The notes beneath the pieces are model-generated. The model did not search any database. It was not told the DNA's origin and was given only the letters and a program-made list of their open reading frames with translations. Of a DNA stretch of 64,000 nt, positions 1 through 64,000 are shown piece by piece. The stretch comes from Solirubrobacteraceae bacterium (GTDB lineage Bacteria > Actinomycetota > Thermoleophilia > Solirubrobacterales > Solirubrobacteraceae): assembly GCA_017882455.1 (NCBI GenBank), contig JADGPL010000003.1, positions 1 to 64,000 of the forward strand, read 5' to 3'. Position numbers and translations under genes: made by a program. Numbering within the stretch: position 1 is the stretch's first letter; the number at the start of each line of letters is the position of its first letter.

Positions 1-806
<806 letters not shown>

Positions 807-862
807 TCATTGCCTCCTGGAGCGAAAATGAAAGATGCCGGACACCGGAGCCACGTGCCCCA

Positions 863-905
863 CCGCCCGGCCCACCGGGGAAGCCAGCCGCCCGGCCTGC
901 CGGGG
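863..905. repeat. imperfect 18-bp direct repeat between rapZ and gap
   Basis: Two copies, 863-880 and 888-905, share ccgcccggcc, two divergent bases, then ccgggg, and are separated by 7 bp. Each copy can also fold on itself. It sits in the 170-bp rapZ-gap spacer and could act as a GC-rich processing or termination structure; that role is inference. Confidence 0.55.
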
Positions 906-976
906 AGGCTATCAGCGCGCCGTTTGCCGGGTCCTGTGTCTATCTACGTAACCGCCATGACAATTTTCCACATCGC

Positions 977-1927
977 TCAGGAGCCGCGCGGCGCCTTGTC
1001 GATGTCGCGATGCGCGACGGCCACGTCGAGGTCGTCCTGGTCGCGATAGCGCTCCGCCAGGTGCTCGGCGATGGCGACCGAGCGATGCCGCCCCCCGGTG
1101 CAGCCGATCGCGATCACGAGGTGGGCCTTGCCCTCGGCCTCGTACTGGGGCAGCAGGAAGTCGAGCAGCGCGTGCAGGCGGACGTAGAGCTCCTCGAGGC
1201 GCCCGTCGCCTGCGATGTAGTCGACGACGCGCCGATCGAGCCCGGTCAGCTCGCGCAGGCTCGGCTCGTAGTGGGGGTTTGGCAGGAAGCGCACGTCGAA
1301 GGCCAGGTCCTCCTCGCGCGGCGGGCCGTGCTTGAAGCCGAAGCTCATGAAGGTCACGGCCAGCCGGCCTGCGCTCTTGCGCGGAAGGAACTCGCGCGCG
1401 ATCCTCTCGCGCAGCGTCGCCGCCGACATGGCGGTCGTGTCGATCACGAGGTCGGCGCGCTCGCGCAGCGGCTCCAGCAGCGCCCGCTCGGCGGCCACGC
1501 CCGCGGCCACGCTGCCCTCGGGGGCCAGCGGATGACGGCGGCGGGTCTCCTTGTAGCGCGTCACGAGCGTCTGCTCGGCCGCCTCGAGGAAGACCACGTG
1601 GTGGGTCAGGCCGAGGGCGTCCAGATCGTCGACGACCGCTCGCAGCGCCTCGAAGTAGACGCCGCCGCGAACGTCCGAGACGACGGCCGCGCGTTCGACC
1701 TTGGAGCCCTTGTGCACGAACAGCTCGACCAGCGATCTGATCATCTCCGGCGGGAGGTTGTCCACGCAGAAGTAGCCCGCGTCCTCGAACACGTTCATGG
1801 CGGTCGACTTGCCCGCTCCGGAGAATCCGGTGATCACGACCAGGTCCTCCAGCCGCGACTCGACCACCGGCTTGGCGGACTTGCCGCCGGCGGCTCGCAG
1901 CGGACGCAGGGTCCTGATCACTGCCAT
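977..1927 (-). CDS. rapZ: RNase adapter / nucleotide-binding protein RapZ (YvcJ)
   Basis: 316-residue P-loop protein of the RapZ/YvcJ family. Walker A GFSGAGKS is at about residues 34-41, a DVRGG segment near 85 and the conserved C-terminal block GCTGGRHRS near 285. In E. coli RapZ guides RNase E to a small RNA controlling amino-sugar synthesis; in Gram-positives the role is less clear, with nucleotide binding and hydrolysis shown for YvcJ. The length is slightly above the usual 285-300 because of an N-terminal extension of about 25 residues. It follows uvrC on the same strand, as in many Gram-positives, but the usual downstream partners yvcK and whiA are missing and gap comes next. A tandem-repeat block lies in its upstream leader. 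Confidence 0.93.
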   Translation of the reverse strand: MAVIRTLRPLRAAGGKSAKPVVESRLEDLVVITGFSGAGKSTAMNVFEDAGYFCVDNLPPEMIRSLVELFVHKGSKVERAAVVSDVRGGVYFEALRAVVDDLDALGLTHHVVFLEAAEQTLVTRYKETRRRHPLAPEGSVAAGVAAERALLEPLRERADLVIDTTAMSAATLRERIAREFLPRKSAGRLAVTFMSFGFKHGPPREEDLAFDVRFLPNPHYEPSLRELTGLDRRVVDYIAGDGRLEELYVRLHALLDFLLPQYEAEGKAHLVIAIGCTGGRHRSVAIAEHLAERYRDQDDLDVAVAHRDIDKAPRGS

Positions 1928-2033
1928 CGTCGTTCAATTGTGCCGCTTGGCGCGGACACGCGGTGAAGTTCCTGGTGCCTCGTCCAAGTCCCCGTGCAAC
2001 CGGGGTGCTCCGAGATGGTGCGGATTCCTCTCT

Positions 2034-2138
2034 TTCCCGTCGGTGTCTGCCTTCCCGTCGGTGTCTGCCTTCCCGTCGGTGTCTGCCTTCCCGTCGGTGT
2101 CTGCCTTCCCGTCGGTGTCTGCCTTTCCCGTCGGTGTA
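2034..2138. repeat. tandem 18-bp repeat, five exact copies plus a degenerate sixth
   Basis: The unit ttcccgtcggtgtctgcc occurs five times without a mismatch at 2034-2123, then a sixth copy with one inserted T and a diverged end runs to about 2138. The block lies in the 345-bp gap between uvrC (upstream on the minus strand) and rapZ. Because 18 is a multiple of three it keeps several frames open on both strands, which creates long spurious ORFs; none has a credible start or family. Exact copies suggest recent expansion by slippage. Confidence 0.95.
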
Positions 2139-2272
2139 TAACCATGGTGATACAGCAGTGGCAAACGAAGAAGCAGTGGGCACAGGGACAACGACAGACT
2201 GTGCTCGTCTCCCGCCGCGGGCCGCCTCCCTGCAGCGGTCCCCTCCCGTCGCCACCGCCCTGGGAGGACAGC

Positions 2273-4165
2273 TCAGCCGGCTCGATGCAGAAACGCGTAG
2301 AGCTCGCGCCCGACCTTGGCGGGCAGCCCGGGGACGCTCTGCAGTTCCTCGCGCGTGGCTCCCACCATCGCGTCGGGGGAGCCGAAGTGGGCGAGCAGGG
2401 CGCGCTTGCGCGCGGGTCCGACTCCGGGGAGCTCATCGAGCAGGGAGCTCGTCATCGCCTTGTCGCGCCGGCCGCGGTGGTGGGTGATGGCGAAGCGGTG
2501 GGCCTCGTCGCGGACGCGCTGCAGCAGCTGCAGCTCGGGCGTGGAGTGGTCGAGCACCAGCGGCGCGCGGCGCCCCGGGATGAAGACCTCCTCGATCCGC
2601 TTGGCCAGCGAGATGACTGCCACGCCACGGTCGCGGAAGCCCTTCAACGGCCCCATTCCGGCGGCCAGCTGCCCCTTGCCGCCGTCGATCACCACGACGT
2701 TGGGCAGGGCGGCGAAGCTGGGGTCGTAGGCGGGGTCGTGGGGCGAGATGTCGGCCTGGCGCTCCCACTGGGCGAAGCGCCGCGAGAGCACCTCGGCCAT
2801 CGAGGCGAAGTCGTCGGACTCGCCCTCGGCGAGGGAGCGGATCTTGAAGCGGCGGTAGTCGGACTTCTTCGGGGCGCCCCCCTCGAAGACGACCATCGAG
2901 GCGACGGTGTGGGTGCCCCCGAGGTTGGAGATGTCGAAGCACTCGATCCGGATCGGCGGCACGTCCAGCCCGAGCGCCTCCTGCAGCCCGTCGAGGGCCT
3001 CCACGCGGCCCTGGCGGCGACGCTCGGAGCGCAGCTTCTCCTGGTCGAGCGCCAGGCGGGCGTTGCGCTCGGCCAGCTCGAGGATGCGCCGCTTCTCGCC
3101 GCGCTCGGCGGTGCGCAGCTCCACCGGTCCTCCACGACGGCTGGCGAGGGCCTCGGCGAGGACCTCGTGGCCCACGAGGTCGCGCTGGGTGACGAGCAGC
3201 GCGGGAATCGAGATCTGACCGCCGTAGTACTGGAGCATGAACTCCTCCGCCACCTCCCCGAGGTCGCGCTCGGTCTCGTTTGCGAGGTAGAAGGACTGGC
3301 GGTCGGAGAGCACCCCGTCGCGCACCTGGAAGACCTGGGCGTTGGCCTCGCGCCCGTCGATCGCCACGGCGACCGCGTCGAAGGTGCCGACCGACTCGCT
3401 GGTCACGCGACGGCGCTCCAGCAGCGAGCGCACGGCCTGCAGCCGGTTGCGCTCGAGCGTCGCCTGCTCGAACTCCTCCGCGGCGGCCGCCGCCCGCATC
3501 CGCTGCTGGAGGTCGCGCTCGATCGCGGAGAAGCGCCCGGAGAGGAAGTCGATCACCCCGTCGATGCTCTTGCGGTAGTCCTCCTTGGAGACATACCCGA
3601 CACAGGGGGCCTCGCAGCGCTTGATGTAGTAGTCCAGGCACGGGCTGCCGCTGCGCCGGCCGGGCTCGGGCCCGGTGCAGGAGCGGAACATGAAGACCTT
3701 GGCCAGGACCTCGAGCGTTGCGCGGACGCGCTTGGCGTTGGAGTAGGGGCCGAAGTAGGCCCGCGAGCTGCGATGGCGCTCGCGGGTGAAGTACACGCGC
3801 GGGAAGTCCTCGTCGAGGGAGATGGCGATGAACGGATAGGACTTGTCGTCGCGCAGGCGGATGTTGAAGCGCGGGCGGTACTGCTTGATGAAGCTCTGCT
3901 CGGTCAGCAGGGCCTCGGCCTCGGTGGCCACCACCACGCACTCGATGTGCTCCACGCTCGCCACCATCTCGGCGTGGCCGGGACTCGAGGGCACCTGCGC
4001 TTTGGAGAAGTGCGAGGCCACGCGCTTGCGCACGGACTTGGCCTTGCCCACGTAGATCACGCGGCCCTTGCCGTCCCTGAACAGGTACACCCCGGGCTGG
4101 TCGGGCAGGGCGCGGCGCTGGTCAGCGAGGCTCGCGTGCTCGGTGGTCGCTTCGGTGCTCGCCAC
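2273..4165 (-). CDS. uvrC: excinuclease ABC subunit C
   Basis: 630-residue UvrC, the dual-incision nuclease of nucleotide excision repair acting with UvrA and UvrB. An N-terminal GIY-YIG domain starts at PGVYLFRDGKGRVIYVGKAK (about 25-44). It is followed by the Cys-containing region, the UVR motif (about 205-240), the RNase H-like endonuclease core (DISNLGGTHTV near 410, VVIDGGKGQL near 490) and C-terminal helix-hairpin-helix motifs (LPGVGPARKRALL, VPGLPAKVGREL). The start is a GTG at 4165, one base after the stop of the upstream membrane gene, implying coupling. No SOS box is visible ahead of it. Confidence 0.97.
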   Translation of the reverse strand: MASTEATTEHASLADQRRALPDQPGVYLFRDGKGRVIYVGKAKSVRKRVASHFSKAQVPSSPGHAEMVASVEHIECVVVATEAEALLTEQSFIKQYRPRFNIRLRDDKSYPFIAISLDEDFPRVYFTRERHRSSRAYFGPYSNAKRVRATLEVLAKVFMFRSCTGPEPGRRSGSPCLDYYIKRCEAPCVGYVSKEDYRKSIDGVIDFLSGRFSAIERDLQQRMRAAAAAEEFEQATLERNRLQAVRSLLERRRVTSESVGTFDAVAVAIDGREANAQVFQVRDGVLSDRQSFYLANETERDLGEVAEEFMLQYYGGQISIPALLVTQRDLVGHEVLAEALASRRGGPVELRTAERGEKRRILELAERNARLALDQEKLRSERRRQGRVEALDGLQEALGLDVPPIRIECFDISNLGGTHTVASMVVFEGGAPKKSDYRRFKIRSLAEGESDDFASMAEVLSRRFAQWERQADISPHDPAYDPSFAALPNVVVIDGGKGQLAAGMGPLKGFRDRGVAVISLAKRIEEVFIPGRRAPLVLDHSTPELQLLQRVRDEAHRFAITHHRGRRDKAMTSSLLDELPGVGPARKRALLAHFGSPDAMVGATREELQSVPGLPAKVGRELYAFLHRAG

Positions 4166-4166
4166 C

Positions 4167-4529
4167 TCAGTAGCTGCGCGCGTGGCGGTAGACCTCCATC
4201 GCGGCGTAGAGCACGCCGATGATCAACAGGAACCAGGCGAGCTCGCCCAGCCCCGTCTGCCACATCCTGGTGCGCGCCACGACCGCGAACACGGCCACGG
4301 CCGTTCCGCCGTAGAGCAGCGCGCGATGGCGATCGCCGAGCCCGTGCAGCGAGATCCTGTGTTCGCGGTAGAGGCGCAGCCCCATGTAGGCCATGCCGGC
4401 GCCGAAGGCGGCCCACAGGACCGCTTCGAAGGTGCCTGCGGCACGTCCTCCCCCCGGGAGGAAGTAGACGGCCGCGGCGATCAAGACGATGATCGCCACG
4501 TTGCGTGCGGTCTTCAGCGAATCGCTCAC
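4167..4529 (-). CDS. small membrane protein of unknown function
   Basis: 120-residue protein with four hydrophobic segments: AIIVLIAAAVYFLP (about 11-24), the alanine/glycine-rich stretch about 33-50, TAVAVFAVVA (about 75-84) and LAWFLLIIGVLYAAM (about 97-111). It ends in a short basic tail (EVYRHARSY). I recognise no family. Its stop is one base from the uvrC start, so the two are probably cotranscribed, and the ABC-F gene starts upstream on the same strand. Base composition matches the neighbours. It may simply be a conserved lineage-specific membrane protein. Confidence 0.8.
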   Translation of the reverse strand: MSDSLKTARNVAIIVLIAAAVYFLPGGGRAAGTFEAVLWAAFGAGMAYMGLRLYREHRISLHGLGDRHRALLYGGTAVAVFAVVARTRMWQTGLGELAWFLLIIGVLYAAMEVYRHARSY

Positions 4530-4545
4530 AGATAGAGGTTAGCCC

Positions 4546-6600
4546 TCAGTCGATCAGCGCCTCCAGGCGCGCGTAGGCGTCCTCGACCGCGCGCTTGGCC
4601 GCTGTGTGCCGCGCTTCGGACTTGGCAGCCTCGTAGCGCGTGGCCCAGGCGGCCGGATCGGCCAGCTCGCCTTCGAGCTCCTTCAGCGACGCCTCGGCCG
4701 CTTCGACCGCCTTCTCGGCCTTCTGCTGGTCGTTGAGTCGGTTCTTGGACGGCCCCTTCGGCTTGGCCCCGCCCTTCGCCCTGGCCTCTCCGGGACCCGA
4801 GCCGTTCCCACCCTCGAGGTCTCTTGCTGTTCCAGCCTGCACATGTGCAGGCTGGCGGAGGGTCGCATGCGACCCTCCGGGGGACCGCGCATGCGCGGTC
4901 CCGGCCGGACCGATCGAAGATCGGCCAACATGTGGGGCCGCCTTCCCGCCCGAAGACCCATTGGACCCCGCCGCCCGCAGCTCGTCGCGCACGCGCACGT
5001 ACTCGGGCCAGCCGCCCTCGTAGCTGCGCAGGGAGCCGTCCTCCACGGCCACCGTGCGCGTGCCCACGGCATCGAGCAGGGCGCGATCGTGGGAGACGAG
5101 CAGGATCGCCCCGGGGAAGGAGCGCAGGGCGTCCTCGAGCGCCTCGCGGCTCTCGATGTCGAGGTGGTTGGTGGGCTCGTCGAGGATCAGGACGTTGGCG
5201 CCGGACTGGACGAGCACGGCCAGGGACAGTCGCCGGCGCTCCCCGCCGGAGAGCCCGCTGAGCGGTTTCTCGGCCTCCTCGCCGGAGAACAGGAAGCGCC
5301 CCAGCAGCGCCCGGGCCTTTCCGGGGCTCAACTTGGTGGCGCTCTGGGTGGCGTCGAGCACGCTCTGGGTGGCCGACCCCCCGGCACCGAGCTCGTCGGC
5401 GTGCTGGGAGAGGTAGCCCACCTTGACGTTGTGCCCCGTGCTCAGTTTCCCCGCCGCCAGCGGACGGCGGCCGGCGAGGGTCTCGATCAGGGTGGTCTTG
5501 CCGGCGCCGTTGGGGCCCACGAGCGAGACGTGCTCGCCGCGCTCCAGCCACAGCTCGGCCTGGTCGAGCAGCACCACCGGGCCGGTGGGCGGCTCGCCGA
5601 TCTCCACGCGCCCCTCGTGCAGCTCGAAGATCACGCGCCCCGTGCGCTCGGGCGCGGCGAACTGGAACTCCAGGCCCTTCTCGTCCTTGGGGTCCCGCTC
5701 GATCCGCTCGATCTTGGCGAGCTTCTTGACCCGGGATTGGGCCTGTTTGGCCTTCGTGGCCTTGTAGCGGAAGCGCTCGATGAAGCGCTCCATCCGCTCG
5801 ATCTCCGCCTGCTGCTTGTCGATCGCCTTGCCCAGGGCCATCTCGCGGGCGGCCTGCTCGCGGCGCCACTGGTGCCAGGTGCCGGCGAAGAAGCGCGAGC
5901 GGCCGGCCTCGAGCTCCAGGACGGCCGTGCCCACGGCCTCGAGGAACCAACGGTCGTGGGCGACGAGCACGATCGCCGCGTCCTGGTCCACGAGCGTCTG
6001 CTCGAGCCACTCCAGGGACTCGATGTCGAGGTGGTTGGTGGGCTCGTCCAGCAGCAGCACGTCCGCGCCCGTGGCCAGCGCCCGCGCGAGCGACGCCCGC
6101 GTGAGCTGCCCCCCGGAGAAGGAGCTGAGCGGACGGTCGAGGTCCCCGTCTCGGAAGCCGAGGCCGTGGGCCATGGCGGTGGCGCGGTTGCGCCACAGGT
6201 AGCCCCCGCGCGCCTCCAGGCGGGCCTGGGCGCCCGCATAGCGCGTGAGGACCGCCTCGTCGCTGTCGCCCTGCGCCATCTTCGCCTCCAGGGCCGCCAG
6301 CTGCGCCTCGATCTCGAGCTCCTCGGCGCACCCCGAGAGCAGGTAGTCGCGCAGCGCCATCCCCCGCTCGCGCGGTGGGCGCTGATCGTGGAGGGCGATC
6401 CGGACGCCCTTGGCCACGCTCAGCTCGCCACGGTCGATCGAGGTCTCCCCCGCGAGCATCCGCAGCAGGGTCGTCTTGCCCGCCCCGTTGCGCCCAGCGA
6501 TCGTCATCCGTTCGCGGCGCTCGAGCTTGAAGGAGACCCCTCGCAGCAGCGGCTGCCCGGCCATGTCCTTGTGCAGGTCTGATGCGATCAGCAGAGCCAT
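4546..6600 (-). CDS. ABC-F family ribosome-associated ATPase
   Basis: 684-residue tandem ATPase without membrane segments, as in the ABC-F translation factors (EttA, Uup, antibiotic-protection proteins). NBD1 has Walker A GRNGAGKTT (about 36-44), signature SFSGGQLTR and Walker B VLLLDEPTNHLD. The inter-domain linker is rich in Arg/Lys (FIERFRYKATKAKQAQSR). NBD2 has GPNGAGKTT, LSGGERRR and VLILDEPTNHLD. A linker near residues 555-605 leads to a C-terminal coiled coil (about 610-684), as in Uup-type members. That linker is encoded by a run of perfect 24-bp palindromes (4832-4936), which looks like an in-frame insertion. The specific substrate or ribosomal state cannot be assigned. Confidence 0.93.
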   Translation of the reverse strand: MALLIASDLHKDMAGQPLLRGVSFKLERRERMTIAGRNGAGKTTLLRMLAGETSIDRGELSVAKGVRIALHDQRPPRERGMALRDYLLSGCAEELEIEAQLAALEAKMAQGDSDEAVLTRYAGAQARLEARGGYLWRNRATAMAHGLGFRDGDLDRPLSSFSGGQLTRASLARALATGADVLLLDEPTNHLDIESLEWLEQTLVDQDAAIVLVAHDRWFLEAVGTAVLELEAGRSRFFAGTWHQWRREQAAREMALGKAIDKQQAEIERMERFIERFRYKATKAKQAQSRVKKLAKIERIERDPKDEKGLEFQFAAPERTGRVIFELHEGRVEIGEPPTGPVVLLDQAELWLERGEHVSLVGPNGAGKTTLIETLAGRRPLAAGKLSTGHNVKVGYLSQHADELGAGGSATQSVLDATQSATKLSPGKARALLGRFLFSGEEAEKPLSGLSGGERRRLSLAVLVQSGANVLILDEPTNHLDIESREALEDALRSFPGAILLVSHDRALLDAVGTRTVAVEDGSLRSYEGGWPEYVRVRDELRAAGSNGSSGGKAAPHVGRSSIGPAGTAHARSPGGSHATLRQPAHVQAGTARDLEGGNGSGPGEARAKGGAKPKGPSKNRLNDQQKAEKAVEAAEASLKELEGELADPAAWATRYEAAKSEARHTAAKRAVEDAYARLEALID
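4832..4936. repeat. cluster A of tandem RCATGY-centred palindromes inside the ABC-F gene
   Basis: Three perfect palindromes abut, with centres exactly 24 bp apart. They are 4832-4855 (left half ccagcctgcaca), 4856-4879 (left half cggagggtcgca) and 4881-4902 (left half gggaccgcgca). Two degenerate members follow: an interrupted hairpin ccgatc-gaa-gatcgg (4910-4924) and an acatgt-centred imperfect palindrome (about 4923-4936). The arms are unrelated to one another; only the central [A/G]CATG[C/T] and the length are shared. The unit is eight codons, so the ABC-F frame stays open and the units encode AH-containing linker octapeptides. Confidence 0.95.
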
Positions 6601-6657
6601 CGGCTGCTGATGGTAGGCGGCGGCGCGCCCGCCCCCTTATGTAGGATCTGCGTTCAG

Positions 6658-6933
6658 ATGCGCAATCGCCTGCTCACCAAGCTGATCCCGCTGACGCTGA
6701 CGCTGATGCTGGTCGCTGCGCCCGCCGCCCAGGCCACCAACGACGGCCGCGGCTTCTACGGCGCGACCGACGACAAAGTGGTCACCGACGCGGGCTTCAT
6801 CCTGATCATCTTCTTCCCGCTGTTCATATTCACGATGAGCATGCTCCAGAAAGCCCTCGACAAGCGCAAGGAAGCGCGCAAAGCCGCCGAGAAGGCCGTC
6901 CTGGGCAACGCCACGTGGCGTGGCGGCTGGTAG
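6658..6933 (+). CDS. small secreted or membrane-anchored protein
   Basis: 91 residues from the ATG at 6658. An upstream ATG at 6610 would add 16 unlikely residues and overlap the promoter region. The N terminus MRNRLLTKLIPLTLTLMLVA followed by APAAQA looks like a signal peptide. A second hydrophobic segment, GFILIIFFPLFIFTMSMLQ, lies at about residues 44-62, then a highly charged helix (KALDKRKEARKAAEKA). The protein is probably a single-pass membrane protein with a cytoplasmic basic helix. Family not recognised. It starts divergently from the ABC-F gene, with only 57 bp between the two starts. Confidence 0.7.
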   Translation: MRNRLLTKLIPLTLTLMLVAAPAAQATNDGRGFYGATDDKVVTDAGFILIIFFPLFIFTMSMLQKALDKRKEARKAAEKAVLGNATWRGGW

Positions 6934-6946
6934 CGCCCCTCCCGCG

Positions 6947-7732
6947 ATGAACGAGCCCGGGCAGGGCACGGAGGCGGTTCGCTATGAACGCCACGGCGCA
7001 GCGGCTGTGGTCACGATCGACCGCCAGCACAGGCGCAACGCCGTGGATGGGCCGACGGCGGCCCTCCTGCACGAGGCCCACCTGCGCTTCGAGCGCGAAG
7101 AGGATGCGCGCGTGCTCGTGCTCACGGGCGCCGGCGGTGTGTCCTTCTGCGCGGGCGCCGACCTGAAGGCGACCGAGACCATGGCCCCGCGGCTCATGAG
7201 CCACGAGGGACCGATGGGCTTCACCCGCCTGACGCCCTCCAAGCCCACGATCGCCGCGATCTCGGGCTTCTGCCTCGCCGGCGGGCTCGAGCTGGCGCTG
7301 TGGTGCGATCTGCGCATCGCCACCGAGACCTCCAGGCTCGGATACCCAGAGCGTCGCTGGGGAGTGCCGCTGATCGACGGCGGCACCCAGCGCCTGCCAC
7401 GGATCGTGGGCCTGGGGCGCGCGCTCGACCTGATCCTCACCGGGCGCATCATCGAGGCCGGAGAGGCGCTCGCGATGGGCCTCGTCACCGAGGTGGTCGC
7501 GCCCGGCGCCCACCTCGAGCGCGCGCTCGCCCTGGCCGAGGGCCTCGCGCGCTTCCCGCAGCGCACCATGCTCGCCGACCGCCGCAACGCGATCGAGGGG
7601 CTCGGCATGACCTTGACGGAGGGCCTTGCGCTCGAGTCCCAGGCGGGGCCGGAGGTCTTCGAGGACGGAGCCCGCGGGGCCGAGCGCTTCGCCGCCGGCG
7701 AGGGACGCGGCGGGGCGGGCGCCGGGGCCTGA
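6947..7732 (+). CDS. enoyl-CoA hydratase/isomerase family protein
   Basis: 261-residue crotonase-fold protein; members hydrate or isomerise enoyl-CoA thioesters, typically in fatty acid beta-oxidation. The oxyanion-hole motifs are visible: FCAGADLK near residue 70 and GFCLAGGLELALWCDLRIA near 107-125. A conserved PERRWGVPLIDGG block follows. I chose the ATG at 6947; an in-frame GTG at 6920 lies inside the preceding gene. The catalytic glutamate pair of true hydratases is not clearly both present, so isomerase or hydrolase activity is possible. Its stop TGA abuts the stop of the convergent vapC gene (TGATCA). Confidence 0.88.
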   Translation: MNEPGQGTEAVRYERHGAAAVVTIDRQHRRNAVDGPTAALLHEAHLRFEREEDARVLVLTGAGGVSFCAGADLKATETMAPRLMSHEGPMGFTRLTPSKPTIAAISGFCLAGGLELALWCDLRIATETSRLGYPERRWGVPLIDGGTQRLPRIVGLGRALDLILTGRIIEAGEALAMGLVTEVVAPGAHLERALALAEGLARFPQRTMLADRRNAIEGLGMTLTEGLALESQAGPEVFEDGARGAERFAAGEGRGGAGAGA

Positions 7733-8146
7733 TCAGATGGTGCCGCGGGGCACGATCCAGCATGTCGGCTGGCCTGTGATGGCGGCGATGCGGTCGAAGT
7801 CCTCGTCGTAGTGCAGCAGCTCCACGCCAGCGGACTCGGCGGCGGCTGCGATCAAGAGGTCCGCGTGTCCGACGCTGCGCTGATGGGAGCCGCCCTGGTG
7901 GGCGAGCTCGCCGTAGACGTCGATCGCTCGCGCCCACTCCCGCGCGGCGATCGGGAACTGCGGGAGCTCGTCCATCTCCACTCTGCGCTCGTCGAACTCG
8001 CGGCCGTTGCGGACGCCCTGCAACAGCTCCAATGAGACCATCGCGCACGTGCCAATCAGTCCGCGGACCATCTTCTGATTGAACGAAAGGTCCAAATCCG
8101 GCAGCCGACGGGCGATCTGCCAGGCACTGGTGTCTGCCATCTGCAT
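7733..8146 (-). CDS. vapC: VapC-type PIN-domain toxin
   Basis: 137-residue PIN-domain ribonuclease, the toxin of a type II toxin-antitoxin pair. The acidic metal ligands expected of VapC are visible: MADTSAW (Asp at the N terminus), VSLELLQG (Glu), GHADLLIAAAA (Asp) and LHYDEDFDRIA (Asp). The start is the ATG at 8146, or an ATG two codons in, which gives the more usual MADTS start. The ATG directly follows the TAG of the antitoxin gene, so translation is coupled. Confidence 0.9.
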   Translation of the reverse strand: MQMADTSAWQIARRLPDLDLSFNQKMVRGLIGTCAMVSLELLQGVRNGREFDERRVEMDELPQFPIAAREWARAIDVYGELAHQGGSHQRSVGHADLLIAAAAESAGVELLHYDEDFDRIAAITGQPTCWIVPRGTI

Positions 8147-8380
8147 CTACACACCCAGCTTGCCCCACGGCCTCGTTTCGACGCGCGAGCGCCTCAGCTC
8201 CTTGAGATCCTCGAGCGTTTTGCCGCCGAGGTCCCATTCAGCAAGCCGTTCCAGGCGCTCGCGGCGCACCACAGCCCGCAGCGCATCGTGCACCGTGTCG
8301 GTGGTGTTCCTCGTCTTCAGCACCTCGCGTGCCTCAGCGACCAGCTCCGAGTCCAGGTTGATCGTCGTTCGTCTCACCAT
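8147..8380 (-). CDS. vapB: VapB-type ribbon-helix-helix antitoxin
   Basis: 77 residues from the ATG at 8380 (MVRRTTINLDSELVAEA); an ATG at 8395 would add five residues. The N-terminal RTTINLD strand and two following helices are the DNA-binding ribbon-helix-helix of VapB antitoxins. The C-terminal half (RLAEWDLGGKTLEDLKELRR) is the toxin-binding tail. It precedes vapC without a gap. The upstream DNA is unusually AT-rich and holds a 9-bp inverted repeat that is a good autoregulatory operator. Confidence 0.9.
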   Translation of the reverse strand: MVRRTTINLDSELVAEAREVLKTRNTTDTVHDALRAVVRRERLERLAEWDLGGKTLEDLKELRRSRVETRPWGKLGV

Positions 8381-8432
8381 CGCGCACCCTCGCATACATA
8401 TAGATCGAGATCAATAGCCATATAAGGATTGT

Positions 8433-8452
8433 AACGATGTGTGCACATCGTT
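8433..8452. promoter_or_regulatory. inverted-repeat operator upstream of vapBC
   Basis: The arms aacgatgtg (8433-8441) and cacatcgtt (8444-8452) are perfect complements around a 2-bp centre. It lies 53 bp upstream of the vapB start, in the shared region with the divergent reductase gene. VapB or the VapBC complex is the obvious candidate ligand; that is inference from the family's known autoregulation. Confidence 0.6.
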
Positions 8453-8470
8453 GACACACTCCGGGCACAC

Positions 8471-8500
8471 TTGGCCAGTGTTCTCTCCGCAGAGTATGCT
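8471..8500 (+). promoter_or_regulatory. possible promoter of the acyl-CoA reductase gene
   Basis: ttggcc (8471-8476), an 18-bp spacer and tatgct (8495-8500) resemble a housekeeping sigma promoter. A start about 7 nt after the -10 would fall within a few bases of the ATG at 8511, so the transcript may be leaderless. There is no clear Shine-Dalgarno sequence, which agrees. Confidence 0.35.
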
Positions 8501-8510
8501 CGCCTAGGCA

Positions 8511-10514
8511 ATGGCCTACTTCGTCACAGGAGCGACGGGCTTCATCGGAAGCCGTCTGGTGGAGCGGCTGCTGGACAAGCGCCAGGGCAAGATCTACGTG
8601 CTCGTGCGGGAGGCCTCCAAGCCCCGCCTCGATGACCTGATCGAGCGCTGGAGCGTCGTCGGCGGAAGCTCCACCGCCAGCCGGATCGTGCCCGTCGTCG
8701 GCGACCTGCGCCGCCCGCTGCTGGGCGTGGAGAAGGAGCAGGTGTCAGAGCTGCGGGGCAAGGTCAACCACTTCTTCCACCTCGCCGCCGTATACGACAT
8801 GACGGCGCCAGCCGAGCGCAACACGGCGGTCAACGTCGGCGGCACCACCCACGCCGTGGAACTGGCGCGCGCGATCGACGCCAAGCACCTGCACCACGTC
8901 TCCTCGATCGCCGTGGCGGGCACCTACAGGGGCGTCTTCGAGGAGGACATGTTCGATGAGGGCCAGCGCCTGCCCTCGCCCTATCACCGCACCAAGTTCG
9001 AGTCCGAGCGAATCGTGCGCGAGCAGCCGTACATCCCATGGCGCGTCTACCGCCCCGGGATCGTGGTGGGCGACTCCCAGACCGGCGAGATGGAGAAGGT
9101 CGACGGCCCCTACTACTTCTTCAAGGCGATCCAGCGGATGCGCCACCTGCTGCCCGAGTGGGTGCCGCTCGTGGGCCTCGACCTCGGCTACACGAACGTG
9201 GTCCCAGTCGATTGGGTGGCAGGTGCCCTCGAGCACATCGCCCACGAGCCCGACCTCGACGGCCGCGCCTTCAGCCTCACCGACCCGCGCCCCCAGCGCG
9301 TGGACGAGCTGATCAACGAGCTCGCCCTCGCCGCCCACGCGCCGCGGTTCGCGCTCAGTGTCGACAAACGCCTGATCGACCCGCTGCCCAAGTGGCCGCT
9401 GAGGCTGACCGCCCGAATGCCCCCGTGGCGCCAGCTGCGCAACCTCGCCCTGCGCGAGCTCGGCATCCCGCCCGAGGTGCTGGCGAACATGGAGCTCGTG
9501 CCGCGCTTCGACACGCGCGAGGCGACCGCGGCGCTGGCGGGCTCGCCGCTGGAACAGCCGCCGCCGCTGCAGGAGTACGTGGCCCGCCTGTGGGACTACT
9601 GGGAGCGCGAGATGGATCCGGACCTGAGGCGCGGCAGGACGCTGAAGGCGGCGCTGAACGGGCGCCACGTGCTGATCACGGGCGCCTCTTCGGGGATCGG
9701 GCGCGCGACCGCCCTGAAGGTGGCGGCGGCGGGCGGGGTGCCGCTGCTGGTGGCTCGCAGCGTGGAGAACCTCGAGGAGGTGCGCGCCGAGATCGTCGCC
9801 GCGGGCGGCACCGCCTACGTCTACTCGGCGGACCTGGCCGACATCGAGTCGATCGAACGCCTGCTCGAGCGCGTGCTGGCCGACCACCGCGACATCGACA
9901 TGCTGGTCAACAACGCCGGGCGCTCCATCCGCCGCTCGATCGCGCTCAGCTACGACCGCTTCCACGACTTCGAACGCACGATCCAGCTCAACTACTTCGG
10001 CGCGGTCAAGCTCATCATCGGGCTGCTCCCGCACATGCGCAAGCGCGGCTCGGGACACATCGTCAACGTGTCCTCGATCGGCGTGCAGACCAACCCCCCG
10101 CGCTTCTCCGCCTACGTCGCCTCCAAGGCTGCGCTCGACGCCTTCACGCGGGTGGTCTCCTCGGAGGTGATCGGCGACGGGGTGACCTTCACCACGATCC
10201 ACATGCCGCTCGTGCGCACGCCGATGATCACGCCGACGAAGATGTACGACGCCTTCCCGGCCATCAGCCCCGAGGAGGCGGGCGACATGATCTGTGAGGC
10301 CCTGCGCAGCCGCCCCAAGGAGATGGGCACCCGCGTGGGCAAGTTCGGAGAAGTCGCCTACAGCCTCTCGCCGAGCACAATGGACCGGCTCCTGCATCTC
10401 GCCTATCGCGTGTTCCCGGACTCGGCCGCCTCCAAGGGCCAGCCGGACGTCGAGGAGCACGCCTCCTTCGAGCAGATCGCGATGGCGACGTTGACGCGAG
10501 GCGTGCACTGGTAG
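8511..10514 (+). CDS. two-domain SDR acyl-CoA reductase (AcrA1-like)
   Basis: 667 residues with two fused dehydrogenase domains. The first (about 1-370) is an extended SDR like thioester reductases: GATGFIGSRL at residue 6, and an active-site YHRTK near 163. The second (about 385-650) is a classical SDR: ITGASSGIG near 390, NNAG near 465 and YVASK near 535. This length and order match mycobacterial AcrA1-type fatty acyl-CoA reductases, which make fatty aldehydes or alcohols for lipid or wax synthesis; the substrate here is inferred. The next gene, an ABC transporter ATPase, starts 42 bp downstream, so the products may be linked to export. Confidence 0.85.
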   Translation: MAYFVTGATGFIGSRLVERLLDKRQGKIYVLVREASKPRLDDLIERWSVVGGSSTASRIVPVVGDLRRPLLGVEKEQVSELRGKVNHFFHLAAVYDMTAPAERNTAVNVGGTTHAVELARAIDAKHLHHVSSIAVAGTYRGVFEEDMFDEGQRLPSPYHRTKFESERIVREQPYIPWRVYRPGIVVGDSQTGEMEKVDGPYYFFKAIQRMRHLLPEWVPLVGLDLGYTNVVPVDWVAGALEHIAHEPDLDGRAFSLTDPRPQRVDELINELALAAHAPRFALSVDKRLIDPLPKWPLRLTARMPPWRQLRNLALRELGIPPEVLANMELVPRFDTREATAALAGSPLEQPPPLQEYVARLWDYWEREMDPDLRRGRTLKAALNGRHVLITGASSGIGRATALKVAAAGGVPLLVARSVENLEEVRAEIVAAGGTAYVYSADLADIESIERLLERVLADHRDIDMLVNNAGRSIRRSIALSYDRFHDFERTIQLNYFGAVKLIIGLLPHMRKRGSGHIVNVSSIGVQTNPPRFSAYVASKAALDAFTRVVSSEVIGDGVTFTTIHMPLVRTPMITPTKMYDAFPAISPEEAGDMICEALRSRPKEMGTRVGKFGEVAYSLSPSTMDRLLHLAYRVFPDSAASKGQPDVEEHASFEQIAMATLTRGVHW

Positions 10515-10556
10515 GTGGGGCGCGGGCGCGGTCGCGCTCGATGGGATGATCTGGCC

Positions 10557-11414
10557 GTGAGCGAGACTCCCGCGGCGATCGAGGTGAGCGCCCTCTGCAA
10601 GCGCTACGGCGACTACGAGGCCGTGCGCGGCATCGACATCACCGTCCAGCGCGGTGAGGTGTTCGGCCTGCTCGGCCCCAACGGGGCCGGCAAGACGACC
10701 ACGGTGGAGATCCTCGAGGGCTACCGCGCGCGCACGAGCGGGGAGGTCTCGGTGCTCGGCCAGGATCCGGCCAACCGCTCGATCGAGCTGCGCCGCCGCA
10801 TCGGGATCGTCCTGCAGTCGGGCGGGATCTACAGCCACATCACCCCGCGCGAGGCGCTGCGACACTGGGCGAGCTTCTACCCCCACCCGCGCGACGTCGA
10901 GGAGGTGCTCGACCTTGCCGGCCTGCGCGAGAAGGCAGACGTACGCAGCCGCAGGCTCTCAGGGGGCCAGCTGCGGCGGCTCGATTTCGCGCTGGCGCTC
11001 GTGGGAGACCCCGAGCTGATCTTCCTAGACGAGCCCACCACGGGCTTCGATCCCGAGGCGCGGCGCGCCGCCTGGGAGACGGTGCGCTCGCTGCGCGAGC
11101 TCGGCAAGACGATCCTGCTGACCACCCATTATCTCGAGGAGGCCCAGGCGCTCGCCGACCGCGTGGCGATCGTCAAGGACGGGCGCATCCTGGCGATCGG
11201 CCCGCCGCGCGAGCTCGGCGTGGGCGCGGCGCACTATCGCGTGGTTTACCGCGGGCGCGACGGCGAGCTCGTGGAGCTCCAGACCGATGACCCGACGAGG
11301 CTGCTGCACGAGCTGGCCGGGGAGGCGCTCGAGCGCGGCGAGAGCCTGCAGGAGCTCTCGGTGGCGCGCCCCACGCTCGAGGACGTCTACCTGGAGCTGA
11401 CGGCCGATGCCTGA
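10557..11414 (+). CDS. ABC transporter ATP-binding protein (ABC-2 exporter)
   Basis: 285 residues from the GTG at 10557 (VSETPAAIEV). Extending upstream adds 14 arginine-rich residues without similarity. Walker A GPNGAGKTT, signature LSGGQLRRLDFALAL, Walker B LIFLDEPTTGFDPEA and switch TTHYLEEAQ are all present. The C-terminal 70 residues are the regulatory tail typical of DrrA/CcmA-like drug or lipid exporters. Its end overlaps the permease start by 8 bp, so the two form one transporter. Confidence 0.93.
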   Translation: MSETPAAIEVSALCKRYGDYEAVRGIDITVQRGEVFGLLGPNGAGKTTTVEILEGYRARTSGEVSVLGQDPANRSIELRRRIGIVLQSGGIYSHITPREALRHWASFYPHPRDVEEVLDLAGLREKADVRSRRLSGGQLRRLDFALALVGDPELIFLDEPTTGFDPEARRAAWETVRSLRELGKTILLTTHYLEEAQALADRVAIVKDGRILAIGPPRELGVGAAHYRVVYRGRDGELVELQTDDPTRLLHELAGEALERGESLQELSVARPTLEDVYLELTADA

Positions 11415-12156
11415 GACGCTCGCGCTCAGCTGGCGCCAGTATCGCCTCGAGCGCCGGATGTTCTGGCGCAACCCGAGCGCCGCCTTCTTCAACTTCGTGC
11501 TGCCGCTGCTGTTCCTGGCCGCCGGCGGCGCGATCCTCAGCGGCAGCCAGCGCGACCTGAACAAGCTCGTCCCCGCGATCGCGGGCATGAGCGTGATGTC
11601 CACCACGTTCACGGCGCTCGCCTACAACATCGTGTTCCTGCGCGAGCGGGGCGTGCTCAAGCGCATCCGCGGCACGCCCCTGCCCACGATCTCCTACTTC
11701 GGCGGGGTGGCGGCCAACGCGGTCACCAACACGGCCCTGCAGATCGTGATCGTGGTGGCGGCCGGGCGGCTGATCTTCGGCATCGGCTGGCCGCCCCACG
11801 TGGCCACGCTGATCGTGTTCGTGCTGGTCGGAGTCGTCTGCTTCGCCGCCCTCGGCGTGGCCTTCGCCCACGCGATCCCCAACTTCGAGTCCACCGCCGC
11901 CTACGTCAACGCCGTGTTCCTGCCGGTCGTGTTCGTGTCCTTCTACGTGTTCGACTCCAGCAGCGCCCCGGGATTCGTCAGGACGATCGCCGACGCGCTG
12001 CCGCTGACGCCGCTGATCGAAGGCCTCTCGAGCGCGATGGTCGCGGGCGCGCACACGCCCAGCCACCTGGACGCGCTCGCCGTGATCGGGCTCTGGGGCG
12101 TCTTCGGGCTGTACTTCGCCGTGCGCGGCTTCTCCTGGGAGCAGTCGCGGACATGA
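11407..12156 (+). CDS. ABC-2 type transporter permease
   Basis: 249-residue permease with about six membrane segments (for example FNFVLPLLFLAAGGAIL, TNTALQIVIVVAAG, VATLIVFVLVGVVCFAALG, AVFLPVVFVSFYVF). It has the family's typical C-terminal periplasmic segment DALPLTPLIEGL before the last helix. It pairs with the overlapping ATPase to export an unknown substrate, possibly a drug or lipid. It ends inside a 17-bp tandem duplication (12148-12181). Confidence 0.9.
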   Translation: MPETLALSWRQYRLERRMFWRNPSAAFFNFVLPLLFLAAGGAILSGSQRDLNKLVPAIAGMSVMSTTFTALAYNIVFLRERGVLKRIRGTPLPTISYFGGVAANAVTNTALQIVIVVAAGRLIFGIGWPPHVATLIVFVLVGVVCFAALGVAFAHAIPNFESTAAYVNAVFLPVVFVSFYVFDSSSAPGFVRTIADALPLTPLIEGLSSAMVAGAHTPSHLDALAVIGLWGVFGLYFAVRGFSWEQSRT

Positions 12157-12181
12157 CCACCGAGCGGACATGACAACCGAG
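12148..12181. repeat. 17-bp tandem duplication at the permease stop codon
   Basis: cggacatgaccaccgag (12148-12164) is followed at once by a copy with one change (12165-12181). The first copy contains the TGA of the permease; the second gives a potential ATG-TGA mini-frame just before the MBL gene's ribosome binding site. It looks like a recent slippage duplication. Confidence 0.8.
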
Positions 12182-12195
12182 GAGAGGACCACACG

Positions 12196-12864
12196 ATGAA
12201 GCAGCTCGCCGAGGGCGTCCACCAGCTGCGCGGCTGGCCCGCCAACGCGATCAACGTGTACCTGGTGGAGGACGTGCTGATCGACGCGGCCACCAGACAG
12301 GGCGAGAAGCGGATCATGCGCCAGATCGCCGGGCGCAAGCTGAACGCGCACGCGCTGACCCACGCCCACCCCGACCACCAGGGGGCGAGCCACGCGATCT
12401 GCGAGCGTCTGGGGATCCCGCTGTGGTGCGGCCAGGGCGACGTCCCCGCGATGGAGACTCCGGGGGGCGTTCGCAACTCGCAGGCGCCGGGATGGCTGAA
12501 CTGGCTGCAGCAGCGCTACTGGACCGGTCCCCCCCACCCGGTTGCCCGGGCGCTCGTCGAGGGCGACGAGGTGGCGGGCTTCACGGTCCTGGAGAGTCCC
12601 GGGCACTCGCGCGGACAGGTGGCCTACTGGCGCGAGTCCGACCGCGTCCTGATCCTGGGGGACGTGCTCAACAACATGAACGTGATGACCGGCATCCCGG
12701 GGCTGCACGAGCCGCCGGAGATCTTCACGCCGGACCCGGCGCGCAACCGCCAGTCTGCGCGCAGGCTGGCGGAGCTGAGGCCGAGCCTCACCTGCTTCGG
12801 GCATGGCGCGCCGCTGCGCGATCCCGGCAAGCTCGCGGACTTCGTGGCGAGCCTGCCGAGCTGA
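12196..12864 (+). CDS. MBL-fold metallo-hydrolase
   Basis: 222-residue metallo-beta-lactamase-fold hydrolase. The zinc motif THAHPDHQG places His56, His58, Asp60 and His61; further ligands are in ESPGHSRGQ (His near 138) and LILGDVLNN (Asp). A GGAGAGG ribosome site lies ahead of the ATG. The family covers glyoxalase II-like thioesterases and other hydrolases, so the substrate is open. It follows the ABC exporter and precedes an acyl-thioesterase-like gene, which hints at thioester metabolism. Confidence 0.85.
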   Translation: MKQLAEGVHQLRGWPANAINVYLVEDVLIDAATRQGEKRIMRQIAGRKLNAHALTHAHPDHQGASHAICERLGIPLWCGQGDVPAMETPGGVRNSQAPGWLNWLQQRYWTGPPHPVARALVEGDEVAGFTVLESPGHSRGQVAYWRESDRVLILGDVLNNMNVMTGIPGLHEPPEIFTPDPARNRQSARRLAELRPSLTCFGHGAPLRDPGKLADFVASLPS

Positions 12865-12868
12865 GCCG

Positions 12869-13666
12869 GTGTCGAGCGCCGAGAGCATCTTCCTCGCAGA
12901 GGGCGAGACGTTCCTCCCGACCGAGCACGCCCGCGGTCCGTGGGACCCGCGGGCGCTCCACGGCGGCGCCCCGGCGGCGCTGATGACGGCGGCCTTCGAG
13001 CGCTTCCAGCCGGGCGCGGAGCTCGTCGTCGCGCGCCTGGGCTTCGAGCTGCTGCGGCCGGTGCCGATGGCGCCGCTGAGGCTGTCAACTCAGATCGTGC
13101 GCGCCGGGCGCCGCGTGCAGGAGCTCTCCGGGGAGCTGCGGGCCGGCGAGGATCTGATCTGTCGGGCGAACGCCCTGCGCGTGCAGCCCGTCCCCGACGA
13201 CCTGCCCGAGTCGGCCGACGGCTCCTGGGCGCCCGAGCCGATGCCCTCGCCCGAGGTCGGAAGCGCGGTCCGCTTCGCCCTCGATGACCCCGAGCGGGCG
13301 AGCTTCGCGGCGAGCGCGATGGAGATGCGCTGGCTGGATGACCCGTGGACGCTCGGTCCGGGGCGGGTCTGGATGCGCCTGCGCCACCCCCTGCTCCCCG
13401 GCGAGGCCCTCACCCCGCTGGCGCGCCTGGCCGCCACGGCCGACTTCGGCAACGGCGTGAGCGCGGCCCTGTCCTTCAAGGACTACCTGTTCATCAACGC
13501 CGACCTGTCCATCCACCTGCAGCGCCCGCCCCGCGGGGAGTGGATCGGCCTCGACGCCCGCACCCTCTTGCCAAGCGGCGGCAGCGGCCTGGCTGAGAGT
13601 GTGCTCCACGACGTCGCAGGGCCCGTCGGCAGGGCATTTCAGACGCTCGTCGTCCAGCCTCGCTAG
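12869..13666 (+). CDS. acyl-CoA thioesterase-like (double hotdog) protein
   Basis: 265 residues from the GTG at 12869, 4 nt after the MBL gene's stop. The pattern is that of TesB-type double hotdog thioesterases: LHGGAPAALM near residue 33, ARLGFELLRPVPMAPLRL in the first hotdog, and in the second LARLAATADFGNGVS and the ADLSIHLQRPPRGEWIGLDA block. The role is probably hydrolysis of acyl-CoA in fatty acid catabolism. The ORF can be extended upstream only through low-complexity residues that overlap the MBL gene. Confidence 0.85.
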   Translation: MSSAESIFLAEGETFLPTEHARGPWDPRALHGGAPAALMTAAFERFQPGAELVVARLGFELLRPVPMAPLRLSTQIVRAGRRVQELSGELRAGEDLICRANALRVQPVPDDLPESADGSWAPEPMPSPEVGSAVRFALDDPERASFAASAMEMRWLDDPWTLGPGRVWMRLRHPLLPGEALTPLARLAATADFGNGVSAALSFKDYLFINADLSIHLQRPPRGEWIGLDARTLLPSGGSGLAESVLHDVAGPVGRAFQTLVVQPR

Positions 13667-13726
13667 CGCCCGGCGATCCCCGGGAGGTGCCCCCACGGTC
13701 TCCGTTAGACACCCCCGCGTCGATTA

Positions 13727-13764
13727 GTTGTGTGTGCAAACAATGTTGCTACAGTCAACACAAC
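13727..13764 (+). promoter_or_regulatory. promoter and possible operator of the YceI gene
   Basis: ttgtgt (13728-13733), a 16-bp spacer and tacagt (13750-13755) form a plausible promoter. The arms gttgtgt (13727-13733) and acacaac (13758-13764) are complementary and bracket it, which would suit a repressor of the MarR or TetR kind. No such regulator gene is adjacent. The region is AT-richer than its surroundings. Confidence 0.45.
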
Positions 13765-13810
13765 AGCGTTCTGTTCATTCACGTTCACCCCCCTGCGAAA
13801 GGAACCTCCG

Positions 13811-14374
13811 ATGTCAGCAGTCGATTCGACCACCACCACGCAGACCCCCCTCCCCACGGGAACCTGGAAGGTCGACCCGGTCCACTCGAGCGTGGAATTC
13901 CAGGTCAAACACCTGGGCATCGCCACCGTCAAGGGCCAGTTCAAGGACTTCGAGGGCACGCTCGAGGTGACCCCCGACGGCATCAGCGCCTACGGCAGCG
14001 CGAAAGTCGCGAGCGTGGACACCCGCGAGCCCCAGCGTGACGGCCACCTTCGCTCAGCCGACTTCTTCGACGAGGAGAACCACCCGGAGATCACCTTCAG
14101 GTCCACCTCGGTGCGAACCATCGACGAGGACACCTTCGAGATCGAGGGCGACTTCACGATCCACGGGATCACCCGGCCCCTCACGCTGCAGGCGACGCTC
14201 GAGGGCACCGAGACCGACCACGAAGGCAACCCCCGCGTGGGTCTCTCGGCTACCGCCCAGATCAACCGCTCGGACTACGAGATGAAGTTCAACATGGCCC
14301 TGGGCTCCGGCAACGTGGTCGTCGGCGACAAGGTCAAGATCCTGCTCGACATCTCGGCCGTGAAGGCCGCCTAG
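13811..14374 (+). CDS. YceI family lipid-binding-like protein
   Basis: 187 residues from the ATG at 13811, preceded by gaaaggaacctccg. YceI proteins are lipocalin-like barrels that bind isoprenoid or amide-type lipids. The family pattern is clear: GTWKVDPVHSSVEFQVKHLG at about 17-36, VASVDTREPQRDGHLRSADF, FEIEGDFTIHGITRPLTL and AQINRSDYEMKFN. No signal peptide is present, so this member is cytosolic. It ends before a strong hairpin shared with the convergent aldo/keto reductase. Confidence 0.92.
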   Translation: MSAVDSTTTTQTPLPTGTWKVDPVHSSVEFQVKHLGIATVKGQFKDFEGTLEVTPDGISAYGSAKVASVDTREPQRDGHLRSADFFDEENHPEITFRSTSVRTIDEDTFEIEGDFTIHGITRPLTLQATLEGTETDHEGNPRVGLSATAQINRSDYEMKFNMALGSGNVVVGDKVKILLDISAVKAA

Positions 14375-14403
14375 GGCCGAAGCGCTCGCATCGTTCGGAG
14401 CGA

Positions 14404-14434
14404 GGCGACGTCGTCAGCGCACGACGACGTCGCC
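14404..14434. terminator. bidirectional hairpin terminator
   Basis: ggcgacgtcgt (14404-14414) pairs perfectly with acgacgtcgcc (14424-14434) around a 9-nt loop, between the convergent YceI and aldo/keto reductase genes. It covers the reductase stop codon. There is no T tract; such hairpins are common at gene ends in high-GC actinobacteria. Confidence 0.65.
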
Positions 14435-15361
14435 GAGCGCCTCGTCGATCGCGTCGAGCGTGTCCTGGCTCAACACGATCCCCGAGGCCGAGGCGTTGGC
14501 GTGAACCTGCTCGGGGCGGCTGGCCCCCACGATCGCCGAGGCGACGTTCGGCTGGCGCAGCACCCAGGCGAGCGCGAGCTGGACCATCGTCAACCCCGCC
14601 TCCTCGGCGACGGGCACGAGCCTCTGGACGGCCTCGAGCACCTGCGGCTGGATCAGCCGGTCGATGAAGCCGCTCATGCTCTTGCTCGCGGCGCGCGAGT
14701 CAGCCGGCGGCTGCTCCCCCGGGCGGTACTTGCCCGTCAGCACGCCCTGTCCCAGCGGCGACCACACGATCTGGGAGATGCCCTCGCGTTCGCACAGCGG
14801 GATCACCTCCGCCTCGGGCGCGCGCCACAGCATCGAGTACTGGGGCTGGCTGGAGACCCAGCGGACCGTGTCGGGGATGGCGAGCGACTCGTCGATCTTC
14901 TCGGCGGGCCACTCGCTGAAGCCGATGTGCCGGGCCTTACCCGCTTGCACGACCTCGGTGAGCGCCGCCATCGTCTCCTCCAAAGGCGTCTCGGCGTCGT
15001 AGCGGTGGCACTGGTAGAGGTCGACATGGTCGGTCCGCAGCCGCTTCAGCGAGGCGTCGATCTGCTTGTGGATCTGCGCCGCCGAGAGGCCGCGGTCGCT
15101 GTCGGACATGGGGAAGTAGACCTTGGTGGCGAGCACGTAGGAGGAGCGCTCGCGCCCGGCGAGCGCCTCGCCGAGCAGCGTCTCGCTGGCCCCGCGCCCG
15201 TAGACGTTCGCCGTGTCGATGAAGTTGATGCCGACCTCGAAGGCCGCGTCGACGCAGGCCCTGGCCCGCTCGGCCTCGACCCCGCCGGAGTAGGTCAGCC
15301 AGGAGCCGAGGCTGATCTCCGACACCTCGATGTCGCTCGAGCCGAGCTTGCGGAAGTTCAT
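14414..15361 (-). CDS. aldo/keto reductase
   Basis: 315-residue NADPH-dependent AKR of the potassium-channel beta-subunit-like group. The N terminus is MNFRKLGSSDIEVSEISLGSW. Catalytic Asp and Tyr lie in FIDTANVYGRG (about 48-58), Lys in LATKVYF and His in YQCHRYD. The cofactor loop SPLGQGVLTGKYRP lies near residue 200. The substrate is unknown. It starts head-to-head with the VOC gene; the two starts are about 50 bp apart. Confidence 0.92.
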   Translation of the reverse strand: MNFRKLGSSDIEVSEISLGSWLTYSGGVEAERARACVDAAFEVGINFIDTANVYGRGASETLLGEALAGRERSSYVLATKVYFPMSDSDRGLSAAQIHKQIDASLKRLRTDHVDLYQCHRYDAETPLEETMAALTEVVQAGKARHIGFSEWPAEKIDESLAIPDTVRWVSSQPQYSMLWRAPEAEVIPLCEREGISQIVWSPLGQGVLTGKYRPGEQPPADSRAASKSMSGFIDRLIQPQVLEAVQRLVPVAEEAGLTMVQLALAWVLRQPNVASAIVGASRPEQVHANASASGIVLSQDTLDAIDEALGDVVVR

Positions 15362-15413
15362 GGGACCATCACACTACCCTGGAGCGGGGCACCCCAACAC
15401 CCTCCCTCGCAAG

Positions 15414-16277
15414 ATGACCGCCATCGACCCTGACCTTCGCATCCACTCAGTGCGCCTGGCGGTGAGCGATCTGCCCCGCAGCGTCGACTTCTACGAGCGG
15501 ATCCTCGGTCTCCCGCTGCTCTCGAACGACGACGAGACCGCATGGCTGGGAGCAGACCGCGAGCATCCCGCATTGCGGCTCACGCGCCTGCAGAGCCCGA
15601 CACCGGCTCCGAGCAGCGCCACGGGGCTGTTCCACGTGGCCTGGCTTCACCCCTCGCGCGAGTCCCTGGCTGCGACCGTGCGGCGCGTGGCCGCCGGCGG
15701 GTGGCCGTTCGAGGGCGCCTCCGACCATGGCGTCTCGGAGGCCCTCTACCTCAGCGATCCGGACGGCCTGGGGATCGAGATCTATGTCGACCGTCCGCGC
15801 GAGCGGTGGGAACGCCCGCCGAGCGGCCACGGCGTGAGGATGCACACGCTGGCGCTGGACGTCGAGGACCTGCTGGCGCAGGCGCCCGAGGAGCCGAGCG
15901 CCGCGATGCCCGCCGGGAGCGGGATCGGACACGTGCACCTGAAGGTGGCCGACGTGGGACGGGCCAACGCCTTCTATCGCGATGCCCTGGGCTTCGAGGA
16001 GCAGGCCCAGCTTCCCTCCGCGGCCTTTCTCTCGGCCGGCGGCTATCACCACCACGTGGGACTGAACTCCTGGCAGAGCCGCCAGGGCGCACCGGCGCCG
16101 GACAGCGCTCCGGGCCTGCTGCGCGTCGACTTCGCGCTTCCGAGCCCGGGGGCCTTGGCGGAGCTCGAGCGAAGGCTGCCGGACTCGCTCGAGCGCGCAG
16201 ACGGCGAGAGCGAGGACGACGAGAGCATCTCCGTGCGCGATCCCGACGGCCAGCTGCTCGTGTTCGGCGCCGGCTGA
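15414..16277 (+). CDS. VOC family (glyoxalase / extradiol dioxygenase fold) protein, CatE-like
   Basis: 287 residues from the ATG at 15414; an in-frame upstream extension would overlap the divergent AKR start. Two VOC modules are visible: IHSVRLAVSDLPRSVDFYER at about 8-27, and GIGHVHLKVADVGRANAFYR at about 174-193, with GGYHHHVGLNSW after it. Length and layout match CatE-type catechol 2,3-dioxygenase-like proteins of Gram-positives. The metal-ligand His in the first module is replaced by Arg (SVRLAV), so only one half may bind metal. Enzyme activity is uncertain. Confidence 0.85.
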   Translation: MTAIDPDLRIHSVRLAVSDLPRSVDFYERILGLPLLSNDDETAWLGADREHPALRLTRLQSPTPAPSSATGLFHVAWLHPSRESLAATVRRVAAGGWPFEGASDHGVSEALYLSDPDGLGIEIYVDRPRERWERPPSGHGVRMHTLALDVEDLLAQAPEEPSAAMPAGSGIGHVHLKVADVGRANAFYRDALGFEEQAQLPSAAFLSAGGYHHHVGLNSWQSRQGAPAPDSAPGLLRVDFALPSPGALAELERRLPDSLERADGESEDDESISVRDPDGQLLVFGAG

Positions 16278-16477
16278 CGAACGGCCGGCATGCAGGCTCC
16301 GGCTCCGCCTGAAGCCGATCCCACGCGCAGCAGCGACAGAGGCTCGTTCAGCAGTCGTTGGTCTACGACGCATAGGCGCAGAACGGCACGGCTGACGTGT
16401 CGCAGGCAGGCGGCGCACGGGCCGTGCGACGCAGCGCAGTGAGGCGAATTGTCCGCAGCGACTCGTACGGTTGAGTT

Positions 16478-16947
16478 GTGCCGCGTCTAGAGGAGATCAC
16501 CTATGAGGCTGCCGCCAAGCGCTCGCGGACCAAGAGGCGCTCGTCTCTGGAATCAGGCAGCGCACGGGGACGCTCCTTGCCGCGCACGCGCTCGTGGCCT
16601 CGTTTCTCGGCTCCGCCACGATCCGCGCCCACGGCCTCGAAACACTCGGCTGGATCGCACTCGCGGCACTCGTGCTTGGCCTCTGCGTGTCCGCGCTACT
16701 GCTAGCCCCATGGCAGCTCAAGTTCGCCGTCGATGCACGCGAGCTATACGACGAGTTGTATCCGGAGGCTGAAGCCGAAGCCGAAGCCGACACCCTCGGC
16801 TGGCTCGCCGCCGCTGGCTACGGCTATCAAGCGCTGCGCGAAGAGAACGCGGGCAAAGTACGCGTCATGTCGTGGCTATCGGGTGCCGTGGGAATCCTGA
16901 TGATCGCGCAGACGATCTCATGGCTGGCAGCATTGGCGGTACAGTAG
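16478..16947 (+). pseudogene. small membrane protein gene with an apparent frameshift
   Basis: A GTG at 16478 opens MPRLEEITYEAAAK, then the frame turns arginine/serine-rich. The frame one step over continues naturally from about 16519 as QALADQEALVSGIRQRTGTL, followed by two hydrophobic stretches (LGWIALAALVLGLCVSALLL; LSGAVGILMIAQTISWLAAL) and an AEAEAEAD run. Restoring one G (aagcgctc to aaggcgctc) would join both into one 156-residue protein with two membrane segments. As it stands, only an internal GTG at 16594 gives an intact 117-residue frame. This could be a real mutation, a sequencing error or programmed slippage. Family not recognised. Confidence 0.6.
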
Positions 16948-16951
16948 AAGC

Positions 16952-17071
16952 ATGACTCCGAAGCCGTTGCCGCCGCAGGAAATCAAGCCGCCGTCGACGT
17001 CTATCGGCATTCAAGAGGGCCGCGGCGGATCTGCTCCCCCTCCTCCGCCGCGACCGCGACCGCGACCGTAG
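16952..17071 (+). CDS. possible 39-residue proline-rich peptide
   Basis: An ATG four bases after the membrane gene's TAG opens a 39-residue frame beginning MTPKPLPPQEIKPPSTSIGI and ending in alternating Pro/Arg (PPPPPRPRPRP). The tight spacing suggests translational coupling with the upstream membrane protein. No family is recognised, so it could be chance. Confidence 0.4.
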   Translation: MTPKPLPPQEIKPPSTSIGIQEGRGGSAPPPPPRPRPRP

Positions 17072-17084
17072 GGCAATATCGCAG

Positions 17085-17261
17085 CTAGGCCTTGGCGCGA
17101 TCGCGCCAGGACCGCTTGACGTTGGCCGCGATCACATCGACGAGCGCGCCGCGCACCTCGGCGAGATCGGCCAGCAGACCGTCGTCGGCCGGAGCCTCAC
17201 GAAGGATGTCGCGAAGCACATTGGACGACACCCAAGGATCACGTTGCTCGGTGTGCGGCAC
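17085..17261 (-). CDS. possible 58-residue hypothetical protein
   Basis: GTG at 17261 overlaps the last base of the aldo/keto reductase TAG (TAGTG). The frame reads VPHTEQRDPWVSSNVLRDIL and then a helical, normally composed stretch (APADDGLLADLAEVRGALVD) ending in a basic tail. The composition is protein-like, unlike the Ser/Arg-rich frames on the other strand. No family is recognised; it could be a genuine small gene or the tail of a decayed one. Confidence 0.4.
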   Translation of the reverse strand: MPHTEQRDPWVSSNVLRDILREAPADDGLLADLAEVRGALVDVIAANVKRSWRDRAKA

Positions 17262-18175
17262 TATGTCGGCAGCGAGTGCGCGGCCGAGCTGAGGCGCTCG
17301 ATCTCATCGGGCGCGAGCTCCAGCCGTGTGGAGTCGAGCAGGTCGCGCAGCTGCTCGGGCGAGGTGGCGCTGGCGATCGGGGCGAGGACGGTGGGCTGGG
17401 CCACCAGCCAGGCGAGGGACACCGCGGCAACGGAGGTGCCGTGGGCGGATGCGATCCCGTCGAGCGCGTCGAGCACGGCGAAGCCACGCTCGTTGAAGTA
17501 GCTCTCGCGAACGCCTGCAGCGCGCGGGCTGTCCACCTGCTCGCCGTCGCGACGGTACTTGCCCGTGAGGAAGCCACGAGCCAGGCCGAAGTAGGGAATG
17601 CAGGCGAGGCCGTGGCGCTCGCACACCCCCGCCAGCTCGGACTCGTAGTCGCGCTCCAGCAGGTTGTAATGGGGCTGCAGCGCAACGTAGGCGGCCATGC
17701 CGTCGCGCTCGCCGATGCGCAGCGCCTGCTCGAGGCGCTCAGCGCTGTAGTTGGAGGCGCCCGCATGACTGATCTTGCCGCCCTGAATCAGAGCGTGAAA
17801 GGCGCCGAGCGTCTCCTCCAGGGGCGTGTCAGGATCATCCTGATGGGCGTAGTAGAGGTCGATCATGTCAATCCCCAGCCGCTGCAGCGAGCCGTCGACG
17901 CTCTCCTCGATCGAGACGGCGGACAGGCCCGGGATGTCGGGTGACATCCCGACCTTGGTCGCGATCACGAGCTTCTCGCGGTTGCCCCGCGCGGCGATCC
18001 AACGGCCGATGATCCGCTCGGACGCACCCACGCCATCGGGGCCGCGGCGACCGTATATGTCGGCGGTGTCGATGAAGTTCCCACCGGCCTCGAAGTAGGC
18101 GTCGAGCACCTCGAAGGAGCGCTGCTCGTCGATCGTCCAGCCGAACACGTTCCCGCCCAGGCACAGCGGGAACAC
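17261..18175 (-). CDS. aldo/keto reductase, start codon uncertain
   Basis: 304 residues as drawn from the GTG at 18175. AKR motifs: FIDTADIYGRRG (Asp, Tyr), IATKVG (Lys), YYAHQDDPDTP (His) and FGLARGFLTGKYR. The first beta-hairpin normally read before SPLCLGGN is encoded further upstream in frame (RISRLAGTDLDVFPLCLGGN). No ATG, GTG or TTG lies between it and an in-frame TAA at about 18220. Either an unusual start is used, or the gene has lost its start and is expressed from the internal GTG without strand 1. Substrate unknown. Confidence 0.88.
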   Translation of the reverse strand: MFPLCLGGNVFGWTIDEQRSFEVLDAYFEAGGNFIDTADIYGRRGPDGVGASERIIGRWIAARGNREKLVIATKVGMSPDIPGLSAVSIEESVDGSLQRLGIDMIDLYYAHQDDPDTPLEETLGAFHALIQGGKISHAGASNYSAERLEQALRIGERDGMAAYVALQPHYNLLERDYESELAGVCERHGLACIPYFGLARGFLTGKYRRDGEQVDSPRAAGVRESYFNERGFAVLDALDGIASAHGTSVAAVSLAWLVAQPTVLAPIASATSPEQLRDLLDSTRLELAPDEIERLSSAAHSLPT

Positions 18176-18265
18176 GTCGAGGTCGGTGCCGGCGAGACGG
18201 GAGATGCGCTCAGGTTAGCTCGCCGGGCGACACGCCTGAAGGCACAGCGGGCGAGCGGGGAGAGC

Positions 18266-18805
18266 TCAGTTGATCGTGTCCACGAGCGAGACCTGCGTGG
18301 TGAGCGTGCAGGTCCCCGTGGCGGCCTTCTTGGCCGTGGGAGTCGTGCGCTTGGTCTTCTTCTTCTTCTTCTTCGGTTTATGGGTGGGCGCGCGCGGCGC
18401 TGCGACGCCCTTGGCAGCCGTGATCGGCGAGACCGAGCTTCCCGAGCCGAAGTCCGGCTGTTCGCCTTCGTATTCGACGTAGCCCGATTCTTCGCCGCCG
18501 GTGCACGAGATCGAGCCACCGCCTTCGACGACACTCTGCACGCTCCCGAGCGTCGCCCCGACCTTGCCCGCGAGGAATTCGGCCTTGCTCTGGCCGTCGA
18601 GCACCGCGTTGGCCATCGCCTGGCGGTAGACGGCGGTGGCCGCCGCGGCCTTGGCGCCCTGCGCGACAGGCACGCTCGCCACGCCCTCGACGGTGACGGT
18701 CCGCAGGGGAGGGGTGGTCGGGGCTTCCGCGGCCGCCACACCGAGCGTGCTCGCGACGAGGAGTCCTGCCGCCACTGCAAAGATCGCTGTGATGAGGCTC
18801 TTCAT
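18266..18805 (-). CDS. secreted SIMPL (DUF541)-like protein
   Basis: 179 residues from the ATG at 18805. A signal peptide is clear (MKSLITAIFAVAAGLLVAST then LGVAAAEA). The mature part begins RTVTVEGVASVPVAQGAKAA and resembles the SIMPL/YggE fold of oxidative-stress-linked periplasmic proteins, but is shorter than the usual 200-plus residues of mature protein. A lysine run (KPKKKKKKTKR) separates a short C-terminal strand ending VSLVDTIN. A pair of cysteines (SCTGG, GTCTLTT) could form a disulfide. Glutamate is written almost only as GAA here. Confidence 0.7.
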   Translation of the reverse strand: MKSLITAIFAVAAGLLVASTLGVAAAEAPTTPPLRTVTVEGVASVPVAQGAKAAAATAVYRQAMANAVLDGQSKAEFLAGKVGATLGSVQSVVEGGGSISCTGGEESGYVEYEGEQPDFGSGSSVSPITAAKGVAAPRAPTHKPKKKKKKTKRTTPTAKKAATGTCTLTTQVSLVDTIN

Positions 18806-18863
18806 CTGACCCTCCCTTGACGAGGCCTGGGCTACGGGCGCCACTTCAGTGTAATCGAGCCTG

Positions 18864-21800
18864 CTAGCGCCGCCGCCCCATCGCAAAGCTCTGCACCGGC
18901 GGGGCCGCCGCGCGCATGCTCGATCCCACGTCGGCGCCCTCCGGCTCCTCGCCTGCACCTGCGCCGGCCGACGCCACGGGACGCTCGCTGCCCGGCAGGC
19001 GGTGCACGCTCGCGCGGGCGAGCCGACCCGCCCCCTCCTCCACTCCCCCATCGAGGAAGCGCTCGAGCGCTGCCAGCTCGCGCACGATCACGTTGATGAC
19101 CGGGCGGATCTCCTCCTCCTGCTCCCCCCTCCCCTCGGCGGGCGTCCCGCGCATGTCCCGCACCTGGGCGCCCACGTGCTCCTGGTGGCGCTCCAGGCGA
19201 CCGTATGCGAGCAGCAACGGCTCGGCCCGCGCGAGCTGGCGGTGGCGCTCATAGACCGCCTTGGACACGATCAGGTTGATCGTCCCGAACTCGTCCTCGA
19301 ACAGCAGGAACATCGTCCCCCTGGCTGTCCCCGGGCGCTGACGGGCGATCACCAGCCCGGCCACCGCCACCGTGCAGCCGCTGGGCAGCCGGTTCAGCTG
19401 GGCGCTGGTGGCGAGCTCGACCGGGTCGGCGCCGCCGGGCACCGTCAGGCGCTCGCGCAGGATCGCCAGCGCATGCTCGCCGACGGTGACCCCACTGGTG
19501 GAGTAGTCGGCGATCAGCCGCTGCCAGCGACCGAGCTTGCGCAGGCGCGGCGTCTGCGGGAGCTCCAGGGGCAGCGCGAGCTGGGTGCTCCCCCGAGACG
19601 GGTCCGTCTCAGCCGGAGCTGCCAGGCCCAGCTGCCACAGGGCCGCTCGCCGATCGCGCTCGCCGACCGCTCTGAGCCCGGCCGAGGAGGCCAGGAGGCC
19701 GTCGCAGACACCCGCCCAGGCCAGCTGTTCGAGCGTCCTGCGCCTCACGCCGGAGCGCGCTGCGAGGTCGCTGAGATCGGCATAGGGCCCGCCCCGCTCG
19801 CGCTCGGCCACCAGGCCGTGCACCTCGGCGGCAGCGGCTTCCTTGACGTAGCCGAGGCCCAGGCGCACGCACCCGTCCTGCACCGTGCACCCCACATCCG
19901 AGGCGTTTACGTCGAGCCCGAGCACGGATATGCCGCGGTTCTCGGCCTCGTGGACGAGGCTGTCGGGGGCGTAGAAGCCCATCGGCTGCTCGTTCATCAG
20001 CGCGCACAGGAACTCCGGGCCGTAGTGGACCCGCAGCCACGTCGACTGGTAGGCCAGCAGGCCGAAGGCGGCGCTGTGGGACTTGGGGAAGCCGAAGCCG
20101 GCGAACCCCTCGACCATCTTCCACACCCGCTCGGCCGTGGCCCGCTCGGCGCCCACGTGCGCTCGCGCCCCCTCGATGAAGCGCTCGCGATGGCGCATGA
20201 GCATCTCGTGAGAGCGCTTGCGGCTCATCGCCCGGCGCAGGCCGTCCGCCTCGCCGGGCCTGAAGCCGGCGAAGGCTTCGGCGACCTGTATGACCTGGTC
20301 CTGGAAGATGATCGTGCCGAGCGTCTCGGCCAGGACCGGCTCGAGCGCCGGATGCTCGAAGGGGATCTCGTAGTCGGGGTCTTCGCGCAGGCGCTGGCGG
20401 CGCGCGATGTAGGGGTTGATCGCCCCGCCCTGGATCGGCCCGGGCCGCACGATCGCCACCTGGATGGTCAGGTCCTCGAGGTTCATCGGCCGGGTGCGCA
20501 GCAGCGACTGCATCTGGGCGCGGCTCTCGATCTGGAAGACCCCCACCGTGTCGGCGGCGCGGATCGCCCTGAAGGTCTGGGGATCGTCGAAGGGGATCCG
20601 CGAGAGGTCGATGCGCTCCCCGCGCACACGCTCGATCTCCTCGACGCAGCGCTCCACCGCCGAGAGCATCCCCAGGCCGAGCAGGTCGATCTTCAGAAAG
20701 CCCGCATCGGCGCAGGAGTCCTTATCCCACTGGACCATCTGCCTGCCCTCCATCGCCGCCGGCACCACCGGACAGCAGTCGATCAGGGGCCTGGTCGAGA
20801 CGATCATCCCGCCCGAGTGCTGGGAGAGGTGCCGGGGCAGGCCATGGGCCTGCTCGACCAGCCGGGCCAGCCAGCGCCAGCGCTCCGAGCGGATCTCCTC
20901 CGTGCCGGCTGGCCCGGCGTGCGCGCTCGCCCCTCCCCCACCGCTCAGCGCCGTGGCGATGGCCTGCTCCGAGGAGACCTCCGCGCCACCGTAGTGATCG
21001 GCGCCGCGGGCCACCCGCTCGATCTCACCGGCGGGCAGCCCGAGGACCTTGCCCAGCTCACGGATGGCGCCCCGCGCGCGGAAGGTGGGAAAGGTCGCCA
21101 CCAGCGCCGCACGATCGCTGCCGTAGCGCTCGTGCACGCGCGGGATCAGCCGCTCGCGGATGTCGCGCGGGAAGTCGAGGTCGATGTCGGGCAGCCCGGT
21201 CAGGTCCTCGTGCAGGAAGCGCCCCAGCGCCAGCCTGCCGGCCACCGGATCGATGTGCGAGAGGCCGGTGAGGTAGCAGACCAGCGATGACACCGAGGAG
21301 CCGCGCCCGCGTCCCGGGGCCAGCAGCGCGCGCGCCGAGTCGAGCCCGCCCACCCCGCGGACCTCCAGGGCGACCTCGCGCGCCAGCTCGAGCATGTCGT
21401 GGTGGAGCAGGAAGAAGCCGGCCAGGCCGAGGCGATCGATCACCCTGAGCTCCTGCTCCAGCCGTGCCTGAGCCTCCGGGCGGGCGCCCCGCTGCAGAGG
21501 GGATCCATAGCGCTCCTCCAGGCGCGCCCCGCAGAGCTCGGCCAGGCGACGCGAGGCGCCCTGCTCCTCGGCTCCCGGGTAGCGGTAGCCGAGGTCCTTG
21601 GTCAAATCGAAGGTCAGCTGCTCGGCCAGCGCCAGCGTCTCACGTACCGCCTCGGGATGGTCGGCGAAGCGGCTGAGCATGGCCTGGGGCGCGCTCATCA
21701 CGTGGCTGTGGTTGCCGCGGCGCAGCGGCTCTGAGGCATCGAGCGTGGCGTGGTGGCGGAGCGCCACGAACGCATCCTGCAGCTCGGCCCTGATGCGGGC

Positions 21801-22511
21801 GTGGGCGTGCACGTTGCCGGTGGCCACGCACCTGACGCCCAGCCGGCGAGCGAGCGCGGCGAACGCGCGGTTGCGGGCGCGATCGTGGCGGGCGTAGGGA
21901 CGCTGCAGCTCCACATAGAGGTTCTCCGCTCCGAACGCGTCGAGCAGCCGCCGCGCAGCCTGCTCGTCGACCGCGCCGTGGCCCGCGGCAGATCGACCGA
22001 TCACAGCTCCTTCGGCGCAGCCGGTCAGGCAGACCAGTCCCTCGGCGTGCTCGAGCACGACCTGCAGGTCCACCGAGGGCTCGCCCCGCTCGCGTCGCGA
22101 GGACCCCTCGCGGGTGTGGGCATGGGCGAGGGTGATGATCCGGCAGAGGTTCCTCCAGCCCTGCTCGTCGCGCACCAGCAGGGTGAGGTGCCGATTCGCA
22201 GACCCACCCGCCTGGGGCACCCCACCCGCGCCGGGCACCCCACCCGCGCCGGGCGCACCGACGACGCCGGACGCGCTCTCCACGCCGGTCACGTCGATCT
22301 CGGCGCCGTGGATGGCATGCACCCCGTGCTCGGGCGCGTTCTGGGCCAGCTCCATGGAGCCGGAGACGGAGTTGTGATCGGTCAGCGCGAGCGCCGCATA
22401 GCCAAGCTCGCCCGCCCGCTGTGCAAGCTCCTGCGGCAGCGACACGCCATCCAGGAACGAGTAGGCGGAGTGGCAGTGCAGCTCGACGTAGGGGGTCCCA
22501 CGTGCGCTCAC
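18864..22511 (-). CDS. dnaE2: error-prone DNA polymerase DnaE2 (ImuC)
   Basis: 1215 residues from the GTG at 22511 (VSARGTPYVELHCHSAYSFL). It is a C-family polymerase of the DnaE2/ImuC type that carries out SOS translesion synthesis with ImuB. The N-terminal PHP domain has ELHCHS and LTDHNSVSG. The palm aspartates sit in GRGRGSSVSS and LPDIDLDFPRDIRERL; finger and tau-like regions follow. The C-terminal OB fold (TVAVAGLVIARQRPGTARGT) is present. The PHP domain carries an extra Gly/Pro-rich insertion (about residues 85-100) encoded by an 18-bp repeat. The start overlaps the DUF6504 stop by 4 bp. Confidence 0.95.
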   Translation of the reverse strand: MSARGTPYVELHCHSAYSFLDGVSLPQELAQRAGELGYAALALTDHNSVSGSMELAQNAPEHGVHAIHGAEIDVTGVESASGVVGAPGAGGVPGAGGVPQAGGSANRHLTLLVRDEQGWRNLCRIITLAHAHTREGSSRRERGEPSVDLQVVLEHAEGLVCLTGCAEGAVIGRSAAGHGAVDEQAARRLLDAFGAENLYVELQRPYARHDRARNRAFAALARRLGVRCVATGNVHAHARIRAELQDAFVALRHHATLDASEPLRRGNHSHVMSAPQAMLSRFADHPEAVRETLALAEQLTFDLTKDLGYRYPGAEEQGASRRLAELCGARLEERYGSPLQRGARPEAQARLEQELRVIDRLGLAGFFLLHHDMLELAREVALEVRGVGGLDSARALLAPGRGRGSSVSSLVCYLTGLSHIDPVAGRLALGRFLHEDLTGLPDIDLDFPRDIRERLIPRVHERYGSDRAALVATFPTFRARGAIRELGKVLGLPAGEIERVARGADHYGGAEVSSEQAIATALSGGGGASAHAGPAGTEEIRSERWRWLARLVEQAHGLPRHLSQHSGGMIVSTRPLIDCCPVVPAAMEGRQMVQWDKDSCADAGFLKIDLLGLGMLSAVERCVEEIERVRGERIDLSRIPFDDPQTFRAIRAADTVGVFQIESRAQMQSLLRTRPMNLEDLTIQVAIVRPGPIQGGAINPYIARRQRLREDPDYEIPFEHPALEPVLAETLGTIIFQDQVIQVAEAFAGFRPGEADGLRRAMSRKRSHEMLMRHRERFIEGARAHVGAERATAERVWKMVEGFAGFGFPKSHSAAFGLLAYQSTWLRVHYGPEFLCALMNEQPMGFYAPDSLVHEAENRGISVLGLDVNASDVGCTVQDGCVRLGLGYVKEAAAAEVHGLVAERERGGPYADLSDLAARSGVRRRTLEQLAWAGVCDGLLASSAGLRAVGERDRRAALWQLGLAAPAETDPSRGSTQLALPLELPQTPRLRKLGRWQRLIADYSTSGVTVGEHALAILRERLTVPGGADPVELATSAQLNRLPSGCTVAVAGLVIARQRPGTARGTMFLLFEDEFGTINLIVSKAVYERHRQLARAEPLLLAYGRLERHQEHVGAQVRDMRGTPAEGRGEQEEEIRPVINVIVRELAALERFLDGGVEEGAGRLARASVHRLPGSERPVASAGAGAGEEPEGADVGSSMRAAAPPVQSFAMGRRR

Positions 22512-22738
22512 TGGACGAACCACGCGCCTGAGCACAGATCGTGGAAGACGACCACGTTGCGTCCGCGCGCGCCGATCAGCTCCCAGTAACGGCGGCGCAG
22601 CGGCTCGGCGGTCCACCACTGATCCTCGACCAGCCAGGACTCGCGCAGGGCCTCCACAGCTTCGCCGTCAACCGCGGCCGGAGCGCCGTCTCGCCAGCGC
22701 ACGCACGCGGGCCGGGGCTGATTCAGGGTGCGTGGCAT
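22508..22738 (-). CDS. DUF6504-like small protein of the mutasome operon
   Basis: 76 residues from the ATG at 22738. The core RESWLVEDQWWTAEPLRRRY followed by WELIGARGRNVVVFHDL and GAWFVQ is the pattern of small proteins regularly found between imuB and dnaE2 in actinobacteria. The function is unknown; the position argues for a role with the ImuB-DnaE2 polymerase pair. It starts 28 bp after imuB and overlaps dnaE2 (GTGA), so all three genes form one operon. Confidence 0.8.
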   Translation of the reverse strand: MPRTLNQPRPACVRWRDGAPAAVDGEAVEALRESWLVEDQWWTAEPLRRRYWELIGARGRNVVVFHDLCSGAWFVQ

Positions 22739-22766
22739 CAGGTGTTCGATTCCATGATCGTGTGCC

Positions 22767-23969
22767 TCACTCGGGGATCGGGGTGAGCACCACGCGCCGC
22801 TCGGGCACGCGCGAGTCGGGGTCCACGCAGACCGCCCGCAGGGCGGCGTCCCGTCCGGCCACGGCGCGTATCTGGGCGACCGCTTCGCGCATCCGCACGG
22901 CGCGCACCGCGGGACGGGCGGGATCCCTGTCGAACAGCGCGCCCTGGTCGCTCGCGGGAGGACCGAAGCGCTCGACGGACAGGCCCAGCGCGCCAGCGGG
23001 GGCGGGGAGCGCCTGCAGGCGCACCGACAGCGCCAGCCAGATCCGCTCGGGATCGCCGAGCGCCTGGCGGAAGACCACGCGCTCGCGCCAACCGCCGCCC
23101 GCGAGCAGCTGGGCGGAGAGGGTGACCGCGCGCAGCGTGCGCCCGCGGCGCTCGGCGCGGGCGAGCAGCCGGTTGACCAGCACCCCCAGCACGCGCCTCA
23201 GCGCCGTGCCCGAGCTCGCGTCGCCGACCTCCATCGACTCCTCCAGACACTCCTCCAGGCGGCGGGGCTGGAGCGGGCTGTCCTCCCCGCGCGCCAGCCT
23301 GTGGGCGAGCGTCCCAGCGACCCCGAAGCGATCGCTCAGCGCCGGGCGTCCAAGCCGCTCGAGCTCGCCGAGCGTGCGCACGCCCAGACGCGAGAGCGGC
23401 GCCACCAGCGCCGCGGTCTGCTCGCGAAAGCCGAGCAGGGCGATCGGCCGACCCGCGAGCCAGCGCCCGGCCTGCATGCCATCGAGCACCAGCGCCCGGC
23501 GCGAGCGCACCGCCAGCGCGGCGGCCAGCGCACAGAAGCGCGTGGACCCCGCACCCATGCGCGCGGGCCGGTCGAGCGCGTGGCGGGCTGCGGCGATCAC
23601 AGCGGCGTCGCCGCCATGCAGGGCGCGCAGGCCGTCGGTCTCGAAGTAGGCCACTCCCGCGCCGGCCGGCTCGACGGCGGCGCCGATCGATTCCAGGGCG
23701 CGGAGCGCGGCCTCCCAGGCCTCGGCCACCCGCACGGGATCCGCCGGGACGAGCACGAGCTCGGGACAGCGCGCGAGCGCCTCGCCCAGGGCCATCCCGC
23801 GGAGCACGCCGAAGGCCTCCGCGGTTCCGGAGACCTCCCCCACTCGCTGCTCTGCGCCAGTGAGCGGCGCCACCGCCAGCGTGCGTCCGCCGAGCGCCTG
23901 CCGGGCGCTCGAGCGATCGCCGACAGCCACTGAGAGCTCGAAGCGGGGCAGGTACACGCAGACGACCAT
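22767..23969 (-). CDS. imuB: Y-family polymerase-like protein ImuB
   Basis: 400 residues from the ATG at 23969; an ATG at 23987 would read through the LexA box. It has the DinB/UmuC fold, but the catalytic first motif is VVCVYLPRFELSV with no metal-binding aspartate. This is the hallmark of ImuB, which is inactive as a polymerase and recruits DnaE2 to the sliding clamp. Later blocks (YFETDGLRALHG, VRSRRALVLDG, RPIALLGFREQTAAL) fit the family. No imuA or imuA' is adjacent. The gene lies 33 bp downstream of the mce ATPase stop. Confidence 0.9.
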   Translation of the reverse strand: MVVCVYLPRFELSVAVGDRSSARQALGGRTLAVAPLTGAEQRVGEVSGTAEAFGVLRGMALGEALARCPELVLVPADPVRVAEAWEAALRALESIGAAVEPAGAGVAYFETDGLRALHGGDAAVIAAARHALDRPARMGAGSTRFCALAAALAVRSRRALVLDGMQAGRWLAGRPIALLGFREQTAALVAPLSRLGVRTLGELERLGRPALSDRFGVAGTLAHRLARGEDSPLQPRRLEECLEESMEVGDASSGTALRRVLGVLVNRLLARAERRGRTLRAVTLSAQLLAGGGWRERVVFRQALGDPERIWLALSVRLQALPAPAGALGLSVERFGPPASDQGALFDRDPARPAVRAVRMREAVAQIRAVAGRDAALRAVCVDPDSRVPERRVVLTPIPE

Positions 23970-23970
23970 A

Positions 23971-23984
23971 CGAACATATGTTCG
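23971..23984. promoter_or_regulatory. LexA (SOS) box of the imuB operon
   Basis: The perfect palindrome cgaacatatgttcg matches the actinobacterial and Gram-positive SOS box GAAC-N4-GTTC. It lies one base upstream of the imuB ATG at 23969, where a ribosome site would otherwise be. This implies either a leaderless transcript or use of the earlier ATG. LexA repression of this operon is expected. Confidence 0.88.
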
Positions 23985-24002
23985 CATATGGCCGGCCGCG
24001 GG

Positions 24003-24821
24003 TCAATCCATCGTCAGCGGGCCCTCCGCGGATCCGCTCAGGAACTGGCGCACGAAGGGGTTCTCCGAGGAGAACATCCTGGCCGCGTCACCCGCCTCCA
24101 CGATCCGCCCGCGCCACAGCAGCGCGATGTACTCGCCGATCCGGCGGGCCGAGGCGATGTCGTGGGTGACCACCAGGTAGGTGCCGCCATGGATCGCGTG
24201 CATCTCCTGGATCAGCTCGCACAGCAGCGCCGTGCGCACCGGATCCAGGCCCGAGTCGGGCTCGTCGAAGATCACGATCTCGGGCTCCATCACGAGCGCA
24301 CGGGCGAAGCCGGCGCGCTTGCGCATACCGCCCGAGAGCTGCGATGGCGCATCGTCCATCGCGTCCCCGAGGCCGACGTCGGCGAGGCGCTGGGTGACGC
24401 GCTCTGCGATCTGCGCCTCGGAGTAGTCGGTGTGCTGGCGCAGGGGGAAGGCGACGTTGTCGAACACTGACATCGAGCCGAACAGGGCTCCGTCCTGGAA
24501 GAGCACGCCGATCTTGCGCCGCAGCTCGAGCAGCTTGGGCATCGTCAGGCTGGGAACGGACTGGCCTTTGACGAGCAGATCGCCCGAGTCGGGGAACATC
24601 AACCCGATGATGTGCTTGATCAGCACGCTCTTGCCCGTGCCCGAAGGGCCCAGCACGACCGTGATCGTGTCGTCGGGGAAGGCCACGTTCAGCCCGTTGA
24701 GCACGGGCACCCCGCCGAGACGCTTGTGCACGTCGATGCAGCGGATCGACCAGTTGCCGGCCTCCGGGTCGCCCGAGAGGTCGAGCTCGCTCGAGTGGTA
24801 CTGGTAGTCGTCGGCGGTCAC
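24003..24821 (-). CDS. ABC transporter ATPase of the Mce system (MlaF/Mkl-like)
   Basis: 272 residues from a GTG at 24821 that overlaps the last Mce gene (GTGA) and follows a GGAGG site. Motifs: Walker A GPSGTGKSVLIKHIIGL, Q-loop VLFQDGALFGSM, signature LSGGMRKRAGFARAL, Walker B IVIFDEPDSGLDPVR and switch VTHDIASA. The SGTGKS Walker A and DEPDSGLDPVR are characteristic of MlaF/Mkl ATPases that drive Mce lipid transport. It is the last gene of the mce operon; the YrbE/MlaE permeases it must act on are not in this window. Confidence 0.93.
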   Translation of the reverse strand: MTADDYQYHSSELDLSGDPEAGNWSIRCIDVHKRLGGVPVLNGLNVAFPDDTITVVLGPSGTGKSVLIKHIIGLMFPDSGDLLVKGQSVPSLTMPKLLELRRKIGVLFQDGALFGSMSVFDNVAFPLRQHTDYSEAQIAERVTQRLADVGLGDAMDDAPSQLSGGMRKRAGFARALVMEPEIVIFDEPDSGLDPVRTALLCELIQEMHAIHGGTYLVVTHDIASARRIGEYIALLWRGRIVEAGDAARMFSSENPFVRQFLSGSAEGPLTMD

Positions 24822-26332
24822 CCTTTGCCTCCGTAGGTCACGTGCGGGAACTGGCTGCTCTGGCCGTTGAAGGTGGACGGCCCCTGCTGGTTGCAGCCGG
24901 GAGCCGCGACTTCGTTGGAGCCTTCGGGCTTGTTGGCGACCTTGAATTCGATGATCTGCTGGATGATTTCTTCGGAGACGGTTTCGTTCGCCGGCCCGCT
25001 GACCGAGGGGGCGGAGTCCGCGCAGGTCTTGCTGCTGAACACGGGCAGCCCGCTGACGAGCGATTTGTAGGCGCCGGGGAGCTGGTAGGCGTTTGCTCGG
25101 CTCGTGCCGATCGCGCTCTTGTAGGTCGTCAGGCCCTCGGGGCTCAGCACCTGCATCGCCGTCAGGTAGTGCTGCTTGGGACCTTTCGTTCCCAGTGCGA
25201 TGTTGCTGTTCTTTTCGCTCGTCTGGGCGGCCGCGGTGAGGTTGGCGAAGAATGCCTGCACCTCGGGCACGTACTCGCCCGTGTACTGCAGGAACGGGTC
25301 GAGGTTGTGCAGCACAGGCCTCACGTTTTCGAGCACCGGGGTCGTCAGGTCGAGGGTCTTCTTGAGGTCCGGAAGCCCTACCTTGGCGGCCTTGGTGAGC
25401 GGCCCGAGCGAGGTGAGGAACTTGTCGAATTCGGGAGCGAAGGGCTTGGCCGCGCCCAGCAGGGACGAGAGCGCTCGCTCGGCGGGCTTGAATTCGGTGA
25501 GGAACGGGCTCGCGTCGGCGGCGAAGCGGTCGAGTTCTTTGAGCGCAGTGCGGGAGTTGCGCTCGAAGCCAGGCAGCGCGCGGAAGGCCGCGGCGAACGC
25601 CTGGCTGCCTTCGGCGGCGGCATGGAAGGTGTGCTCGCCGTTGACGATCAGCCCTTCGAGCTGGTGGTCGCGGCTGGCCAGCGCGTTGAAGACCACGCCC
25701 GTGTTGTGCACGAGCGCGCGCACAGCCCCCTCCTGGGAGTCGAGGATGGTGACGAGCTTGTTGGTGTGTTCGACGAACGGCTCGAGCTTGGCGAAGTCGG
25801 AGTTGATGGCTTCGCCCTTCCCGTTGATGCCTTCGGCGACCGCCTGCTGCCAGATCTGGAAGTCCTTGCGCGTCTTGGGGTCGAAGGCCGAGAGGATGTC
25901 GTCGAGCGTGACCGAGTGTTCGACCTGGCTGACGGCCAGCTCGCCATCGTCGGGCAGGAAGCGCCCGCTGTTGCCCTCGGGGATCAGCTGCACGTAAGTC
26001 TCGCCCAGCAGCGTCTTCTGGCGCAGGATCGCGTGCATGTTCGCGCGAATCGGCGCGTACCTGCCGGCGACTTCGAGCGTCGCGTGCGTACGCCCGTCGC
26101 TGCCCAGCTCGAGCGAGATCACGTGCCCGACGTTCACGCCGCTGATGCGCACATCGGACTGTTCGGCCAGCGCGAGGGTGCGCGGGAAGGCGACGGTCAT
26201 GCGATAGCCCTTGGGCTTCAGCGGCAGCGGCCCGCCGAAGGACTCCCACAGGAACATCAGCAGCCCGAAGCAGCTGAGCACGAACAGGATGATCACGAGG
26301 ATGTTGCCGAGCGTGGGTGCGCGCTTTTGCAT
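24818..26332 (-). CDS. MCE family protein (sixth of the operon)
   Basis: 504-residue Mce protein. One N-terminal membrane anchor (NILVIILFVLSCFGLLMFLW), then the MlaD/MCE core (YRMTVAFPRTLALAEQSDVR, ISGVNVGHVISLEL). A long helical region follows, dominated by paired hydrophobics, which in mycobacterial Mce proteins builds the periplasmic lipid tunnel. The C terminus has cysteine-containing tail segments (KTCADSAPS, APGCNQQG). It overlaps the ATPase gene by 4 bp and begins two bases from the preceding Mce stop. Confidence 0.93.
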   Translation of the reverse strand: MQKRAPTLGNILVIILFVLSCFGLLMFLWESFGGPLPLKPKGYRMTVAFPRTLALAEQSDVRISGVNVGHVISLELGSDGRTHATLEVAGRYAPIRANMHAILRQKTLLGETYVQLIPEGNSGRFLPDDGELAVSQVEHSVTLDDILSAFDPKTRKDFQIWQQAVAEGINGKGEAINSDFAKLEPFVEHTNKLVTILDSQEGAVRALVHNTGVVFNALASRDHQLEGLIVNGEHTFHAAAEGSQAFAAAFRALPGFERNSRTALKELDRFAADASPFLTEFKPAERALSSLLGAAKPFAPEFDKFLTSLGPLTKAAKVGLPDLKKTLDLTTPVLENVRPVLHNLDPFLQYTGEYVPEVQAFFANLTAAAQTSEKNSNIALGTKGPKQHYLTAMQVLSPEGLTTYKSAIGTSRANAYQLPGAYKSLVSGLPVFSSKTCADSAPSVSGPANETVSEEIIQQIIEFKVANKPEGSNEVAAPGCNQQGPSTFNGQSSQFPHVTYGGKG

Positions 26333-26333
26333 C

Positions 26334-27815
26334 TCAGCCCTTCCCCCCCCTCTTCGCGCTCGCCGTCGCGGCCGTCCCGAACGGGCTCCCGAAGATGCCG
26401 CCGCCGGAGCCCTTGGCGTGCCCGCGCAGGCTCGAGGTGATCGGCAGGCCGGCCGGCGTCAGCAGGCCCTGGCTGATGCATTCCTGCTTGGTCGGCGGGC
26501 GCAGCAGGTTGACGAGGAGGTGCACGTTCGGGTTGACTTCCGAGACGCCTTTGAGCACTTTCAGGAGTTCGCAGTTGAAGTAGACGAGAGTGCGGCCGAG
26601 CGTACCCTGCGCGTCGGCGCTGCTGACGGCGCTGTTGAGGTCGTGGTTGCCCCAGTCGAGGAAGAACAGGAAGCCGCCCTTGCTCGCGCCGGGATTGTAG
26701 GCGAGCTCGTTGAAGAATTCGTTGAGCACCTGGAAGCTCACGGACAGCTTCGGCAGCGATTCGGCGAACGGCTTGGTCGACGGTCCCAGTTCGTTTACCA
26801 CCGGCAGGATCTGGCGCGCGAACGGACGGATTTCGTTCCTGAAGATCGGCGTGGTCTTCAGCGCCAGGCGACGGGTCGCTTCGTTGCCGGGGCCGAGCGC
26901 TTTGGCGAAGGGGTCGAGCTTGCGTAGGGTCGGGCCGACGACATCGGTGGCCTTGGCGAGCTTGCCGAGCCCGACGCCGGTCTTGTGCAGCGCGCTCGGC
27001 AGCAGGCGCAGGGTGCTCTGCAGGTTGGCTTCCTCGTTGGCGAAGGTCTGGAACACCGCGTTGGAGGCATCGACGAGCTGGGATATCTGCGTGTCCTTGG
27101 TGCCGAGGGCTTGCATCAGCAGGCTGAAGTTGTGGATCGCGCGTGCGGTGTTGGCGTGGCGCAGTTTCAGTTCTCTGGAGATCTCCTGCGCGTAGCGCGC
27201 CGTCGGGTCGAAGCGCTTGAGGACGGCCGCGAGCGCCGCGCCGTTGTGGTTGAGCCCTTCGCCGGCGCCCGCGAGCAGCTCCTGCAGGTAGGCGCGCGTG
27301 TCGGCGTCCAGCCCGGCGAGGAATTCGTCGAAGTCGACGTTGGGGGCGGTCTGTGAGAGCGGGATCACTTCGCCGCTCTTCAACCTCCCCGCCGAGCGCG
27401 TGCCGGGGTTGACCTCGACGGTGATGTCCTGCAGCTGCGTCTTGGGGCGCAGCAGCAGCGTCGCGTCGCGATAGATCCGCGCGTATTTCGGCGTCACTTT
27501 CATCGTGACCGTGGCGATGCCTTCGTGCAGGTCGACGCTGTCGATTTCACCGATCTTGGCGCCAGCGATCGTCACCGCCTGGCCCTGGCCCGGGGTGACG
27601 GCCTGGGCTGTCTGGAACTCGGCCTTGAGCGTGTAGTAGTTGCGCCCCAGCACCGGCACCCAGCCCGGGAGCTTGAGGTTCTCGTGCGCGAGGATGTAGC
27701 CGCCGACCGCGGCCGCGACCACGATCATCGTGACGACCGCGAGGAAGGCCGTGCGGTAGCGCTCGATCTGGTCGCGGAGGCTCAGCCCGCCTTCGTGTCC
27801 CTCGGCCGGGGTCAT
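26334..27815 (-). CDS. MCE family protein (fifth of the operon)
   Basis: 493 residues from the ATG at 27815 (MTPAEGHEGGLSLRDQIERY). Anchor FLAVVTMIVVAAAVGGYILA, MCE core NYYTLKAEFQTAQAVTPGQG and VTIAGAKIGEIDSVDL, then the long helical barrel region with LNHNGAALAAVLKRFDP. It ends in a low-complexity Gly/Lys tail. The ATG follows the previous stop by one base (TGAGATG). It is probably one subunit of the hetero-hexameric Mce tube. Confidence 0.93.
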   Translation of the reverse strand: MTPAEGHEGGLSLRDQIERYRTAFLAVVTMIVVAAAVGGYILAHENLKLPGWVPVLGRNYYTLKAEFQTAQAVTPGQGQAVTIAGAKIGEIDSVDLHEGIATVTMKVTPKYARIYRDATLLLRPKTQLQDITVEVNPGTRSAGRLKSGEVIPLSQTAPNVDFDEFLAGLDADTRAYLQELLAGAGEGLNHNGAALAAVLKRFDPTARYAQEISRELKLRHANTARAIHNFSLLMQALGTKDTQISQLVDASNAVFQTFANEEANLQSTLRLLPSALHKTGVGLGKLAKATDVVGPTLRKLDPFAKALGPGNEATRRLALKTTPIFRNEIRPFARQILPVVNELGPSTKPFAESLPKLSVSFQVLNEFFNELAYNPGASKGGFLFFLDWGNHDLNSAVSSADAQGTLGRTLVYFNCELLKVLKGVSEVNPNVHLLVNLLRPPTKQECISQGLLTPAGLPITSSLRGHAKGSGGGIFGSPFGTAATASAKRGGKG

Positions 27816-27816
27816 C

Positions 27817-29322
27817 TCATCCGTTCCCGTCCGCCGGCCCTTGTGAGAGCGGGCCGTTGAAGTTGGGCAAGGTCTGGGTGTAGCAGGGCACGAGCGGCTG
27901 GTATTCGGGCTCCTGCGCCGGATAGGCCGGACGCGTGCCGAGCGGCTGCAGCGGCGAGCGGGCGAGCAGCTGGAAGCTGTTGGAGTAGGTACTCGAGCCG
28001 AGTGACGCGGCTTTCTGTGACTTGAGCGTCTGGCCACTGGTTCCGACCACGAACCTCCCGGTCGTGCCGTTGCCGTCGAAGCCCTGCCCAAGGCCATTTA
28101 CCCCAACCAAGCTGTACCAGAACTCCTTGTAGTCTTCGACGCCTGAGGTCGAGGAGCCGTCCTGCAGCTTGGTGTTCCCGGCCGGGATGATCAGGTTCGT
28201 CAGGCATTTGTTGAACAGGTCGGTCTGGTGGAAGAAGGGCGTCGATTCACCCTGGAGGCCGGCGAGGCCGGGCAGCGCTTCGGCCAGGCCCTTGGCGACG
28301 CCGCCGAGCTCGCTCGGCGCGAGCGAGGCCTTGACCTGTTCGATCCACGGCAGCGCGGCCTTCACGGTCGCCGGGGTCGCCCGCACGCCGGGAAGGATGT
28401 CGTGCGCGAACGTGCGAGTCGGCGCGAAGGAGGCGTCGAGCGAGGCCAGGCCCCGGTCGATGCCGCGCAGCGAGCTCGGCAGCTCCGCCACGGTCGCCCG
28501 CAGGCTCGAGGACTGCGCGGCGAAGGAGGCGAAGAAGGTGTTGAAGTTGCCGATCAGTTCGCCGAGCTGCTGCTCGTGGACGTTCAGGGCCGAGGTCACC
28601 TTGCCCACGCTCGCCACCAGCTTGGAGAGGTCGTGTGGTTCGGTTCCCGTGATCGCCTGGTTGATGATCGCCGTTCCCTTGAGCGCCTCGGGGCTGCGGT
28701 GGTAGGTCCGGTTGAGCGCCTGGGCGGCGTTTAGGCCACGCACTTCCGGTTCCTGTTCGGCGTCCGCGGCGGCGTTCGGCTTGCCGTTGAGCGCCTTGCC
28801 GTATTCGATCAGGAAGGTCTGCAGGTTCGCGCGCGTGTCGGTGTTGAGCGCGTCGAGCACCTGGTCGAGCTGCACGGGGTCGGACGTCTGGGTGATCGGG
28901 ATCGTGTGGCCCGAGGCGACCGTCTTCGCCGATGGGCTTCCGGGCTGCAGTTCTATGAACCAGTTGCCTTCGAGGAAGATCCGCGGGCGGATCTTCAGCG
29001 TGGCGTCGGAATGGATCGGCAGGCCCCGCGATTCGATTTCCATGATCACGAGGCCCGACTTGCCGGCACGCTGGATCGAGCTGACCTTGCCCACGTTGAC
29101 GCCCGCGATGCGCACGGGGGACTTGGGTTTGATGTTGATCGCGGTGGCGAACTCGGCCTTGAGCTCGAAGCCGTGTTTGAACGGTATGTGCTTGGTGAAG
29201 CCGAAGTAGGTCACGAGCGCGACGAGCACGATCACGATCAGTCCCGTGCGCACCGGTTTCGAGCGCTGCAGCTCGACCACCGGGACTTCGTCGTGGCGGC
29301 GCCACCAGCGGCGACGGCTCAT
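27817..29322 (-). CDS. MCE family protein (fourth of the operon)
   Basis: 501 residues from the ATG at 29322 (MSRRRWWRRHDEVPVVELQR), which overlaps the preceding gene's stop (ATGA). A basic cytoplasmic head precedes the anchor TGLIVIVLVALVTYFGF. The MCE core is FELKAEFATAINIKPKSPVR and IAGVNVGKVSSIQRA. A helical segment follows, and a C-terminal domain with two cysteines (FNKCLTN, VPCYTQTL). The track-length ORF extends upstream only through arginine-rich antisense composition. Confidence 0.93.
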   Translation of the reverse strand: MSRRRWWRRHDEVPVVELQRSKPVRTGLIVIVLVALVTYFGFTKHIPFKHGFELKAEFATAINIKPKSPVRIAGVNVGKVSSIQRAGKSGLVIMEIESRGLPIHSDATLKIRPRIFLEGNWFIELQPGSPSAKTVASGHTIPITQTSDPVQLDQVLDALNTDTRANLQTFLIEYGKALNGKPNAAADAEQEPEVRGLNAAQALNRTYHRSPEALKGTAIINQAITGTEPHDLSKLVASVGKVTSALNVHEQQLGELIGNFNTFFASFAAQSSSLRATVAELPSSLRGIDRGLASLDASFAPTRTFAHDILPGVRATPATVKAALPWIEQVKASLAPSELGGVAKGLAEALPGLAGLQGESTPFFHQTDLFNKCLTNLIIPAGNTKLQDGSSTSGVEDYKEFWYSLVGVNGLGQGFDGNGTTGRFVVGTSGQTLKSQKAASLGSSTYSNSFQLLARSPLQPLGTRPAYPAQEPEYQPLVPCYTQTLPNFNGPLSQGPADGNG

Positions 29323-30881
29323 TTCTTCTTCCCCTTGGCCGGCTTCTTCGTCGCTTTGCTCGGCGTCGTGGCTTTTGTCAGGCCCAGCGCCTTCAGCGTC
29401 GCGGCGGGATAGGTTTCGCCGAACAGGTTTTCTTCGCGGTTCGTGATTTCGCGGTTCGCCGAGACGTCGGCCGCGGGAACGTTGCCGATCACGGCCTTGC
29501 CGGCCACGTAGGTCTCGTTGCCCGCTTCGCACACCTGTGGCTGGCCGGGGCCGGCGACGTTCGGATAGGGATTGGCGTGGAGATGGTTCTTGCCGGTGTC
29601 GGGGATCAGCTTGTCGGTGATCGCTTCGTGTTCGGGAGAGGGTCCGTTGGCGGGCGCCGAAGCCGGGTAGCCCTCGTTGTTCGGTCCGTTGGGGGCCAGC
29701 ACCACGCCGGCGCGCGCCAGCGTGCCCACGCCGACGTTCTCGGACTCGAGGCTCGCGAAGTTGCGGAAGGCGAGCGTCAGGTAGTTGCAGACCGACTGCT
29801 CGGGCGCGATCCCCGCGAGCAGCGGGTTGCCGACTTCGAGGGTCTGGGTGAAGTCTTCAAGGCCGAGTGAGACGACGGGGTTTTCGGCGAACGCCTGCAG
29901 CGCCTGCGAGGATTCGGCCAGGCGGCTGTTGAGCGCGGTGGCCGCCTTGAGGTTGACTGCGCCTTCGGCGAAGGCGTGCCCGAGCGGGAGCGCCACCGTG
30001 CGCAGGGCGGCTGCGCTCGGACGCAGCAGGTGCATGAACTCGGTGGCCTTTTCGATGAAGGGCGCCTCGTAGGGGAGCGAATGGGCGGCCTGCCGCAGCG
30101 AGGCCGGGCCTCCCTCGGTGGCGGCTTCGAGCGACGGAGTGACGCTGGCGAACGCCTTGAAGAAGGTGTCGGTGTCGCGCCATCCCGCCGCGTTGAGCTC
30201 GGTCACGTCGGCGGTCTGCGATGCGGCGCGGTCGAGCGCGATGAACAGCTCGCGCAGGCCGGTGGAGGGTTGCGCCAGGTTGTGGAGCACGGGCACCCCG
30301 TGCGTGACGAGCGGCCTGAGTTCGGCGATCGTGTTGTTGAGGCCGAGCCCGCGCCCGGCGAGGCCGTCGCCGAAGTTGTTCGTGTTCTGCTTGATCGCCG
30401 TGCGCGTCTTCTTGTCGAACATGTTGAAGAGTTCGTCGATGTTCACCGGTTCGGTCGTCTGGCTGACGGGAATCGTCTGCCCCGCCTTGATCGTCCGGCT
30501 CGAGCTGCCCTTTTCGAGTTCCAGGTACTTCAGACCGATGGCCGAGACCGACTGCACGATCGCTTTCGTGTCAGCCGGCAGTCGTTCGAATCTTTTTTCC
30601 AGCTTGAGGTTGGCGATCGCGCTGACCCTGCCGGTGTGGGGGTCCTGGTGAATCGAGAGGGAGCTGACTGCCCCCACCCGCGTGCCGGCGATGCGCACCT
30701 GGTTGGAGGGCTGCAGCCCGGCGCCCTCGGGCAGTTCGACCTTGATGTTGTAGGTCGGCACGAACGGCAGCCCGTTGTTGGCGTTGTAGGAGAGGAACAC
30801 CGCCACGAGCACGATCAACGTCGTGACGGCGCCGATCAGCAGTGGGCTCGCGGCGAGGGAGTTGCGGCGGCGGCGGTCCAT
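29319..30881 (-). CDS. MCE family protein (third of the operon)
   Basis: 520 residues from the ATG at 30881, which shares bases with the preceding TGA. Anchor LLIGAVTTLIVLVAVFLSYN, MCE core YNIKVELPEGAGLQPSNQVR and IAGTRVGAVSSLSI, then a long helical domain and a Lys-rich tail (KATTPSKATKKPAKGKKK). A conserved motif GQTIPVSQTTEPVNIDELF links the core to the helices, as in the other five Mce proteins here. Confidence 0.93.
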   Translation of the reverse strand: MDRRRRNSLAASPLLIGAVTTLIVLVAVFLSYNANNGLPFVPTYNIKVELPEGAGLQPSNQVRIAGTRVGAVSSLSIHQDPHTGRVSAIANLKLEKRFERLPADTKAIVQSVSAIGLKYLELEKGSSSRTIKAGQTIPVSQTTEPVNIDELFNMFDKKTRTAIKQNTNNFGDGLAGRGLGLNNTIAELRPLVTHGVPVLHNLAQPSTGLRELFIALDRAASQTADVTELNAAGWRDTDTFFKAFASVTPSLEAATEGGPASLRQAAHSLPYEAPFIEKATEFMHLLRPSAAALRTVALPLGHAFAEGAVNLKAATALNSRLAESSQALQAFAENPVVSLGLEDFTQTLEVGNPLLAGIAPEQSVCNYLTLAFRNFASLESENVGVGTLARAGVVLAPNGPNNEGYPASAPANGPSPEHEAITDKLIPDTGKNHLHANPYPNVAGPGQPQVCEAGNETYVAGKAVIGNVPAADVSANREITNREENLFGETYPAATLKALGLTKATTPSKATKKPAKGKKK

Positions 30882-32290
30882 CAGGGCGTCTCCGAGGGGT
30901 CGCAGCTGAGCAGTTCGCCGTCGACGAACGGCGAGGACCCGTCGGCGGCGGGCTGCGTGGCGGCCCCCGGGCAGCGTCGCAGCTGGCCGGTCTTGAGCGA
31001 TTCGAGCGCCTGTGCGGCGGTCGCGGGGTGCAGGGTGTTGTTCGAGCCGAGCGCGAAGTCTGGGAAGACCGAGGTCAGACGGGCGTAGTGTCCGTTGGCG
31101 TCGTAGTAGGAGGACGCCTGCCCGAGCGTACGCAGCGTGCCCACGAGATCAGGCGCGTAGGGACCGAAGAAGGCGGTGATGGGGACCGATTCCCTGAGCG
31201 AGGTGACGCTGCTCGGGGAGCTGCTCGACAGGGTCCTGGCGAGAGCGGGGAGATCGCGGACGAGGTCGGTGAGGTCGTTGTTGGCTCCCGGTCGGTTGAA
31301 GGCGGCGTTGAAGTTGCGCACCGCGGGCGTCGCCGTGCTCAGCAGCGGACGGAGGTGTTCGAGCAGCGACGTCAAGGGCTTGGTCGTCGGCTTGGAGGTG
31401 TCGACGAGCTGTTTGAGCGCGGCGAACGTCGAGGGCAGTTCGGCGAACGTGCGGTTGCCCTGGCGCAGCGTGACCGGGAGCTGGCGCAGCCCCTGTGCGA
31501 GCTGTTCCCGGTGGGAGCCGATCGCGGCGAATGTCGTGTTGGCGTTTTCGATCAGGTCGGTCAGCTGTTCCCTGCGCGCCCCGATGGTCGTGACGGCCTT
31601 GGCCGTTTCGACGAGGAAGTTGGTGAACGTGGGCTGGTCGCGCGAGAGCTCGGAGAAGAAGTGATCGGTCGCGTTCAGCGCCGGCGCGAAGTATTCGCTC
31701 GATTCGCCGAGCTGCTTTCCGGCGCCGGCGTACTGTTCGGCCGTTCCCTGGATGAAGCCCTGCAGGCCCTTGCGCGTCTTCGGGTCGAGCGTGTTGAAGA
31801 GCTGGTCGAGGTCGGTGACTTCACGCGATGCGCTCAGCGGTAGCGTGCCGCCGGCCCCAAGCGCCGGATTGTTGTTGGGGCCGGGGGTGAGCGCTATGTA
31901 GCGGTTGGCCACGCTCGAGAGCGAGGGCACCCTGACTTCGGCGACCGTGCCCTCGTGCAGCGGGACCAGCGAGGAGTCGACGTGGATCGTGATCCGTGCT
32001 TCGAAGTCGTGGGTCAGGGCGATGTCGGTCACGCTCCCGACCGGCACGCCCCCCACCTGCACCTGGTCTCCCCGGACGAGCTGGTCGGCTTCCTTGAATT
32101 CCAGGTGGTAGGTGGCCCCGCCCCCCCCTCCGAACAGGAGCAGGGCGACGAGGAGCACCACCAGCGCCAGGGCGGCGACGGCGATGATCCGCGCCGGACC
32201 GCTCCGCGGCGAGCGAACGCGCGGCGTCGACCCGGGGGAGCCCGGCGGTGGTGGCGAGGCGGGAGGGCTCGGGGGCTCAGCCGTTGCCAC
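30881..32290 (-). CDS. MCE family protein (second of the operon)
   Basis: 469 residues from the GTG at 32290 (VATAEPPSPPASPPPPGSPG). The first 40 residues are a proline-rich cytoplasmic head before the anchor IIAVAALALVVLLVALLLFG. MCE core: YHLEFKEADQLVRGDQVQVG and GVPVGSVTDIALTHD. The GTG lies 14 bp inside the end of the transglycosylase gene. Longer upstream starts give residues that overlap that gene in another frame and lack any Mce similarity. Confidence 0.9.
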   Translation of the reverse strand: MATAEPPSPPASPPPPGSPGSTPRVRSPRSGPARIIAVAALALVVLLVALLLFGGGGGATYHLEFKEADQLVRGDQVQVGGVPVGSVTDIALTHDFEARITIHVDSSLVPLHEGTVAEVRVPSLSSVANRYIALTPGPNNNPALGAGGTLPLSASREVTDLDQLFNTLDPKTRKGLQGFIQGTAEQYAGAGKQLGESSEYFAPALNATDHFFSELSRDQPTFTNFLVETAKAVTTIGARREQLTDLIENANTTFAAIGSHREQLAQGLRQLPVTLRQGNRTFAELPSTFAALKQLVDTSKPTTKPLTSLLEHLRPLLSTATPAVRNFNAAFNRPGANNDLTDLVRDLPALARTLSSSSPSSVTSLRESVPITAFFGPYAPDLVGTLRTLGQASSYYDANGHYARLTSVFPDFALGSNNTLHPATAAQALESLKTGQLRRCPGAATQPAADGSSPFVDGELLSCDPSETP

Positions 32291-34547
32291 CGGCGCCCCT
32301 TTCGCTGGTGGAGCCGTCCGGGATGGCGGCCGTCGAGGGCCCGCGGCCGACAGTCGGATCGGGGATCTCGCCCAGGCGTGAGGTGAGCTTGATCCACTCG
32401 CTCGGCGACAGCGATGCGCCGAGACCGCCCGTGGCCTGCGTGGCGCCGGCGCCCGGCGCGCTGAAGAGCACGCGAATGGCGTCGCGGGCATCGGGGCTGG
32501 CGATCGCCACCGGTGCGCCCGGGTAGGACTGGAGGCTGACGATCCGGCGGGGCCTCGAGATGCCCTGCAGCATCAGCAGCTTGCGCACGGTCGTGTCGGC
32601 GATCGAGCCCTGGCCCTCGTGACCCGCGATCGAGATGCCGTTGACCGCGGTGATGTCGATGGAATAGGCGTCGGCGGCCGCGGGCGCGTTGGCGAGCGTC
32701 GCCGCCTGCGCGCTGCCCTGGCAGCTCAGGCCCGAGACGGTCGGGCGCAGGCCCGACACGGCCAGGTACTCGAGCGCGGCCAGCACCCGCCTGTCCACCC
32801 GCCCGCTCTGAACGTCCTGGCGCCCGCACCGCCCGAGGCCTATGCCCCCGTCGTGCAGAACCTGGGGCTCGAGCTGCTGCTTGGACTCGAGCAGCACCTG
32901 CCCGGTGCTCGGCGAGGTCGCGAGGAACGGATTCTCGCCTTTGGCCCTGAAGATCGAGGTGTTCTCGAGGGCAACCCAGCCATCGAGCACCGGCTTGGGG
33001 TCGATCAGCGGCGCCCCGAGCCCGGCCGGGCGGATCTGGAAGAAGATGTGCGGCTGCCCGTCGGCGCCCGGGCCGCCGATGGTGGAGGCGGCGCCGACGT
33101 GGCCGAGCACGGTCCCCGCGATCACCTGTGCGCCGGCGCGCAGCGGGCGCAGGTAGACGTCGTTGGCGCCTTCGGTGAAGACCTTCGCCTTGGCCGCCTT
33201 CGCCGTCGAGGGCGCCGGCGGGGCGGTGAGCGGTGGCGGGGCCGGCTGGCTCGGCGCCGGTTCCAGGCCGGCGGCCGCGCCGAGCGCGAGACCCGAGACC
33301 GTGGCGCCTTCGGAGATGGGGGAACGGGGCTGGGCGCCCGCCGTCGCCGGCCCGCTGGGCACCGGTTCCGCGGTCTGGGAGATCCGCTTGCTCACCGCGG
33401 TGCGCACGTGCGGCTCGAGCACGGGATAGACCGAGGAGAGCTCGCCGAGCTGAGCGTAGGTGTAGCTGTTGCCGTAGGCGTCCCGCAGGGTCACGTAGCG
33501 CCCCAGCGCCGGTGAATCTCCGACCTTGACGATCTCCCCGTCCTGCACGGCGATCACGGGAGCGCCGGCCTCGGTGTCGATGGTCGTGCCGACGAGCGTC
33601 TTCGGCTGCCCTGTCCGACTCGCCGGAAGCGTCGGGAAGCCGTCGGTGAAGTGCGCGGCGGCGTGCACCGGGAAGTGGGCCTCGGTGAGCCCGGTGATGG
33701 CGCCGAGCAGTTCCGGCGGCGTGCCCCCGAGCAGCTGCGCCCGCAACATCACCGATTCGACATAGGCCTGCGAGTGGTTGTAGGAGAGGACGCCCGCCTT
33801 GATGTCGCTCGCCCCTCCCGCGGCCCGCAGGTAGCGCGCGGCCGCGAAGATCGCATCGGCGGGGTTGTAGGGGTCCTTGAAGCCATCTCCGTTGGCGTCC
33901 ACCCCGTACTGGGCCCACTCGGCCGGCAGGAACTGCATCCAGCCCTCGGCGCCCGCGCTCGAGACACTGAGGTCGCGCCCGTAGTCGGTCTCGACCTCGT
34001 TGATCGCCGCGAGCACCTGCCAGGGAATCCCGTAGGCGGTCCCGGCGGCCTGATAGATCGGCAGCAGGAACGGCGGGATGCGAAAGCTTTCGATGAAGAA
34101 GCCGGGCACGCCCGAGATCGAGGACTCGAGCGCCAGCGGCAGCGACGGGGTGAGCGCGGAGGGCGAGATCGCCTTCTGTTTCGCGCGCGGCCCCGCGGAG
34201 GACCCTTCGCCGGGGGCTGCGCTCTGGCTTCCCGCTTGCGACTTGGACTTGGCGGGGGCGCGGGCGCCTGGCGGAGGCGTCCCCGGGCTGCTGCCCTGGG
34301 ACAGCTGGGCCTGCACCTGCGGCGCGGAGGGTTCCGGCGTCGAGGTCGTGGGCTGCTGGCTCGGAGGGGTGGCCGCGGTCGAGCTGCCTTCGTCTGCGGG
34401 CGTGCTCGCGGAGCCTTCGACCGGCCCGGCGGGCGTGGCCGTGACGGCGGGTTCGCCCGCGAGGCTGAGGGCCGGGGCGCCGAGCATGAGCACGAGCACG
34501 GCGATGGCGATGGCGGGCGCGCGTAGAAGTTGGCCTGGGCGGATCAT
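32277..34547 (-). CDS. lytic transglycosylase with a degenerate M23 (LytM-like) domain
   Basis: 756 residues. Signal peptide at 1-30 (IAIAVLVLMLGAPALSLAG), a Ser/Pro/Thr-rich linker to about 120, then a soluble lytic transglycosylase domain. That domain has the catalytic Glu in INEVETDYGRD and GAEGWMQFLPAEWAQYG, followed by DPYNPADAIFAAARYLR. A LytM-like fold follows: GAPVIAVQDGEIVKVG, YVTLRDAYGNSYTYAQLGEL and GQPHIFFQIRPAG. The M23 zinc residues are altered (YAQL for YAHL, PHIFFQI for HLHFEI), so that part is probably non-catalytic. It lies inside the mce operon with overlapping ends, suggesting local wall remodelling for the Mce complex. Confidence 0.88.
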   Translation of the reverse strand: MIRPGQLLRAPAIAIAVLVLMLGAPALSLAGEPAVTATPAGPVEGSASTPADEGSSTAATPPSQQPTTSTPEPSAPQVQAQLSQGSSPGTPPPGARAPAKSKSQAGSQSAAPGEGSSAGPRAKQKAISPSALTPSLPLALESSISGVPGFFIESFRIPPFLLPIYQAAGTAYGIPWQVLAAINEVETDYGRDLSVSSAGAEGWMQFLPAEWAQYGVDANGDGFKDPYNPADAIFAAARYLRAAGGASDIKAGVLSYNHSQAYVESVMLRAQLLGGTPPELLGAITGLTEAHFPVHAAAHFTDGFPTLPASRTGQPKTLVGTTIDTEAGAPVIAVQDGEIVKVGDSPALGRYVTLRDAYGNSYTYAQLGELSSVYPVLEPHVRTAVSKRISQTAEPVPSGPATAGAQPRSPISEGATVSGLALGAAAGLEPAPSQPAPPPLTAPPAPSTAKAAKAKVFTEGANDVYLRPLRAGAQVIAGTVLGHVGAASTIGGPGADGQPHIFFQIRPAGLGAPLIDPKPVLDGWVALENTSIFRAKGENPFLATSPSTGQVLLESKQQLEPQVLHDGGIGLGRCGRQDVQSGRVDRRVLAALEYLAVSGLRPTVSGLSCQGSAQAATLANAPAAADAYSIDITAVNGISIAGHEGQGSIADTTVRKLLMLQGISRPRRIVSLQSYPGAPVAIASPDARDAIRVLFSAPGAGATQATGGLGASLSPSEWIKLTSRLGEIPDPTVGRGPSTAAIPDGSTSERGAGGNG

Positions 34548-34555
34548 CGAATCGC

Positions 34556-36139
34556 TCAGTTGCCGAGGAGGTAGTTGAGGAGCAGGCCGCCCGCTCCGGC
34601 GGCTTCGGCTTCGGGCGAGTAGTAGGTGGTGCCCGCGGTCGAGCCCCCGACGGGCTGTGCGGTCGGCGTGGGGCCGTTCGCGCCGCCGCCGGCGCCGAGA
34701 CCGGCCGCGGTCAGTTCTGTCGCGCTGGGCGTGGCGCCGGGGTATCTCGCCTCGGCTTCTGCCGGTGTGGCGCCTTTCATCACGGCCAGCGTGCGGGCCA
34801 TGATCAGACCTGTCGGTTCGCCGCCCGCCGAGGAGGCCTTGGCAGAGGACGCAGCTGTGGCCGGAGATCCTTTGCTGAAGATCGTGCGCACGCAGCCGGC
34901 GACCGAGCGTGTGGTGGCGTATCCCAGGCAGCCGGCGGAGGCCACCGCTTCGGCGCGCAGGAAGTGCCCGAGCGAGTCGTACCCGTTGCCGGCGCCGGCG
35001 CCGAGGAAGATGAAGTCGAGCAGGCGCTCCAGCCCGCCGGTTTCACGCAGGCTGCCGAACAGCTGGGACAGGTTCTTCGAGAAGGGCTGCGCGGCGTTGC
35101 CCAGCGGTTTGAGGCGCGCGAGCAGCTGTTTGGTGCCGACGACCGCCGGACCGGTGACCTTGGAGGTCTGACCGAGGTTCTGGAAGAAGGTCGAGGAGCT
35201 GTTCGAGAAGGCGGGCAGGCTCGTGAAGGCCCTGTCGATGCCGGGTGCGGCCTGCTCGAGGTTCGTGAAGACCGGCGTGGTCTGTTCGGCGAAGCGCCCG
35301 AGGCGTTCCATCGCCGGTCCCAGCTGTTTGAGGAACGGGGGGAAGTCTTTGAGGTTCTGGGCGAGAGCCCCGCGATGCGCGGCTGTCGCCTGCGCGACCT
35401 TGTTGCTCTGTTCGATGAAGTCTGCGAGCTGCTGGCGCACGCGCGCGAACGGCGCGAGGGCCTTGTCGGAGTCGACGGCCAGCTTCGAGAGCACCTTGTT
35501 CTCGCCGGCGAGGATGGCCAGCACGCGGTCGAGTTCCCGCAGGGCGGGGTTGGCGCGGCGGATGACCGCGCTCAGATCGCTCCCGCGTCCCGCGAGCCCA
35601 GCGCCGAGTTCGTTGATGATGATCGTGAGACGCTCGCGTTCGGGAAGCCGGCTGATGTCACCCAGCAGATCGACGTCCACGGGGCTGCTGGTGTTGCTCA
35701 CGGGGAGCAGATACTCCCCTTCTCCTTCGTGTCCCTTCGGGATCTTCTTCAGGGGCGGCGGCAGCGGCGTGCCTTCGACGCGCGGCTGCGTGGGCAGGCA
35801 GTCGACGTACTTCTCGCCGATCAGCGCCTGCGGGCGCACGGTGCAGCTGGCGTCAGAGCGGAAGTCCTGAAAGCCGGTGTCTTCGATGTGCAGCATGACC
35901 GCGGCCTTCGCCTGTGGGGTCGGCGTCACCGATCCGACCGCGCCGACCTTGACGCCGTCGATCTTCACGTCCTCCCCCGAGATGATGTTGCCGGCGTCGT
36001 CGAAGATCGCACGGACGGTGTAGCCACCGTTGGAACCGCCCGCCGAGGTGGCCAGCAGGGTGACGAGCACGAGCACGAGCACGCTGGCACCGATGGCGCC
36101 GGCCGCCACTCCCCTGCGCCCGAAGATCTCCTTCCTCAC
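34556..36139 (-). CDS. MCE family protein (first of the operon)
   Basis: 527 residues from the GTG at 36139 (VRKEIFGRRGVAAGAIGASV), preceded by aaggaagg. Anchor GAIGASVLVLVLVTLLAT, MCE core YTVRAIFDDAGNIISGEDVK and IDGVKVGAVGSVTPT. The long helical part follows, with a glycine/alanine-rich C terminus. The MCE core carries a cysteine pair (SCTVRPQALIGEKYVDC) not seen in the other copies. It is the first gene of the operon; a 37-nt hairpin precedes it. Confidence 0.92.
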   Translation of the reverse strand: MRKEIFGRRGVAAGAIGASVLVLVLVTLLATSAGGSNGGYTVRAIFDDAGNIISGEDVKIDGVKVGAVGSVTPTPQAKAAVMLHIEDTGFQDFRSDASCTVRPQALIGEKYVDCLPTQPRVEGTPLPPPLKKIPKGHEGEGEYLLPVSNTSSPVDVDLLGDISRLPERERLTIIINELGAGLAGRGSDLSAVIRRANPALRELDRVLAILAGENKVLSKLAVDSDKALAPFARVRQQLADFIEQSNKVAQATAAHRGALAQNLKDFPPFLKQLGPAMERLGRFAEQTTPVFTNLEQAAPGIDRAFTSLPAFSNSSSTFFQNLGQTSKVTGPAVVGTKQLLARLKPLGNAAQPFSKNLSQLFGSLRETGGLERLLDFIFLGAGAGNGYDSLGHFLRAEAVASAGCLGYATTRSVAGCVRTIFSKGSPATAASSAKASSAGGEPTGLIMARTLAVMKGATPAEAEARYPGATPSATELTAAGLGAGGGANGPTPTAQPVGGSTAGTTYYSPEAEAAGAGGLLLNYLLGN

Positions 36140-36167
36140 CCCGATCCTTCCTTGCCGTTCACAACGA

Positions 36168-36204
36168 GATGGGCGACCCCACCATCCTGGTGAGGTCGCC
36201 CATC
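36168..36204. terminator. long near-perfect hairpin between a secreted-protein gene and the mce operon
   Basis: gatgggcgacc (36168-36178) pairs with ggtcgcccatc (36194-36204); inside, cacca and tggtg extend the stem after one mismatch. It lies 28 bp upstream of the first mce start and 55 bp past the stop of the upstream same-strand gene. It could terminate that gene or act as an mce leader structure. No T tract follows. Confidence 0.65.
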
Positions 36205-36259
36205 CCACTCTGCTCGTGTTGAGCTTACGCTTTCAGAACTGCTGGCTCCCAGCCGCTGC

Positions 36260-37036
36260 CTACTTCCTGGGGCACGGCGCGTGGTATTCCTTGGTCACTG
36301 TCTGTTCGGTGAGACCGCCGAGCGCGGCGAACTTCAGTTCGGCCTTGATCGGGAGGTATTTCTTCGGGCACTTCGTCGGCATCGTGCCGTAGTAGAGCGT
36401 CTTGCCGCCCTTCTTGATCGCCGAGCCGACCTTGATGTTGATCTTGCTGGTCGAGCCGTCGGGAGCGCCGGGCACGGTTTCGATCAACGGCACCTGGGAA
36501 ACCAGCTCGGGACCGAAGCCGCCGCCGCCGCTGAGGTGTTCGTAGTGGCCCGTGGAGGCGATTTCGATCGACGCCGGCGTGTGGCCTTCGACGTAGACGT
36601 TGATGCCGCCGCCGGCCGCATAGAACGATTCAAGGCTCACTTTCTCGGGAACCCTTTCGCTGCCGAAGACGACAAACCCTTCAGCTTCGCCCTTCGGTCC
36701 GGCTTTGGAGAGCTTCGGGCACTTTTTCGGTTCGTGTTCGACCGCGATCGTCGGGGTCGGGCAGGTGGGGAAGCCGGCCGAGTGGATCTTCGCGCCGCTC
36801 GGCAGCGAGACGTTGACGCCGATCAGCGGCGGTGAGTACCCGCCGTATTCGCTCCCGGCGATCGTGAACTCGGCCTGGACTGCGGCTCCGGCCCCAAAGA
36901 TGTTCCCGGTGTGCGGAAAGCCCGCGATCGGAACGGCCTTCGCTTCGAACGTCACTGTCGGCGTGGCCGACGCCGTACCCGACAGCGCCAGCACGGCGAG
37001 GCCGATTACGGCAAGACAGGTGGATGCTCTGCGCAT
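36260..37036 (-). CDS. secreted protein of unknown function
   Basis: 258 residues from the ATG at 37036, with aggagag ahead of it. Signal peptide MRRASTCLAVIGLAVLALSG then TASA. The mature part has YSPPLIGVNVSLPSGAKIHS and FPTCPTPTIAVEHEPKKCPK, a short version of the repeat seen four times in the large secreted protein at 39829. A second Cys pair (PTKCPKKY, YHAPCPRK) closes the C terminus. It is probably an extracellular beta-sandwich; family not recognised by name. Glutamate is GAA in 15 of 18 codons I checked. It may be cotranscribed with mce unless the hairpin stops it. Confidence 0.75.
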   Translation of the reverse strand: MRRASTCLAVIGLAVLALSGTASATPTVTFEAKAVPIAGFPHTGNIFGAGAAVQAEFTIAGSEYGGYSPPLIGVNVSLPSGAKIHSAGFPTCPTPTIAVEHEPKKCPKLSKAGPKGEAEGFVVFGSERVPEKVSLESFYAAGGGINVYVEGHTPASIEIASTGHYEHLSGGGGFGPELVSQVPLIETVPGAPDGSTSKINIKVGSAIKKGGKTLYYGTMPTKCPKKYLPIKAELKFAALGGLTEQTVTKEYHAPCPRK

Positions 37037-37311
37037 CAGTTCATCTCTCCTCGTTTGATGGACAGGTCCGCCTCGATCCGGGTAGCTCCGGAGCCATGCC
37101 GGTCCGGCGACATCGAGACCCCGACGAACAGCCGGGGAACAGCGGCAACTTCTCAACAACCTTATCCGCCCCAGGCGACGCGTTCAAGTTGGAACCACGC
37201 CCGAGACGTCCGGCTCTTCAAGCTACCCAACCCCAGCACCGGCCAAACGGAGCGTCAACCCTGGGAATATCGTTGCACGACCGAACCCTAACCCTCGAGT
37301 CAAGGGTCAGC

Positions 37312-38424
37312 CTAGCCGGCTGACAGCTCCAGCTGCGCCCCGTCGAACGTCACATCGACGGGCTCGAGGACCACCTGCCTCGGACCCTCCTCCACACGCC
37401 CCGCGAGCACCGCGCCGAGCCCGAGCTGCTGCGCACGGCCAACCACCGACTCGCCCGCGCCTGCAGCGCAGTAGATCGCGTAGCCCGAGCCCATGTTGAA
37501 CGTCGAGTAGGCCGCCGGTTGCTCCAGGCCGGCCTGCGCGACGAGGAAGCTCAGCACCTCGGGCACGGGCGGCAGTCGCTCGATTCGATAGGTGAGCTCC
37601 TTGGGCGGTCGCATCAGCTTCAGCAGGCCGTGACCGGTGACGTGGCTGATGTAGGTCACGGGCGCGTTCGCCTCCTGCAGGGCGGCGACGAGCGGCACGT
37701 ACATCAGCGACGGCGCGAGCAGCGCCTCCCCGAAGGAGCTCCCGCTGGGCAGCTCCGTCGCGTATCCGTCGGGGAGCCTCCCGGCCACCAGTCGCGCCAG
37801 TGAGGCGCCGTTGGCGTGCAGCCCGCTGGAGGCCACGAGCACGATCTCATCGCCGGGCGCGAGATCCTCGCCGAGAATCGGCCCGCGCCCCGCGGGCAGG
37901 GCGCCGACAGCGGCGCCCGCGAGCTCGATGTCCTGCTCCTCGAGCAGTCCCGGCAGCGACGGCGACTCGCCACCGCCCCACACACAACCCGCATCCGCGC
38001 ACGCCGCGCGCCAGCCCTCGAGCAGCGCCGCTGCGCGCTCGCCCTGGGCGTACCACTCCGAGGAGCCGGTGGCGAAGTACGCGTTGACCACGAGCGGCAG
38101 GGCCCCCACGCAGCAGAGGTCGTTGAGGATCGCCGCCACGGTGTCATAGGCGACGTCGGCGAAACGGTTGACGCCCTGGCCTTCGAGCACGTGCCGGGCG
38201 ATGATCGACTTCGTGCCCAGCCCCTCGACGACGAAGGCAAGCGCCTGCCCGCCCAGCTCGAACACGAATGCGGGCTCCCCGCGCGAGGCGTCGAGCGAGC
38301 GCCCGCCCCGGGCCCGCAGGAGCGAAGACGTCGACAGGGCCTTGGCCATGGCCAGTCGCTTGCCGGCGTCGAGCGCGTCGTAGTCAACCCCGGCCGCACG
38401 GTAGCTGGCGCCTTGATCGCTCAT
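37312..38424 (-). CDS. PurM-like (AIR synthetase-related) protein, divergent
   Basis: 370 residues from the ATG at 38424. The fold and order match phosphoribosylformylglycinamidine cyclo-ligase: AAGVDYDALDAGKRL at the N terminus, YDTVAAILNDLCCVGALPLV, GGGESPSLPG, DEIVLVASSGLHANGASLAR, ISHVTGHGLLKLMRPP and TFNMGSGYAIYCAAG. The usual nucleotide-site DGVGTK is EGLGTKS, and the N-terminal glycine-rich FGG loop is missing. It may therefore not be the housekeeping PurM. It stands alone without other pur genes. It could be a paralogue with an altered ATP-dependent reaction. Confidence 0.8.
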   Translation of the reverse strand: MSDQGASYRAAGVDYDALDAGKRLAMAKALSTSSLLRARGGRSLDASRGEPAFVFELGGQALAFVVEGLGTKSIIARHVLEGQGVNRFADVAYDTVAAILNDLCCVGALPLVVNAYFATGSSEWYAQGERAAALLEGWRAACADAGCVWGGGESPSLPGLLEEQDIELAGAAVGALPAGRGPILGEDLAPGDEIVLVASSGLHANGASLARLVAGRLPDGYATELPSGSSFGEALLAPSLMYVPLVAALQEANAPVTYISHVTGHGLLKLMRPPKELTYRIERLPPVPEVLSFLVAQAGLEQPAAYSTFNMGSGYAIYCAAGAGESVVGRAQQLGLGAVLAGRVEEGPRQVVLEPVDVTFDGAQLELSAG

Positions 38425-38466
38425 CCGGGATGATCCTAGGCCACCGCCGTCACCGAGGGAGGACCG

Positions 38467-39681
<1,215 letters not shown>

Positions 39682-39828
39682 GCGCCGATCCTCGGTCTCT
39701 GCGCGCATTCCGCGCGTAGAGAACCCCCGCGCCGGGTAGCTACTCGCTCACAAGGCGGGCAGCAGCCGGGTTTGGCGCGTCCGAGAACAGGGAAATGGGC
39801 GAAGTGCCAATGCCCCAGAGGGAGGTGG

Positions 39829-42774
39829 ATGGTGAGCTCACGGGTTCGCACGGTCACGCTTGCGCTGATGAGCGCCGTCGTTGGCGCCGCGGCGGCTCCC
39901 GCCGCCCAGGCCTCCTTCGGCGTGACCGAACCCAACTTCGAAGCGGGCACGTGCACCACCATCGGCTGCAAGTACTCCAGTGCGCCCAGCCTGTTCTACA
40001 CGCAGGCGGCCGGACACCCTCCCTGGGGCATCACCGCTTTCGAACTGAACCACACCGGCAGCGGCGGGTCGCGCGACCCGGAAGGCTCCCCGCTCAAACG
40101 CCTGCGAGTCGACATCCCCCCCGGGCTGGCGGCGAACCCGGAGGCCCCGGCAAAGTGCTCGGTGGCGCAGTTCAACGCCAGCCCCGCGGGTTGCCCGTCC
40201 GCGAGCATCGCCGGCTCGACCGAATTGGAAGCCGTGGTACAGGTGCTCGGGCTGCCGGTGATCCCGCCGACCCTCACCGGCACCGTCTACAACCTGCAGC
40301 AGCCGCCCGGCGTTCCCCTCGAGTTCGGCATAGCGGTCGAACCCGCGGAACCTCTGATCGCGGCCGTCCACCTTCTCCTCGTGGGGCACGTCGACTGGAG
40401 TGGCGACTACCACGAGTACTTCGAAATCGACAACATCCCGACTGAAGGAGAAATCCTGGGCGGCATCAAAGCGCCGCTTCGGTTGCTCAAGTCGAAGCTC
40501 AACTTCAACGGCCACGCCGGCATCGGCAACTTCCTCACATTGCCGAGCGTGTGCTCAAGCAGAACGACCTCCTACCTGGAAGTCGAATCCTACGCCCACG
40601 AAGTGTCGAGAACGCAAACGCACACCCCCGTGGGCGTGGAAGGCTGCGACAAAGTCCCGTTCGCGCCAACAGCCGAAGTCCACGCCGAAACCGCGACCTC
40701 CGACCAGCCCGACGGCGCCACCACGGTCGTCGAGGTGCCCCAGAAAGGCAAAGAGGACGAAATCAACACCGCCGACATCAGGGACGCGCACGTAACGCTT
40801 CCGGAAGGCATGACGCTGAACCCCGCGGCCGCCCACGGCCTGCAGGCGTGTACGGCGGCACAGATCGGCATAGGCACCACCAACGCGGTCTCCTGCCCGC
40901 CGGCTTCGCGTGTGGGGACGGTCACGATCGAAACCGACCTGCCGCCGAAAACGCTGAGCGGCCCCGTCTATCTGGGGAGCCCCGGCGGAGGGCCGATCAC
41001 GAAACCGCCATTCACCATCTACCTCGATGCTGAGAGCGTGTACGGCGTATCGGTAAGACTCGAAGGCAGCGTCACCCCCAACCTGACGACCGGACGCCTC
41101 GAAGCGAGCTTCACCAACAACCCGCAGCTCCCGTTCAGCGAACTGATCCTCTCGCTGAACGGTGGAGCGCGCGCGCCGCTGGCCAACCCGCTGGCGTGCG
41201 GCGCCGCCTCGGTCAACTCGGTGTTCACTCCTTACACGGGCCGTCCCGCGGCGCTCCCCTCCAGCGCGTTCACCACGACCGGCTGCCCCTCCCCACTCCC
41301 GTTCGCGCTCTCCCAGAGCACGCAGGGCACCTCCTCCACGGCCGGCGCGTACACCGCCTACACCTTCGATCTGCAGCGCGCCAGCGGTCAGCAGTACCTC
41401 TCGCAGCTGCGAACGGTGCTACCGGCGGGCCTCGTCGGCGCGATCCCGTCGGTGCCTCTGTGCCAGGAACCCGCCGCCGAGAACGGCCAATGCCCCGAAG
41501 CCAGCAAGGTCGGGGTCGCGAAAGTCACTGTTGGCGCGGGTGGTGAACCATATGAATTCTCGGGACCGGTGTCATTGACCGGACCCTACGACGGCTCCCC
41601 CTACGGGCTCTCGATTCCGGTGGAGGCCGCCGCCGGGCCGTTCGACCTGGGCCCCGTGACCACACGCGTGGGCATCGGCGTGGATCCCTACAGCGGGCGC
41701 GTCGTCGCCACCGCCTCGATACGGACGATCGTCCGGGGCGTGCCGCTGCGCCTGCAGAGCCTGAGCGTGTCGATCGACCGGAGCAACTTCCTGTTCAACC
41801 CGACCAGCTGCAATCCCCTCGCCACAGACTCGCAGCTGACCTCGACGCTCGGAGCGGGCCAGGCGATCTCGAGCCCCTTCCAGCTCACCGGGTGCGGGGC
41901 GCTCGCGTTCAAACCGACCTTCAAGGCCGCCACCAGCGCCAAAGCCACCAAACAGAACGGCGACAACCTGGTCGTGACCCTCTCCCAGCCTGCCCACGAG
42001 GCCAACATCCGCTCGGTCGTGGCCCAGCTCCCGCTGCAGCTCCCGTCGCGTCTGTCGACGCTGCAGAAAGCCTGCCCGGACACGATCTTCGGAGCCGACC
42101 CCAGCAAATGCCCGCCTCTGTCCAAGGTCGGCACGGCCACGGTGCATACCCCAGTGCTGGCAGCGCCGCTGAGCGGGCCCGCCTACTTCGTCTCACACGG
42201 AGGCGCGGGGTTCCCCGACCTTGACCTGATCCTCGACGGCGGTGGTGTGCGCGTGATCCTCGTGAGCAACACCAACATCAAACGTGGGATCACCACCTCG
42301 ACCTTCGCCTCGATTCCCGACGTGCCGGTGTCGAGCTTCTCGCTGGACCTCCCGACGCAGAGCAACTCAGTGCTTGCCGCATACGGCAACCTCTGCCTCA
42401 GGCCACTGCTCATGCCCATCACGATCACGGCACAGAGCGGCGCCCAGCTCAAGCAGAGCACCCGCATCTCGGTCTCCGGCTGCGGCGTTCGGATCCTCAG
42501 CCACCACGTGGTGCGCCATGAGCTGATCCTCGAGGTCCGCACGCTGGGCGGGGGAGTGATCACGGTGAAGGGCAAGGGCCTTCGCTCGGTGTCCAAGCGC
42601 GTCGGCGGGTCCGCGACCGTGACGTTCAGGATCCCGCTCACCAACAGCGGACTGCGCACCCTGCGCCGTCACCGCCACCGCGGGTTGACGGTCGGCGTCC
42701 ACGTCGGCTTCAGGCCGTCGGCCAAGGGCGCGTCCTCCTCGGCCGACACGGCCACCGCGAGGTTCAAGCACTAG
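39829..42774 (+). CDS. large secreted protein with four Cys-containing repeats
   Basis: 981 residues from the ATG at 39829, behind an aGGGAGG site. Signal peptide TVTLALMSAVVGAAAAPAAQ then A. At least four copies of a domain of about 180-200 residues share a pattern of LP.GL..NP, a Cys, 10-20 residues, CP.(A/L)S.VG, then a strand-rich stretch ending in a Cys. Examples are CSVAQFNASPAGCPSASIAG, AVSCPPASRVGTVTIETDLP, CPEASKVGVAKVTVGAGGEP and CPPLSKVGTATVHTPVL. The paired cysteines probably form one disulfide per repeat. The C terminus is a basic strand-rich module. Function unknown; it may be surface- or matrix-associated. Confidence 0.82.
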   Translation: MVSSRVRTVTLALMSAVVGAAAAPAAQASFGVTEPNFEAGTCTTIGCKYSSAPSLFYTQAAGHPPWGITAFELNHTGSGGSRDPEGSPLKRLRVDIPPGLAANPEAPAKCSVAQFNASPAGCPSASIAGSTELEAVVQVLGLPVIPPTLTGTVYNLQQPPGVPLEFGIAVEPAEPLIAAVHLLLVGHVDWSGDYHEYFEIDNIPTEGEILGGIKAPLRLLKSKLNFNGHAGIGNFLTLPSVCSSRTTSYLEVESYAHEVSRTQTHTPVGVEGCDKVPFAPTAEVHAETATSDQPDGATTVVEVPQKGKEDEINTADIRDAHVTLPEGMTLNPAAAHGLQACTAAQIGIGTTNAVSCPPASRVGTVTIETDLPPKTLSGPVYLGSPGGGPITKPPFTIYLDAESVYGVSVRLEGSVTPNLTTGRLEASFTNNPQLPFSELILSLNGGARAPLANPLACGAASVNSVFTPYTGRPAALPSSAFTTTGCPSPLPFALSQSTQGTSSTAGAYTAYTFDLQRASGQQYLSQLRTVLPAGLVGAIPSVPLCQEPAAENGQCPEASKVGVAKVTVGAGGEPYEFSGPVSLTGPYDGSPYGLSIPVEAAAGPFDLGPVTTRVGIGVDPYSGRVVATASIRTIVRGVPLRLQSLSVSIDRSNFLFNPTSCNPLATDSQLTSTLGAGQAISSPFQLTGCGALAFKPTFKAATSAKATKQNGDNLVVTLSQPAHEANIRSVVAQLPLQLPSRLSTLQKACPDTIFGADPSKCPPLSKVGTATVHTPVLAAPLSGPAYFVSHGGAGFPDLDLILDGGGVRVILVSNTNIKRGITTSTFASIPDVPVSSFSLDLPTQSNSVLAAYGNLCLRPLLMPITITAQSGAQLKQSTRISVSGCGVRILSHHVVRHELILEVRTLGGGVITVKGKGLRSVSKRVGGSATVTFRIPLTNSGLRTLRRHRHRGLTVGVHVGFRPSAKGASSSADTATARFKH

Positions 42775-42782
42775 CCGACGCA

Positions 42783-44285
42783 ATGCGCGGTGTTGCTCTA
42801 CGGTTGCGCCACCGCATGCCATGGTGTGATGTCCAACGGAGATATGCGGCCCCCCTCGCCGCAGCCGTCCTCGCGCTGAGCCTCGCGACGAGCCTCCGAT
42901 CGACGCCCGCTCGAGCGGCCGGGCCCGCGCCCGAAGTGAGCGCCGCGGCGAGCGCCCGCGAGCTGGCATACGCAGGCACGATCTCGATCTCCGGTCGCGT
43001 GACCGAGGCGGCGCAGGGCATCGCGGGCGAAGCGGTCTCGCTCGAGGCCGACCCGTACCCCTTCCACGGCTTCCTCGCCGTCGCCCGCTCGAGCACCGCG
43101 GCGGATGGCAGCTTCACCTTCACCGGCATCCGTGCCGATCGCAACACACGCCTGCGGGTGGTGCTCGACAGCGCCGCGGCGACAGGACCCGCGGTCGTCA
43201 CGAGCCCGGTGCTCCCGATCTTCGTCGATCCGAGTGTGGCCCTGAACCTCCGAACCCTCGGCCCCGGCCGCTCTCAGATCAGCGTCCGGCTCGCCCACAC
43301 GGTGCACGCCGGAGCATCCAGCTCCGTCGATGCCGCATGGTTCGTGGCCGCGCGCGGCACCCGCGTTTTTCGGCTGGTGGCCGTGACACCCACCCGCGAG
43401 CTCTCCCCCGGCCTCACCTACGCGAGCACGATCATCGACCCCCCGGCCAGGCACTTCGTCTATCGCGTGTGCCTGAACCCCACCTGGGAAGCGGCGATGG
43501 GCCGCGCGGCCGCGCACGGTCGCTGCCCGCGGGACGACTACAGGGTGCCCCACGATGTCGGTTATGGCGGCGAAGGCCGGGGCATCCCGCTCGCGCCCTA
43601 CCCCTCGATCGGGGCGATCGCAGCAGCCGGGCGCTATCTCGCGGGACGCGCGGGACGGACGTCTTTCGCGGTCGTCGACAGCACCGGGCGTCTCAGCGGC
43701 CTGAACCTGCGCGAGCATTTCGAGACGGCGAGCGTGGTCAAGGTGATGATGCTCGTGGCGTTCCTGCAGATGCGAAGCGCCCAGGACCGCGGACTGGACG
43801 ATGCGGACCGCGCTCTGCTCTATCCGATGATTCACATCTCCGACAACGAAGCCGCCTCGGCCGTCTATGGAATCGTCGGCGAGGGGGCCGTCGCCCGCGT
43901 GGCTCGAGAATCGGGGATGAGCGACTACGCCCCGGGGATCGGCTGGTGGGCCTACACCCAGACCTCGGCGGCCGACCAGGCCCGCTTCCTCTTCGCGCTG
44001 CCGCACCTGATCCCGGCGCGGTTCTACGCCTACGCCCGCGGTCTGCTCGCGGGGATCGAGCCGTCCCAGAGCTGGGGCGTCCCGCCCGTGGCCCGACCGC
44101 GGTGGCAGGTGTTCTTCAAGACCGGCGCGCTCCCCGAAGAGGGCCTGTTCAACGAGGTCGCCCGCCTGGAGCGGCCCGGGGTCGCCTTCACGCTGGCGGT
44201 GTTCACCGACGGAGATCCCTCGATGAGCTACGGGGAGCAGACGATCGAAGGGGTTGCCGCGACGCTACTGGCGCACTCGGGATGA
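42783..44285 (+). CDS. exported serine hydrolase, class A beta-lactamase-like, with N-terminal Ig-like domain
   Basis: 500 residues from 42783; an ATG at 42816 is an alternative start. Signal-like segment YAAPLAAAVLALSLATSL. Residues about 50-140 form a carboxypeptidase-regulatory/Ig-like module (ISISGRVTEAAQGIAGEAVS, ADGSFTFTGI). The C-terminal domain carries the penicillin-recognising triad: SVVK (SxxK) near residue 319, SDN in HISDNEAAS near 357, and KTG in VFFKTGALPEEG near 443. The class A glutamate is not evident, so a peptidase or esterase role is as likely as beta-lactamase. Confidence 0.82.
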   Translation: MRGVALRLRHRMPWCDVQRRYAAPLAAAVLALSLATSLRSTPARAAGPAPEVSAAASARELAYAGTISISGRVTEAAQGIAGEAVSLEADPYPFHGFLAVARSSTAADGSFTFTGIRADRNTRLRVVLDSAAATGPAVVTSPVLPIFVDPSVALNLRTLGPGRSQISVRLAHTVHAGASSSVDAAWFVAARGTRVFRLVAVTPTRELSPGLTYASTIIDPPARHFVYRVCLNPTWEAAMGRAAAHGRCPRDDYRVPHDVGYGGEGRGIPLAPYPSIGAIAAAGRYLAGRAGRTSFAVVDSTGRLSGLNLREHFETASVVKVMMLVAFLQMRSAQDRGLDDADRALLYPMIHISDNEAASAVYGIVGEGAVARVARESGMSDYAPGIGWWAYTQTSAADQARFLFALPHLIPARFYAYARGLLAGIEPSQSWGVPPVARPRWQVFFKTGALPEEGLFNEVARLERPGVAFTLAVFTDGDPSMSYGEQTIEGVAATLLAHSG

Positions 44286-44319
44286 CTCGCACGCGCGCGA
44301 GTCGGTACGGGAGCGGGAC

Positions 44320-44976
44320 GTGAGCCTCGTGTTCGTGGAGCGTCCGGCCAGCGGCGAGCCCGTGGGCCTACTGGTGCTCCACCATGGACGCGGCGCCGAC
44401 GAGCACGACCTGCTGGCGCTGGCCGACGTGCTCGACCCACAGCAGAGGATGCACGTGGTGAGCCCCCGCGCCCCTTTGACACCGCGGGGCGCGAGTGGCC
44501 ACCACTGGTATCTGGTGCCGCGTGTCGGCTATCCCGACCGCGAGACGTTTCGCAGCGCGTTCGAGCGGCTGGGCGAGCTGCACGACGAGCTGTGGCAGCG
44601 GACAGGGATCGGTCCCGAGCGGACCGTGCTCGGCGGCTTCTCGATGGGCGCCGTGATGAGCTACGCGCTCGGCCTGGCCGCCACGCGGCCCATCCCCGCC
44701 GGGATCATGGCGTTCTCAGGCTTCCTGCCGGTGGTCGATGGCTGGGAGGCCGACCTCCTCGGGCGCCGAGGCATGGGCGTCTTCATCGCGCACGGAGAGA
44801 ACGACCAGGTGATCGGCGTCGAGCTCGCCCGCCGCGCCGCGGCGCAGCTCCGCGACGGGGGCCTGGAGGTGGAGTACCACGAGTCGCCCGCCGGCCACCA
44901 CATCGATCCCCGCGGCATCCCGCTGGCCGGCAGGTGGCTGGCGAGCACATTGCCGAAGCGCGCCGAGGGCGCCTGA
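44320..44976 (+). CDS. phospholipase/carboxylesterase family alpha/beta hydrolase
   Basis: 218 residues from the GTG at 44320 (VSLVFVERPASGEPVGLLVL). Oxyanion HHGRGADEHDLLALAD, nucleophile elbow GGFSMGAVMS (Ser near 110), Asp in HGENDQVIGVE and His in PAGHHIDPRG give a full triad of the carboxylesterase 2/acyl-protein thioesterase group. It is 34 bp from the exported serine hydrolase and may head the oxidative cassette that follows. Confidence 0.9.
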   Translation: MSLVFVERPASGEPVGLLVLHHGRGADEHDLLALADVLDPQQRMHVVSPRAPLTPRGASGHHWYLVPRVGYPDRETFRSAFERLGELHDELWQRTGIGPERTVLGGFSMGAVMSYALGLAATRPIPAGIMAFSGFLPVVDGWEADLLGRRGMGVFIAHGENDQVIGVELARRAAAQLRDGGLEVEYHESPAGHHIDPRGIPLAGRWLASTLPKRAEGA

Positions 44977-45042
44977 GCAGCATCGGCCCGGAGCGCTTAT
45001 GGTTGACAGCAGCAGCATCCGGTATCTAGGAGGAGGAGTCAG

Positions 45043-46560
45043 TTGTCGGCCACAGCCGTCCATCCCCGAGTGTCCACGAAGCGGACGCCTGAGGTCATCA
45101 TCGTGGGCGCCGGATTCGGCGGGATCGCCGCCGCGATCGAGCTCCGCCGCCACGGGATCGAGCGGATAAGGATCCTCGAGCAGGCTCCCGACCTCGGCGG
45201 GACCTGGTTCTTCAACACCTATCCGGGAGCCGCATGTGACGTTCCCAGTCACCTCTACTCCTACTCCTACGCGCAGCGGCGCAACTGGACGCGCCTGTGC
45301 TCGATGCAGGCCGAGATCCACTCCTACCTGCACGAGGTCGCCCGCACCCACGGAGTCGATCGCCTGGTGCAGAGGAACACCACCGTCAGCTCATGCTCGT
45401 GGGACGAGCAGAGCTGCCGCTGGACGGTGCTGAGCGCCGATGGCGAGACCCGCGAGGCGGACGTGCTGATCCTCGCGACGGGACAGCTGCACCAGCCGTC
45501 CAGGCCCTCGATCGAGGGAGCGGACAGCTTCGCCGGCCACAGCTTCCACTCGGCCGAATGGGACCACGGCTACGAGCTGGGCGGTAAGCGCGTGGCGGTC
45601 GTCGGCACGGGCGCGAGTGCCGTGCAGTTCATTCCCGAGATCGCCCCCGAAGTGCGGCGGCTGACCGTCCTGCAACGCACCGGCAACTGGTTCCTGCCGC
45701 GCAAGAACCGCCGCTATCCCACGATCCTCAGGGCGGCGATCGAACGGGTTCCCGGGCTCCAGGCGCTCAGGCGCAGGTTCGTCTTCGAGTACACCGAGTC
45801 GCTGACCCTCACGATCCGCCACCCGCGGACGCTCGGGCGCGTGGCGAGGGCGCGCTCGGCCGCGTTCATGCGCTCGCAGCTCAAGGACCCGGAGGTCCGT
45901 GCGAGGGCGTGGCCCGACTACACCTTCGGCTGCAAGCGGATCCTGTTCAGCTCTCACTTCCTCCCGGCTCTGCAGCGGGAGAACGTGGAGCTCGTGACCG
46001 AGGCGATCGCGCGCATCGAGCCCGAGGGGATCGTGACGGCCGACGGCACGCTGCACGATCTCGACTGCATCATCTGGGCGACCGGCTTTCGGACCAACGA
46101 CTTCATGTTCCCGATGGAGATCACAGGCGTCGGCGAGCGCTCCCTGCGCACGGCCTGGGCGGGCGGAGCCCACGCTCACCTCGGGATGACGGTGCCGGGC
46201 TTCCCCAACATGTTCCTGATGTACGGGCCCAACACGAACACCTCGGGCGGCTCGATCATCGTCTACCTGGAGGCACAGGCCAGCTACATCCGCCAGGCGC
46301 TACAGCAACTCGGCGCGCACGAAGCCGGCGCGATCGAGGTGCTCCCAGAGGTGGAGGCGGCGAGCGACCGGGCGCTGCAGGCCCGCTTCGCCGGAACCGC
46401 CTGGACGGGGTGCGACTCCTGGTATCGCAACGAACAGGGCCGGATAGTGGCCAACTGGCCGGGCTACATGCGCGAGTACCTCGAGCAGACGCGGGCGCTG
46501 AACCCGGATGAGTACCGCCTCATAGCGCTCCCCGACCGGGCGGCAGTGGCGCCCGTCTGA
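45043..46560 (+). CDS. flavin-containing (Baeyer-Villiger type) monooxygenase
   Basis: 505 residues from a TTG at 45043, supported by a strong aggaggag site 8 nt upstream. FAD fold IIVGAGFGGIAAAIELRRHG, the family signature GGTWFFNTYPGAACDVPSHL, NADPH fold VAVVGTGASAVQFIPEI, and DCIIWATGFRTNDF. It belongs to the class B flavin monooxygenases that turn ketones into esters or lactones. A ttgaca at 45003-45008 may be its -35 element, with a short spacer to tatcta. It is followed 24 bp later by a GMC oxidoreductase. Confidence 0.92.
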   Translation: MSATAVHPRVSTKRTPEVIIVGAGFGGIAAAIELRRHGIERIRILEQAPDLGGTWFFNTYPGAACDVPSHLYSYSYAQRRNWTRLCSMQAEIHSYLHEVARTHGVDRLVQRNTTVSSCSWDEQSCRWTVLSADGETREADVLILATGQLHQPSRPSIEGADSFAGHSFHSAEWDHGYELGGKRVAVVGTGASAVQFIPEIAPEVRRLTVLQRTGNWFLPRKNRRYPTILRAAIERVPGLQALRRRFVFEYTESLTLTIRHPRTLGRVARARSAAFMRSQLKDPEVRARAWPDYTFGCKRILFSSHFLPALQRENVELVTEAIARIEPEGIVTADGTLHDLDCIIWATGFRTNDFMFPMEITGVGERSLRTAWAGGAHAHLGMTVPGFPNMFLMYGPNTNTSGGSIIVYLEAQASYIRQALQQLGAHEAGAIEVLPEVEAASDRALQARFAGTAWTGCDSWYRNEQGRIVANWPGYMREYLEQTRALNPDEYRLIALPDRAAVAPV

Positions 46561-46584
46561 TCGCCCGAGGACAGGAGAGGCCAC

Positions 46585-48159
46585 ATGTACGACTACATCA
46601 TCGTCGGGGCGGGATCGGCGGGCTGCGTCTTGGCCAACCGCCTGTCCGAGGATCCCTCGGTCAGGGTGCTGCTGCTCGAGGCCGGCGGCAGGGACCGCTC
46701 GATCAAGATCAGGATCCCGGCGGCCTTCCCCCAGCAGTTCCACACCAAGCTCGACTGGGACTTCGCCACCGAGCCCGAGCCGCACGTGGACGACCGTGAG
46801 CTGTTCATCCCGCGGGGCAAGGCCCTCGGCGGGTCGAGCTCGATGAACGCGATGCTCTACGTGCGGGGCCGCCCGCTCGACTACGACTCGTGGGAGGCCC
46901 AGGGCGCCCCCGGGTGGGGCTATGCGGACGTGCTGCCGTACTTCATCAAGTCGGAGGACAACGTGCGCGGGGCGTCGGAGTACCACGGCGTCGGCGGTCC
47001 GCTGCGGGTCAGCGAGCAGCGCTCCCCCCGCCCCCTCGACCGTCGCCTGCTCGCCGCCAGCGAGGCGGCGGGAATCCCGCGCATCGCCGACTACAACGGC
47101 CCCGAGCAGGACGGGGTGTCGATGTTCCAGGTCACCCAGAAGAACGGCGCGCGCTTCAGCGCCGCCGACGCCTATCTGCGTCCGGTGCTGAGCAGACCGA
47201 ACCTGGAGGTGCGCACGGGCGTGAGCGTGCTGGGAGTCGAGCTCGAGGGCTCGAGGGCGGTCGGCGTGCGACTGCGCAAGGGCCGCTCCGGAGTGCAGGT
47301 CGCCCGGGCCGAGCGCGAGGTGCTGCTCGCGGCCGGGTCGATCGGCTCGCCGCAGCTGCTGCTGCTCTCGGGAATCGGTCCGGCCGAGGAGCTGCGGGCG
47401 GCCGGAGTGGAGGCACGCCACGATCTCCCGGGCGTGGGCCGCAACCTCCAGGACCACCCGTTCGTGACGCTGATGTGGGAGGTCAGCGACCGCGACACCC
47501 TCTACGGCGCCGACAAGCCCGGGCCGCTGGCCGAGTGGCTGCTGCGACGCTCGGGCAAGCTCAGCTCGACCGTGGCCGAGGTCGTCGCCTTCACCCGCAC
47601 CCGCGGCGGCCTGCCGGCGGCTGACATCCAGTTCCACATGGGAGCGGCCTACTTCGAAGACCACGGCGCCGAGACCTATGACGGTGACTGCATGGTGATC
47701 GCGCCCGTGCTCGTCTCGCCCAGGGCGCGCGGGCAGGTGTGGCTCCGCTCGGCCGACCCCACGGCCAAGCCGCGGATCATCACCAACGCGCTGTCCGAGC
47801 CCGAGGACGTGGAGTCGATGATCGCCGGGATGCGCCTCGCGCGCGAGATCGCCGCCCAACCGGCGCTCAGCGAGATCACCCGCCACGAGCTCAAGCCCGG
47901 CAGCGCAGCCGTGGACCGCGAGGAGCTCGAAGCGGACCTGCGCAGGCGCCTGATGCTCATCTATCACCCCGTCGGCACCGCCCGGATGAGCGACACCCAC
48001 GCACAGGCGGTGGTGGACTCACAGCTGCGGGTGCACGGCGTGGAGGGGCTGCGCGTGATCGACGCCTCGATCATGCCCACGATCGTCGGGGGCAACACGA
48101 ACGCGCCCACGATCATGATCGCCGAGCGCGGCGCCGACCTGATCCGGGGACGGGCATGA
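46585..48159 (+). CDS. GMC family alcohol oxidoreductase (choline dehydrogenase-like)
   Basis: 524 residues, FAD-dependent. N-terminal YIIVGAGSAGCVLANRLSED with LLLEAGGRDRS, GMC signature 1 region PRGKALGGSSSMNAMLYVRG, signature 2 GSIGSPQLLLLSGIGPAEEL, and the C-terminal catalytic HPVGTARM block and NTNAPTIMIAERGADLI. The family oxidises alcohols to aldehydes or ketones. It probably supplies the carbonyl substrate for the neighbouring Baeyer-Villiger enzyme. Its stop overlaps the next start (ATGA). Confidence 0.94.
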   Translation: MYDYIIVGAGSAGCVLANRLSEDPSVRVLLLEAGGRDRSIKIRIPAAFPQQFHTKLDWDFATEPEPHVDDRELFIPRGKALGGSSSMNAMLYVRGRPLDYDSWEAQGAPGWGYADVLPYFIKSEDNVRGASEYHGVGGPLRVSEQRSPRPLDRRLLAASEAAGIPRIADYNGPEQDGVSMFQVTQKNGARFSAADAYLRPVLSRPNLEVRTGVSVLGVELEGSRAVGVRLRKGRSGVQVARAEREVLLAAGSIGSPQLLLLSGIGPAEELRAAGVEARHDLPGVGRNLQDHPFVTLMWEVSDRDTLYGADKPGPLAEWLLRRSGKLSSTVAEVVAFTRTRGGLPAADIQFHMGAAYFEDHGAETYDGDCMVIAPVLVSPRARGQVWLRSADPTAKPRIITNALSEPEDVESMIAGMRLAREIAAQPALSEITRHELKPGSAAVDREELEADLRRRLMLIYHPVGTARMSDTHAQAVVDSQLRVHGVEGLRVIDASIMPTIVGGNTNAPTIMIAERGADLIRGRA

Positions 48160-48968
48160 GCGTCTCGATCAACTACCACCGCGAGGGCGAGGGCCCAGCG
48201 CTCGTCCTGCTTCACGGCGTGGGCCACCACTGGCAGGCGTGGCGTCCGGTCATAGACCTGCTCGCCGGGGAGTTCGACGTGATCGCCTGCGACTCGCCGG
48301 GCTTCGGACGCTCGGCCCCCCTGTCGGCGGGCATCGAGCCGACGATCCCCAACTACGTCGACGCCTTCGAGTGGTTCTTCGCCGAGATCGGCCTCGAGCG
48401 CCCACACGTGGCGGGCAACTCGATGGGTGGCGCGATCACGCTGGAGCTCGCCCGCAGGCGCGCGATCGCCTCGGCCACGGCGTTCTCGCCGGCCGGCTTC
48501 TGGACGGCCGCCGAGCGGCGCTTCTGCCAGCTCTCGCTGCGGGCCGTCGGCAGCATCCCCCCTGCGGCCCGTCCCGCGATCGAGGCACTCGCGCGCACGC
48601 GCGGCGGGCGCGTGGCGCTCTTCTCCCAGAACTTCGGCTACCCGACACGTATGCCGGCGGAGGAGGCGGTGGCGACGCTGCGCGACGCGTGGAGCGCGCC
48701 TGCGCTGGCGGGCGCGCTGGCGGCCTTCGATCGCTACAGCTTCCAGGCGCCCGAGCAGCTGCGTGCCACGCCTGTGACGATCGCCTGGGGACGCCGTGAC
48801 AGGCTCCTGCCCTACCGGCTGCAGGCGCCGCGTGCGCGGGCGATGCTCCCGTGGGCCACCCACGTGACCCTCGGTGCCGGTCATGTGCCGTTCTTCGACG
48901 ACCCTGCGGCCGTGGCAGAGGTGATCCGCGCCTGCGCGGGCTCGGCCGTGGCACCGGCGCGCCGCTAG
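48156..48968 (+). CDS. alpha/beta hydrolase
   Basis: 270 residues. Oxyanion LLHGVGHHWQAW, nucleophile AGNSMGGAITLELAR (Ser near 90), Asp in WGRRDRLLP and His in GAGHVPFFDDP form a complete triad. In context it could hydrolyse the ester or lactone made by the upstream monooxygenase. Overlap with the GMC gene and tight spacing argue for one transcript across 45.0-49.0 kb. Confidence 0.93.
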   Translation: MSVSINYHREGEGPALVLLHGVGHHWQAWRPVIDLLAGEFDVIACDSPGFGRSAPLSAGIEPTIPNYVDAFEWFFAEIGLERPHVAGNSMGGAITLELARRRAIASATAFSPAGFWTAAERRFCQLSLRAVGSIPPAARPAIEALARTRGGRVALFSQNFGYPTRMPAEEAVATLRDAWSAPALAGALAAFDRYSFQAPEQLRATPVTIAWGRRDRLLPYRLQAPRARAMLPWATHVTLGAGHVPFFDDPAAVAEVIRACAGSAVAPARR

Positions 48969-49002
48969 TGTTCCGGCCGGGACGGGCACCTGTACCGGCC
49001 GG

Positions 49003-49099
49003 CGGGGCCGCACATGTGCGGCCCCGAGACACGCCGCATGCGGCGTGTCTACCGATCGGCGCATGCGCCGATCGGCGGGAGCGTGCATGCACGCTCCCG
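49003..49099. repeat. cluster B of tandem RCATGY-centred 24-bp palindromes
   Basis: Four perfect 24-bp palindromes: 49003-49026 (left half cggggccgcaca), 49027-49050 (agacacgccgca), 49052-49075 (ccgatcggcgca) and 49076-49099 (cgggagcgtgca). They are contiguous except for a single spacer base at 49051. Centres are acatgt, gcatgc, gcatgc and gcatgc. A ccggccgg...ccggccgg element (48973-49002) precedes them, as a ccggccgg also accompanies cluster A. The cluster fills the gap between a hydrolase gene and the convergent cutinase gene. Confidence 0.96.
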
Positions 49100-49120
49100 A
49101 ACCGAGCGATCAGCGTGCCG

Positions 49121-49882
49121 CTACCAGCCGATGTGGCTGAACATCATTTCGGCCCCCTGCTGGAGGAACAGGCCACCTTCGTAGTTCTTGTACTCGTGGT
49201 GTTCTGTGTCGCCCGCATTGAACCCCTGGCAGATGGCGTCTTTGAGCCGGCACCAGTCACCGAGGCGGTTGTTGATCTTGGATGAGTAATTGCCCCGCTC
49301 GGTGAGGATGCCCCAGTGTTCATGGCTGTAGTTGCCACGGGCGACGGTTGTGTCGTCCCTGCTGAAGCGCGGGTCGCCGTAGAGGGCCACGCCGTAGATG
49401 TGTGACAGCGAGCTGTCGTTGTTGTTGGTGAGGTTTTCGATCGTGTCTCCGACCACGTGTGCTCCCTGGGAGAAGCCGGCGACGAGGATCTTCATGCTCG
49501 GACAGCTCGAGGCGTCGCCTTTGACTCGGTTTTCCAGGTGTTCGTCGCCTTCCCACACGCTGAAGAAGTAATCCCACGCCTTCCACCATTCAGCGACGTT
49601 CACGGCTGGGTATTCCAGCCCGTAGGACTGAAGCGTCTGGCTGCCGGGCTTGCGCGCTTTGACCCGTTCATAGAGCGCGGCTATCTGCGTGCCCATGCCA
49701 TAGTTGCCCGAGTAGCTTTCGCCCGATCCGCGCACGCCGATCATCTCCACGTTCGAGCAGGCCCAGCCGCTCGCCGGCGCAAGGCCGGCAAAGGCCAGCC
49801 ACGCCAGCAGCGCGAGCGCCGCACCGGCGAGCAGCCGCCGTGTCGTATGTGCCCGGCCGGGCACCATCCCGCCTGAGTACAT
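49121..49882 (-). CDS. secreted cutinase-family serine esterase
   Basis: 253 residues from the ATG at 49882, just after a gaggagt sequence. Signal peptide LLAGAALALLAWLAFAGLAP. Cutinase layout: CSNVEMIGVRGSGES near the mature N terminus, nucleophile VAGFSQGAHVVGD (Ser near 150), YGDPRF, and the C-terminal ICQGFNAGDTEHHEYKNYEG carrying the expected Asp and His. Cysteines pair as in cutinases. Substrates may be polyesters or lipids. Glutamate is mostly GAA. It is convergent with the upstream oxidative cassette, with cluster B palindromes between. Confidence 0.88.
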   Translation of the reverse strand: MYSGGMVPGRAHTTRRLLAGAALALLAWLAFAGLAPASGWACSNVEMIGVRGSGESYSGNYGMGTQIAALYERVKARKPGSQTLQSYGLEYPAVNVAEWWKAWDYFFSVWEGDEHLENRVKGDASSCPSMKILVAGFSQGAHVVGDTIENLTNNNDSSLSHIYGVALYGDPRFSRDDTTVARGNYSHEHWGILTERGNYSSKINNRLGDWCRLKDAICQGFNAGDTEHHEYKNYEGGLFLQQGAEMMFSHIGW

Positions 49883-50212
49883 CTTCGACTCCTCCCTCTG
49901 GCCGGCGCACATGGCGCTGGCTGATTCTGCCTCCGCGCGGCGCCTGGCCGTGCGGAGACCCCCTTGAACGTCAACCACTCTAACTCGCTCGCCCGGCGAG
50001 GTCTTGCACTCTCGACATCGGTTTCCAGCGCTCCACGCGGAGCTCGAGCTGGCGTTGCGCGCCGGCCCCTATGCGCAGCTCGGCGCCAGCGTGCCCGAAA
50101 GCACCGCGCGCGTCCCGGCCTGACGCTGCGCCCCACAACCGCGGGGGCCGCCAGCCTCGCGGGGCGGGCTGCATAACATGGCTGGCGTCATCTTGGCCCG
50201 ATCTCCGACCCA
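49883..50212. other. divergent intergenic region, cutinase / MFS
   Basis: This 330-bp gap holds the promoters of both divergent genes. taacat at 50174-50179 is a candidate -10 for the MFS gene. I see no clear -35, no dyad that stands out and no small gene with protein-like composition. Confidence 0.4.
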
Positions 50213-51673
50213 ATGACGCTGGACACCCCGCGCGCGAAGAGCCTCGCGCTACTGCTGCTGGCGATGACGCAGTTCGTGCTCGTCATCGACGCGTCGATCG
50301 TCAACGTGGCGCTGCCCTCGATCGGGCGCGCCCTGAGCTTCTCCCAGGCCGACCTTTCGTGGGTGGTGAACGCCTACACGCTCACCTTCGGCGGCTTCCT
50401 GCTGCTCGGCGGGCGGCTGGCCGACCTGATGGGGCGCAGGCGCATGTTCATGGTCGGGCTCGTGCTGTTCTCGCTGGCCTCGCTGCTGGGCGGCCTCGCG
50501 CAGTCGGAGGGCTGGCTGATCGCCTCGCGCGCGGTGCAGGGCCTGGGCGGAGCGATCGTCTCCCCCGCGGCCCTGTCGATCATCACGACCACGTTCGCCG
50601 ACGGCGAAGAGCGCAACCGCGCACTCGGCGTCTGGGGGGCCGTGGCCGGCGCCGGAGGGGCAGCCGGCGTCCTCCTCGGCGGCGTCCTCACCAGCGGGCT
50701 CAGCTGGCGCTGGGTGCTGTTCGTCAACGTGCCCATCGGCCTCGCCTGCACCCTCCTGGCCCCCAGGGTCCTCCGCGAAAGCCATGCCGAGGCGGAGACG
50801 CGGAGCTTCGACCTTCCCGGCGCGGTGACGGTCACTGCCGGCCTCGCCCTGCTCGTCTACGCGCTGGTCGACGCCGTCAACGTTGGCTGGGGCTCGACCG
50901 CCACGCTCGGGAAGATCGCGGGCGCGGTGGCCCTGCTCGCCGTGTTCCTGGCGATCGAGACCCGCCAGCGCGCCCCGCTGATGCCCTTCTCGATCTTCCG
51001 CCAGCGGACGCTGCGCGGCGCCGACACGGTCGCTCTGCTGATCGGCATGTCGCTGTTCTCGATGTTCTTCTTCGTGTCCCTGTACATGCAGGAGGTGCTC
51101 CACTACTCGGCCCTGAAGACAGGGCTCTGCTACCTGCCGCTGGCGGTCGGGATCATCGCCTCGGCCGCAGGTGCCTCCGTGGCCGTGACCCGCTTCGGCT
51201 TCAAGTCGATCCTGCTCAGCGGCCTGCTCCTGATCGCCGGTGGGCTGTTCTGGTTCTCGAAGGTCCGGGCCGGCGGCTCCTTCGCGGGCGACGTGCTCGG
51301 GCCCTCCCTGCTCGCGGCATTCGGCCTCGGCCTCTCCTTCGTTCCCGTGACCATCGCCGCCGTCAGCGGCATCGCTCCCCATGAGGCCGGTCTGGCGTCG
51401 GGACTGGTCAACACCTCTCAGCAGGTGGGAGGCGCATTGGGATTGGCGATCCTCGCGACGATCGCCAACACTCGAACCAATGACGTGCTGCGCGCCGGCA
51501 CGCACAACCTCCCAGCCGCGCTCGCAAGCGGATTCGATCGGGCCTTCCTGGTCGGCGCAGGCTTCGCGCTGGCGGGCGCGCTCTTGACGATCGTCCTGAT
51601 CTCCTCACGAGACAGCCGCGCGCACTCCGATGTGGCGCGCCAGGGCGAGGCCGCGGGAGCATCGCTCCTCTGA
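50213..51673 (+). CDS. MFS transporter, DHA2 (EmrB/QacA) family
   Basis: 486 residues with about 14 hydrophobic segments. The DHA2 pattern is present: TQFVLVIDASIVNVALPSIG in TM1, WVVNAYTLTFGGFLLLGGRL, the motif A loop GRLADLMGRRRMF, and motif C-like GAVAGAGGAAGVLLGGVL. Such proteins export drugs or other amphiphiles with protons. No TetR or MarR regulator is adjacent. It ends in a hairpin that covers the stop codon. Confidence 0.93.
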   Translation: MTLDTPRAKSLALLLLAMTQFVLVIDASIVNVALPSIGRALSFSQADLSWVVNAYTLTFGGFLLLGGRLADLMGRRRMFMVGLVLFSLASLLGGLAQSEGWLIASRAVQGLGGAIVSPAALSIITTTFADGEERNRALGVWGAVAGAGGAAGVLLGGVLTSGLSWRWVLFVNVPIGLACTLLAPRVLRESHAEAETRSFDLPGAVTVTAGLALLVYALVDAVNVGWGSTATLGKIAGAVALLAVFLAIETRQRAPLMPFSIFRQRTLRGADTVALLIGMSLFSMFFFVSLYMQEVLHYSALKTGLCYLPLAVGIIASAAGASVAVTRFGFKSILLSGLLLIAGGLFWFSKVRAGGSFAGDVLGPSLLAAFGLGLSFVPVTIAAVSGIAPHEAGLASGLVNTSQQVGGALGLAILATIANTRTNDVLRAGTHNLPAALASGFDRAFLVGAGFALAGALLTIVLISSRDSRAHSDVARQGEAAGASLL

Positions 51674-51696
51674 GCAACCGGCGCCGGCCTCAGAGG
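51667..51696. terminator. hairpin terminator at the end of the MFS gene
   Basis: cctctgag (51667-51674) pairs with ctcagagg (51689-51696); the 14-nt loop itself contains the palindrome ccggcgccgg. It includes the MFS stop codon and has no T tract. Confidence 0.6.
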
Positions 51697-51822
51697 TCGA
51701 CGAGCGCCAGATCCGCCGCCGCCCGCGCGTGGCGAAATAGTACATACGTCCATTAGCTCTCGATCTGTGGGTTTTCACTTGCGCAGCGCCTGCTCGCGCT
51801 GCACACTCCCGGCTCGGATCAA

Positions 51823-51905
51823 CCAGAGCTGAAAAAGGCAAACCCGTCGTGAGACGGGGGCGCAAAGTCAGAGATCTCGATGAGATAGCTCGGCTGCCAG
51901 GAAAG
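51823..51905 (+). promoter_or_regulatory. cyclic di-GMP-I (GEMM) riboswitch
   Basis: The aptamer landmarks occur in order. aaaaaGGCAAACC (51832-51844) is followed by a stem closed by a GTGA tetraloop (cccgtc-gtga-gacggg). GGCGCAAAGTC comes next (51859-51869, consensus GACGCAAAGCC), then a second stem (atctc-gat-gagat) and AGCTCGGCTGCC (51887-51898). gagct and agctc can close the outer helix. It ends about 12 nt before the ggagg of the pilin gene, so control is probably at translation initiation. Confidence 0.88.
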
Positions 51906-51920
51906 CCACGGGAGGCTATC

Positions 51921-52433
51921 GTGCTGTCAGAGTCATCAGATCGCAGTTCCAGGACACCGCAGCTCCGAGGAACGCTCCTCGCCGGCAGGCTTTGGCGGAG
52001 CGTGAGCGACGAGAGCGCCTTCACGCTGACCGAGCTGCTGGTGGTCATCCTCATCATCGGCATCCTCGCGGCGATCGCCGTGCCCTCGTTCCTGAGCACC
52101 ACCTCCAAGGCCGTCGACGCGCAGGCCAAGGAGCTCGTTCGCACCGCAGAGACCACGGCTGAGACGCTCGGGGCAATGGACAGCGGCAGCTACGAAAGGG
52201 TGAGCACGACCGAACTCAACAAAGAGGAACCGACGATACGTATATCGCCCAGCACGAGGGAAGCGTATTTGAGCGCTGCGACCAGCGCGAAGAACAGCTA
52301 CTCGCTCACGGTCAAAGCGACCAATGGCGACGAATTCACGGTCAGCAGAAGCGTGAACGGCGTGCTCAGTCGCACGTGCGCGAGCCCTGTCAGCAAGAAG
52401 GGCTGCGGTGGAGGAGAAACCTCCACCTGGTGA
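51921..52433 (+). CDS. type IV pilin-like protein
   Basis: 170 residues from the GTG at 51921, 6 nt after ggagg. A long leader of about 33 residues ends at SDESA, then FTLTELLVVILIIGILAAIA, the class III pilin helix with Glu at +5. The -1 residue is Ala rather than Gly. A globular domain follows with a C-terminal Cys pair (SRTCASPVSKKGCGG), as in pilin D-loops. The c-di-GMP riboswitch directly upstream ties pilus production to the second messenger. No prepilin peptidase or assembly ATPase is nearby. Confidence 0.88.
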   Translation: MLSESSDRSSRTPQLRGTLLAGRLWRSVSDESAFTLTELLVVILIIGILAAIAVPSFLSTTSKAVDAQAKELVRTAETTAETLGAMDSGSYERVSTTELNKEEPTIRISPSTREAYLSAATSAKNSYSLTVKATNGDEFTVSRSVNGVLSRTCASPVSKKGCGGGETSTW

Positions 52434-52586
52434 ACTTGGGGGAGACAGGGCAGCGGGCCCTCCGGTCGCTTCGGGGGATGACGGCGTGGGGGCCCGCAAC
52501 GCCCATCGGCTTCAGGTGGTAGGCCGCAGCCGCACAACGGGTTCACCCGGATCCGGGCTCTCCGCCTGCATGGCAGCATTGCCGAG

Positions 52587-52754
52587 GTGACGCTCCTCTG
52601 GTTCCTCATCTGGCTGATCGCCAACAACATCGGCAGCCACGAGCCGCTGATGTTGAACCCCGTAAACGCCTGGACGGCGACGCTCATCCTCGCCATCGCC
52701 CTCGACCTCAGCGCCTCGCACGCGCGCGGCCGGGGTGCGGAGGGCAAGCACTAA
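52587..52754 (+). CDS. small membrane protein (55 residues)
   Basis: GTG at 52587 behind gccgagg opens a 55-residue frame: TLLWFLIWLIANNIGSHEPL, then NPVNAWTATLILAIALDLSA and a charged tail. Two membrane segments with an Asn/His-rich turn. The composition is clearly protein-like. It follows the pilin gene by 153 bp on the same strand and is convergent with the PucR gene. Family not recognised. Confidence 0.65.
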   Translation: MTLLWFLIWLIANNIGSHEPLMLNPVNAWTATLILAIALDLSASHARGRGAEGKH

Positions 52755-52777
52755 GCGCAGCGAGACAGGCGCGGAGC

Positions 52778-54022
52778 TCACTCGCTCGGCGCACGCGCGC
52801 CCAGCCAGTGGACGATCTCCAGCGCCAGTCCCACCTGCAGTCCTCGGTGCTCGAGCGGAGCCGGAAGCAGCTCGCGCGCGCGAGCGAGCCGATTGAGGAC
52901 CGTGTTGCGGTGGGCATAGAGGGCGCGGGCGGCACGCGAGGCGCTGAACTCCTCGCGGATGTAGACCCGCAGCGTCTCGCGCAGATCCGCATCTGCGCCG
53001 GTGAGCTCTCCGAGCGTTCGCGAGACGAACTCCCACGCGCCGTCCTCGTCCTGGGCTGAGAGCGCCACCAGTTGCACGTCCTCGTAGCTGGCGATGCGCA
53101 GGTTCCCGGGCATGCGATGCATCAGGCGCTGAGTGGCCAGCGCGTCGAGATGACCGCGACGAAAGCCCTCCATGCCGGTGGCGGTCGAGCCGAGAGCGAT
53201 CCGCACACCGGGACTGCCCTGGAGGTGGGAGCGCACAGCATCGAGGTCCGGCTCCTGCGAGCCCGCGTACCAGACCCACAGCGAGCGGGTGCTGCCCACG
53301 ACCGTGAACGGGCTGCGGGCGCCCGCAGCCCGCGCGAGCGCGTCGGCGGCCCGCTCCAGCTCGCCCTGGTCGGACACCTCGGCCTCGCTCCACACCACCG
53401 CCGCGGTATGGCGTCGGGACATCTCGTAGCGCAGTCGCGCGCTGGCGCGAGCGCTCGTGATCGGCGCGCCCTCGAGAACCAGGTTGACGGTCTCGAGACG
53501 CTCGGCGTGGGTGCCACGCACGAGTTGCTCGCGCTCGCGGTCGATCAGCTCCTGGAGCCCGGCGACCGTCTCATCGACGAAGGCGAAGATCGAGCGGGAG
53601 GTGACGTCGAGCAGCTCCCGCAGCTCATCGGGGTCATCGGTCAAGGTGAACGCGCGGCTCATCCAGGCGCGCCACGCCACGTTCTGGCCGATCCGGTAGA
53701 TGTTGAGCGTCGTGTCGTCGAGCCCGCGGCGCACGATGTCGCGAGCCAGGTCCAGCACCTGCGGGCTGAGGTTGGCCGGCACAGGGGCTCCGGGACGGCG
53801 CACGTTGGCGCTCGCCCAGTGCAGGATGTTGGCGTGGTCGGTGGCGATGGTGGCGGCGGTGATCGTCGGGTCATCGGAGAGCCTGCGAGGCGCGGCGGCC
53901 AGCACGGCCGCGTCGACCTCTCCGAAGAGCGCGTCGGGATCCTCGATCAGGGTGCTCGCGCCGGCACGGATGAGGGCGGCTATGCGCTCTGGCGGCGGCT
54001 CCCAGTTGGTCGCGACTGACAT
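52778..54022 (-). CDS. PucR/CdaR family transcriptional regulator
   Basis: 414 residues. An N-terminal helical sensor-like domain is followed by a GGDEF-like central domain (about 190-300). The C-terminal PucR helix-turn-helix reads LRVYIREEFSASRAARALYA followed by HRNTVLNRLARARELL. Such regulators often control adjacent catabolic or stress genes. The start is the ATG at 54022; the monooxygenase gene lies divergently, with an inverted repeat between. It is the probable regulator of that monooxygenase. Confidence 0.9.
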   Translation of the reverse strand: MSVATNWEPPPERIAALIRAGASTLIEDPDALFGEVDAAVLAAAPRRLSDDPTITAATIATDHANILHWASANVRRPGAPVPANLSPQVLDLARDIVRRGLDDTTLNIYRIGQNVAWRAWMSRAFTLTDDPDELRELLDVTSRSIFAFVDETVAGLQELIDREREQLVRGTHAERLETVNLVLEGAPITSARASARLRYEMSRRHTAAVVWSEAEVSDQGELERAADALARAAGARSPFTVVGSTRSLWVWYAGSQEPDLDAVRSHLQGSPGVRIALGSTATGMEGFRRGHLDALATQRLMHRMPGNLRIASYEDVQLVALSAQDEDGAWEFVSRTLGELTGADADLRETLRVYIREEFSASRAARALYAHRNTVLNRLARARELLPAPLEHRGLQVGLALEIVHWLGARAPSE

Positions 54023-54042
54023 CCCGCCACGGTACTACCATG

Positions 54043-54059
54043 TTGGGCAATCTGCCTAA
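54043..54059. promoter_or_regulatory. dyad between the PucR regulator and the EthA-like gene
   Basis: ttgggca (54043-54049) and tgcctaa (54053-54059) are complementary with one mismatch around a 3-bp centre. On the minus strand it covers a possible -35 (ttaggc) 16 bp from tagtac, and it lies 22-37 bp upstream of the PucR start. On the plus strand tatacg near 54115 may be the monooxygenase -10. Confidence 0.5.
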
Positions 54060-54149
54060 TTGCACAGGCCAAGACTGGGCTTGCTGCCCTGGTCATCCCT
54101 GAGTGGACCGGCGACGCTATACGGCGCACCCAATGAGAGCGAGTCGAAC

Positions 54150-55688
54150 ATGAGCTTGTCAGCCGTCGAGCAGCCCGAGCACGTCCCAACGCTTCCCGAG
54201 CATGTGGACGTGCTGATCGTCGGCGCGGGCGTGTCGGGCATCGGCTGCGCCTACCACCTGCAGCGCGAGCAGCCGGGCAGGTCCTACCTGATCCTCGAGG
54301 GCCGCGAGGCGATCGGAGGCACATGGGACCTGTTCCGCTATCCCGGCATCCGCTCGGACTCGGACCTGCACACCTTCGGCTACGAGTTCAAGCCGTGGCA
54401 GGACGAGAAGGCGATCGCTGACGGTCCCTCGATCCTGCGCTACATCTGCGAGACGGCTGACGAGAACGGGATCGAGCCCCACATCCGCCTCGGCCACAAG
54501 GTGGTGCGCGCGGAGTTCTCGAGCGAGCAGGCGCGCTGGACGGTGGAGGCGATCCGCACCGACACGGGCGAGACGGTGCATCTGAGCTGCAGCTGGCTGT
54601 TCAGCGCCGGCGGCTACTACCGCTACGACGAGGGCTACACGCCCCAGTTCGAGGGCGCCGAGCGCTTCAAGGGCCAGATCGTCCACCCCCAGCAGTGGCC
54701 CGAGGATCTCGACTACGCGGGCAAGCGCGTGGTGGTGATCGGCAGCGGCGCCACCGCGGTCACGCTGATTCCGGCGATGACCGACAAGGCGACGCACGTG
54801 ACCATGCTCCAGCGCTCACCCACCTATGTCGTCTCCGTGCCCGAGAAGGACCCGATCGCCAACGCGCTGAAGCGCGTGCTGCCCCCTCGCGTGGCCTATG
54901 CGCTCACGCGCAGGAAGAACATCTGGCTGCAGAAGACCGTCTACTCGCTCAGCCAGAGCCGTCCGCAGCTGGTCCGGCGTCTGCTGCTGGCCGGCGTCAG
55001 GCGCAGGCTTCCCGAGGGCTTCCCCGTGGCCACCCACTTCAACCCGCGCTACAACCCCTGGGACCAGCGCCTGTGCGCGGTCCCGGACGGCGATCTGTTC
55101 AAGGCGATCAGTGACGGAAGGGCCTCGGTGGTCACGGACACGATCAAGACCTTCACCGAGCGCGGCATCGAGCTGGCATCGGGGATGGAGCTCGAGGCCG
55201 ACATCATCGTCACCGCCACAGGCCTGAACCTGCTCGCGTTCGGCGGCATCGAGCTGTCGGTCGACGGCGAGGTCGTGCAGCTGCAGCAGACGATGGCCTA
55301 TAAGGCGATGATGCTCAGCGACGTGCCCAACTTCGCGTTCGCCATCGGCTACACGAACTCGTCCTGGACGCTCAAGGTGGACCTCGTGTGCGAGCACCTC
55401 GGACGGCTGCTGGGATACATGGAGGAGCATGGCTACGACACGTGCGTGCCCCACAACGACGATCCCACGATCGTCACACGCCCGCTGCTGGACTTCGGCG
55501 CCGGCTATGTCCAGCGCTCGGTACACGAGTTCCCGCGACAGGGCTCACGAGCGCCGTGGACGCTCGCGATGAGCTACGCCCAGGATGTGAAGAACCTCCG
55601 CAACGGCCCGGTCGAGGATCCTGCCCTGCGGTTCTCGCGGCGTGCGCCCGTAGCGGGAGCTGTGCCATCGGGCGTGCTGGCCGCCTGA
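54150..55688 (+). CDS. EthA-like Baeyer-Villiger monooxygenase
   Basis: 512 residues from the ATG at 54150. LIVGAGVSGIGCAYHLQREQ, the EthA-type signature GGTWDLFRYPGIRSDSDLHT with FGYEFKPW, NADPH fold VVVIGSGATAVTLIPAM, and DIIVTATGLNLLAFGG. It is closer to mycobacterial EthA (about 490 residues) than to the monooxygenase at 45 kb. EthA oxidises ketones and activates thioamide drugs. Its divergent partner is a PucR-type rather than the TetR-type EthR regulator. Confidence 0.93.
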   Translation: MSLSAVEQPEHVPTLPEHVDVLIVGAGVSGIGCAYHLQREQPGRSYLILEGREAIGGTWDLFRYPGIRSDSDLHTFGYEFKPWQDEKAIADGPSILRYICETADENGIEPHIRLGHKVVRAEFSSEQARWTVEAIRTDTGETVHLSCSWLFSAGGYYRYDEGYTPQFEGAERFKGQIVHPQQWPEDLDYAGKRVVVIGSGATAVTLIPAMTDKATHVTMLQRSPTYVVSVPEKDPIANALKRVLPPRVAYALTRRKNIWLQKTVYSLSQSRPQLVRRLLLAGVRRRLPEGFPVATHFNPRYNPWDQRLCAVPDGDLFKAISDGRASVVTDTIKTFTERGIELASGMELEADIIVTATGLNLLAFGGIELSVDGEVVQLQQTMAYKAMMLSDVPNFAFAIGYTNSSWTLKVDLVCEHLGRLLGYMEEHGYDTCVPHNDDPTIVTRPLLDFGAGYVQRSVHEFPRQGSRAPWTLAMSYAQDVKNLRNGPVEDPALRFSRRAPVAGAVPSGVLAA

Positions 55689-55708
55689 GCCACCCCGCCG
55701 GGCATGGC

Positions 55709-56311
55709 CTACCTGCGACGCCTGCGCCTGAGCACCAGCACCGCGGTGAGCGCAACCAGCGCCGCGACGAGCGCCGCTCCGGCCAGACCGGCGTCATTGA
55801 CGATGTCGGCGATCGAGGGCCCGACCAGATAGGCGCCCACACCGACCGAGGCGGCCCACACGAGCGCCGAGAGAGCGTTGGCGGGCAGGAAGCGCGACCA
55901 GCTCATGTCGTGGATCCCCGCGATCCATGACGGCGTGAACAGCACCGCGATCGGGCCGTAGCGCTCGTAGAAGCGATCGCCTCTCGCGATCAGCGCGAGT
56001 CGCAGATGCTGCAGCGGTCCCGGCGTGGTGAGCAGGTTCCGCCCGCCCTTCAGGCCGACGATCCATCCCGCGGTCCCTCCCGCTCCGGCGCCGGCCCACG
56101 CGACCGCGACCACGGCTGCCAGGTCGAGGTGCCCGTGGGCAGCCGAGATGCCCGCAGCGATCAGGACCGCCTCGCCCGGTCCCGGAAAGGCGAACCAGCT
56201 GACGCCGGCAGCCAGGAACACGCCGACGTAGTCCACGCCCGCGGCGCGGGCGTGATGGTGCAGGGTGGCCAGAACGGCGAGGATCGACAGCGGAGCTTCC
56301 AAGAGGCGCAC
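55709..56311 (-). CDS. DedA family membrane protein
   Basis: 200 residues from the GTG at 56311. It carries the DedA/VTT core: FLAAGVSWFAFPGPGEAVLI, AVAWAGAGAGGTAGWIVGLK with GG, YERYGPIAVLFTPSWIAGIH and FLPANALSALVWAASVGVG. DedA proteins are lipid scramblases or transporters needed for envelope homeostasis. The family's G-x-x-x-(R/K) helix is present as GRNLLTTPG. The gene is convergent with the monooxygenase; the two stops are 20 bp apart. Confidence 0.85.
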   Translation of the reverse strand: MRLLEAPLSILAVLATLHHHARAAGVDYVGVFLAAGVSWFAFPGPGEAVLIAAGISAAHGHLDLAAVVAVAWAGAGAGGTAGWIVGLKGGRNLLTTPGPLQHLRLALIARGDRFYERYGPIAVLFTPSWIAGIHDMSWSRFLPANALSALVWAASVGVGAYLVGPSIADIVNDAGLAGAALVAALVALTAVLVLRRRRRR

Positions 56312-56369
56312 CCTGCCATGGTGACGCTCAGCCTGGCGCGGGGGGCCGCGTGGCAGCGGACCAGAAGAG

Positions 56370-56864
56370 CTACTGGGCGGCGTCCACGAGCAGCCGGCCC
56401 ACGCTGTCGGCCACGCAGGCGGGCTTCTCGCCACCGTCGATCTCGACGGTGAAACGCGTCACGACCTGATGCCAGCCACCGCCAACCTCCGTGATCTCGA
56501 CGATCTGCGCGTAGCAGCGCAGTCGCGCGCCCACGGGCACGGGCGCGGGAAAGCGGACCTTGTTCCAGCCATAGTTGACGCCGAGTTTGAAGCCACTCCA
56601 TTCGTTGAGGTCCTGACGCAGGCCGTCGATCAGCGAGAGCGTCAGGTTTCCGTGGGCGATCGTCGTCCCGAACGGGCTCTCCACCCTGGCACGCTCGACG
56701 TCTACGTGGATCCATTGGTGATCGCCGGTGAGATCGGCGAACGTGTCGATCATCTCCTGTGTGACCTCGCGCCACTCACTCGGGCCCACCACCTGATCCT
56801 CGAGCGCCCGAAGATCCTCGATCCCGTGGGCGACGGCCCTGGGGGTGCTCGCACTGAGAGCCAT
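56370..56864 (-). CDS. MaoC family (R)-specific enoyl-CoA hydratase-like protein
   Basis: 164 residues from the ATG at 56864, behind an aaaggagaca site. Hot-dog fold with the hydratase 2 motif: FADLTGDHQWIHVDVERARV (catalytic Asp and His) then SPFGTTIAHGNLTLSLI. Members hydrate trans-2-enoyl-CoA in beta-oxidation or supply PHA and lipid precursors. It lies 58 bp upstream of dedA on the same strand. Confidence 0.9.
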   Translation of the reverse strand: MALSASTPRAVAHGIEDLRALEDQVVGPSEWREVTQEMIDTFADLTGDHQWIHVDVERARVESPFGTTIAHGNLTLSLIDGLRQDLNEWSGFKLGVNYGWNKVRFPAPVPVGARLRCYAQIVEITEVGGGWHQVVTRFTVEIDGGEKPACVADSVGRLLVDAAQ

Positions 56865-56947
56865 CCTGTCTCCTTTCGCCAGACTCCCGGTCAATGCTAT
56901 TCGCTGGAGCGCCGCTCAGGCGCGAGCGATGCCGTCCGCTCAGGCCG

Positions 56948-58219
56948 TCACGAGCCGATTTCCACCGCGGAGGTCGTGAACGTGCCGCTCTTGACCGGCT
57001 TTGCCTTGCCCTTCGTCGGCGGTACACCGCACGTGGGCCCACCGGTGAAGCTCTCCGCGAGCGACGCCGCGAAGATCTTCTGCGGCAGTGGGAAGGGCCC
57101 GCCTTCGAGCGCGCCTTCGAGGCTGCCGCCGGATTCGGTCAAGGGCATGAGGAACGTCCCGTGCGAGCTGCCAGCGCTCTTCGGGGACCACTTGACGGCG
57201 AAGGAGACGGACGTGGTCGTGGGTTCGAGCGAGAGGCTGCCGAGCGCCAGGCAGGTGACTTCTTCGGTCGTCGTCAGGTGCGCGACGTAGGTCCCTTCGG
57301 TGGGTTCGGCGGGACCGTCACAGCCTTTGAGCTTCCCGGTGATCGTGATGCTCTGGACGTGCGGGGCTTCCGTGATCCCCGGCGAGAGCTTGATCGTCCC
57401 GCTGTTCTGTTCGCATACCTCCCCGGCCGGTGGTGGCGGTTCGGAGCCCGAGCTGTTCGCTTCGATCGGGCTGCTGAGTTCACTGACGCCTTCGGCATCT
57501 GAGTTGGTGACGGTGATCCTGTACTTGGTGTGGCGCTGCAGCGGCTGGATCACAGCGCTCGAGCCCGGCCCGCTGATCGTCGTGGTGAGCACTGGCGCGG
57601 CCGAGCCGATCGGCGTAGCCGTGACCGTCGAGGAGGTGATCAGCCCGGCCGTTTCAGCGGCTGGCGTCCAGCTGACCGTGAATCTCAGAGCTTCTTCTTC
57701 CCCGACTTCGATCGACGAGGCTTCCGCGGTGACGCCGGTGGGCGCGGCGGGCACCTGCAGAGGCGGTGAGCCGGCTTCGAGGAAGGCACGCGTTTCGAGG
57801 TTGTAGACACGATCGCCGTGGGCGTCTTCAGCGGAGAAGGTCGGGCTGACTTCGGCCGCGCCTTCCAGTTTGGAGAAGCCGCGCGTGTTGCCGAACCAAT
57901 CCCACGTTACGGTCGCCCAGGCGGAATAGGTCGTGGTTTTGTAGCCGCCGCCACGTCCGCTGCCGCCGCATCTCGTCTGCATGTAGACCTCACCGACGGG
58001 ATACCCGTCCGGAGCGAAGCCCGTCGCGTACGCCTGCTCCTGGATGCCGCCGCACGAGTGGCCGAGGATCGAGAACGCAGCGGACTGGCTGAGCACCAGC
58101 TGCACGGGGGTCGCGGCCGCGGCCGCCGAGGCCAGGCCCAGGCAGATCACCGCAACGATCGTCCCTACGATCGCGCTTCGAGCCACAGTTGTTGTGCCTC
58201 GCGGCGTTGGGCTGGTCAA
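56948..58219 (-). CDS. secreted protein with a fibronectin type III domain
   Basis: 423 residues from a TTG at 58219, preceded by ggagagcccg; the longer frame upstream has no ribosome site. Signal peptide AIVGTIVAVICLGLASAAAA. The mature part starts with a Cys-containing domain (GHSCGGIQEQAYA, YMQTRCGGSG). A fibronectin III-like domain follows near 165-265 (PAAPTGVTAEASSIEVGEEE and LQRHTKYRITVTNSD). A C-terminal half with a spaced Cys pair ends near the Gly/Lys tail. No family name can be given. It is probably a surface or extracellular protein; GAA codons predominate in the stretches I read. Confidence 0.72.
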   Translation of the reverse strand: MTSPTPRGTTTVARSAIVGTIVAVICLGLASAAAAATPVQLVLSQSAAFSILGHSCGGIQEQAYATGFAPDGYPVGEVYMQTRCGGSGRGGGYKTTTYSAWATVTWDWFGNTRGFSKLEGAAEVSPTFSAEDAHGDRVYNLETRAFLEAGSPPLQVPAAPTGVTAEASSIEVGEEEALRFTVSWTPAAETAGLITSSTVTATPIGSAAPVLTTTISGPGSSAVIQPLQRHTKYRITVTNSDAEGVSELSSPIEANSSGSEPPPPAGEVCEQNSGTIKLSPGITEAPHVQSITITGKLKGCDGPAEPTEGTYVAHLTTTEEVTCLALGSLSLEPTTTSVSFAVKWSPKSAGSSHGTFLMPLTESGGSLEGALEGGPFPLPQKIFAASLAESFTGGPTCGVPPTKGKAKPVKSGTFTTSAVEIGS

Positions 58220-58680
58220 CGGGCTCTCCCTTGTGTATTGGTTCGTGACGTGGTGTGCGATCGACAAGGCTATCTCCCTAAGACAACCTTCGGAGCAAGA
58301 TCTCACGCCTCGGAGATGAGAAATTGGTCATCGTCGCGACGGACAGCCATCGTCGCGACGGGCAGCTCCACACGAGGCAGGCTCTCGCGGTCCCGCGATG
58401 TCTGGGCCTGCCGACCAAGCCATCCAAACTGGCGATCCTGGGCACACGACAAGCCTACGGTCGGATTGCGACGGTACTCGCGCCCACGACCAGCTTGCGC
58501 AACGTTCGAAAAAGTGGAGACGGTGGGTTCGACAGGTGCGAAATTCTTGCCGGAATTGGCTCTGGAATGCGGGATAGCGGGGTCATGCCGAATCCGGTTG
58601 CGTACGTTGTGCGTACGTCGGCGAAGGGGCCACCGCGAGATGCGAGCCGGAGTCACGACTGAGACCAGGCCCTGGAACGA
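58220..58680. other. gene-poor interval
   Basis: About 460 bp with no protein-like frame. It contains a direct repeat of gcgtacgt (58598-58619, separated by tgt), which could be a regulator site ahead of the PIN gene. The plus-strand frames ending at 58662 and 58684 show no antitoxin-like sequence. Confidence 0.5.
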
Positions 58681-59136
58681 CTGATCCTCGACACCACCAT
58701 CCTGATCGCTGCCGAGCGCCCCACGACGCTCATCGAGGAAATGATCGACGACACCGACGACGTCGTGATCGCCGCGATCACAGCAGCAGAGCTACTCGTG
58801 GGGATCCAGCTAGCCGACGATCGCCACCGAGCGACACGTGGAGCGTTCGTCGATGCGCTCCTGGCGACAGTTCCCATCGAGCCGTACGACCTCGACACCG
58901 CACGCGCCCACAGCGACCTACTCGTGCACACCCGAAGAGCTGGACGTCTTCGGGGCGCGCACGATCTCGTCATTGCCGCCACCGCACGCGCCACCGAACG
59001 CACGGTGCTCACAGCAGACACCACTGGATTCGTCGGCCTCCCAGGCGTCTGCCGTCAAGTCCATCCCCGCTGGAGCTTGAAGCGAGCCGCATGGAGTCAA
59101 ATCCCGCCTAGTAGCGACTCGTACTGCGGAGCCTGA
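58681..59136 (+). CDS. orphan PIN-domain (VapC-like) toxin, probable CTG start
   Basis: 151 residues if a CTG at 58681 is used. This gives LILDTTILIAAERP, the proper PIN N terminus with its first Asp. The CTG overlaps an upstream TGA (CTGA), as VapC starts usually do. The other acidic residues are in ITAAELLVGIQ, GAHDLVIAATA and LTADTTGF, so the active site is complete. The first ATG (58741) would remove the first Asp. No VapB-like partner precedes it. It may be a decayed module or use a rare start. Confidence 0.72.
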   Translation: MILDTTILIAAERPTTLIEEMIDDTDDVVIAAITAAELLVGIQLADDRHRATRGAFVDALLATVPIEPYDLDTARAHSDLLVHTRRAGRLRGAHDLVIAATARATERTVLTADTTGFVGLPGVCRQVHPRWSLKRAAWSQIPPSSDSYCGA

Positions 59137-59186
59137 TCGAGGTGATGAACGAGGCTCGGCTCGAGCCCGCAGCGTCAGGCTGTGAT

Positions 59187-59273
59187 CGCTCGCCCAGACG
59201 CAACAGCGCCCTGAACATGCTCACACCCGCAGAATTCGAGAACTACCACCAACAACGACAGATCGCCGCCTGA
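59187..59273 (+). pseudogene. remnant of an IS3-type transposase C terminus
   Basis: The frame reads RSPRRNSALNMLTPAEFENY then HQQRQIAA and stop. This matches the ending of IS3-family OrfB transposases (R..HSALG.LTPAEFE). Upstream in frame the similarity stops within about 10 codons, and two stops (tagtag) lie near 59110. No catalytic region or terminal inverted repeats are visible, so only a scar remains. Confidence 0.6.
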
Positions 59274-59792
59274 TTCCAGACCGCCGACTCCAGAAAAGCC
59301 GGGTCAGATCACAGCCTCCGTCAAAGTCGGCCTGGCTCAGTTTGCAACGCGTCCCGATCTCCCCGGTAGTCGGGATGCGAACCCCGCCGCTCTCATTGTC
59401 GATCAGCGAGTAGCGCCTCGATGAGCCGATAGACACGATCATCCCGGTCCGGAAACGCCGAAGGCCCAGCCCCCTGGGGAACTGGGCCGGTTCGACCTTC
59501 GTCAAGATGGTGGAAGAAGATCAAACCCCGACGAACGAGTTGCGGCGCTGAGGTCCGCCCTGCTCGATCACGGGCGGGCCGGAAGAATCGCGTGATGGTC
59601 GCGGCCCTCCGGCCTCTCCGGCGCAGTGATCTAGTGCGGTAACCGGCAACCTTTTGCCCGCTGTCGGCAGGAACCGTCCGGTGGTGTCGCCAGCCAGCGG
59701 GGGGCTAGGATGAGCTCACCCTTCGGTACTGGTGGCTGCGGCTGCTGATCGACGGGGTCACGAAAACATCCCAAGGCCTTCGGAGGAACAGG
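59274..59792. other. intergenic interval with a strong hairpin
   Basis: About 520 bp without a convincing gene. A 94-codon minus-strand frame (59221-59505) has mixed composition and no recognisable domain. At 59463-59488 ggcccag and ctgggcc enclose ccccctgggg, a long hairpin of uncertain role. A gtaaccggcaacc stretch near 59640 is not clearly a promoter. Confidence 0.5.
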
Positions 59793-60362
59793 GTGAGCGA
59801 TACGAGCTCAGGACGCGGCAAGGTCGTCGTGAACAGGTGCATGTCGCTTGACGGTTTCATCGCCGCTGCCGGCCATGTGATGGACTGGGGCGCTGGTCGC
59901 CAGCTCGCCGACTTCGTCGGGCCGGACGAGTTCCACGAGATCGCGGCGGCCACCGGCGCCATGCTCGTCGGCCGGCGAACCTCCGACGTCGGAGACAGGA
60001 TGGAGGCCGAGAAGCCGGGCAGCGTCGACTACCCCTTTTCCGGACCCGTGTTCGTCCTCACCCATCGGCCACCGGAGCCCCCGGATCCGGGCATCACGTA
60101 CCTCACCGGTGACATCGGGGAGGCGGTAGCCACGGCGCGGAGCGCCGCGGGCGGCAAGAGCCTGGAGATCCTCGGCGCCGACGTCGCCGCCCAGTGCCTG
60201 CAGCGGGGCCTCGTCGACGAGATCCTGGTGTACGTACTGCCGGTACTGCTCGGAGACGGCGTCCGCTTCTCGCCGCCGGGCCTCCCCCGGATCGACCTGG
60301 AACCAGTCAGCGCCACTCGGTCGCGCAGCGTCACCATCCTCCGGTTCCGCGTCCGCAAGTAA
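59793..60362 (+). CDS. dihydrofolate reductase / RibD C-terminal domain family protein
   Basis: 189 residues from the GTG at 59793, with cggaggaac upstream. The pattern is that of RibD_C/DHFR-like reductases: KVVVNRCMSLDGFIAAAGHV near the start, AMLVGRRTSDVGD, VLTHRP, GKSLEILGADVAAQCLQRGL and VDEILVYVLPVLLGDGVRFS. These NADPH enzymes occur widely as stand-alone copies of unknown substrate. It stands apart in the gene-poor 58-62 kb stretch. Confidence 0.9.
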   Translation: MSDTSSGRGKVVVNRCMSLDGFIAAAGHVMDWGAGRQLADFVGPDEFHEIAAATGAMLVGRRTSDVGDRMEAEKPGSVDYPFSGPVFVLTHRPPEPPDPGITYLTGDIGEAVATARSAAGGKSLEILGADVAAQCLQRGLVDEILVYVLPVLLGDGVRFSPPGLPRIDLEPVSATRSRSVTILRFRVRK

Positions 60363-60759
60363 TCGCTGCGTAACATTCCCCGGCTTGCGCGTCCAAAGCC
60401 TGCCGCTCTCCGGAGAGTCGTTCGGAGGAGAGACCCTCGTCCTCCTCAGCGAGCTGGGGCAGCAGGCCGGAGCAGCACGACGCTCGGGAGCACGCACAGT
60501 CGTAGCGGGCGGCCGGGTTCGATTACATCGCGCGCCGCTGGGACCGGCGCGACGGTACGTAGCTTCCCCAAGCCAAAAACGGGAAGCAGTGGAGAGGACC
60601 GTACGTTGCGCAAACCCCTTGGTCGTGCAGGCGCAGATGCTGAGCTTGGTGTAGGCCGGAGGCCGGTGGCTGACGACGAGCTAACGAGAAGCAGACTGGG
60701 TCAGCGCAAAGGGTGGCGGTACCCCTGAGCCGATCGACCCGCTGCCGTAAAATGAAGCG
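60363..60759. other. intergenic interval without recognisable gene
   Basis: About 400 bp. Frames here are arginine- or serine-rich without family patterns. Two near-copies of gtacgt (60554-60560 and 60601-60606) are in inverted context but spaced about 45 bp apart. taaaat at 60748-60753 belongs to the next gene. Confidence 0.5.
60748..60753 (+). promoter_or_regulatory. -10 element of the DUF2442 gene, likely leaderless
   Basis: taaaat lies six bases before the ATG at 60760, placing the transcript start at or next to the start codon. There is no Shine-Dalgarno sequence, which fits a leaderless mRNA as is common in actinobacteria. The -35 is weak (tgagcc, 16 bp upstream). Confidence 0.55.
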
Positions 60760-61023
60760 ATGAACTTCGTCAGGGTCACATCCGCCCAAGTGCTGGGTCA
60801 CTACCGGCTGAGGATCGGCTTCAGCGATGGCAGCTCACGTGATGTCGATCTCACAGGAGAGTTGCACGGTCCTGTGTTTGAGCCGTTTGCTGACCCCGAC
60901 TACTTCGCGCAAGTCCGCGTCGACGACGACCTAGGGACCGTCGTGTGGCCCAACGGTGCGGATCTCGATCCCCTTGTGTTGCACGGCGACTTCGAGCCGG
61001 CCTCACGCTTCGTTCATCGCTGA
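60760..61023 (+). CDS. DUF2442 domain protein
   Basis: 87 residues. The pattern VTSAQVLGHYRLRIGFSDGS, VDLTGELHGPVFEPFADPDY and FAQVRVDDDLGTVVWPNGAD is that of DUF2442 proteins. These small proteins often sit beside DUF4160 proteins or toxin-like genes in accessory DNA; no DUF4160 partner is present here. Function unknown. Confidence 0.85.
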   Translation: MNFVRVTSAQVLGHYRLRIGFSDGSSRDVDLTGELHGPVFEPFADPDYFAQVRVDDDLGTVVWPNGADLDPLVLHGDFEPASRFVHR

Positions 61024-61155
61024 TCGGCCCGCCGTGCTCAGCTGCGAGCGCGGCACTCGCAGACAGTTGTCAGTGGACCCTAGTGGACGAAGACCAAACA
61101 CTCGGCAACGGGTTGAGGCTTTGCGGCAAGCTCTGCTGGACGCCCGCAGACGCAA

Positions 61156-61491
61156 CTAGCCGCGACAGTCGACAGCGACCTCCAGCGCGGCGCATACCTC
61201 TCGCATTCGATTGTCGCTCAAACGACCGAGGCGCTCAACCAGGACTGCAAGGGAGACGCTCTCTACCGAGTCCAGATTGATCGCCGACCTGCGAGGTACG
61301 GGATCATCCCCCGGCTCAACAACAACCTCGCTCGCGAGACCTCGGATCGTGGTCGTACAAGGGGCGATCAGTGTGCGTCTCAGCCTCGGGATCGCGGCGT
61401 CGCGCGAAAGTACAACCACCGGCCTGCGTCCGATCTCCGATAGCTCGCACCACCAAACCTCACCCCTGGACGGAAGGGGTCGAGTGCTCAC
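61156..61491 (-). CDS. mazF: MazF/PemK-type endoribonuclease toxin
   Basis: 111 residues from the GTG at 61491, which overlaps the antitoxin stop (GTGA). Family motifs: RGEVWWCELSEIGRRPVVVL (conserved Arg for RNA cleavage), LIAPCTTTIRGLASEV (Thr) and SAINLDSVESVSLAVLVERL with GRL. The product should cut single-stranded RNA at specific triplets or longer sites. It lies about 370 bp downstream of the ssrA terminus on the same strand. Confidence 0.92.
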   Translation of the reverse strand: MSTRPLPSRGEVWWCELSEIGRRPVVVLSRDAAIPRLRRTLIAPCTTTIRGLASEVVVEPGDDPVPRRSAINLDSVESVSLAVLVERLGRLSDNRMREVCAALEVAVDCRG

Positions 61492-61724
61492 GATGCTGCT
61501 GCTGCCCCACGAAATGAAGCGAGATCACCCCATGCATCGGGCTCCTCGAGCGGATGCTCGTCGTACGCCTCATAGGTCACGTCGATCTCAGCAGCCCGAT
61601 GACGATCCAGAAGCGCCGCGAGCGCGCTGTCCAAGAGGACAGCGTCGGTAACCGGGGAGAGAGCGTCACGAGCGTCACGCAGGAGCTGCTCGTCGACGGT
61701 GGTGCTGACCCTAGCCCGAGCCAT
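61488..61724 (-). CDS. ribbon-helix-helix antitoxin of the MazF pair
   Basis: 78 residues from the ATG at 61724 (MARARVSTTVDEQLLRDARD). The N terminus is a ribbon-helix-helix with RVSTTVDEQLL. The acidic C-terminal tail (TYEAYDEHPLEEPDAWGDLA) should wrap the toxin. It overlaps mazF by 4 bp. A perfect inverted repeat over its -10 region is a probable operator. Confidence 0.88.
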   Translation of the reverse strand: MARARVSTTVDEQLLRDARDALSPVTDAVLLDSALAALLDRHRAAEIDVTYEAYDEHPLEEPDAWGDLASFRGAAAAS

Positions 61725-61734
61725 GCGACAATTA

Positions 61735-61750
61735 TGGCATAAAAATGCCA
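61735..61750. promoter_or_regulatory. operator over the mazEF promoter
   Basis: tggcat (61735-61740) and atgcca (61745-61750) are perfect complements with an AAAA spacer. On the minus strand cataat (61731-61736) just downstream is a good -10 and overlaps the dyad, 7-12 bp from the antitoxin ATG. Autoregulation by the antitoxin is the likely role. Confidence 0.65.
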
Positions 61751-61820
61751 CCCTGGGGATGGTGGGCGCTGTACGGCCCGCCTTCGCTGAGTGGCTGTCC
61801 GACCGCAGATGCGGAACCCT

Positions 61821-61839
61821 GGTCGGCTTCGTCCCGACC
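61821..61839 (-). terminator. hairpin downstream of ssrA
   Basis: ggtcgg (61821-61826) and ccgacc (61834-61839) form a 6-bp stem, flanked by ccct and gggg that can extend it. It lies about 25 bp beyond the tmRNA 3' end. It probably stops ssrA transcription before mazEF. Confidence 0.5.
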
Positions 61840-61862
61840 GGGGTTCGCACATCGAGTCGCCA

Positions 61863-62223
61863 TGGAGACGGTGGGAATCGAACCCACGTCCGCGATCGCA
61901 TGAGAATGGCTTCTACGAGCGTAGCCGGCGCTCTGATCTCGTCCCCCACTCGCCTCGCCGGCGGGGTTATGGGGGACCAGCCTCCTAGATTTCCCCGACT
62001 TGGCGGAAGCGGACCGCGTCGGGTGAGCCTGCTTTCTGATCCCGGCCTTCCCCGCCGCAGGCAAGCGGGGCCCGAGACCTCACGGCTTAGCTATTGACTA
62101 AGCGGCGAGGGCGTACTCGTGAGAGTCCGCACTTATGTTTTTCCCGGGTGTTTTACGAGGCCGCCCGGGACCTCGACTCGCCACCACCCCCACGAACCGA
62201 CCACGTCGAAGCCTGTCGTCCCC
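61863..62223 (-). ncRNA. ssrA: transfer-messenger RNA (tmRNA)
   Basis: Single-piece tmRNA of about 361 nt; it rescues stalled ribosomes with SmpB. The 5' end GGGGACG (62223-62217) pairs with CGTCTCC (61870-61864) as the acceptor stem, and a T arm GTGGGTTCGATTCCCAC lies next to it. CCA is not encoded. The resume frame at 62130-62101 encodes ADSHEYALAA followed by TAG. The ADSH start and ALAA end are typical of actinobacterial tags, though this one is short. Pseudoknot-forming GC stems surround the frame. Confidence 0.96.
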
Positions 62224-62244
62224 TGGGAATGTTGCTGCCCGCTC

Positions 62245-62250
62245 ATTCTA
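62245..62250 (-). promoter_or_regulatory. -10 element of ssrA
   Basis: On the minus strand tagaat lies 22 nt before the mature tmRNA 5' end, allowing a short precursor leader removed by RNase P. The -35 is not clear. A gccgc/gcggc hairpin (62251-62265) overlaps the upstream part. Confidence 0.5.
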
Positions 62251-62561
62251 GCCGCGTGTAGCGGCTCTGCAGGGGCGTAGAACAAAAGCGACGCGGTTCC
62301 GGGCCGCTTGAGGAACCCGCTCGGTCCAGCCCGAAGGCCTTTCTTCGTGGGTGGCGCGGCCTCACACCTCGGTGGCCTCGCTCTTTGCGGCTCGGTTCCG
62401 CGTCTGGATCCAAGGTAGCTCGCGGTGTCGAGGCGCGCAACCCCCGCTGAGCGTTGATCCCGCTCGTTCCGAGGAAAACGCTCGGGGCAGTCTCGAGCAT
62501 GGGCGCGGTCGGCCCTGGAGATCGATTAGGCGGCGCTTATGGGTGCTGCCACAATGGGCAC
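62251..62561. other. intergenic interval between ssrA and the M50 gene
   Basis: Roughly 310 bp holding the divergent promoters of ssrA and the M50 protease. Apart from the 62251-62265 hairpin I see no gene or repeat. The plus-strand frame running through it is antisense-like Arg/Gly-rich sequence. Confidence 0.45.
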
Positions 62562-63491
62562 ATGGACAATGGCGAGTTCTCCCTACGCGCTTCGGTCCCG
62601 GCGATCCAGCCCCCGCCCGTGACGGGCGAGGTCCTCTCCTCCCCCACGCCCCACGCGCACGAGGATCCGTTCGGTCAGCGTCGCGAGCGGCCCCTGAGCA
62701 ATCTGCGCCGGCGAATGGGCAGCGCGCTTGCCGCGGTCGTGGCGCTCGTGGCCAAGTTCTTCGCGGCCATCAAAGGCGGGCTGCTGCTGCTGCCCAAGCT
62801 CAAGCTGCTGACCACGGGCGCGACGGCGCTCGTCTCGGTGGCCGCCTATTCCCTCTTCTGGGGCTGGACGTTCGCGCTCGGCTTCGTGGTGCTCCTGTTC
62901 GTGCACGAGATGGGTCACGTGATCCAGCTGCGACGGGAGGGCCTGAAGGCGAGTGCGCCGATGTTCATTCCGTTCTTCGGGGCGGTGGTGATGGCCAAGT
63001 CGCTCGGAGAGAACGCGCTGGCCGAGGCCCGCGTGGGGCTGGCCGGGCCGATCCTCGGCACGATCGGCTGCGGGGTCTGCCTGGCCATCGGCGAGGCGAC
63101 CAACAGCGACATGCTGAGGGCGCTCGCCTACGTGGGCTTCTTCTTGAACCTCATCAACCTCGTGCCCGTGGTGCCGTTCGACGGCGGACGCGCGATGGCG
63201 GCGATGGCGCCCGTGATGTGGTTCATCGGTCTCGGCGCCCTGGTCGCTCTGCTCGTGATCGTGGGCAATCCCTTCCTGCTCCTGTTCGTGTTCCTCGGCG
63301 GCATGGAGACGTGGCATCGCTGGAAGCAGCGCAAGACGCGCTCACTCGAGCAGGCCGCCTACTATCGCGTGTCGCAGCGCAACCGCCTGCTGGTGGGCGT
63401 GGTGTACATCGGACTGATCCTGGTGCTGGTGCTGGGCATGGAGCAGGCACACGTCCTCTCCTCCGCCGGGCATACCTTCCGCTCGATCTAG
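62562..63491 (+). CDS. M50 (site-2 protease) family metalloprotease
   Basis: 309 residues from the ATG at 62562 (MDNGEFSLRASVPAIQPPPV). Zinc site VHEMGHVIQLRRE near residue 115 and the second motif NLINLVPVVPFDGGRAM near 200 are both intact. About six membrane segments. This is the short, domain-poor SpoIVFB-like type without a PDZ domain. The likely role is intramembrane cleavage of an unknown regulator. Its stop overlaps that of the convergent smpB gene. Confidence 0.9.
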   Translation: MDNGEFSLRASVPAIQPPPVTGEVLSSPTPHAHEDPFGQRRERPLSNLRRRMGSALAAVVALVAKFFAAIKGGLLLLPKLKLLTTGATALVSVAAYSLFWGWTFALGFVVLLFVHEMGHVIQLRREGLKASAPMFIPFFGAVVMAKSLGENALAEARVGLAGPILGTIGCGVCLAIGEATNSDMLRALAYVGFFLNLINLVPVVPFDGGRAMAAMAPVMWFIGLGALVALLVIVGNPFLLLFVFLGGMETWHRWKQRKTRSLEQAAYYRVSQRNRLLVGVVYIGLILVLVLGMEQAHVLSSAGHTFRSI

Positions 63492-63970
63492 CGGCGGGCC
63501 TCGCGCACGGCGCGTTCCATGTCGCGCTTGGTCTCGCGCTCGCGAATCGACTGGCGCTTGTCATAGAGATCCTTGCCGCGGGCCAGCGCGATCTCGACCT
63601 TGGCGTTGGCGCCAGAGAAGTAGATGCGCGTGGGCACCAGCGTGAGACCGCGCTCCTTGGCGCGCGCAGCGATGCGATCGAGCTCGCGGCGATGCAAGAG
63701 CAGCTTGCGAGGGCGCTCCGGGTCGTGGTTTTCGCGCGAGGCGGGACCGTAGGGCGGGATGTGGACCGAATGCAGCCACAGCTCCCCTTTGGTGATCGAG
63801 GCATAGCCGTCCTTGAGCTGCGCGCCTGAGGTCCGCAGCGCCTTGACCTCGGTTCCCTCGAGCACGATCCCGCACTCGAGGCGCTCGATCAGCTCGTAGC
63901 GGTGCGAGGCGTAGCGGTTGGACGCAACGTCCCCCGCGCCGATCTTGCGCTTTCCCTTGCCCTTGGCCAT
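63488..63970 (-). CDS. smpB: SsrA-binding protein SmpB
   Basis: 160 residues; the tmRNA partner that mimics a codon-anticodon arm in the decoding centre. The barrel motifs are clear: YELIERLECGIVLEGTEVKA near residue 25-44, GYASITKGELWLHSVHIPPY and RPRKLLLHRRELDRIAARA. The basic C-terminal tail DLYDKRQSIRERETKRDMER is present. smpB and ssrA are separated here only by the convergent M50 gene. Confidence 0.97.
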   Translation of the reverse strand: MAKGKGKRKIGAGDVASNRYASHRYELIERLECGIVLEGTEVKALRTSGAQLKDGYASITKGELWLHSVHIPPYGPASRENHDPERPRKLLLHRRELDRIAARAKERGLTLVPTRIYFSGANAKVEIALARGKDLYDKRQSIRERETKRDMERAVREARR

Positions 63971-64000
63971 GCCCCGAGCCTAGCCGGAGGGCAGCAGGTC

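What the first reader, a model, noticed from the sequence alone, without database searches (positions are those of the whole stretch)
4832..4936. Covarying 24-bp palindromes inserted in frame in an ABC-F gene
Three abutting perfect palindromes have centres exactly 24 bp apart. They share only the RCATGY core while their arms are unrelated, and two degenerate members follow. Self-complementarity is kept although the sequence is not. This is what selection for a hairpin or cruciform would leave, or a template-switching process that regenerates palindromes. The unit of eight codons keeps the ABC-F frame open, so the element enters genes without breaking them. I know of no described repeat family with these properties.
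Basis: partly seen in the sequence, partly recalled or inferred. Interest (0 to 1): 0.85.

Follow-up and report, generated by a model that had tools for sequence, protein, structure and literature searches.

The report
Self-mirroring hairpin arrays in soil bacteria
Uncultured soil bacteria of one Solirubrobacterales group carry short dispersed arrays of perfect 24-letter DNA palindromes whose two halves keep changing but nearly always change together, which suggests that one half is repeatedly recopied from the other.

Summary
The window holds two arrays of perfect RCATGY-centred palindromes: 4832-4902, inside an ABC-F gene, and 49003-49099, between convergent genes. The genome has at least 19. 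They form one family, confined here to an uncultured Solirubrobacterales genus and near kin: usually three abutting 24-bp units plus a GCTGTT-like foot. Of 81 arrays placed against predicted genes, 71 are intergenic, near gene 3' ends; in-frame copies (ABC-F, LeuRS, a carboxylase-like gene) are the minority. Identical arrays occur in unrelated flanks, and congeners lack the array at three loci, so the array disperses as a unit. Arms covary almost without intermediates: 99.1% of 1,710 pair cells are standard pairs, 498 changed on both sides, 3 are G-U. The closest copies show 16 compensated and 0 uncompensated changes. Orthologous stem pairs change at about 0.5-0.9 of the rate of 4-fold sites; point mutation plus selection predicts 0.005-0.07. 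Best reading: a mobile hairpin element with a constrained core, whose arms are rewritten from each other in place (template switching or hairpin repair). Mobiliser and host function are unknown; Y1/RAYT transposase is absent. New variant of a known kind.

The parts
4832..4855 (.). palindrome unit 1 (ACATGT centre), perfect over 24 bp
   Evidence: orthologous unit P1 in six species
4856..4879 (.). palindrome unit 2 (GCATGC centre), perfect over 24 bp
   Evidence: orthologous unit P2
4880..4903 (.). palindrome unit 3 (GCATGC centre); inner 22 bp (4881-4902) perfect
   Evidence: orthologous unit P3
4826..4831 (+). GCTGTT foot abutting unit 1, the conserved edge motif of the family
   Evidence: flank alignment and PWM
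4919..4942 (.). decayed unit with intact ACATGT core, 7 of 12 pairs
4910..4924 (.). short hairpin CCGATC-GAA-GATCGG without the family core; status uncertain
4546..6600 (-). ABC-F ATPase gene carrying the array in the linker before its C-terminal part
49003..49026 (.). second array, unit 1, perfect; the same 24-mer also occurs at G000:C9
49027..49050 (.). second array, unit 2, perfect
49052..49075 (.). second array, unit 3, perfect
49076..49099 (.). second array, unit 4, perfect; followed by AACCGAGC, a degenerate foot read on the minus strand

Best explanation
A family of short dispersed chromosomal elements, each a row of usually three abutting 24-bp perfect DNA palindromes with an RCATGY centre and a GCTGTT-like foot. 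SHOWN: the array is inserted as a unit at many unrelated places; its units are perfect palindromes; at fixed orthologous loci the two arms change almost only together and at nearly the speed of neutral single sites. INFERRED: each unit extrudes as a DNA hairpin or cruciform (10-bp stem, CATG loop), and one arm is recopied from the other there by polymerase template switching or by mismatch repair of the hairpin, so that a point mutation is either erased or mirrored. The arms drift as a pair while the core stays fixed because something recognises it. INFERRED: a trans-acting activity, not Y1/RAYT, disperses the array; copies survive mainly near gene 3' ends and in protein linkers.
For: Copies: 33 RCATGY-N18-RCATGY matches vs 1 in the reversed control in the own genome; 18 arrays examined, a 19th seen at C37. 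By my hand sums, 260 vs 37 control matches in the 24 genus genomes and 77 vs 98 in the 37 others. Binary symmetry: of 115 self-complementary RCATGY sites in own loci, 62 pair 7-9 of 9 arm positions and none pairs 6; ten other hexamer cores give none above 7. Covariation: 57 arrays, 99.1% of 1,710 cells paired (shuffled 65.9), 498 cells changed on both sides (shuffled 143), 3 G-U cells. Orthologous loci: 842 same, 235 compensated, 39 uncompensated pairs; in 16 non-ABC-F orthologous array pairs, pairs 6-11: 106 compensated, 5 uncompensated. Closest copies: 16 compensated, 0 uncompensated in 8 array pairs. Rate: stem pairs / 4-fold sites 0.61 (0.34-0.91) by parsimony in ABC-F, 0.53-0.83 after saturation correction; point mutation with selection predicts 0.005-0.07 and arm recopying predicts 1. 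ABC-F units 1 and 2 have no second exact copy in the genome, so no extant donor for whole-unit exchange. Mobility: identical 72-bp arrays in unrelated flanks of one MAG (L067/L100); empty sites at the L025 and L024 loci and no array at the second window locus in G022.
Against: No arm-recopying event was seen directly; all is inferred from species-level divergence. 4-fold sites are near saturation, so rate ratios are rough, and one of the closest orthologous pairs (L019/L116) changed much less (0.11 vs 0.40). Core conservation is partly ascertained: my searches demanded CATG; the less biased evidence is 275 CATG and one TATA core among array units found by arms only near known arrays. The decayed unit in the window has an intact core, so symmetry is not maintained automatically. 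No mobilising gene was found. All carrier records whose titles I saw are MAGs.
Confidence: 0.56

Rival explanations
1. Classical compensatory evolution: the hairpin is functional as RNA or single-stranded DNA, and selection removes unpaired states that arose by ordinary point mutation.
For: Strong covariation, 0 of 500 shuffles; very stable predicted folds (z -8.6 as DNA; z -6.2 as RNA); conserved core and spacing; positioning near gene 3' ends.
Against: G-U pairs are 3 of 1,710 cells, whereas RNA stems tolerate them; no strand bias relative to genes (23 vs 19); in the weak-mutation limit it predicts pair change at 0.005-0.07 of the neutral rate, observed about 0.5-0.9; 16 vs 0 compensated/uncompensated in the closest copies.
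Confidence: 0.2
2. Unit exchange: palindromes are swapped whole between arrays by recombination, so double changes are imports of other intact palindromes.
For: Position classes recur across loci, one 24-mer of the second array occurs twice in the genome, and some arrays look chimeric (e.g. L026).
Against: ABC-F units 1 and 2 have no second exact copy in the genome; many differences are single compensated pairs; the variety of perfect palindromes still needs a source.
Confidence: 0.12
3. A REP/REPIN-like element moved by a Y1 RAYT transposase that recognises the hairpins and the foot.
For: Short palindromes, a foot motif, extragenic 3'-end placement, dispersal without their own gene.
Against: PF01797: no match in 23 of 24 genus genomes, the own one included, while 5 of 14 control genomes ring; arms are not a conserved REP sequence.
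Confidence: 0.07
4. Transcription terminators or insulators.
For: 21 convergent and 8 divergent of 71 sites vs 11 and 41 of 127 control spacers; median 13 bp from 3' ends vs 70 bp from 5' ends.
Against: Arrays also sit inside ABC-F, LeuRS and carboxylase ORFs; no T-tract is a defined part of the element.
Confidence: 0.05

Closest known systems
REP/BIME/REPIN elements (with RAYT transposases)
   Same: Short bacterial palindromes, dispersed, extragenic, hairpin-forming, with a foot sequence; PMC3116915 (passages read) reports compensatory changes in REPIN spacers.
   Different: Here usually three abutting perfect palindromes per element, arms free to drift, only the core fixed; no Y1 transposase in 23 of 24 genus genomes.
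Mitochondrial hairpin elements (DHE of Allomyces, RHE of sponges)
   Same: Tandem hairpins, lineage-restricted, mobile; RHE copies differ by few complementary substitutions (PMC2800124, passages read; DHE known here only through that paper).
   Different: Bacterial chromosome, fixed RCATGY centre, 24-bp period, near-complete symmetry across species.
Perfect coding palindromes of Nematomorpha mitochondria
   Same: All-or-none arm identity, also in coding sequence; the authors infer arm conversion (PMC6649704, abstract and Discussion read).
   Different: Those are up to 284 bp and not a repeat family; here short, serial, dispersed and mostly intergenic.
Quasipalindrome template-switch mutation
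   Same: Turns imperfect into perfect inverted repeats (E. coli, PMC7202029, passages read); proposed to create and maintain RNA stems (PMC8794818, abstract and Discussion read).
   Different: A mutational process, not an element; here it would act as long-term upkeep of a repeat family.
Rickettsia palindromic elements
   Same: Palindromic elements inserted in frame in genes (recalled).
   Different: Those lose arm identity with time (PMC6649704 Discussion); here identity persists and most copies are intergenic.

Membership tests
REP/REPIN | RAYT (Y1) transposase encoded in the genome | tested here: not met
   PF01797: 0 matches in the own genome; 1 of 24 genus genomes has any (G006)
REP/REPIN | sequence-conserved palindrome with a fixed 5' foot | tested here: inconclusive
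   GCTGTT-like foot present but arms not conserved
REP/REPIN | extragenic and dispersed | tested here: met
   71 of 81 placed arrays intergenic
Rickettsia palindromic element-like | insertion mainly within protein-coding genes | tested here: not met
   10 of 81 placed arrays inside a predicted ORF, 6 of them one orthologous set
mitochondrial DHE/RHE-like hairpin element | tandem hairpins differing by complementary substitutions | tested here: met
mitochondrial DHE/RHE-like hairpin element | resident in an organelle genome | tested here: not met
   bacterial chromosome contigs
quasipalindrome template switching (mechanism) | all-or-none arm identity, changes appearing in both arms | tested here: met
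   that both arms change in one step is inferred, not observed
quasipalindrome template switching (mechanism) | measured reversion of a mismatched unit far above the point mutation rate | not testable with these tools
   needs a reporter assay
known Rfam RNA family | match at gathering score | tested here: not met
   no match at the arrays in the window

The most novel reading that the evidence does not exclude
The palindromes are maintained and copied by a dedicated activity of this clade that recognises the RCATGY core or the CATG hairpin tip, opens or self-primes the hairpin and resynthesises one arm from the other: a selfish element whose heritable identity is its symmetry and core rather than its sequence.
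Probability: 0.16. Interest if true: 0.92.

Novelty: new variant of a known kind. Interest (0 to 1): 0.72.

Why it matters
Whether paired stem changes come from selection or from one-step recopying is an open question; PMC8794818 calls its strongest evidence for stem maintenance circumstantial. This family offers many natural replicates (62 units in own loci; 86 de-duplicated arrays) with neutral yardsticks beside them, so rates can be measured. If recopying is right, perfect covariation in DNA is not by itself proof of a functional RNA, which bears on how covariation is used to call structured RNAs. It also adds a bacterial element family with no known mobiliser.

Tried and rejected
The first core-plus-arm pattern was mis-specified (CGRCATGYCG instead of YRCATGYR) and gave only background (795 vs 914 control); discarded. 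REP/RAYT: rejected. Phage carriage: 5 viral contigs matched the three-unit pattern; none has the array (3 are low-GC contigs with unrelated GCATGC-centred palindromes, 2 have no palindrome). Loss of SbcD as a special condition: TIGR00619 exceeds its cut-off in 1 of 24 genus genomes (G008, which has background array counts) but also in 0 of 17 others, so nothing specific; MAGs are incomplete. General excess of palindromes in these genomes: weak and not clearly separable (whose 'other taxa' class wrongly includes three loci with arrays, L091, L094 and L100, and whose own class includes the window array). Unusual mutation spectrum: stems show many G-C/C-G swaps, but 4-fold sites show more (65%), so not unusual.

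Rows dropped before counts: 5 of the 33 pattern places were judged chance by eye and not fetched; 2 of the 88 arrays fall out of the 86, which used a stricter rule and removed duplicates by sequence; five arrays at locus edges were unplaced; all ABC-F pairs, and pairs with fewer than 100 4-fold sites or fewer than 2 aligned units, were left out; one search used 57 exact 24/24 three-unit arrays. Most non-own arrays were found with a pattern demanding exact 24-bp spacing and three cores, so spacing statistics outside the own genome are biased; the 80 rows listed may be capped, and I did not see the title of the 81st locus (L141). Gene calls are from my own codon-usage script, not a curated annotation. 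Pairwise counts are not independent. In one search I chose by eye which of G002's two outer units counts as P3 (the better match); searches used the other one. The tree for six species follows, whose deeper support is low. Sums over one search were made by hand. In one search two relatives (L210 and L218 among 20) were printed or read only in part, and absence of arrays there was judged by eye.

Full report
What is there. The window contains three abutting perfect palindromes at 4832-4902 with centres 24 bp apart inside an intact ABC-F ORF, and a second array of four perfect palindromes at 49003-49099 between two convergent genes. All have RCATGY centres. A decayed fourth unit follows the first array: core intact, 7 of 12 pairs.

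It is a family. A pattern of two RCATGY cores 24 bp apart gives 33 matches in the own genome and 1 in the reversed control. I examined 18 arrays; a further one shows at C37. Among 61 genomes the excess lies in the window's genus (by hand sum 260 vs 37 control over 24 genomes; 77 vs 98 over the 37 others), although G024 of a sister genus has members. A scan of GTDB contigs for three cores listed 80 loci: 64 with palindromic arms, 62 of them titled Solirubrobacterales or Solirubrobacteraceae and 2 from one 'Actinomycetes' MAG, while the 16 from other taxa have the spaced cores but no palindromic arms, an internal control. A scan of viral contigs gave 5 hits, none of the family.

Anatomy. After de-duplication there were 86 arrays with 279 units; 64 arrays have three units, 15 four. 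Own spacing is 24 bp in 26 of 40 steps, else 23, 25 or 26. One edge carries a GCTGTT-like foot. Stems fall into position classes. As DNA or RNA each unit folds to a 10-bp stem with a CATG loop. Rfam has no match at the arrays.

Location. Of 86 arrays, 71 are intergenic, 10 inside a predicted ORF, 5 unplaced. Among the 71, 42 are tandem, 21 convergent, 8 divergent, against 75, 11 and 41 of 127 control spacers (Fisher p 0.0002 for convergent, 0.001 for divergent); median distance 13 bp to 3' ends and 70 bp to 5' ends; no orientation bias in tandem sites, 23 vs 19. The in-ORF cases are ABC-F in six species, LeuRS (L108 by Pfam, L085 by DNA alignment to it), a PYC/OADA-domain protein (L086) and one doubtful ORF (L113).

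Mobility. L067 and L100, two contigs of one MAG, carry an identical 72-bp array; identity ends within 3-5 bp outside it. At the L025 locus several congeners have almost abutting stop codons where the own genome has the array; at L024 no array is visible in the 20 relatives with both flanks (by eye, two of them seen only in part); at the second window locus G022 lacks it. No target duplication could be read at this divergence. The ABC-F array, by contrast, is old: present in 6 and absent in 10 of 16 readable genus orthologues, in a clade consistent with one gain and a few losses, though support is low.

Symmetry is all or none. Of 115 self-complementary RCATGY sites in own loci, 45 pair 9 of 9 arm positions, 16 pair 8 (13 of these fail only at the outermost pair), 1 pairs 7, none 6; the rest form a background of 0-5. 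Ten other hexamer cores give nothing above 7. Over 57 three-unit arrays, 99.1% of cells are standard pairs, 29 of 30 pairs have changes on both sides, 498 cells changed on both sides, and 3 cells are G-U. Mismatches in the inner 20 bp of all units are 19 of 2,790; that set was chosen for at least 8 of 10 pairs, so it understates decay, whereas one search was chosen by core only.

Speed. In orthologous arrays: 842 same, 235 compensated, 39 uncompensated pairs. In ABC-F the six species differ at 0.41 of 4-fold sites and 0.33 of stem pairs 6-11; parsimony steps give a ratio of 0.61 (0.34-0.91). In 16 other orthologous array pairs: 106 compensated, 5 uncompensated, 0.39 vs 0.45. Saturation-corrected ratios are 0.53-0.83. 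In the weak-mutation limit, selection strong enough to keep 0.2-5% of pairs unpaired allows pair change at only 0.005-0.07 of the neutral rate; arm recopying predicts about 1 and needs resolution 80-1000 times faster than point mutation. The closest copies show 16 compensated and 0 uncompensated changes. ABC-F units 1 and 2 have no second exact copy in the genome, which weighs against wholesale exchange.

Core. Scanning arms without demanding a core gives 275 CATG loops and one TATA among array units; the rest of that list are shifted or unrelated hairpins. In ABC-F the two innermost pairs show no change in three units and six species, while pairs 6-11 average 0.89 steps. So the core looks constrained where it stands, though arrays were found through it.

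Reading. Drifting but mirrored arms together with a fixed core fit a dispersed hairpin element whose arms are rewritten in place. Template switching at quasipalindromes is established in E. coli (PMC7202029, passages) and has been proposed to maintain stems (PMC8794818, abstract and Discussion); all-or-none identity was used to infer arm conversion in Nematomorpha (PMC6649704, abstract and Discussion). What moves the array is unknown: Y1 transposases are absent from the own genome. That RAYT-linked REPs carry a GTAG foot, and that quasipalindrome hotspots can exceed point mutation by the factor needed, are recalled, not tested.

Novelty. Searches of the open paper library found no description; that library omits most subscription journals.

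Noticed in passing
window 2034-2137: Tandem array of an 18-bp unit (TTCCCGTCGGTGTCTGCC, 5.7 copies, 98% match) just upstream of a RapZ-like ORF (977-1927, minus strand; name recalled, not searched).
   Followed up: no
window 53309-53332: Isolated perfect 24-bp palindrome with a GGCGCC centre, not part of the family, overlapping several long ORFs.
   Followed up: no
window ~2132-2155; L029 ~2897-2920; L210: Another palindrome around TATAACCATGGTTATA or CCATGG recurs, perhaps a second repeat family.
   Followed up: no
L173 (G002): At the site orthologous to the L025 array, G002 has a different ~91-bp insert bounded by GGGCATCC...GGGATGCCC.
   Followed up: no
L094 and L122: A ~100-bp repeat at 89-94% identity, and a 26-30-bp palindrome (GGATTCGTTCCGCGCGGAACGAATCC) occurring twice in L094.
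   Followed up: no
L272-L274: About 40% GC viral contigs with scattered GCATGC-centred palindromes (AGACAA[G/C]GCATGC...), unrelated to the family by sequence.
   Followed up: partly
window 51828-51902 and 61860-62223: c-di-GMP-I-GGC riboswitch (plus strand) and tmRNA (minus strand) by Rfam.
   Followed up: no
G008:C2:75337-76098 (L277): The only genus genome with SbcD over the curated cut-off also has background array counts; a single case.
   Followed up: partly

What the first reader, a model, noticed from the sequence alone, without database searches (positions are those of the whole stretch)
49003..49099. Second cluster of the same palindrome family in a convergent gap
Four perfect 24-bp palindromes, three of them with gcatgc and one with acatgt at the centre, are packed with a single spacer base. 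None of the arms matches cluster A, yet length, core and tandem order are the same. Both clusters are accompanied by ccggccgg and a nearby tgttcc. Two independent loci make chance implausible and point to a mobile or processed palindromic element. A protein recognising RCATGY, or an RNA of chained hairpins, are testable ideas.
Basis: partly seen in the sequence, partly recalled or inferred. Interest (0 to 1): 0.85.

Follow-up and report, generated by a model that had tools for sequence, protein, structure and literature searches.

The report
Soil-bacterial arrays of self-maintaining palindromes
The cluster is one of about two dozen copies in this soil bacterium (Solirubrobacterales) of a DNA element built from three or more 24-letter palindromes in a row, whose two halves keep changing together so that they stay perfect mirror images, even where the element sits inside essential genes.

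Summary
The four palindromes at 49003-49099 are exact. The 'ccggccgg' and 'tgttcc' beside them are a fifth, decayed unit (48973-49002) with its conserved TGTT flank. The genome holds about 24 such arrays. I catalogued 91 in about 24 related Solirubrobacterales MAGs; 395 other genomes of the phylum, viral contigs and plasmids gave none. Units are 10-bp stems capped by a nearly invariant CATG tetraloop (RCATGY), almost always three or more in a row, in three arm types with preferred order A-B-C. Arms differ widely, yet 99.1% of internal pairs are Watson-Crick. Changes between orthologous arrays are mostly paired (217 paired, 42 one-sided), with no G-T excess and frequent transversions. Many arrays keep their position across species. 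This argues against a terminator or duplex-DNA operator as general function. Best reading: a new family of REP/RPE-like interspersed palindromic elements, dispersed long ago by an unknown agent (RAYT-type transposase in only 1 of 24 genus genomes; GTAG/CGTC tags rare), inherited mainly vertically, with palindromy renewed at DNA level, plausibly by hairpin-primed template switching. That last step is inferred.

The parts
48969..48972 (+). TGTT flank, the conserved left-end motif of the arrays
   Evidence: Direct reading; flank consensus GCTGTT before the first unit
48973..49002 (.). Decayed first unit (type A): CCGGCCGG stem arms around gacgggcacctgta
   Evidence: (covariance-model hit 48973-49050, 73 bits)
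49003..49026 (.). Unit B, perfect 24-bp palindrome CGGGGCCGCA-CATG-TGCGGCCCCG
49027..49050 (.). Unit C, perfect 24-bp palindrome AGACACGCCG-CATG-CGGCGTGTCT
49052..49075 (.). Unit A, perfect 24-bp palindrome CCGATCGGCG-CATG-CGCCGATCGG
49076..49099 (.). Unit B', perfect 24-bp palindrome CGGGAGCGTG-CATG-CACGCTCCCG
   Evidence: covariance-model hit 49027-49099, 81 bits
47739..48968 (+). ORF with alpha/beta hydrolase domain; stop codon ends 4 bp before the decayed first unit (true start probably near 48160)
   Evidence: PF12697, 82.5 bits
49121..49978 (-). Cutinase-family gene, convergent
   Evidence: PF01083, 76 bits
4828..4831 (+).
4832..4903 (.). Three units (4832-4855, 4856-4879, 4880-4903; the third has an unpaired outer base), in frame in the ABC-F gene
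4904..4926 (.). Probable decayed fourth unit (CCGATC-GAA-GATCGG)
   Evidence: tentative
4546..6600 (-). ABC-F ATPase gene (684 aa) whose linker after the second ABC domain is partly encoded by the array
   Evidence: (NF000355, 401 bits)

Best explanation
The feature is one copy of a lineage-restricted family of interspersed palindromic arrays, REP/RPE-like DNA elements. Each is a block of three (up to six) abutting hairpin units with a 10-bp stem of largely free sequence and a CATG tetraloop. Because CATG and the R-Y closing pair are self-complementary, both DNA strands offer the same hairpins, so the element reads alike in either orientation. SHOWN: dispersal, shared order and ends, in-place inheritance across species, near-absolute pairing despite arm turnover, almost no wobble pairs, copies in frame inside two conserved genes. 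INFERRED: (1) an ancestral A-B-C block spread through the genome by an unknown, perhaps lost, machinery, possibly one acting on folded single-stranded DNA; (2) afterwards copies were mainly inherited and occasionally lost; (3) perfect palindromy is restored after each mutation at the DNA level, most simply because the nascent strand folds back at the CATG hairpin and copies its own arm (template switching at quasipalindromes), so arms drift as pairs. The conserved loop suggests that something still recognises it or that it favours the fold-back.
For: About 24 arrays in the own genome; 91 unique arrays, size 3 in 61, junctions mostly 0 bp (166 of 213); preferred A-B-C order and GCTGTT/TTCC ends. 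Isolated units: 1 against 48 in arrays. Pair count on the model alignment: 57 double-sided changes against 14.3 in shuffles, collapse on sliding the register. Internal pairs 99.1% Watson-Crick, G-T plus A-C 0.33%. Orthologous units: 217 paired against 42 one-sided differences, 99 of the 217 transversions. Orthologous arrays with turned-over arms in up to six species. In-frame copies: ABC-F linker in 6 species, LeuRS linker in 4. Only 4 units in register with a loop other than CATG, each one base away from it, with 9 or 10 of 10 stem pairs. Precedent for template switching restoring palindromes: PMC7202029, PMC8794818, PMC6649704.
Against: No transposition event, empty site at base resolution or mobilising protein was found. 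Selection for a DNA or RNA hairpin with strong compensatory evolution gives much the same pattern as template-switch correction; nothing here separates them formally. The invariant CATG loop needs recognition or some other constraint that correction alone does not supply. Patchy presence in leuS (G007 apart from G013/G019/G021) could be repeated insertion rather than loss. Orthologue comparisons are not independent of each other.
Confidence: 0.55

Rival explanations
1. RNA hairpin arrays: bidirectional transcription terminators or 3'-end mRNA stabilisers placed after genes, kept by selection for RNA pairing.
For: Strong hairpins (RNA z-score -9.2); arrays lie close behind stop codons (co-directional median 27.5 bp after the stop against 53.5 bp before the next start; convergent medians 13 and 11) and are rare in divergent gaps (8 of 67 against 84 of 303 gaps); position conserved across species.
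Against: In frame in the middle of leuS and near the end of an ABC-F gene; no orientation rule and no T-run consensus; G-T not tolerated more than other mismatches; 46% of paired changes are transversions, which skip wobble intermediates. Depletion upstream of promoters is also expected for tolerated insertions.
Confidence: 0.2
2. Still-active mobile element moved by an unidentified single-strand transposase.
For: Dispersed ordered block with shared ends; patchy presence between close species, e.g. the ABC-F array in G000 but not G022; array number varies from none to many within one genus.
Against: No near-identical copies within genomes and hardly any within-species homogenisation (arm identity within against between species 6.41 against 6.13, 6.90 against 6.67, 6.02 against 6.35 of 10); RAYT-type Y1 transposase in only 1 of 24 genus genomes, with no family palindromes in its 3.4-kb locus; many arrays inherited in place.
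Confidence: 0.17
3. Cluster of operator sites for a dimeric duplex-DNA-binding protein (nucleoid or chromosome-organising protein) reading RCATGY.
For: Near-invariant, two-fold symmetric YRCATGYR centre.
Against: Arm positions 1-6 vary freely yet covary as base pairs, which duplex recognition does not require; junctions of -1, 0, 1 and 2 bp break helical phasing; loop variants occur that are no longer symmetric while the stem stays paired.
Confidence: 0.06
4. Chance or assembly artefact.
For: None found.
Against: Counts far above background; orthologous arrays in MAGs from different projects.
Confidence: 0.01

Closest known systems
Rickettsia palindromic elements (RPE) and CGTC-tagged repeats
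   Same: Interspersed palindromic DNA found between genes and in frame inside conserved protein genes, without a dedicated transposase (PMC2229807, PMC3733652).
   Different: Here 24-bp units with CATG loop in arrays of three or more, CGTC near only 3 of 91 arrays, arms free, and palindromy maintained, whereas RPE are reported to lose repeat identity with time (PMC6649704).
REP/BIME elements with RAYT (TnpA-REP)
   Same: Short hairpin units, mostly intergenic, behind genes, grouped, sometimes intragenic (PMC3733652, PMC8266576).
   Different: GTAG near only 4 of 91 arrays, no Y1 transposase in the own genome and one in 24 genomes of its genus; head-to-tail runs of three different perfect palindromes instead of tagged singletons or dimers.
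Coding palindromes of Nematomorpha mitochondria
   Same: Perfect inverted repeats inside protein genes, changing between species while the arms stay identical; template switching proposed (PMC6649704).
   Different: There up to 284 bp long and scattered in mitochondrial genes; here a defined sequence family with fixed unit length, fixed loop and ordered arrays in a bacterial chromosome.
Template-switch-maintained hairpins
   Same: Compensatory changes arising in one step, enriched for 4-nt loops (PMC8794818).
   Different: Described for rRNA stems; here dispersed, partly coding, non-rRNA elements.

Membership tests
REP (GTAG class, RAYT-mobilised) | Terminal GTAG tag | tested here: not met
   GTAG within 12 bp of an end in 4 of 91 arrays; consensus ends are GCTGTT and TTCC
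REP (GTAG class, RAYT-mobilised) | RAYT/Y1 transposase gene in the genome, flanked by the repeats | tested here: not met
   PF01797: none in the own genome, 1 of 24 in the genus, locus without family palindromes
REP (GTAG class, RAYT-mobilised) | Short palindromic units dispersed mainly between genes | tested here: met
RPE / CGTC class | CGTC tag at one end | tested here: not met
   3 of 91 arrays
RPE / CGTC class | In-frame insertion in conserved protein genes | tested here: met
   ABC-F and LeuRS
MITE | Terminal inverted repeats | tested here: not met
   The two ends differ and no end-to-end inverted repeat is seen in the flank consensus
MITE | Target-site duplication | tested here: inconclusive
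   Flanking DNA of species without the array is too diverged to place the junctions
Intrinsic terminator | Hairpin followed by a T-run at the end of a transcription unit | tested here: not met
   No T-run in flank consensus; copies inside ORFs
Any Rfam RNA family | Match above gathering score | tested here: not met
   Only tmRNA and a c-di-GMP riboswitch match in the window

The most novel reading that the evidence does not exclude
A genomic element that persists because its own shape directs its repair: strand-symmetric CATG-capped hairpins whose arms are rewritten to perfect complementarity after each replication error, so sequence drifts but structure does not, in intergenic DNA and inside essential genes alike, with an unknown factor reading the CATG loop.
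Probability: 0.3. Interest if true: 0.82.

Novelty: new variant of a known kind. Interest (0 to 1): 0.66.

Why it matters
Whether perfect palindromes in bacterial genomes are kept by selection or by a mutational copying process is an open question. This family offers many natural replicates per genome with turnover between species, including copies in protein-coding genes where RNA or DNA signals have no obvious place, so the two views can be tested. It also adds an in-frame protein-coding palindromic element in a lineage far from Rickettsia, placed in the linker of leucyl-tRNA synthetase.

Tried and rejected
Duplex operator and terminator readings: see rivals. RAYT association: rejected. Hymenobacter hit of the pattern scan (L225): chance, no palindrome there. 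Viral contigs and plasmids: no match. Within-species homogenisation as a sign of recent spread: weak or absent. Tandem duplication as the recent origin of adjacent units: adjacent units are no more alike than units of different arrays (4.63 against 4.90 of 10). Gene calls 'inside' in L117, L199 and L211 look like ORF-calling noise and were not counted. Exact empty-site boundaries at the window locus (species G022) could not be placed because the gap is too diverged. The excess of 9-bp spacers was an artefact of gapped alignment rows and was removed. Literature searches for this element in Solirubrobacter or Thermoleophilia found no description, within an open-access library only.

Full report
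OBSERVATION. The four palindromes are exact and lie where stated. There is one spacer base, at 49051; the other junctions abut. The gap lies between convergent genes of the alpha/beta-hydrolase and cutinase families. The neighbouring ccggccgg and tgttcc are part of the same array: 48969-49002 is TGTT followed by a unit whose arms survive (CCGGCCGG twice) but whose centre was replaced. The array is therefore A(decayed)-B-C-A-B.

A FAMILY, NOT A PAIR. A blastn search of the own genome (3.31 Mb, 51 contigs) with the array found many relatives. In 1.175 Mb of sampled sequence, 39 RCATGY sites had nine of nine outer pairs and 10 had eight, then a gap to background; seven other palindromic cores gave 0-2 with nine. 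A covariance model of the three-unit block finds about 24 separate arrays in the genome. In relatives it hits 18 of 23 other genomes of the genus and one of 13 from other genera of the family, but none of 24 from other families of the order and none of 395 other genomes drawn from the phylum; the large searches use stricter filters and may lose weak matches. A pattern scan of 84,980 species genomes gave 54 stretches in MAGs labelled Solirubrobacterales, Solirubrobacteraceae or Actinomycetes, and one chance hit.

ANATOMY. Ninety-one unique arrays were read: 61 have three units, 21 four, five five, one six, three two. Junctions are 0 bp in 166 cases, 1 bp in 20, -1 in 16. Isolated units are almost absent (1 against 48 in the sample). 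Units fall into three arm types by positions 7-10 (A GGYR, B CGYR, C GYCR or similar), most often in the order A-B-C, with flanks GCTGTT before A and TTCC after C. Positions 1-6 vary widely. Both RNA and DNA folding give chained hairpins of 10 bp with a CATG loop (z -9.2 and -9.7). Because RCATGY is its own complement, each strand shows the same loop. Four units adjoining arrays have loops one base from CATG (CGTG, CACG twice, CTTG) with 9 or 10 of 10 stem pairs, so the stem, not the symmetry of the centre, is the robust part.

HOW IT EVOLVES. In the model alignment, 20 of 30 pairs show changes on both sides and 57 cells are double changes, against 14.3 in shuffles; sliding the register abolishes pairing. 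Over all units, internal pairs (arm positions 2-10) are 99.1% Watson-Crick; G-T and A-C together are 0.33%, the other mismatches 0.55%. Wobble pairs are thus not favoured, unlike what RNA-level selection would be expected to give. Arrays at orthologous places in two to six species have largely exchanged their arms while remaining palindromic; aligned units with at most three changed positions show 217 paired against 42 one-sided differences, and 99 of the paired changes are transversions. These comparisons share branches, so the numbers are descriptive. Copies within a genome are about as different as copies in different genomes, so recent amplification is not seen.

INSIDE GENES. Six species carry an array there, eleven others do not, and the encoded linker reads AHA-rich repeats. 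A second case was found in leucyl-tRNA synthetase (TIGR00396, 777-785 bits): four species (G007, G013, G019, G021) have three units in frame in the linker before RKAHWAI, where sixteen others have none. Units of 24 bp are eight codons, so whole units keep the frame. A tree of both proteins shows patchy presence at both sites, read here as ancestral insertion with losses in the ABC-F case (the middle unit stays recognisably alike) and undecided for leuS. A terminator or a promoter-side signal is hard to defend in the middle of an essential gene.

CONTEXT. Of 67 intergenic arrays with both neighbours called, 48 lie between co-directional genes, 11 in convergent and 8 in divergent gaps; background gaps are 178, 41 and 84. 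Arrays sit nearer to upstream stop codons than to downstream starts. This resembles REP elements and can reflect either tolerated insertion or an mRNA role. Gene calls are from a simple codon-usage caller and are approximate.

MECHANISM. The data ask for base-pairing between arms to be what is preserved. Three ways are possible: selection on an RNA hairpin, selection on a folded single DNA strand, or continual rewriting of one arm from the other during replication. RNA selection is disfavoured by the wobble result and by the intragenic copies. The rewriting model has laboratory precedent at quasipalindromes in E. coli (PMC7202029) and comparative precedent in rRNA stems, where 4-nt loops are enriched among one-step compensatory changes (PMC8794818), and has been proposed for Nematomorpha mitochondrial genes (PMC6649704). 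It is the simplest account of equal intolerance to all mismatches, but the strict conservation of CATG shows that some recognition or fold-back constraint also acts. How the blocks first spread is unknown. A Y1 transposase is absent from the own genome and found in one of 24 genus genomes, in a locus without family palindromes.

KNOWN KINDS. The element works like REP and RPE repeats, but it is not filed as either: the GTAG and CGTC tags and the RAYT were tested and not met. RPE are described as losing repeat identity (PMC6649704), the opposite of what is seen here. No prior description was found in the papers searched, which covers open-access text only.

VERDICT. A real, lineage-restricted family of interspersed palindromic arrays; a new variant of a known kind, with an unusual mode of maintenance that can be tested.

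Noticed in passing
window 51828-51902 (+): c-di-GMP-I-GGC riboswitch aptamer (RF03167, 68.3 bits) at the 5' end of ORF 51849-52433, whose protein carries a type IV prepilin-like segment (FTLTELLVVILIIGILAAIAVPSF): probable c-di-GMP control of a pilin-like gene.
   Followed up: no
window 61860-62223 (-): tmRNA gene (RF00023, 173 bits).
   Followed up: no
window 53309-53332: Isolated perfect 24-bp palindrome with GGCGCC core inside an ORF; not a member of the family.
   Followed up: no
L233 (species G006) 1486-3311: IS200/IS605-type pair (Y1 transposase and TnpB-like gene), in the only genus genome where a Y1 transposase was found, without family palindromes nearby.
   Followed up: partly
L112 1477-1620 (species G009): Array of six perfect units, the longest seen, with a further unit whose loop is CACG beside it.
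   Followed up: no
L105 (genus g2, species G024) and L185: Arrays at an orthologous place in a second genus and in a MAG from another project, so the family predates the split of at least two lineages.
   Followed up: partly
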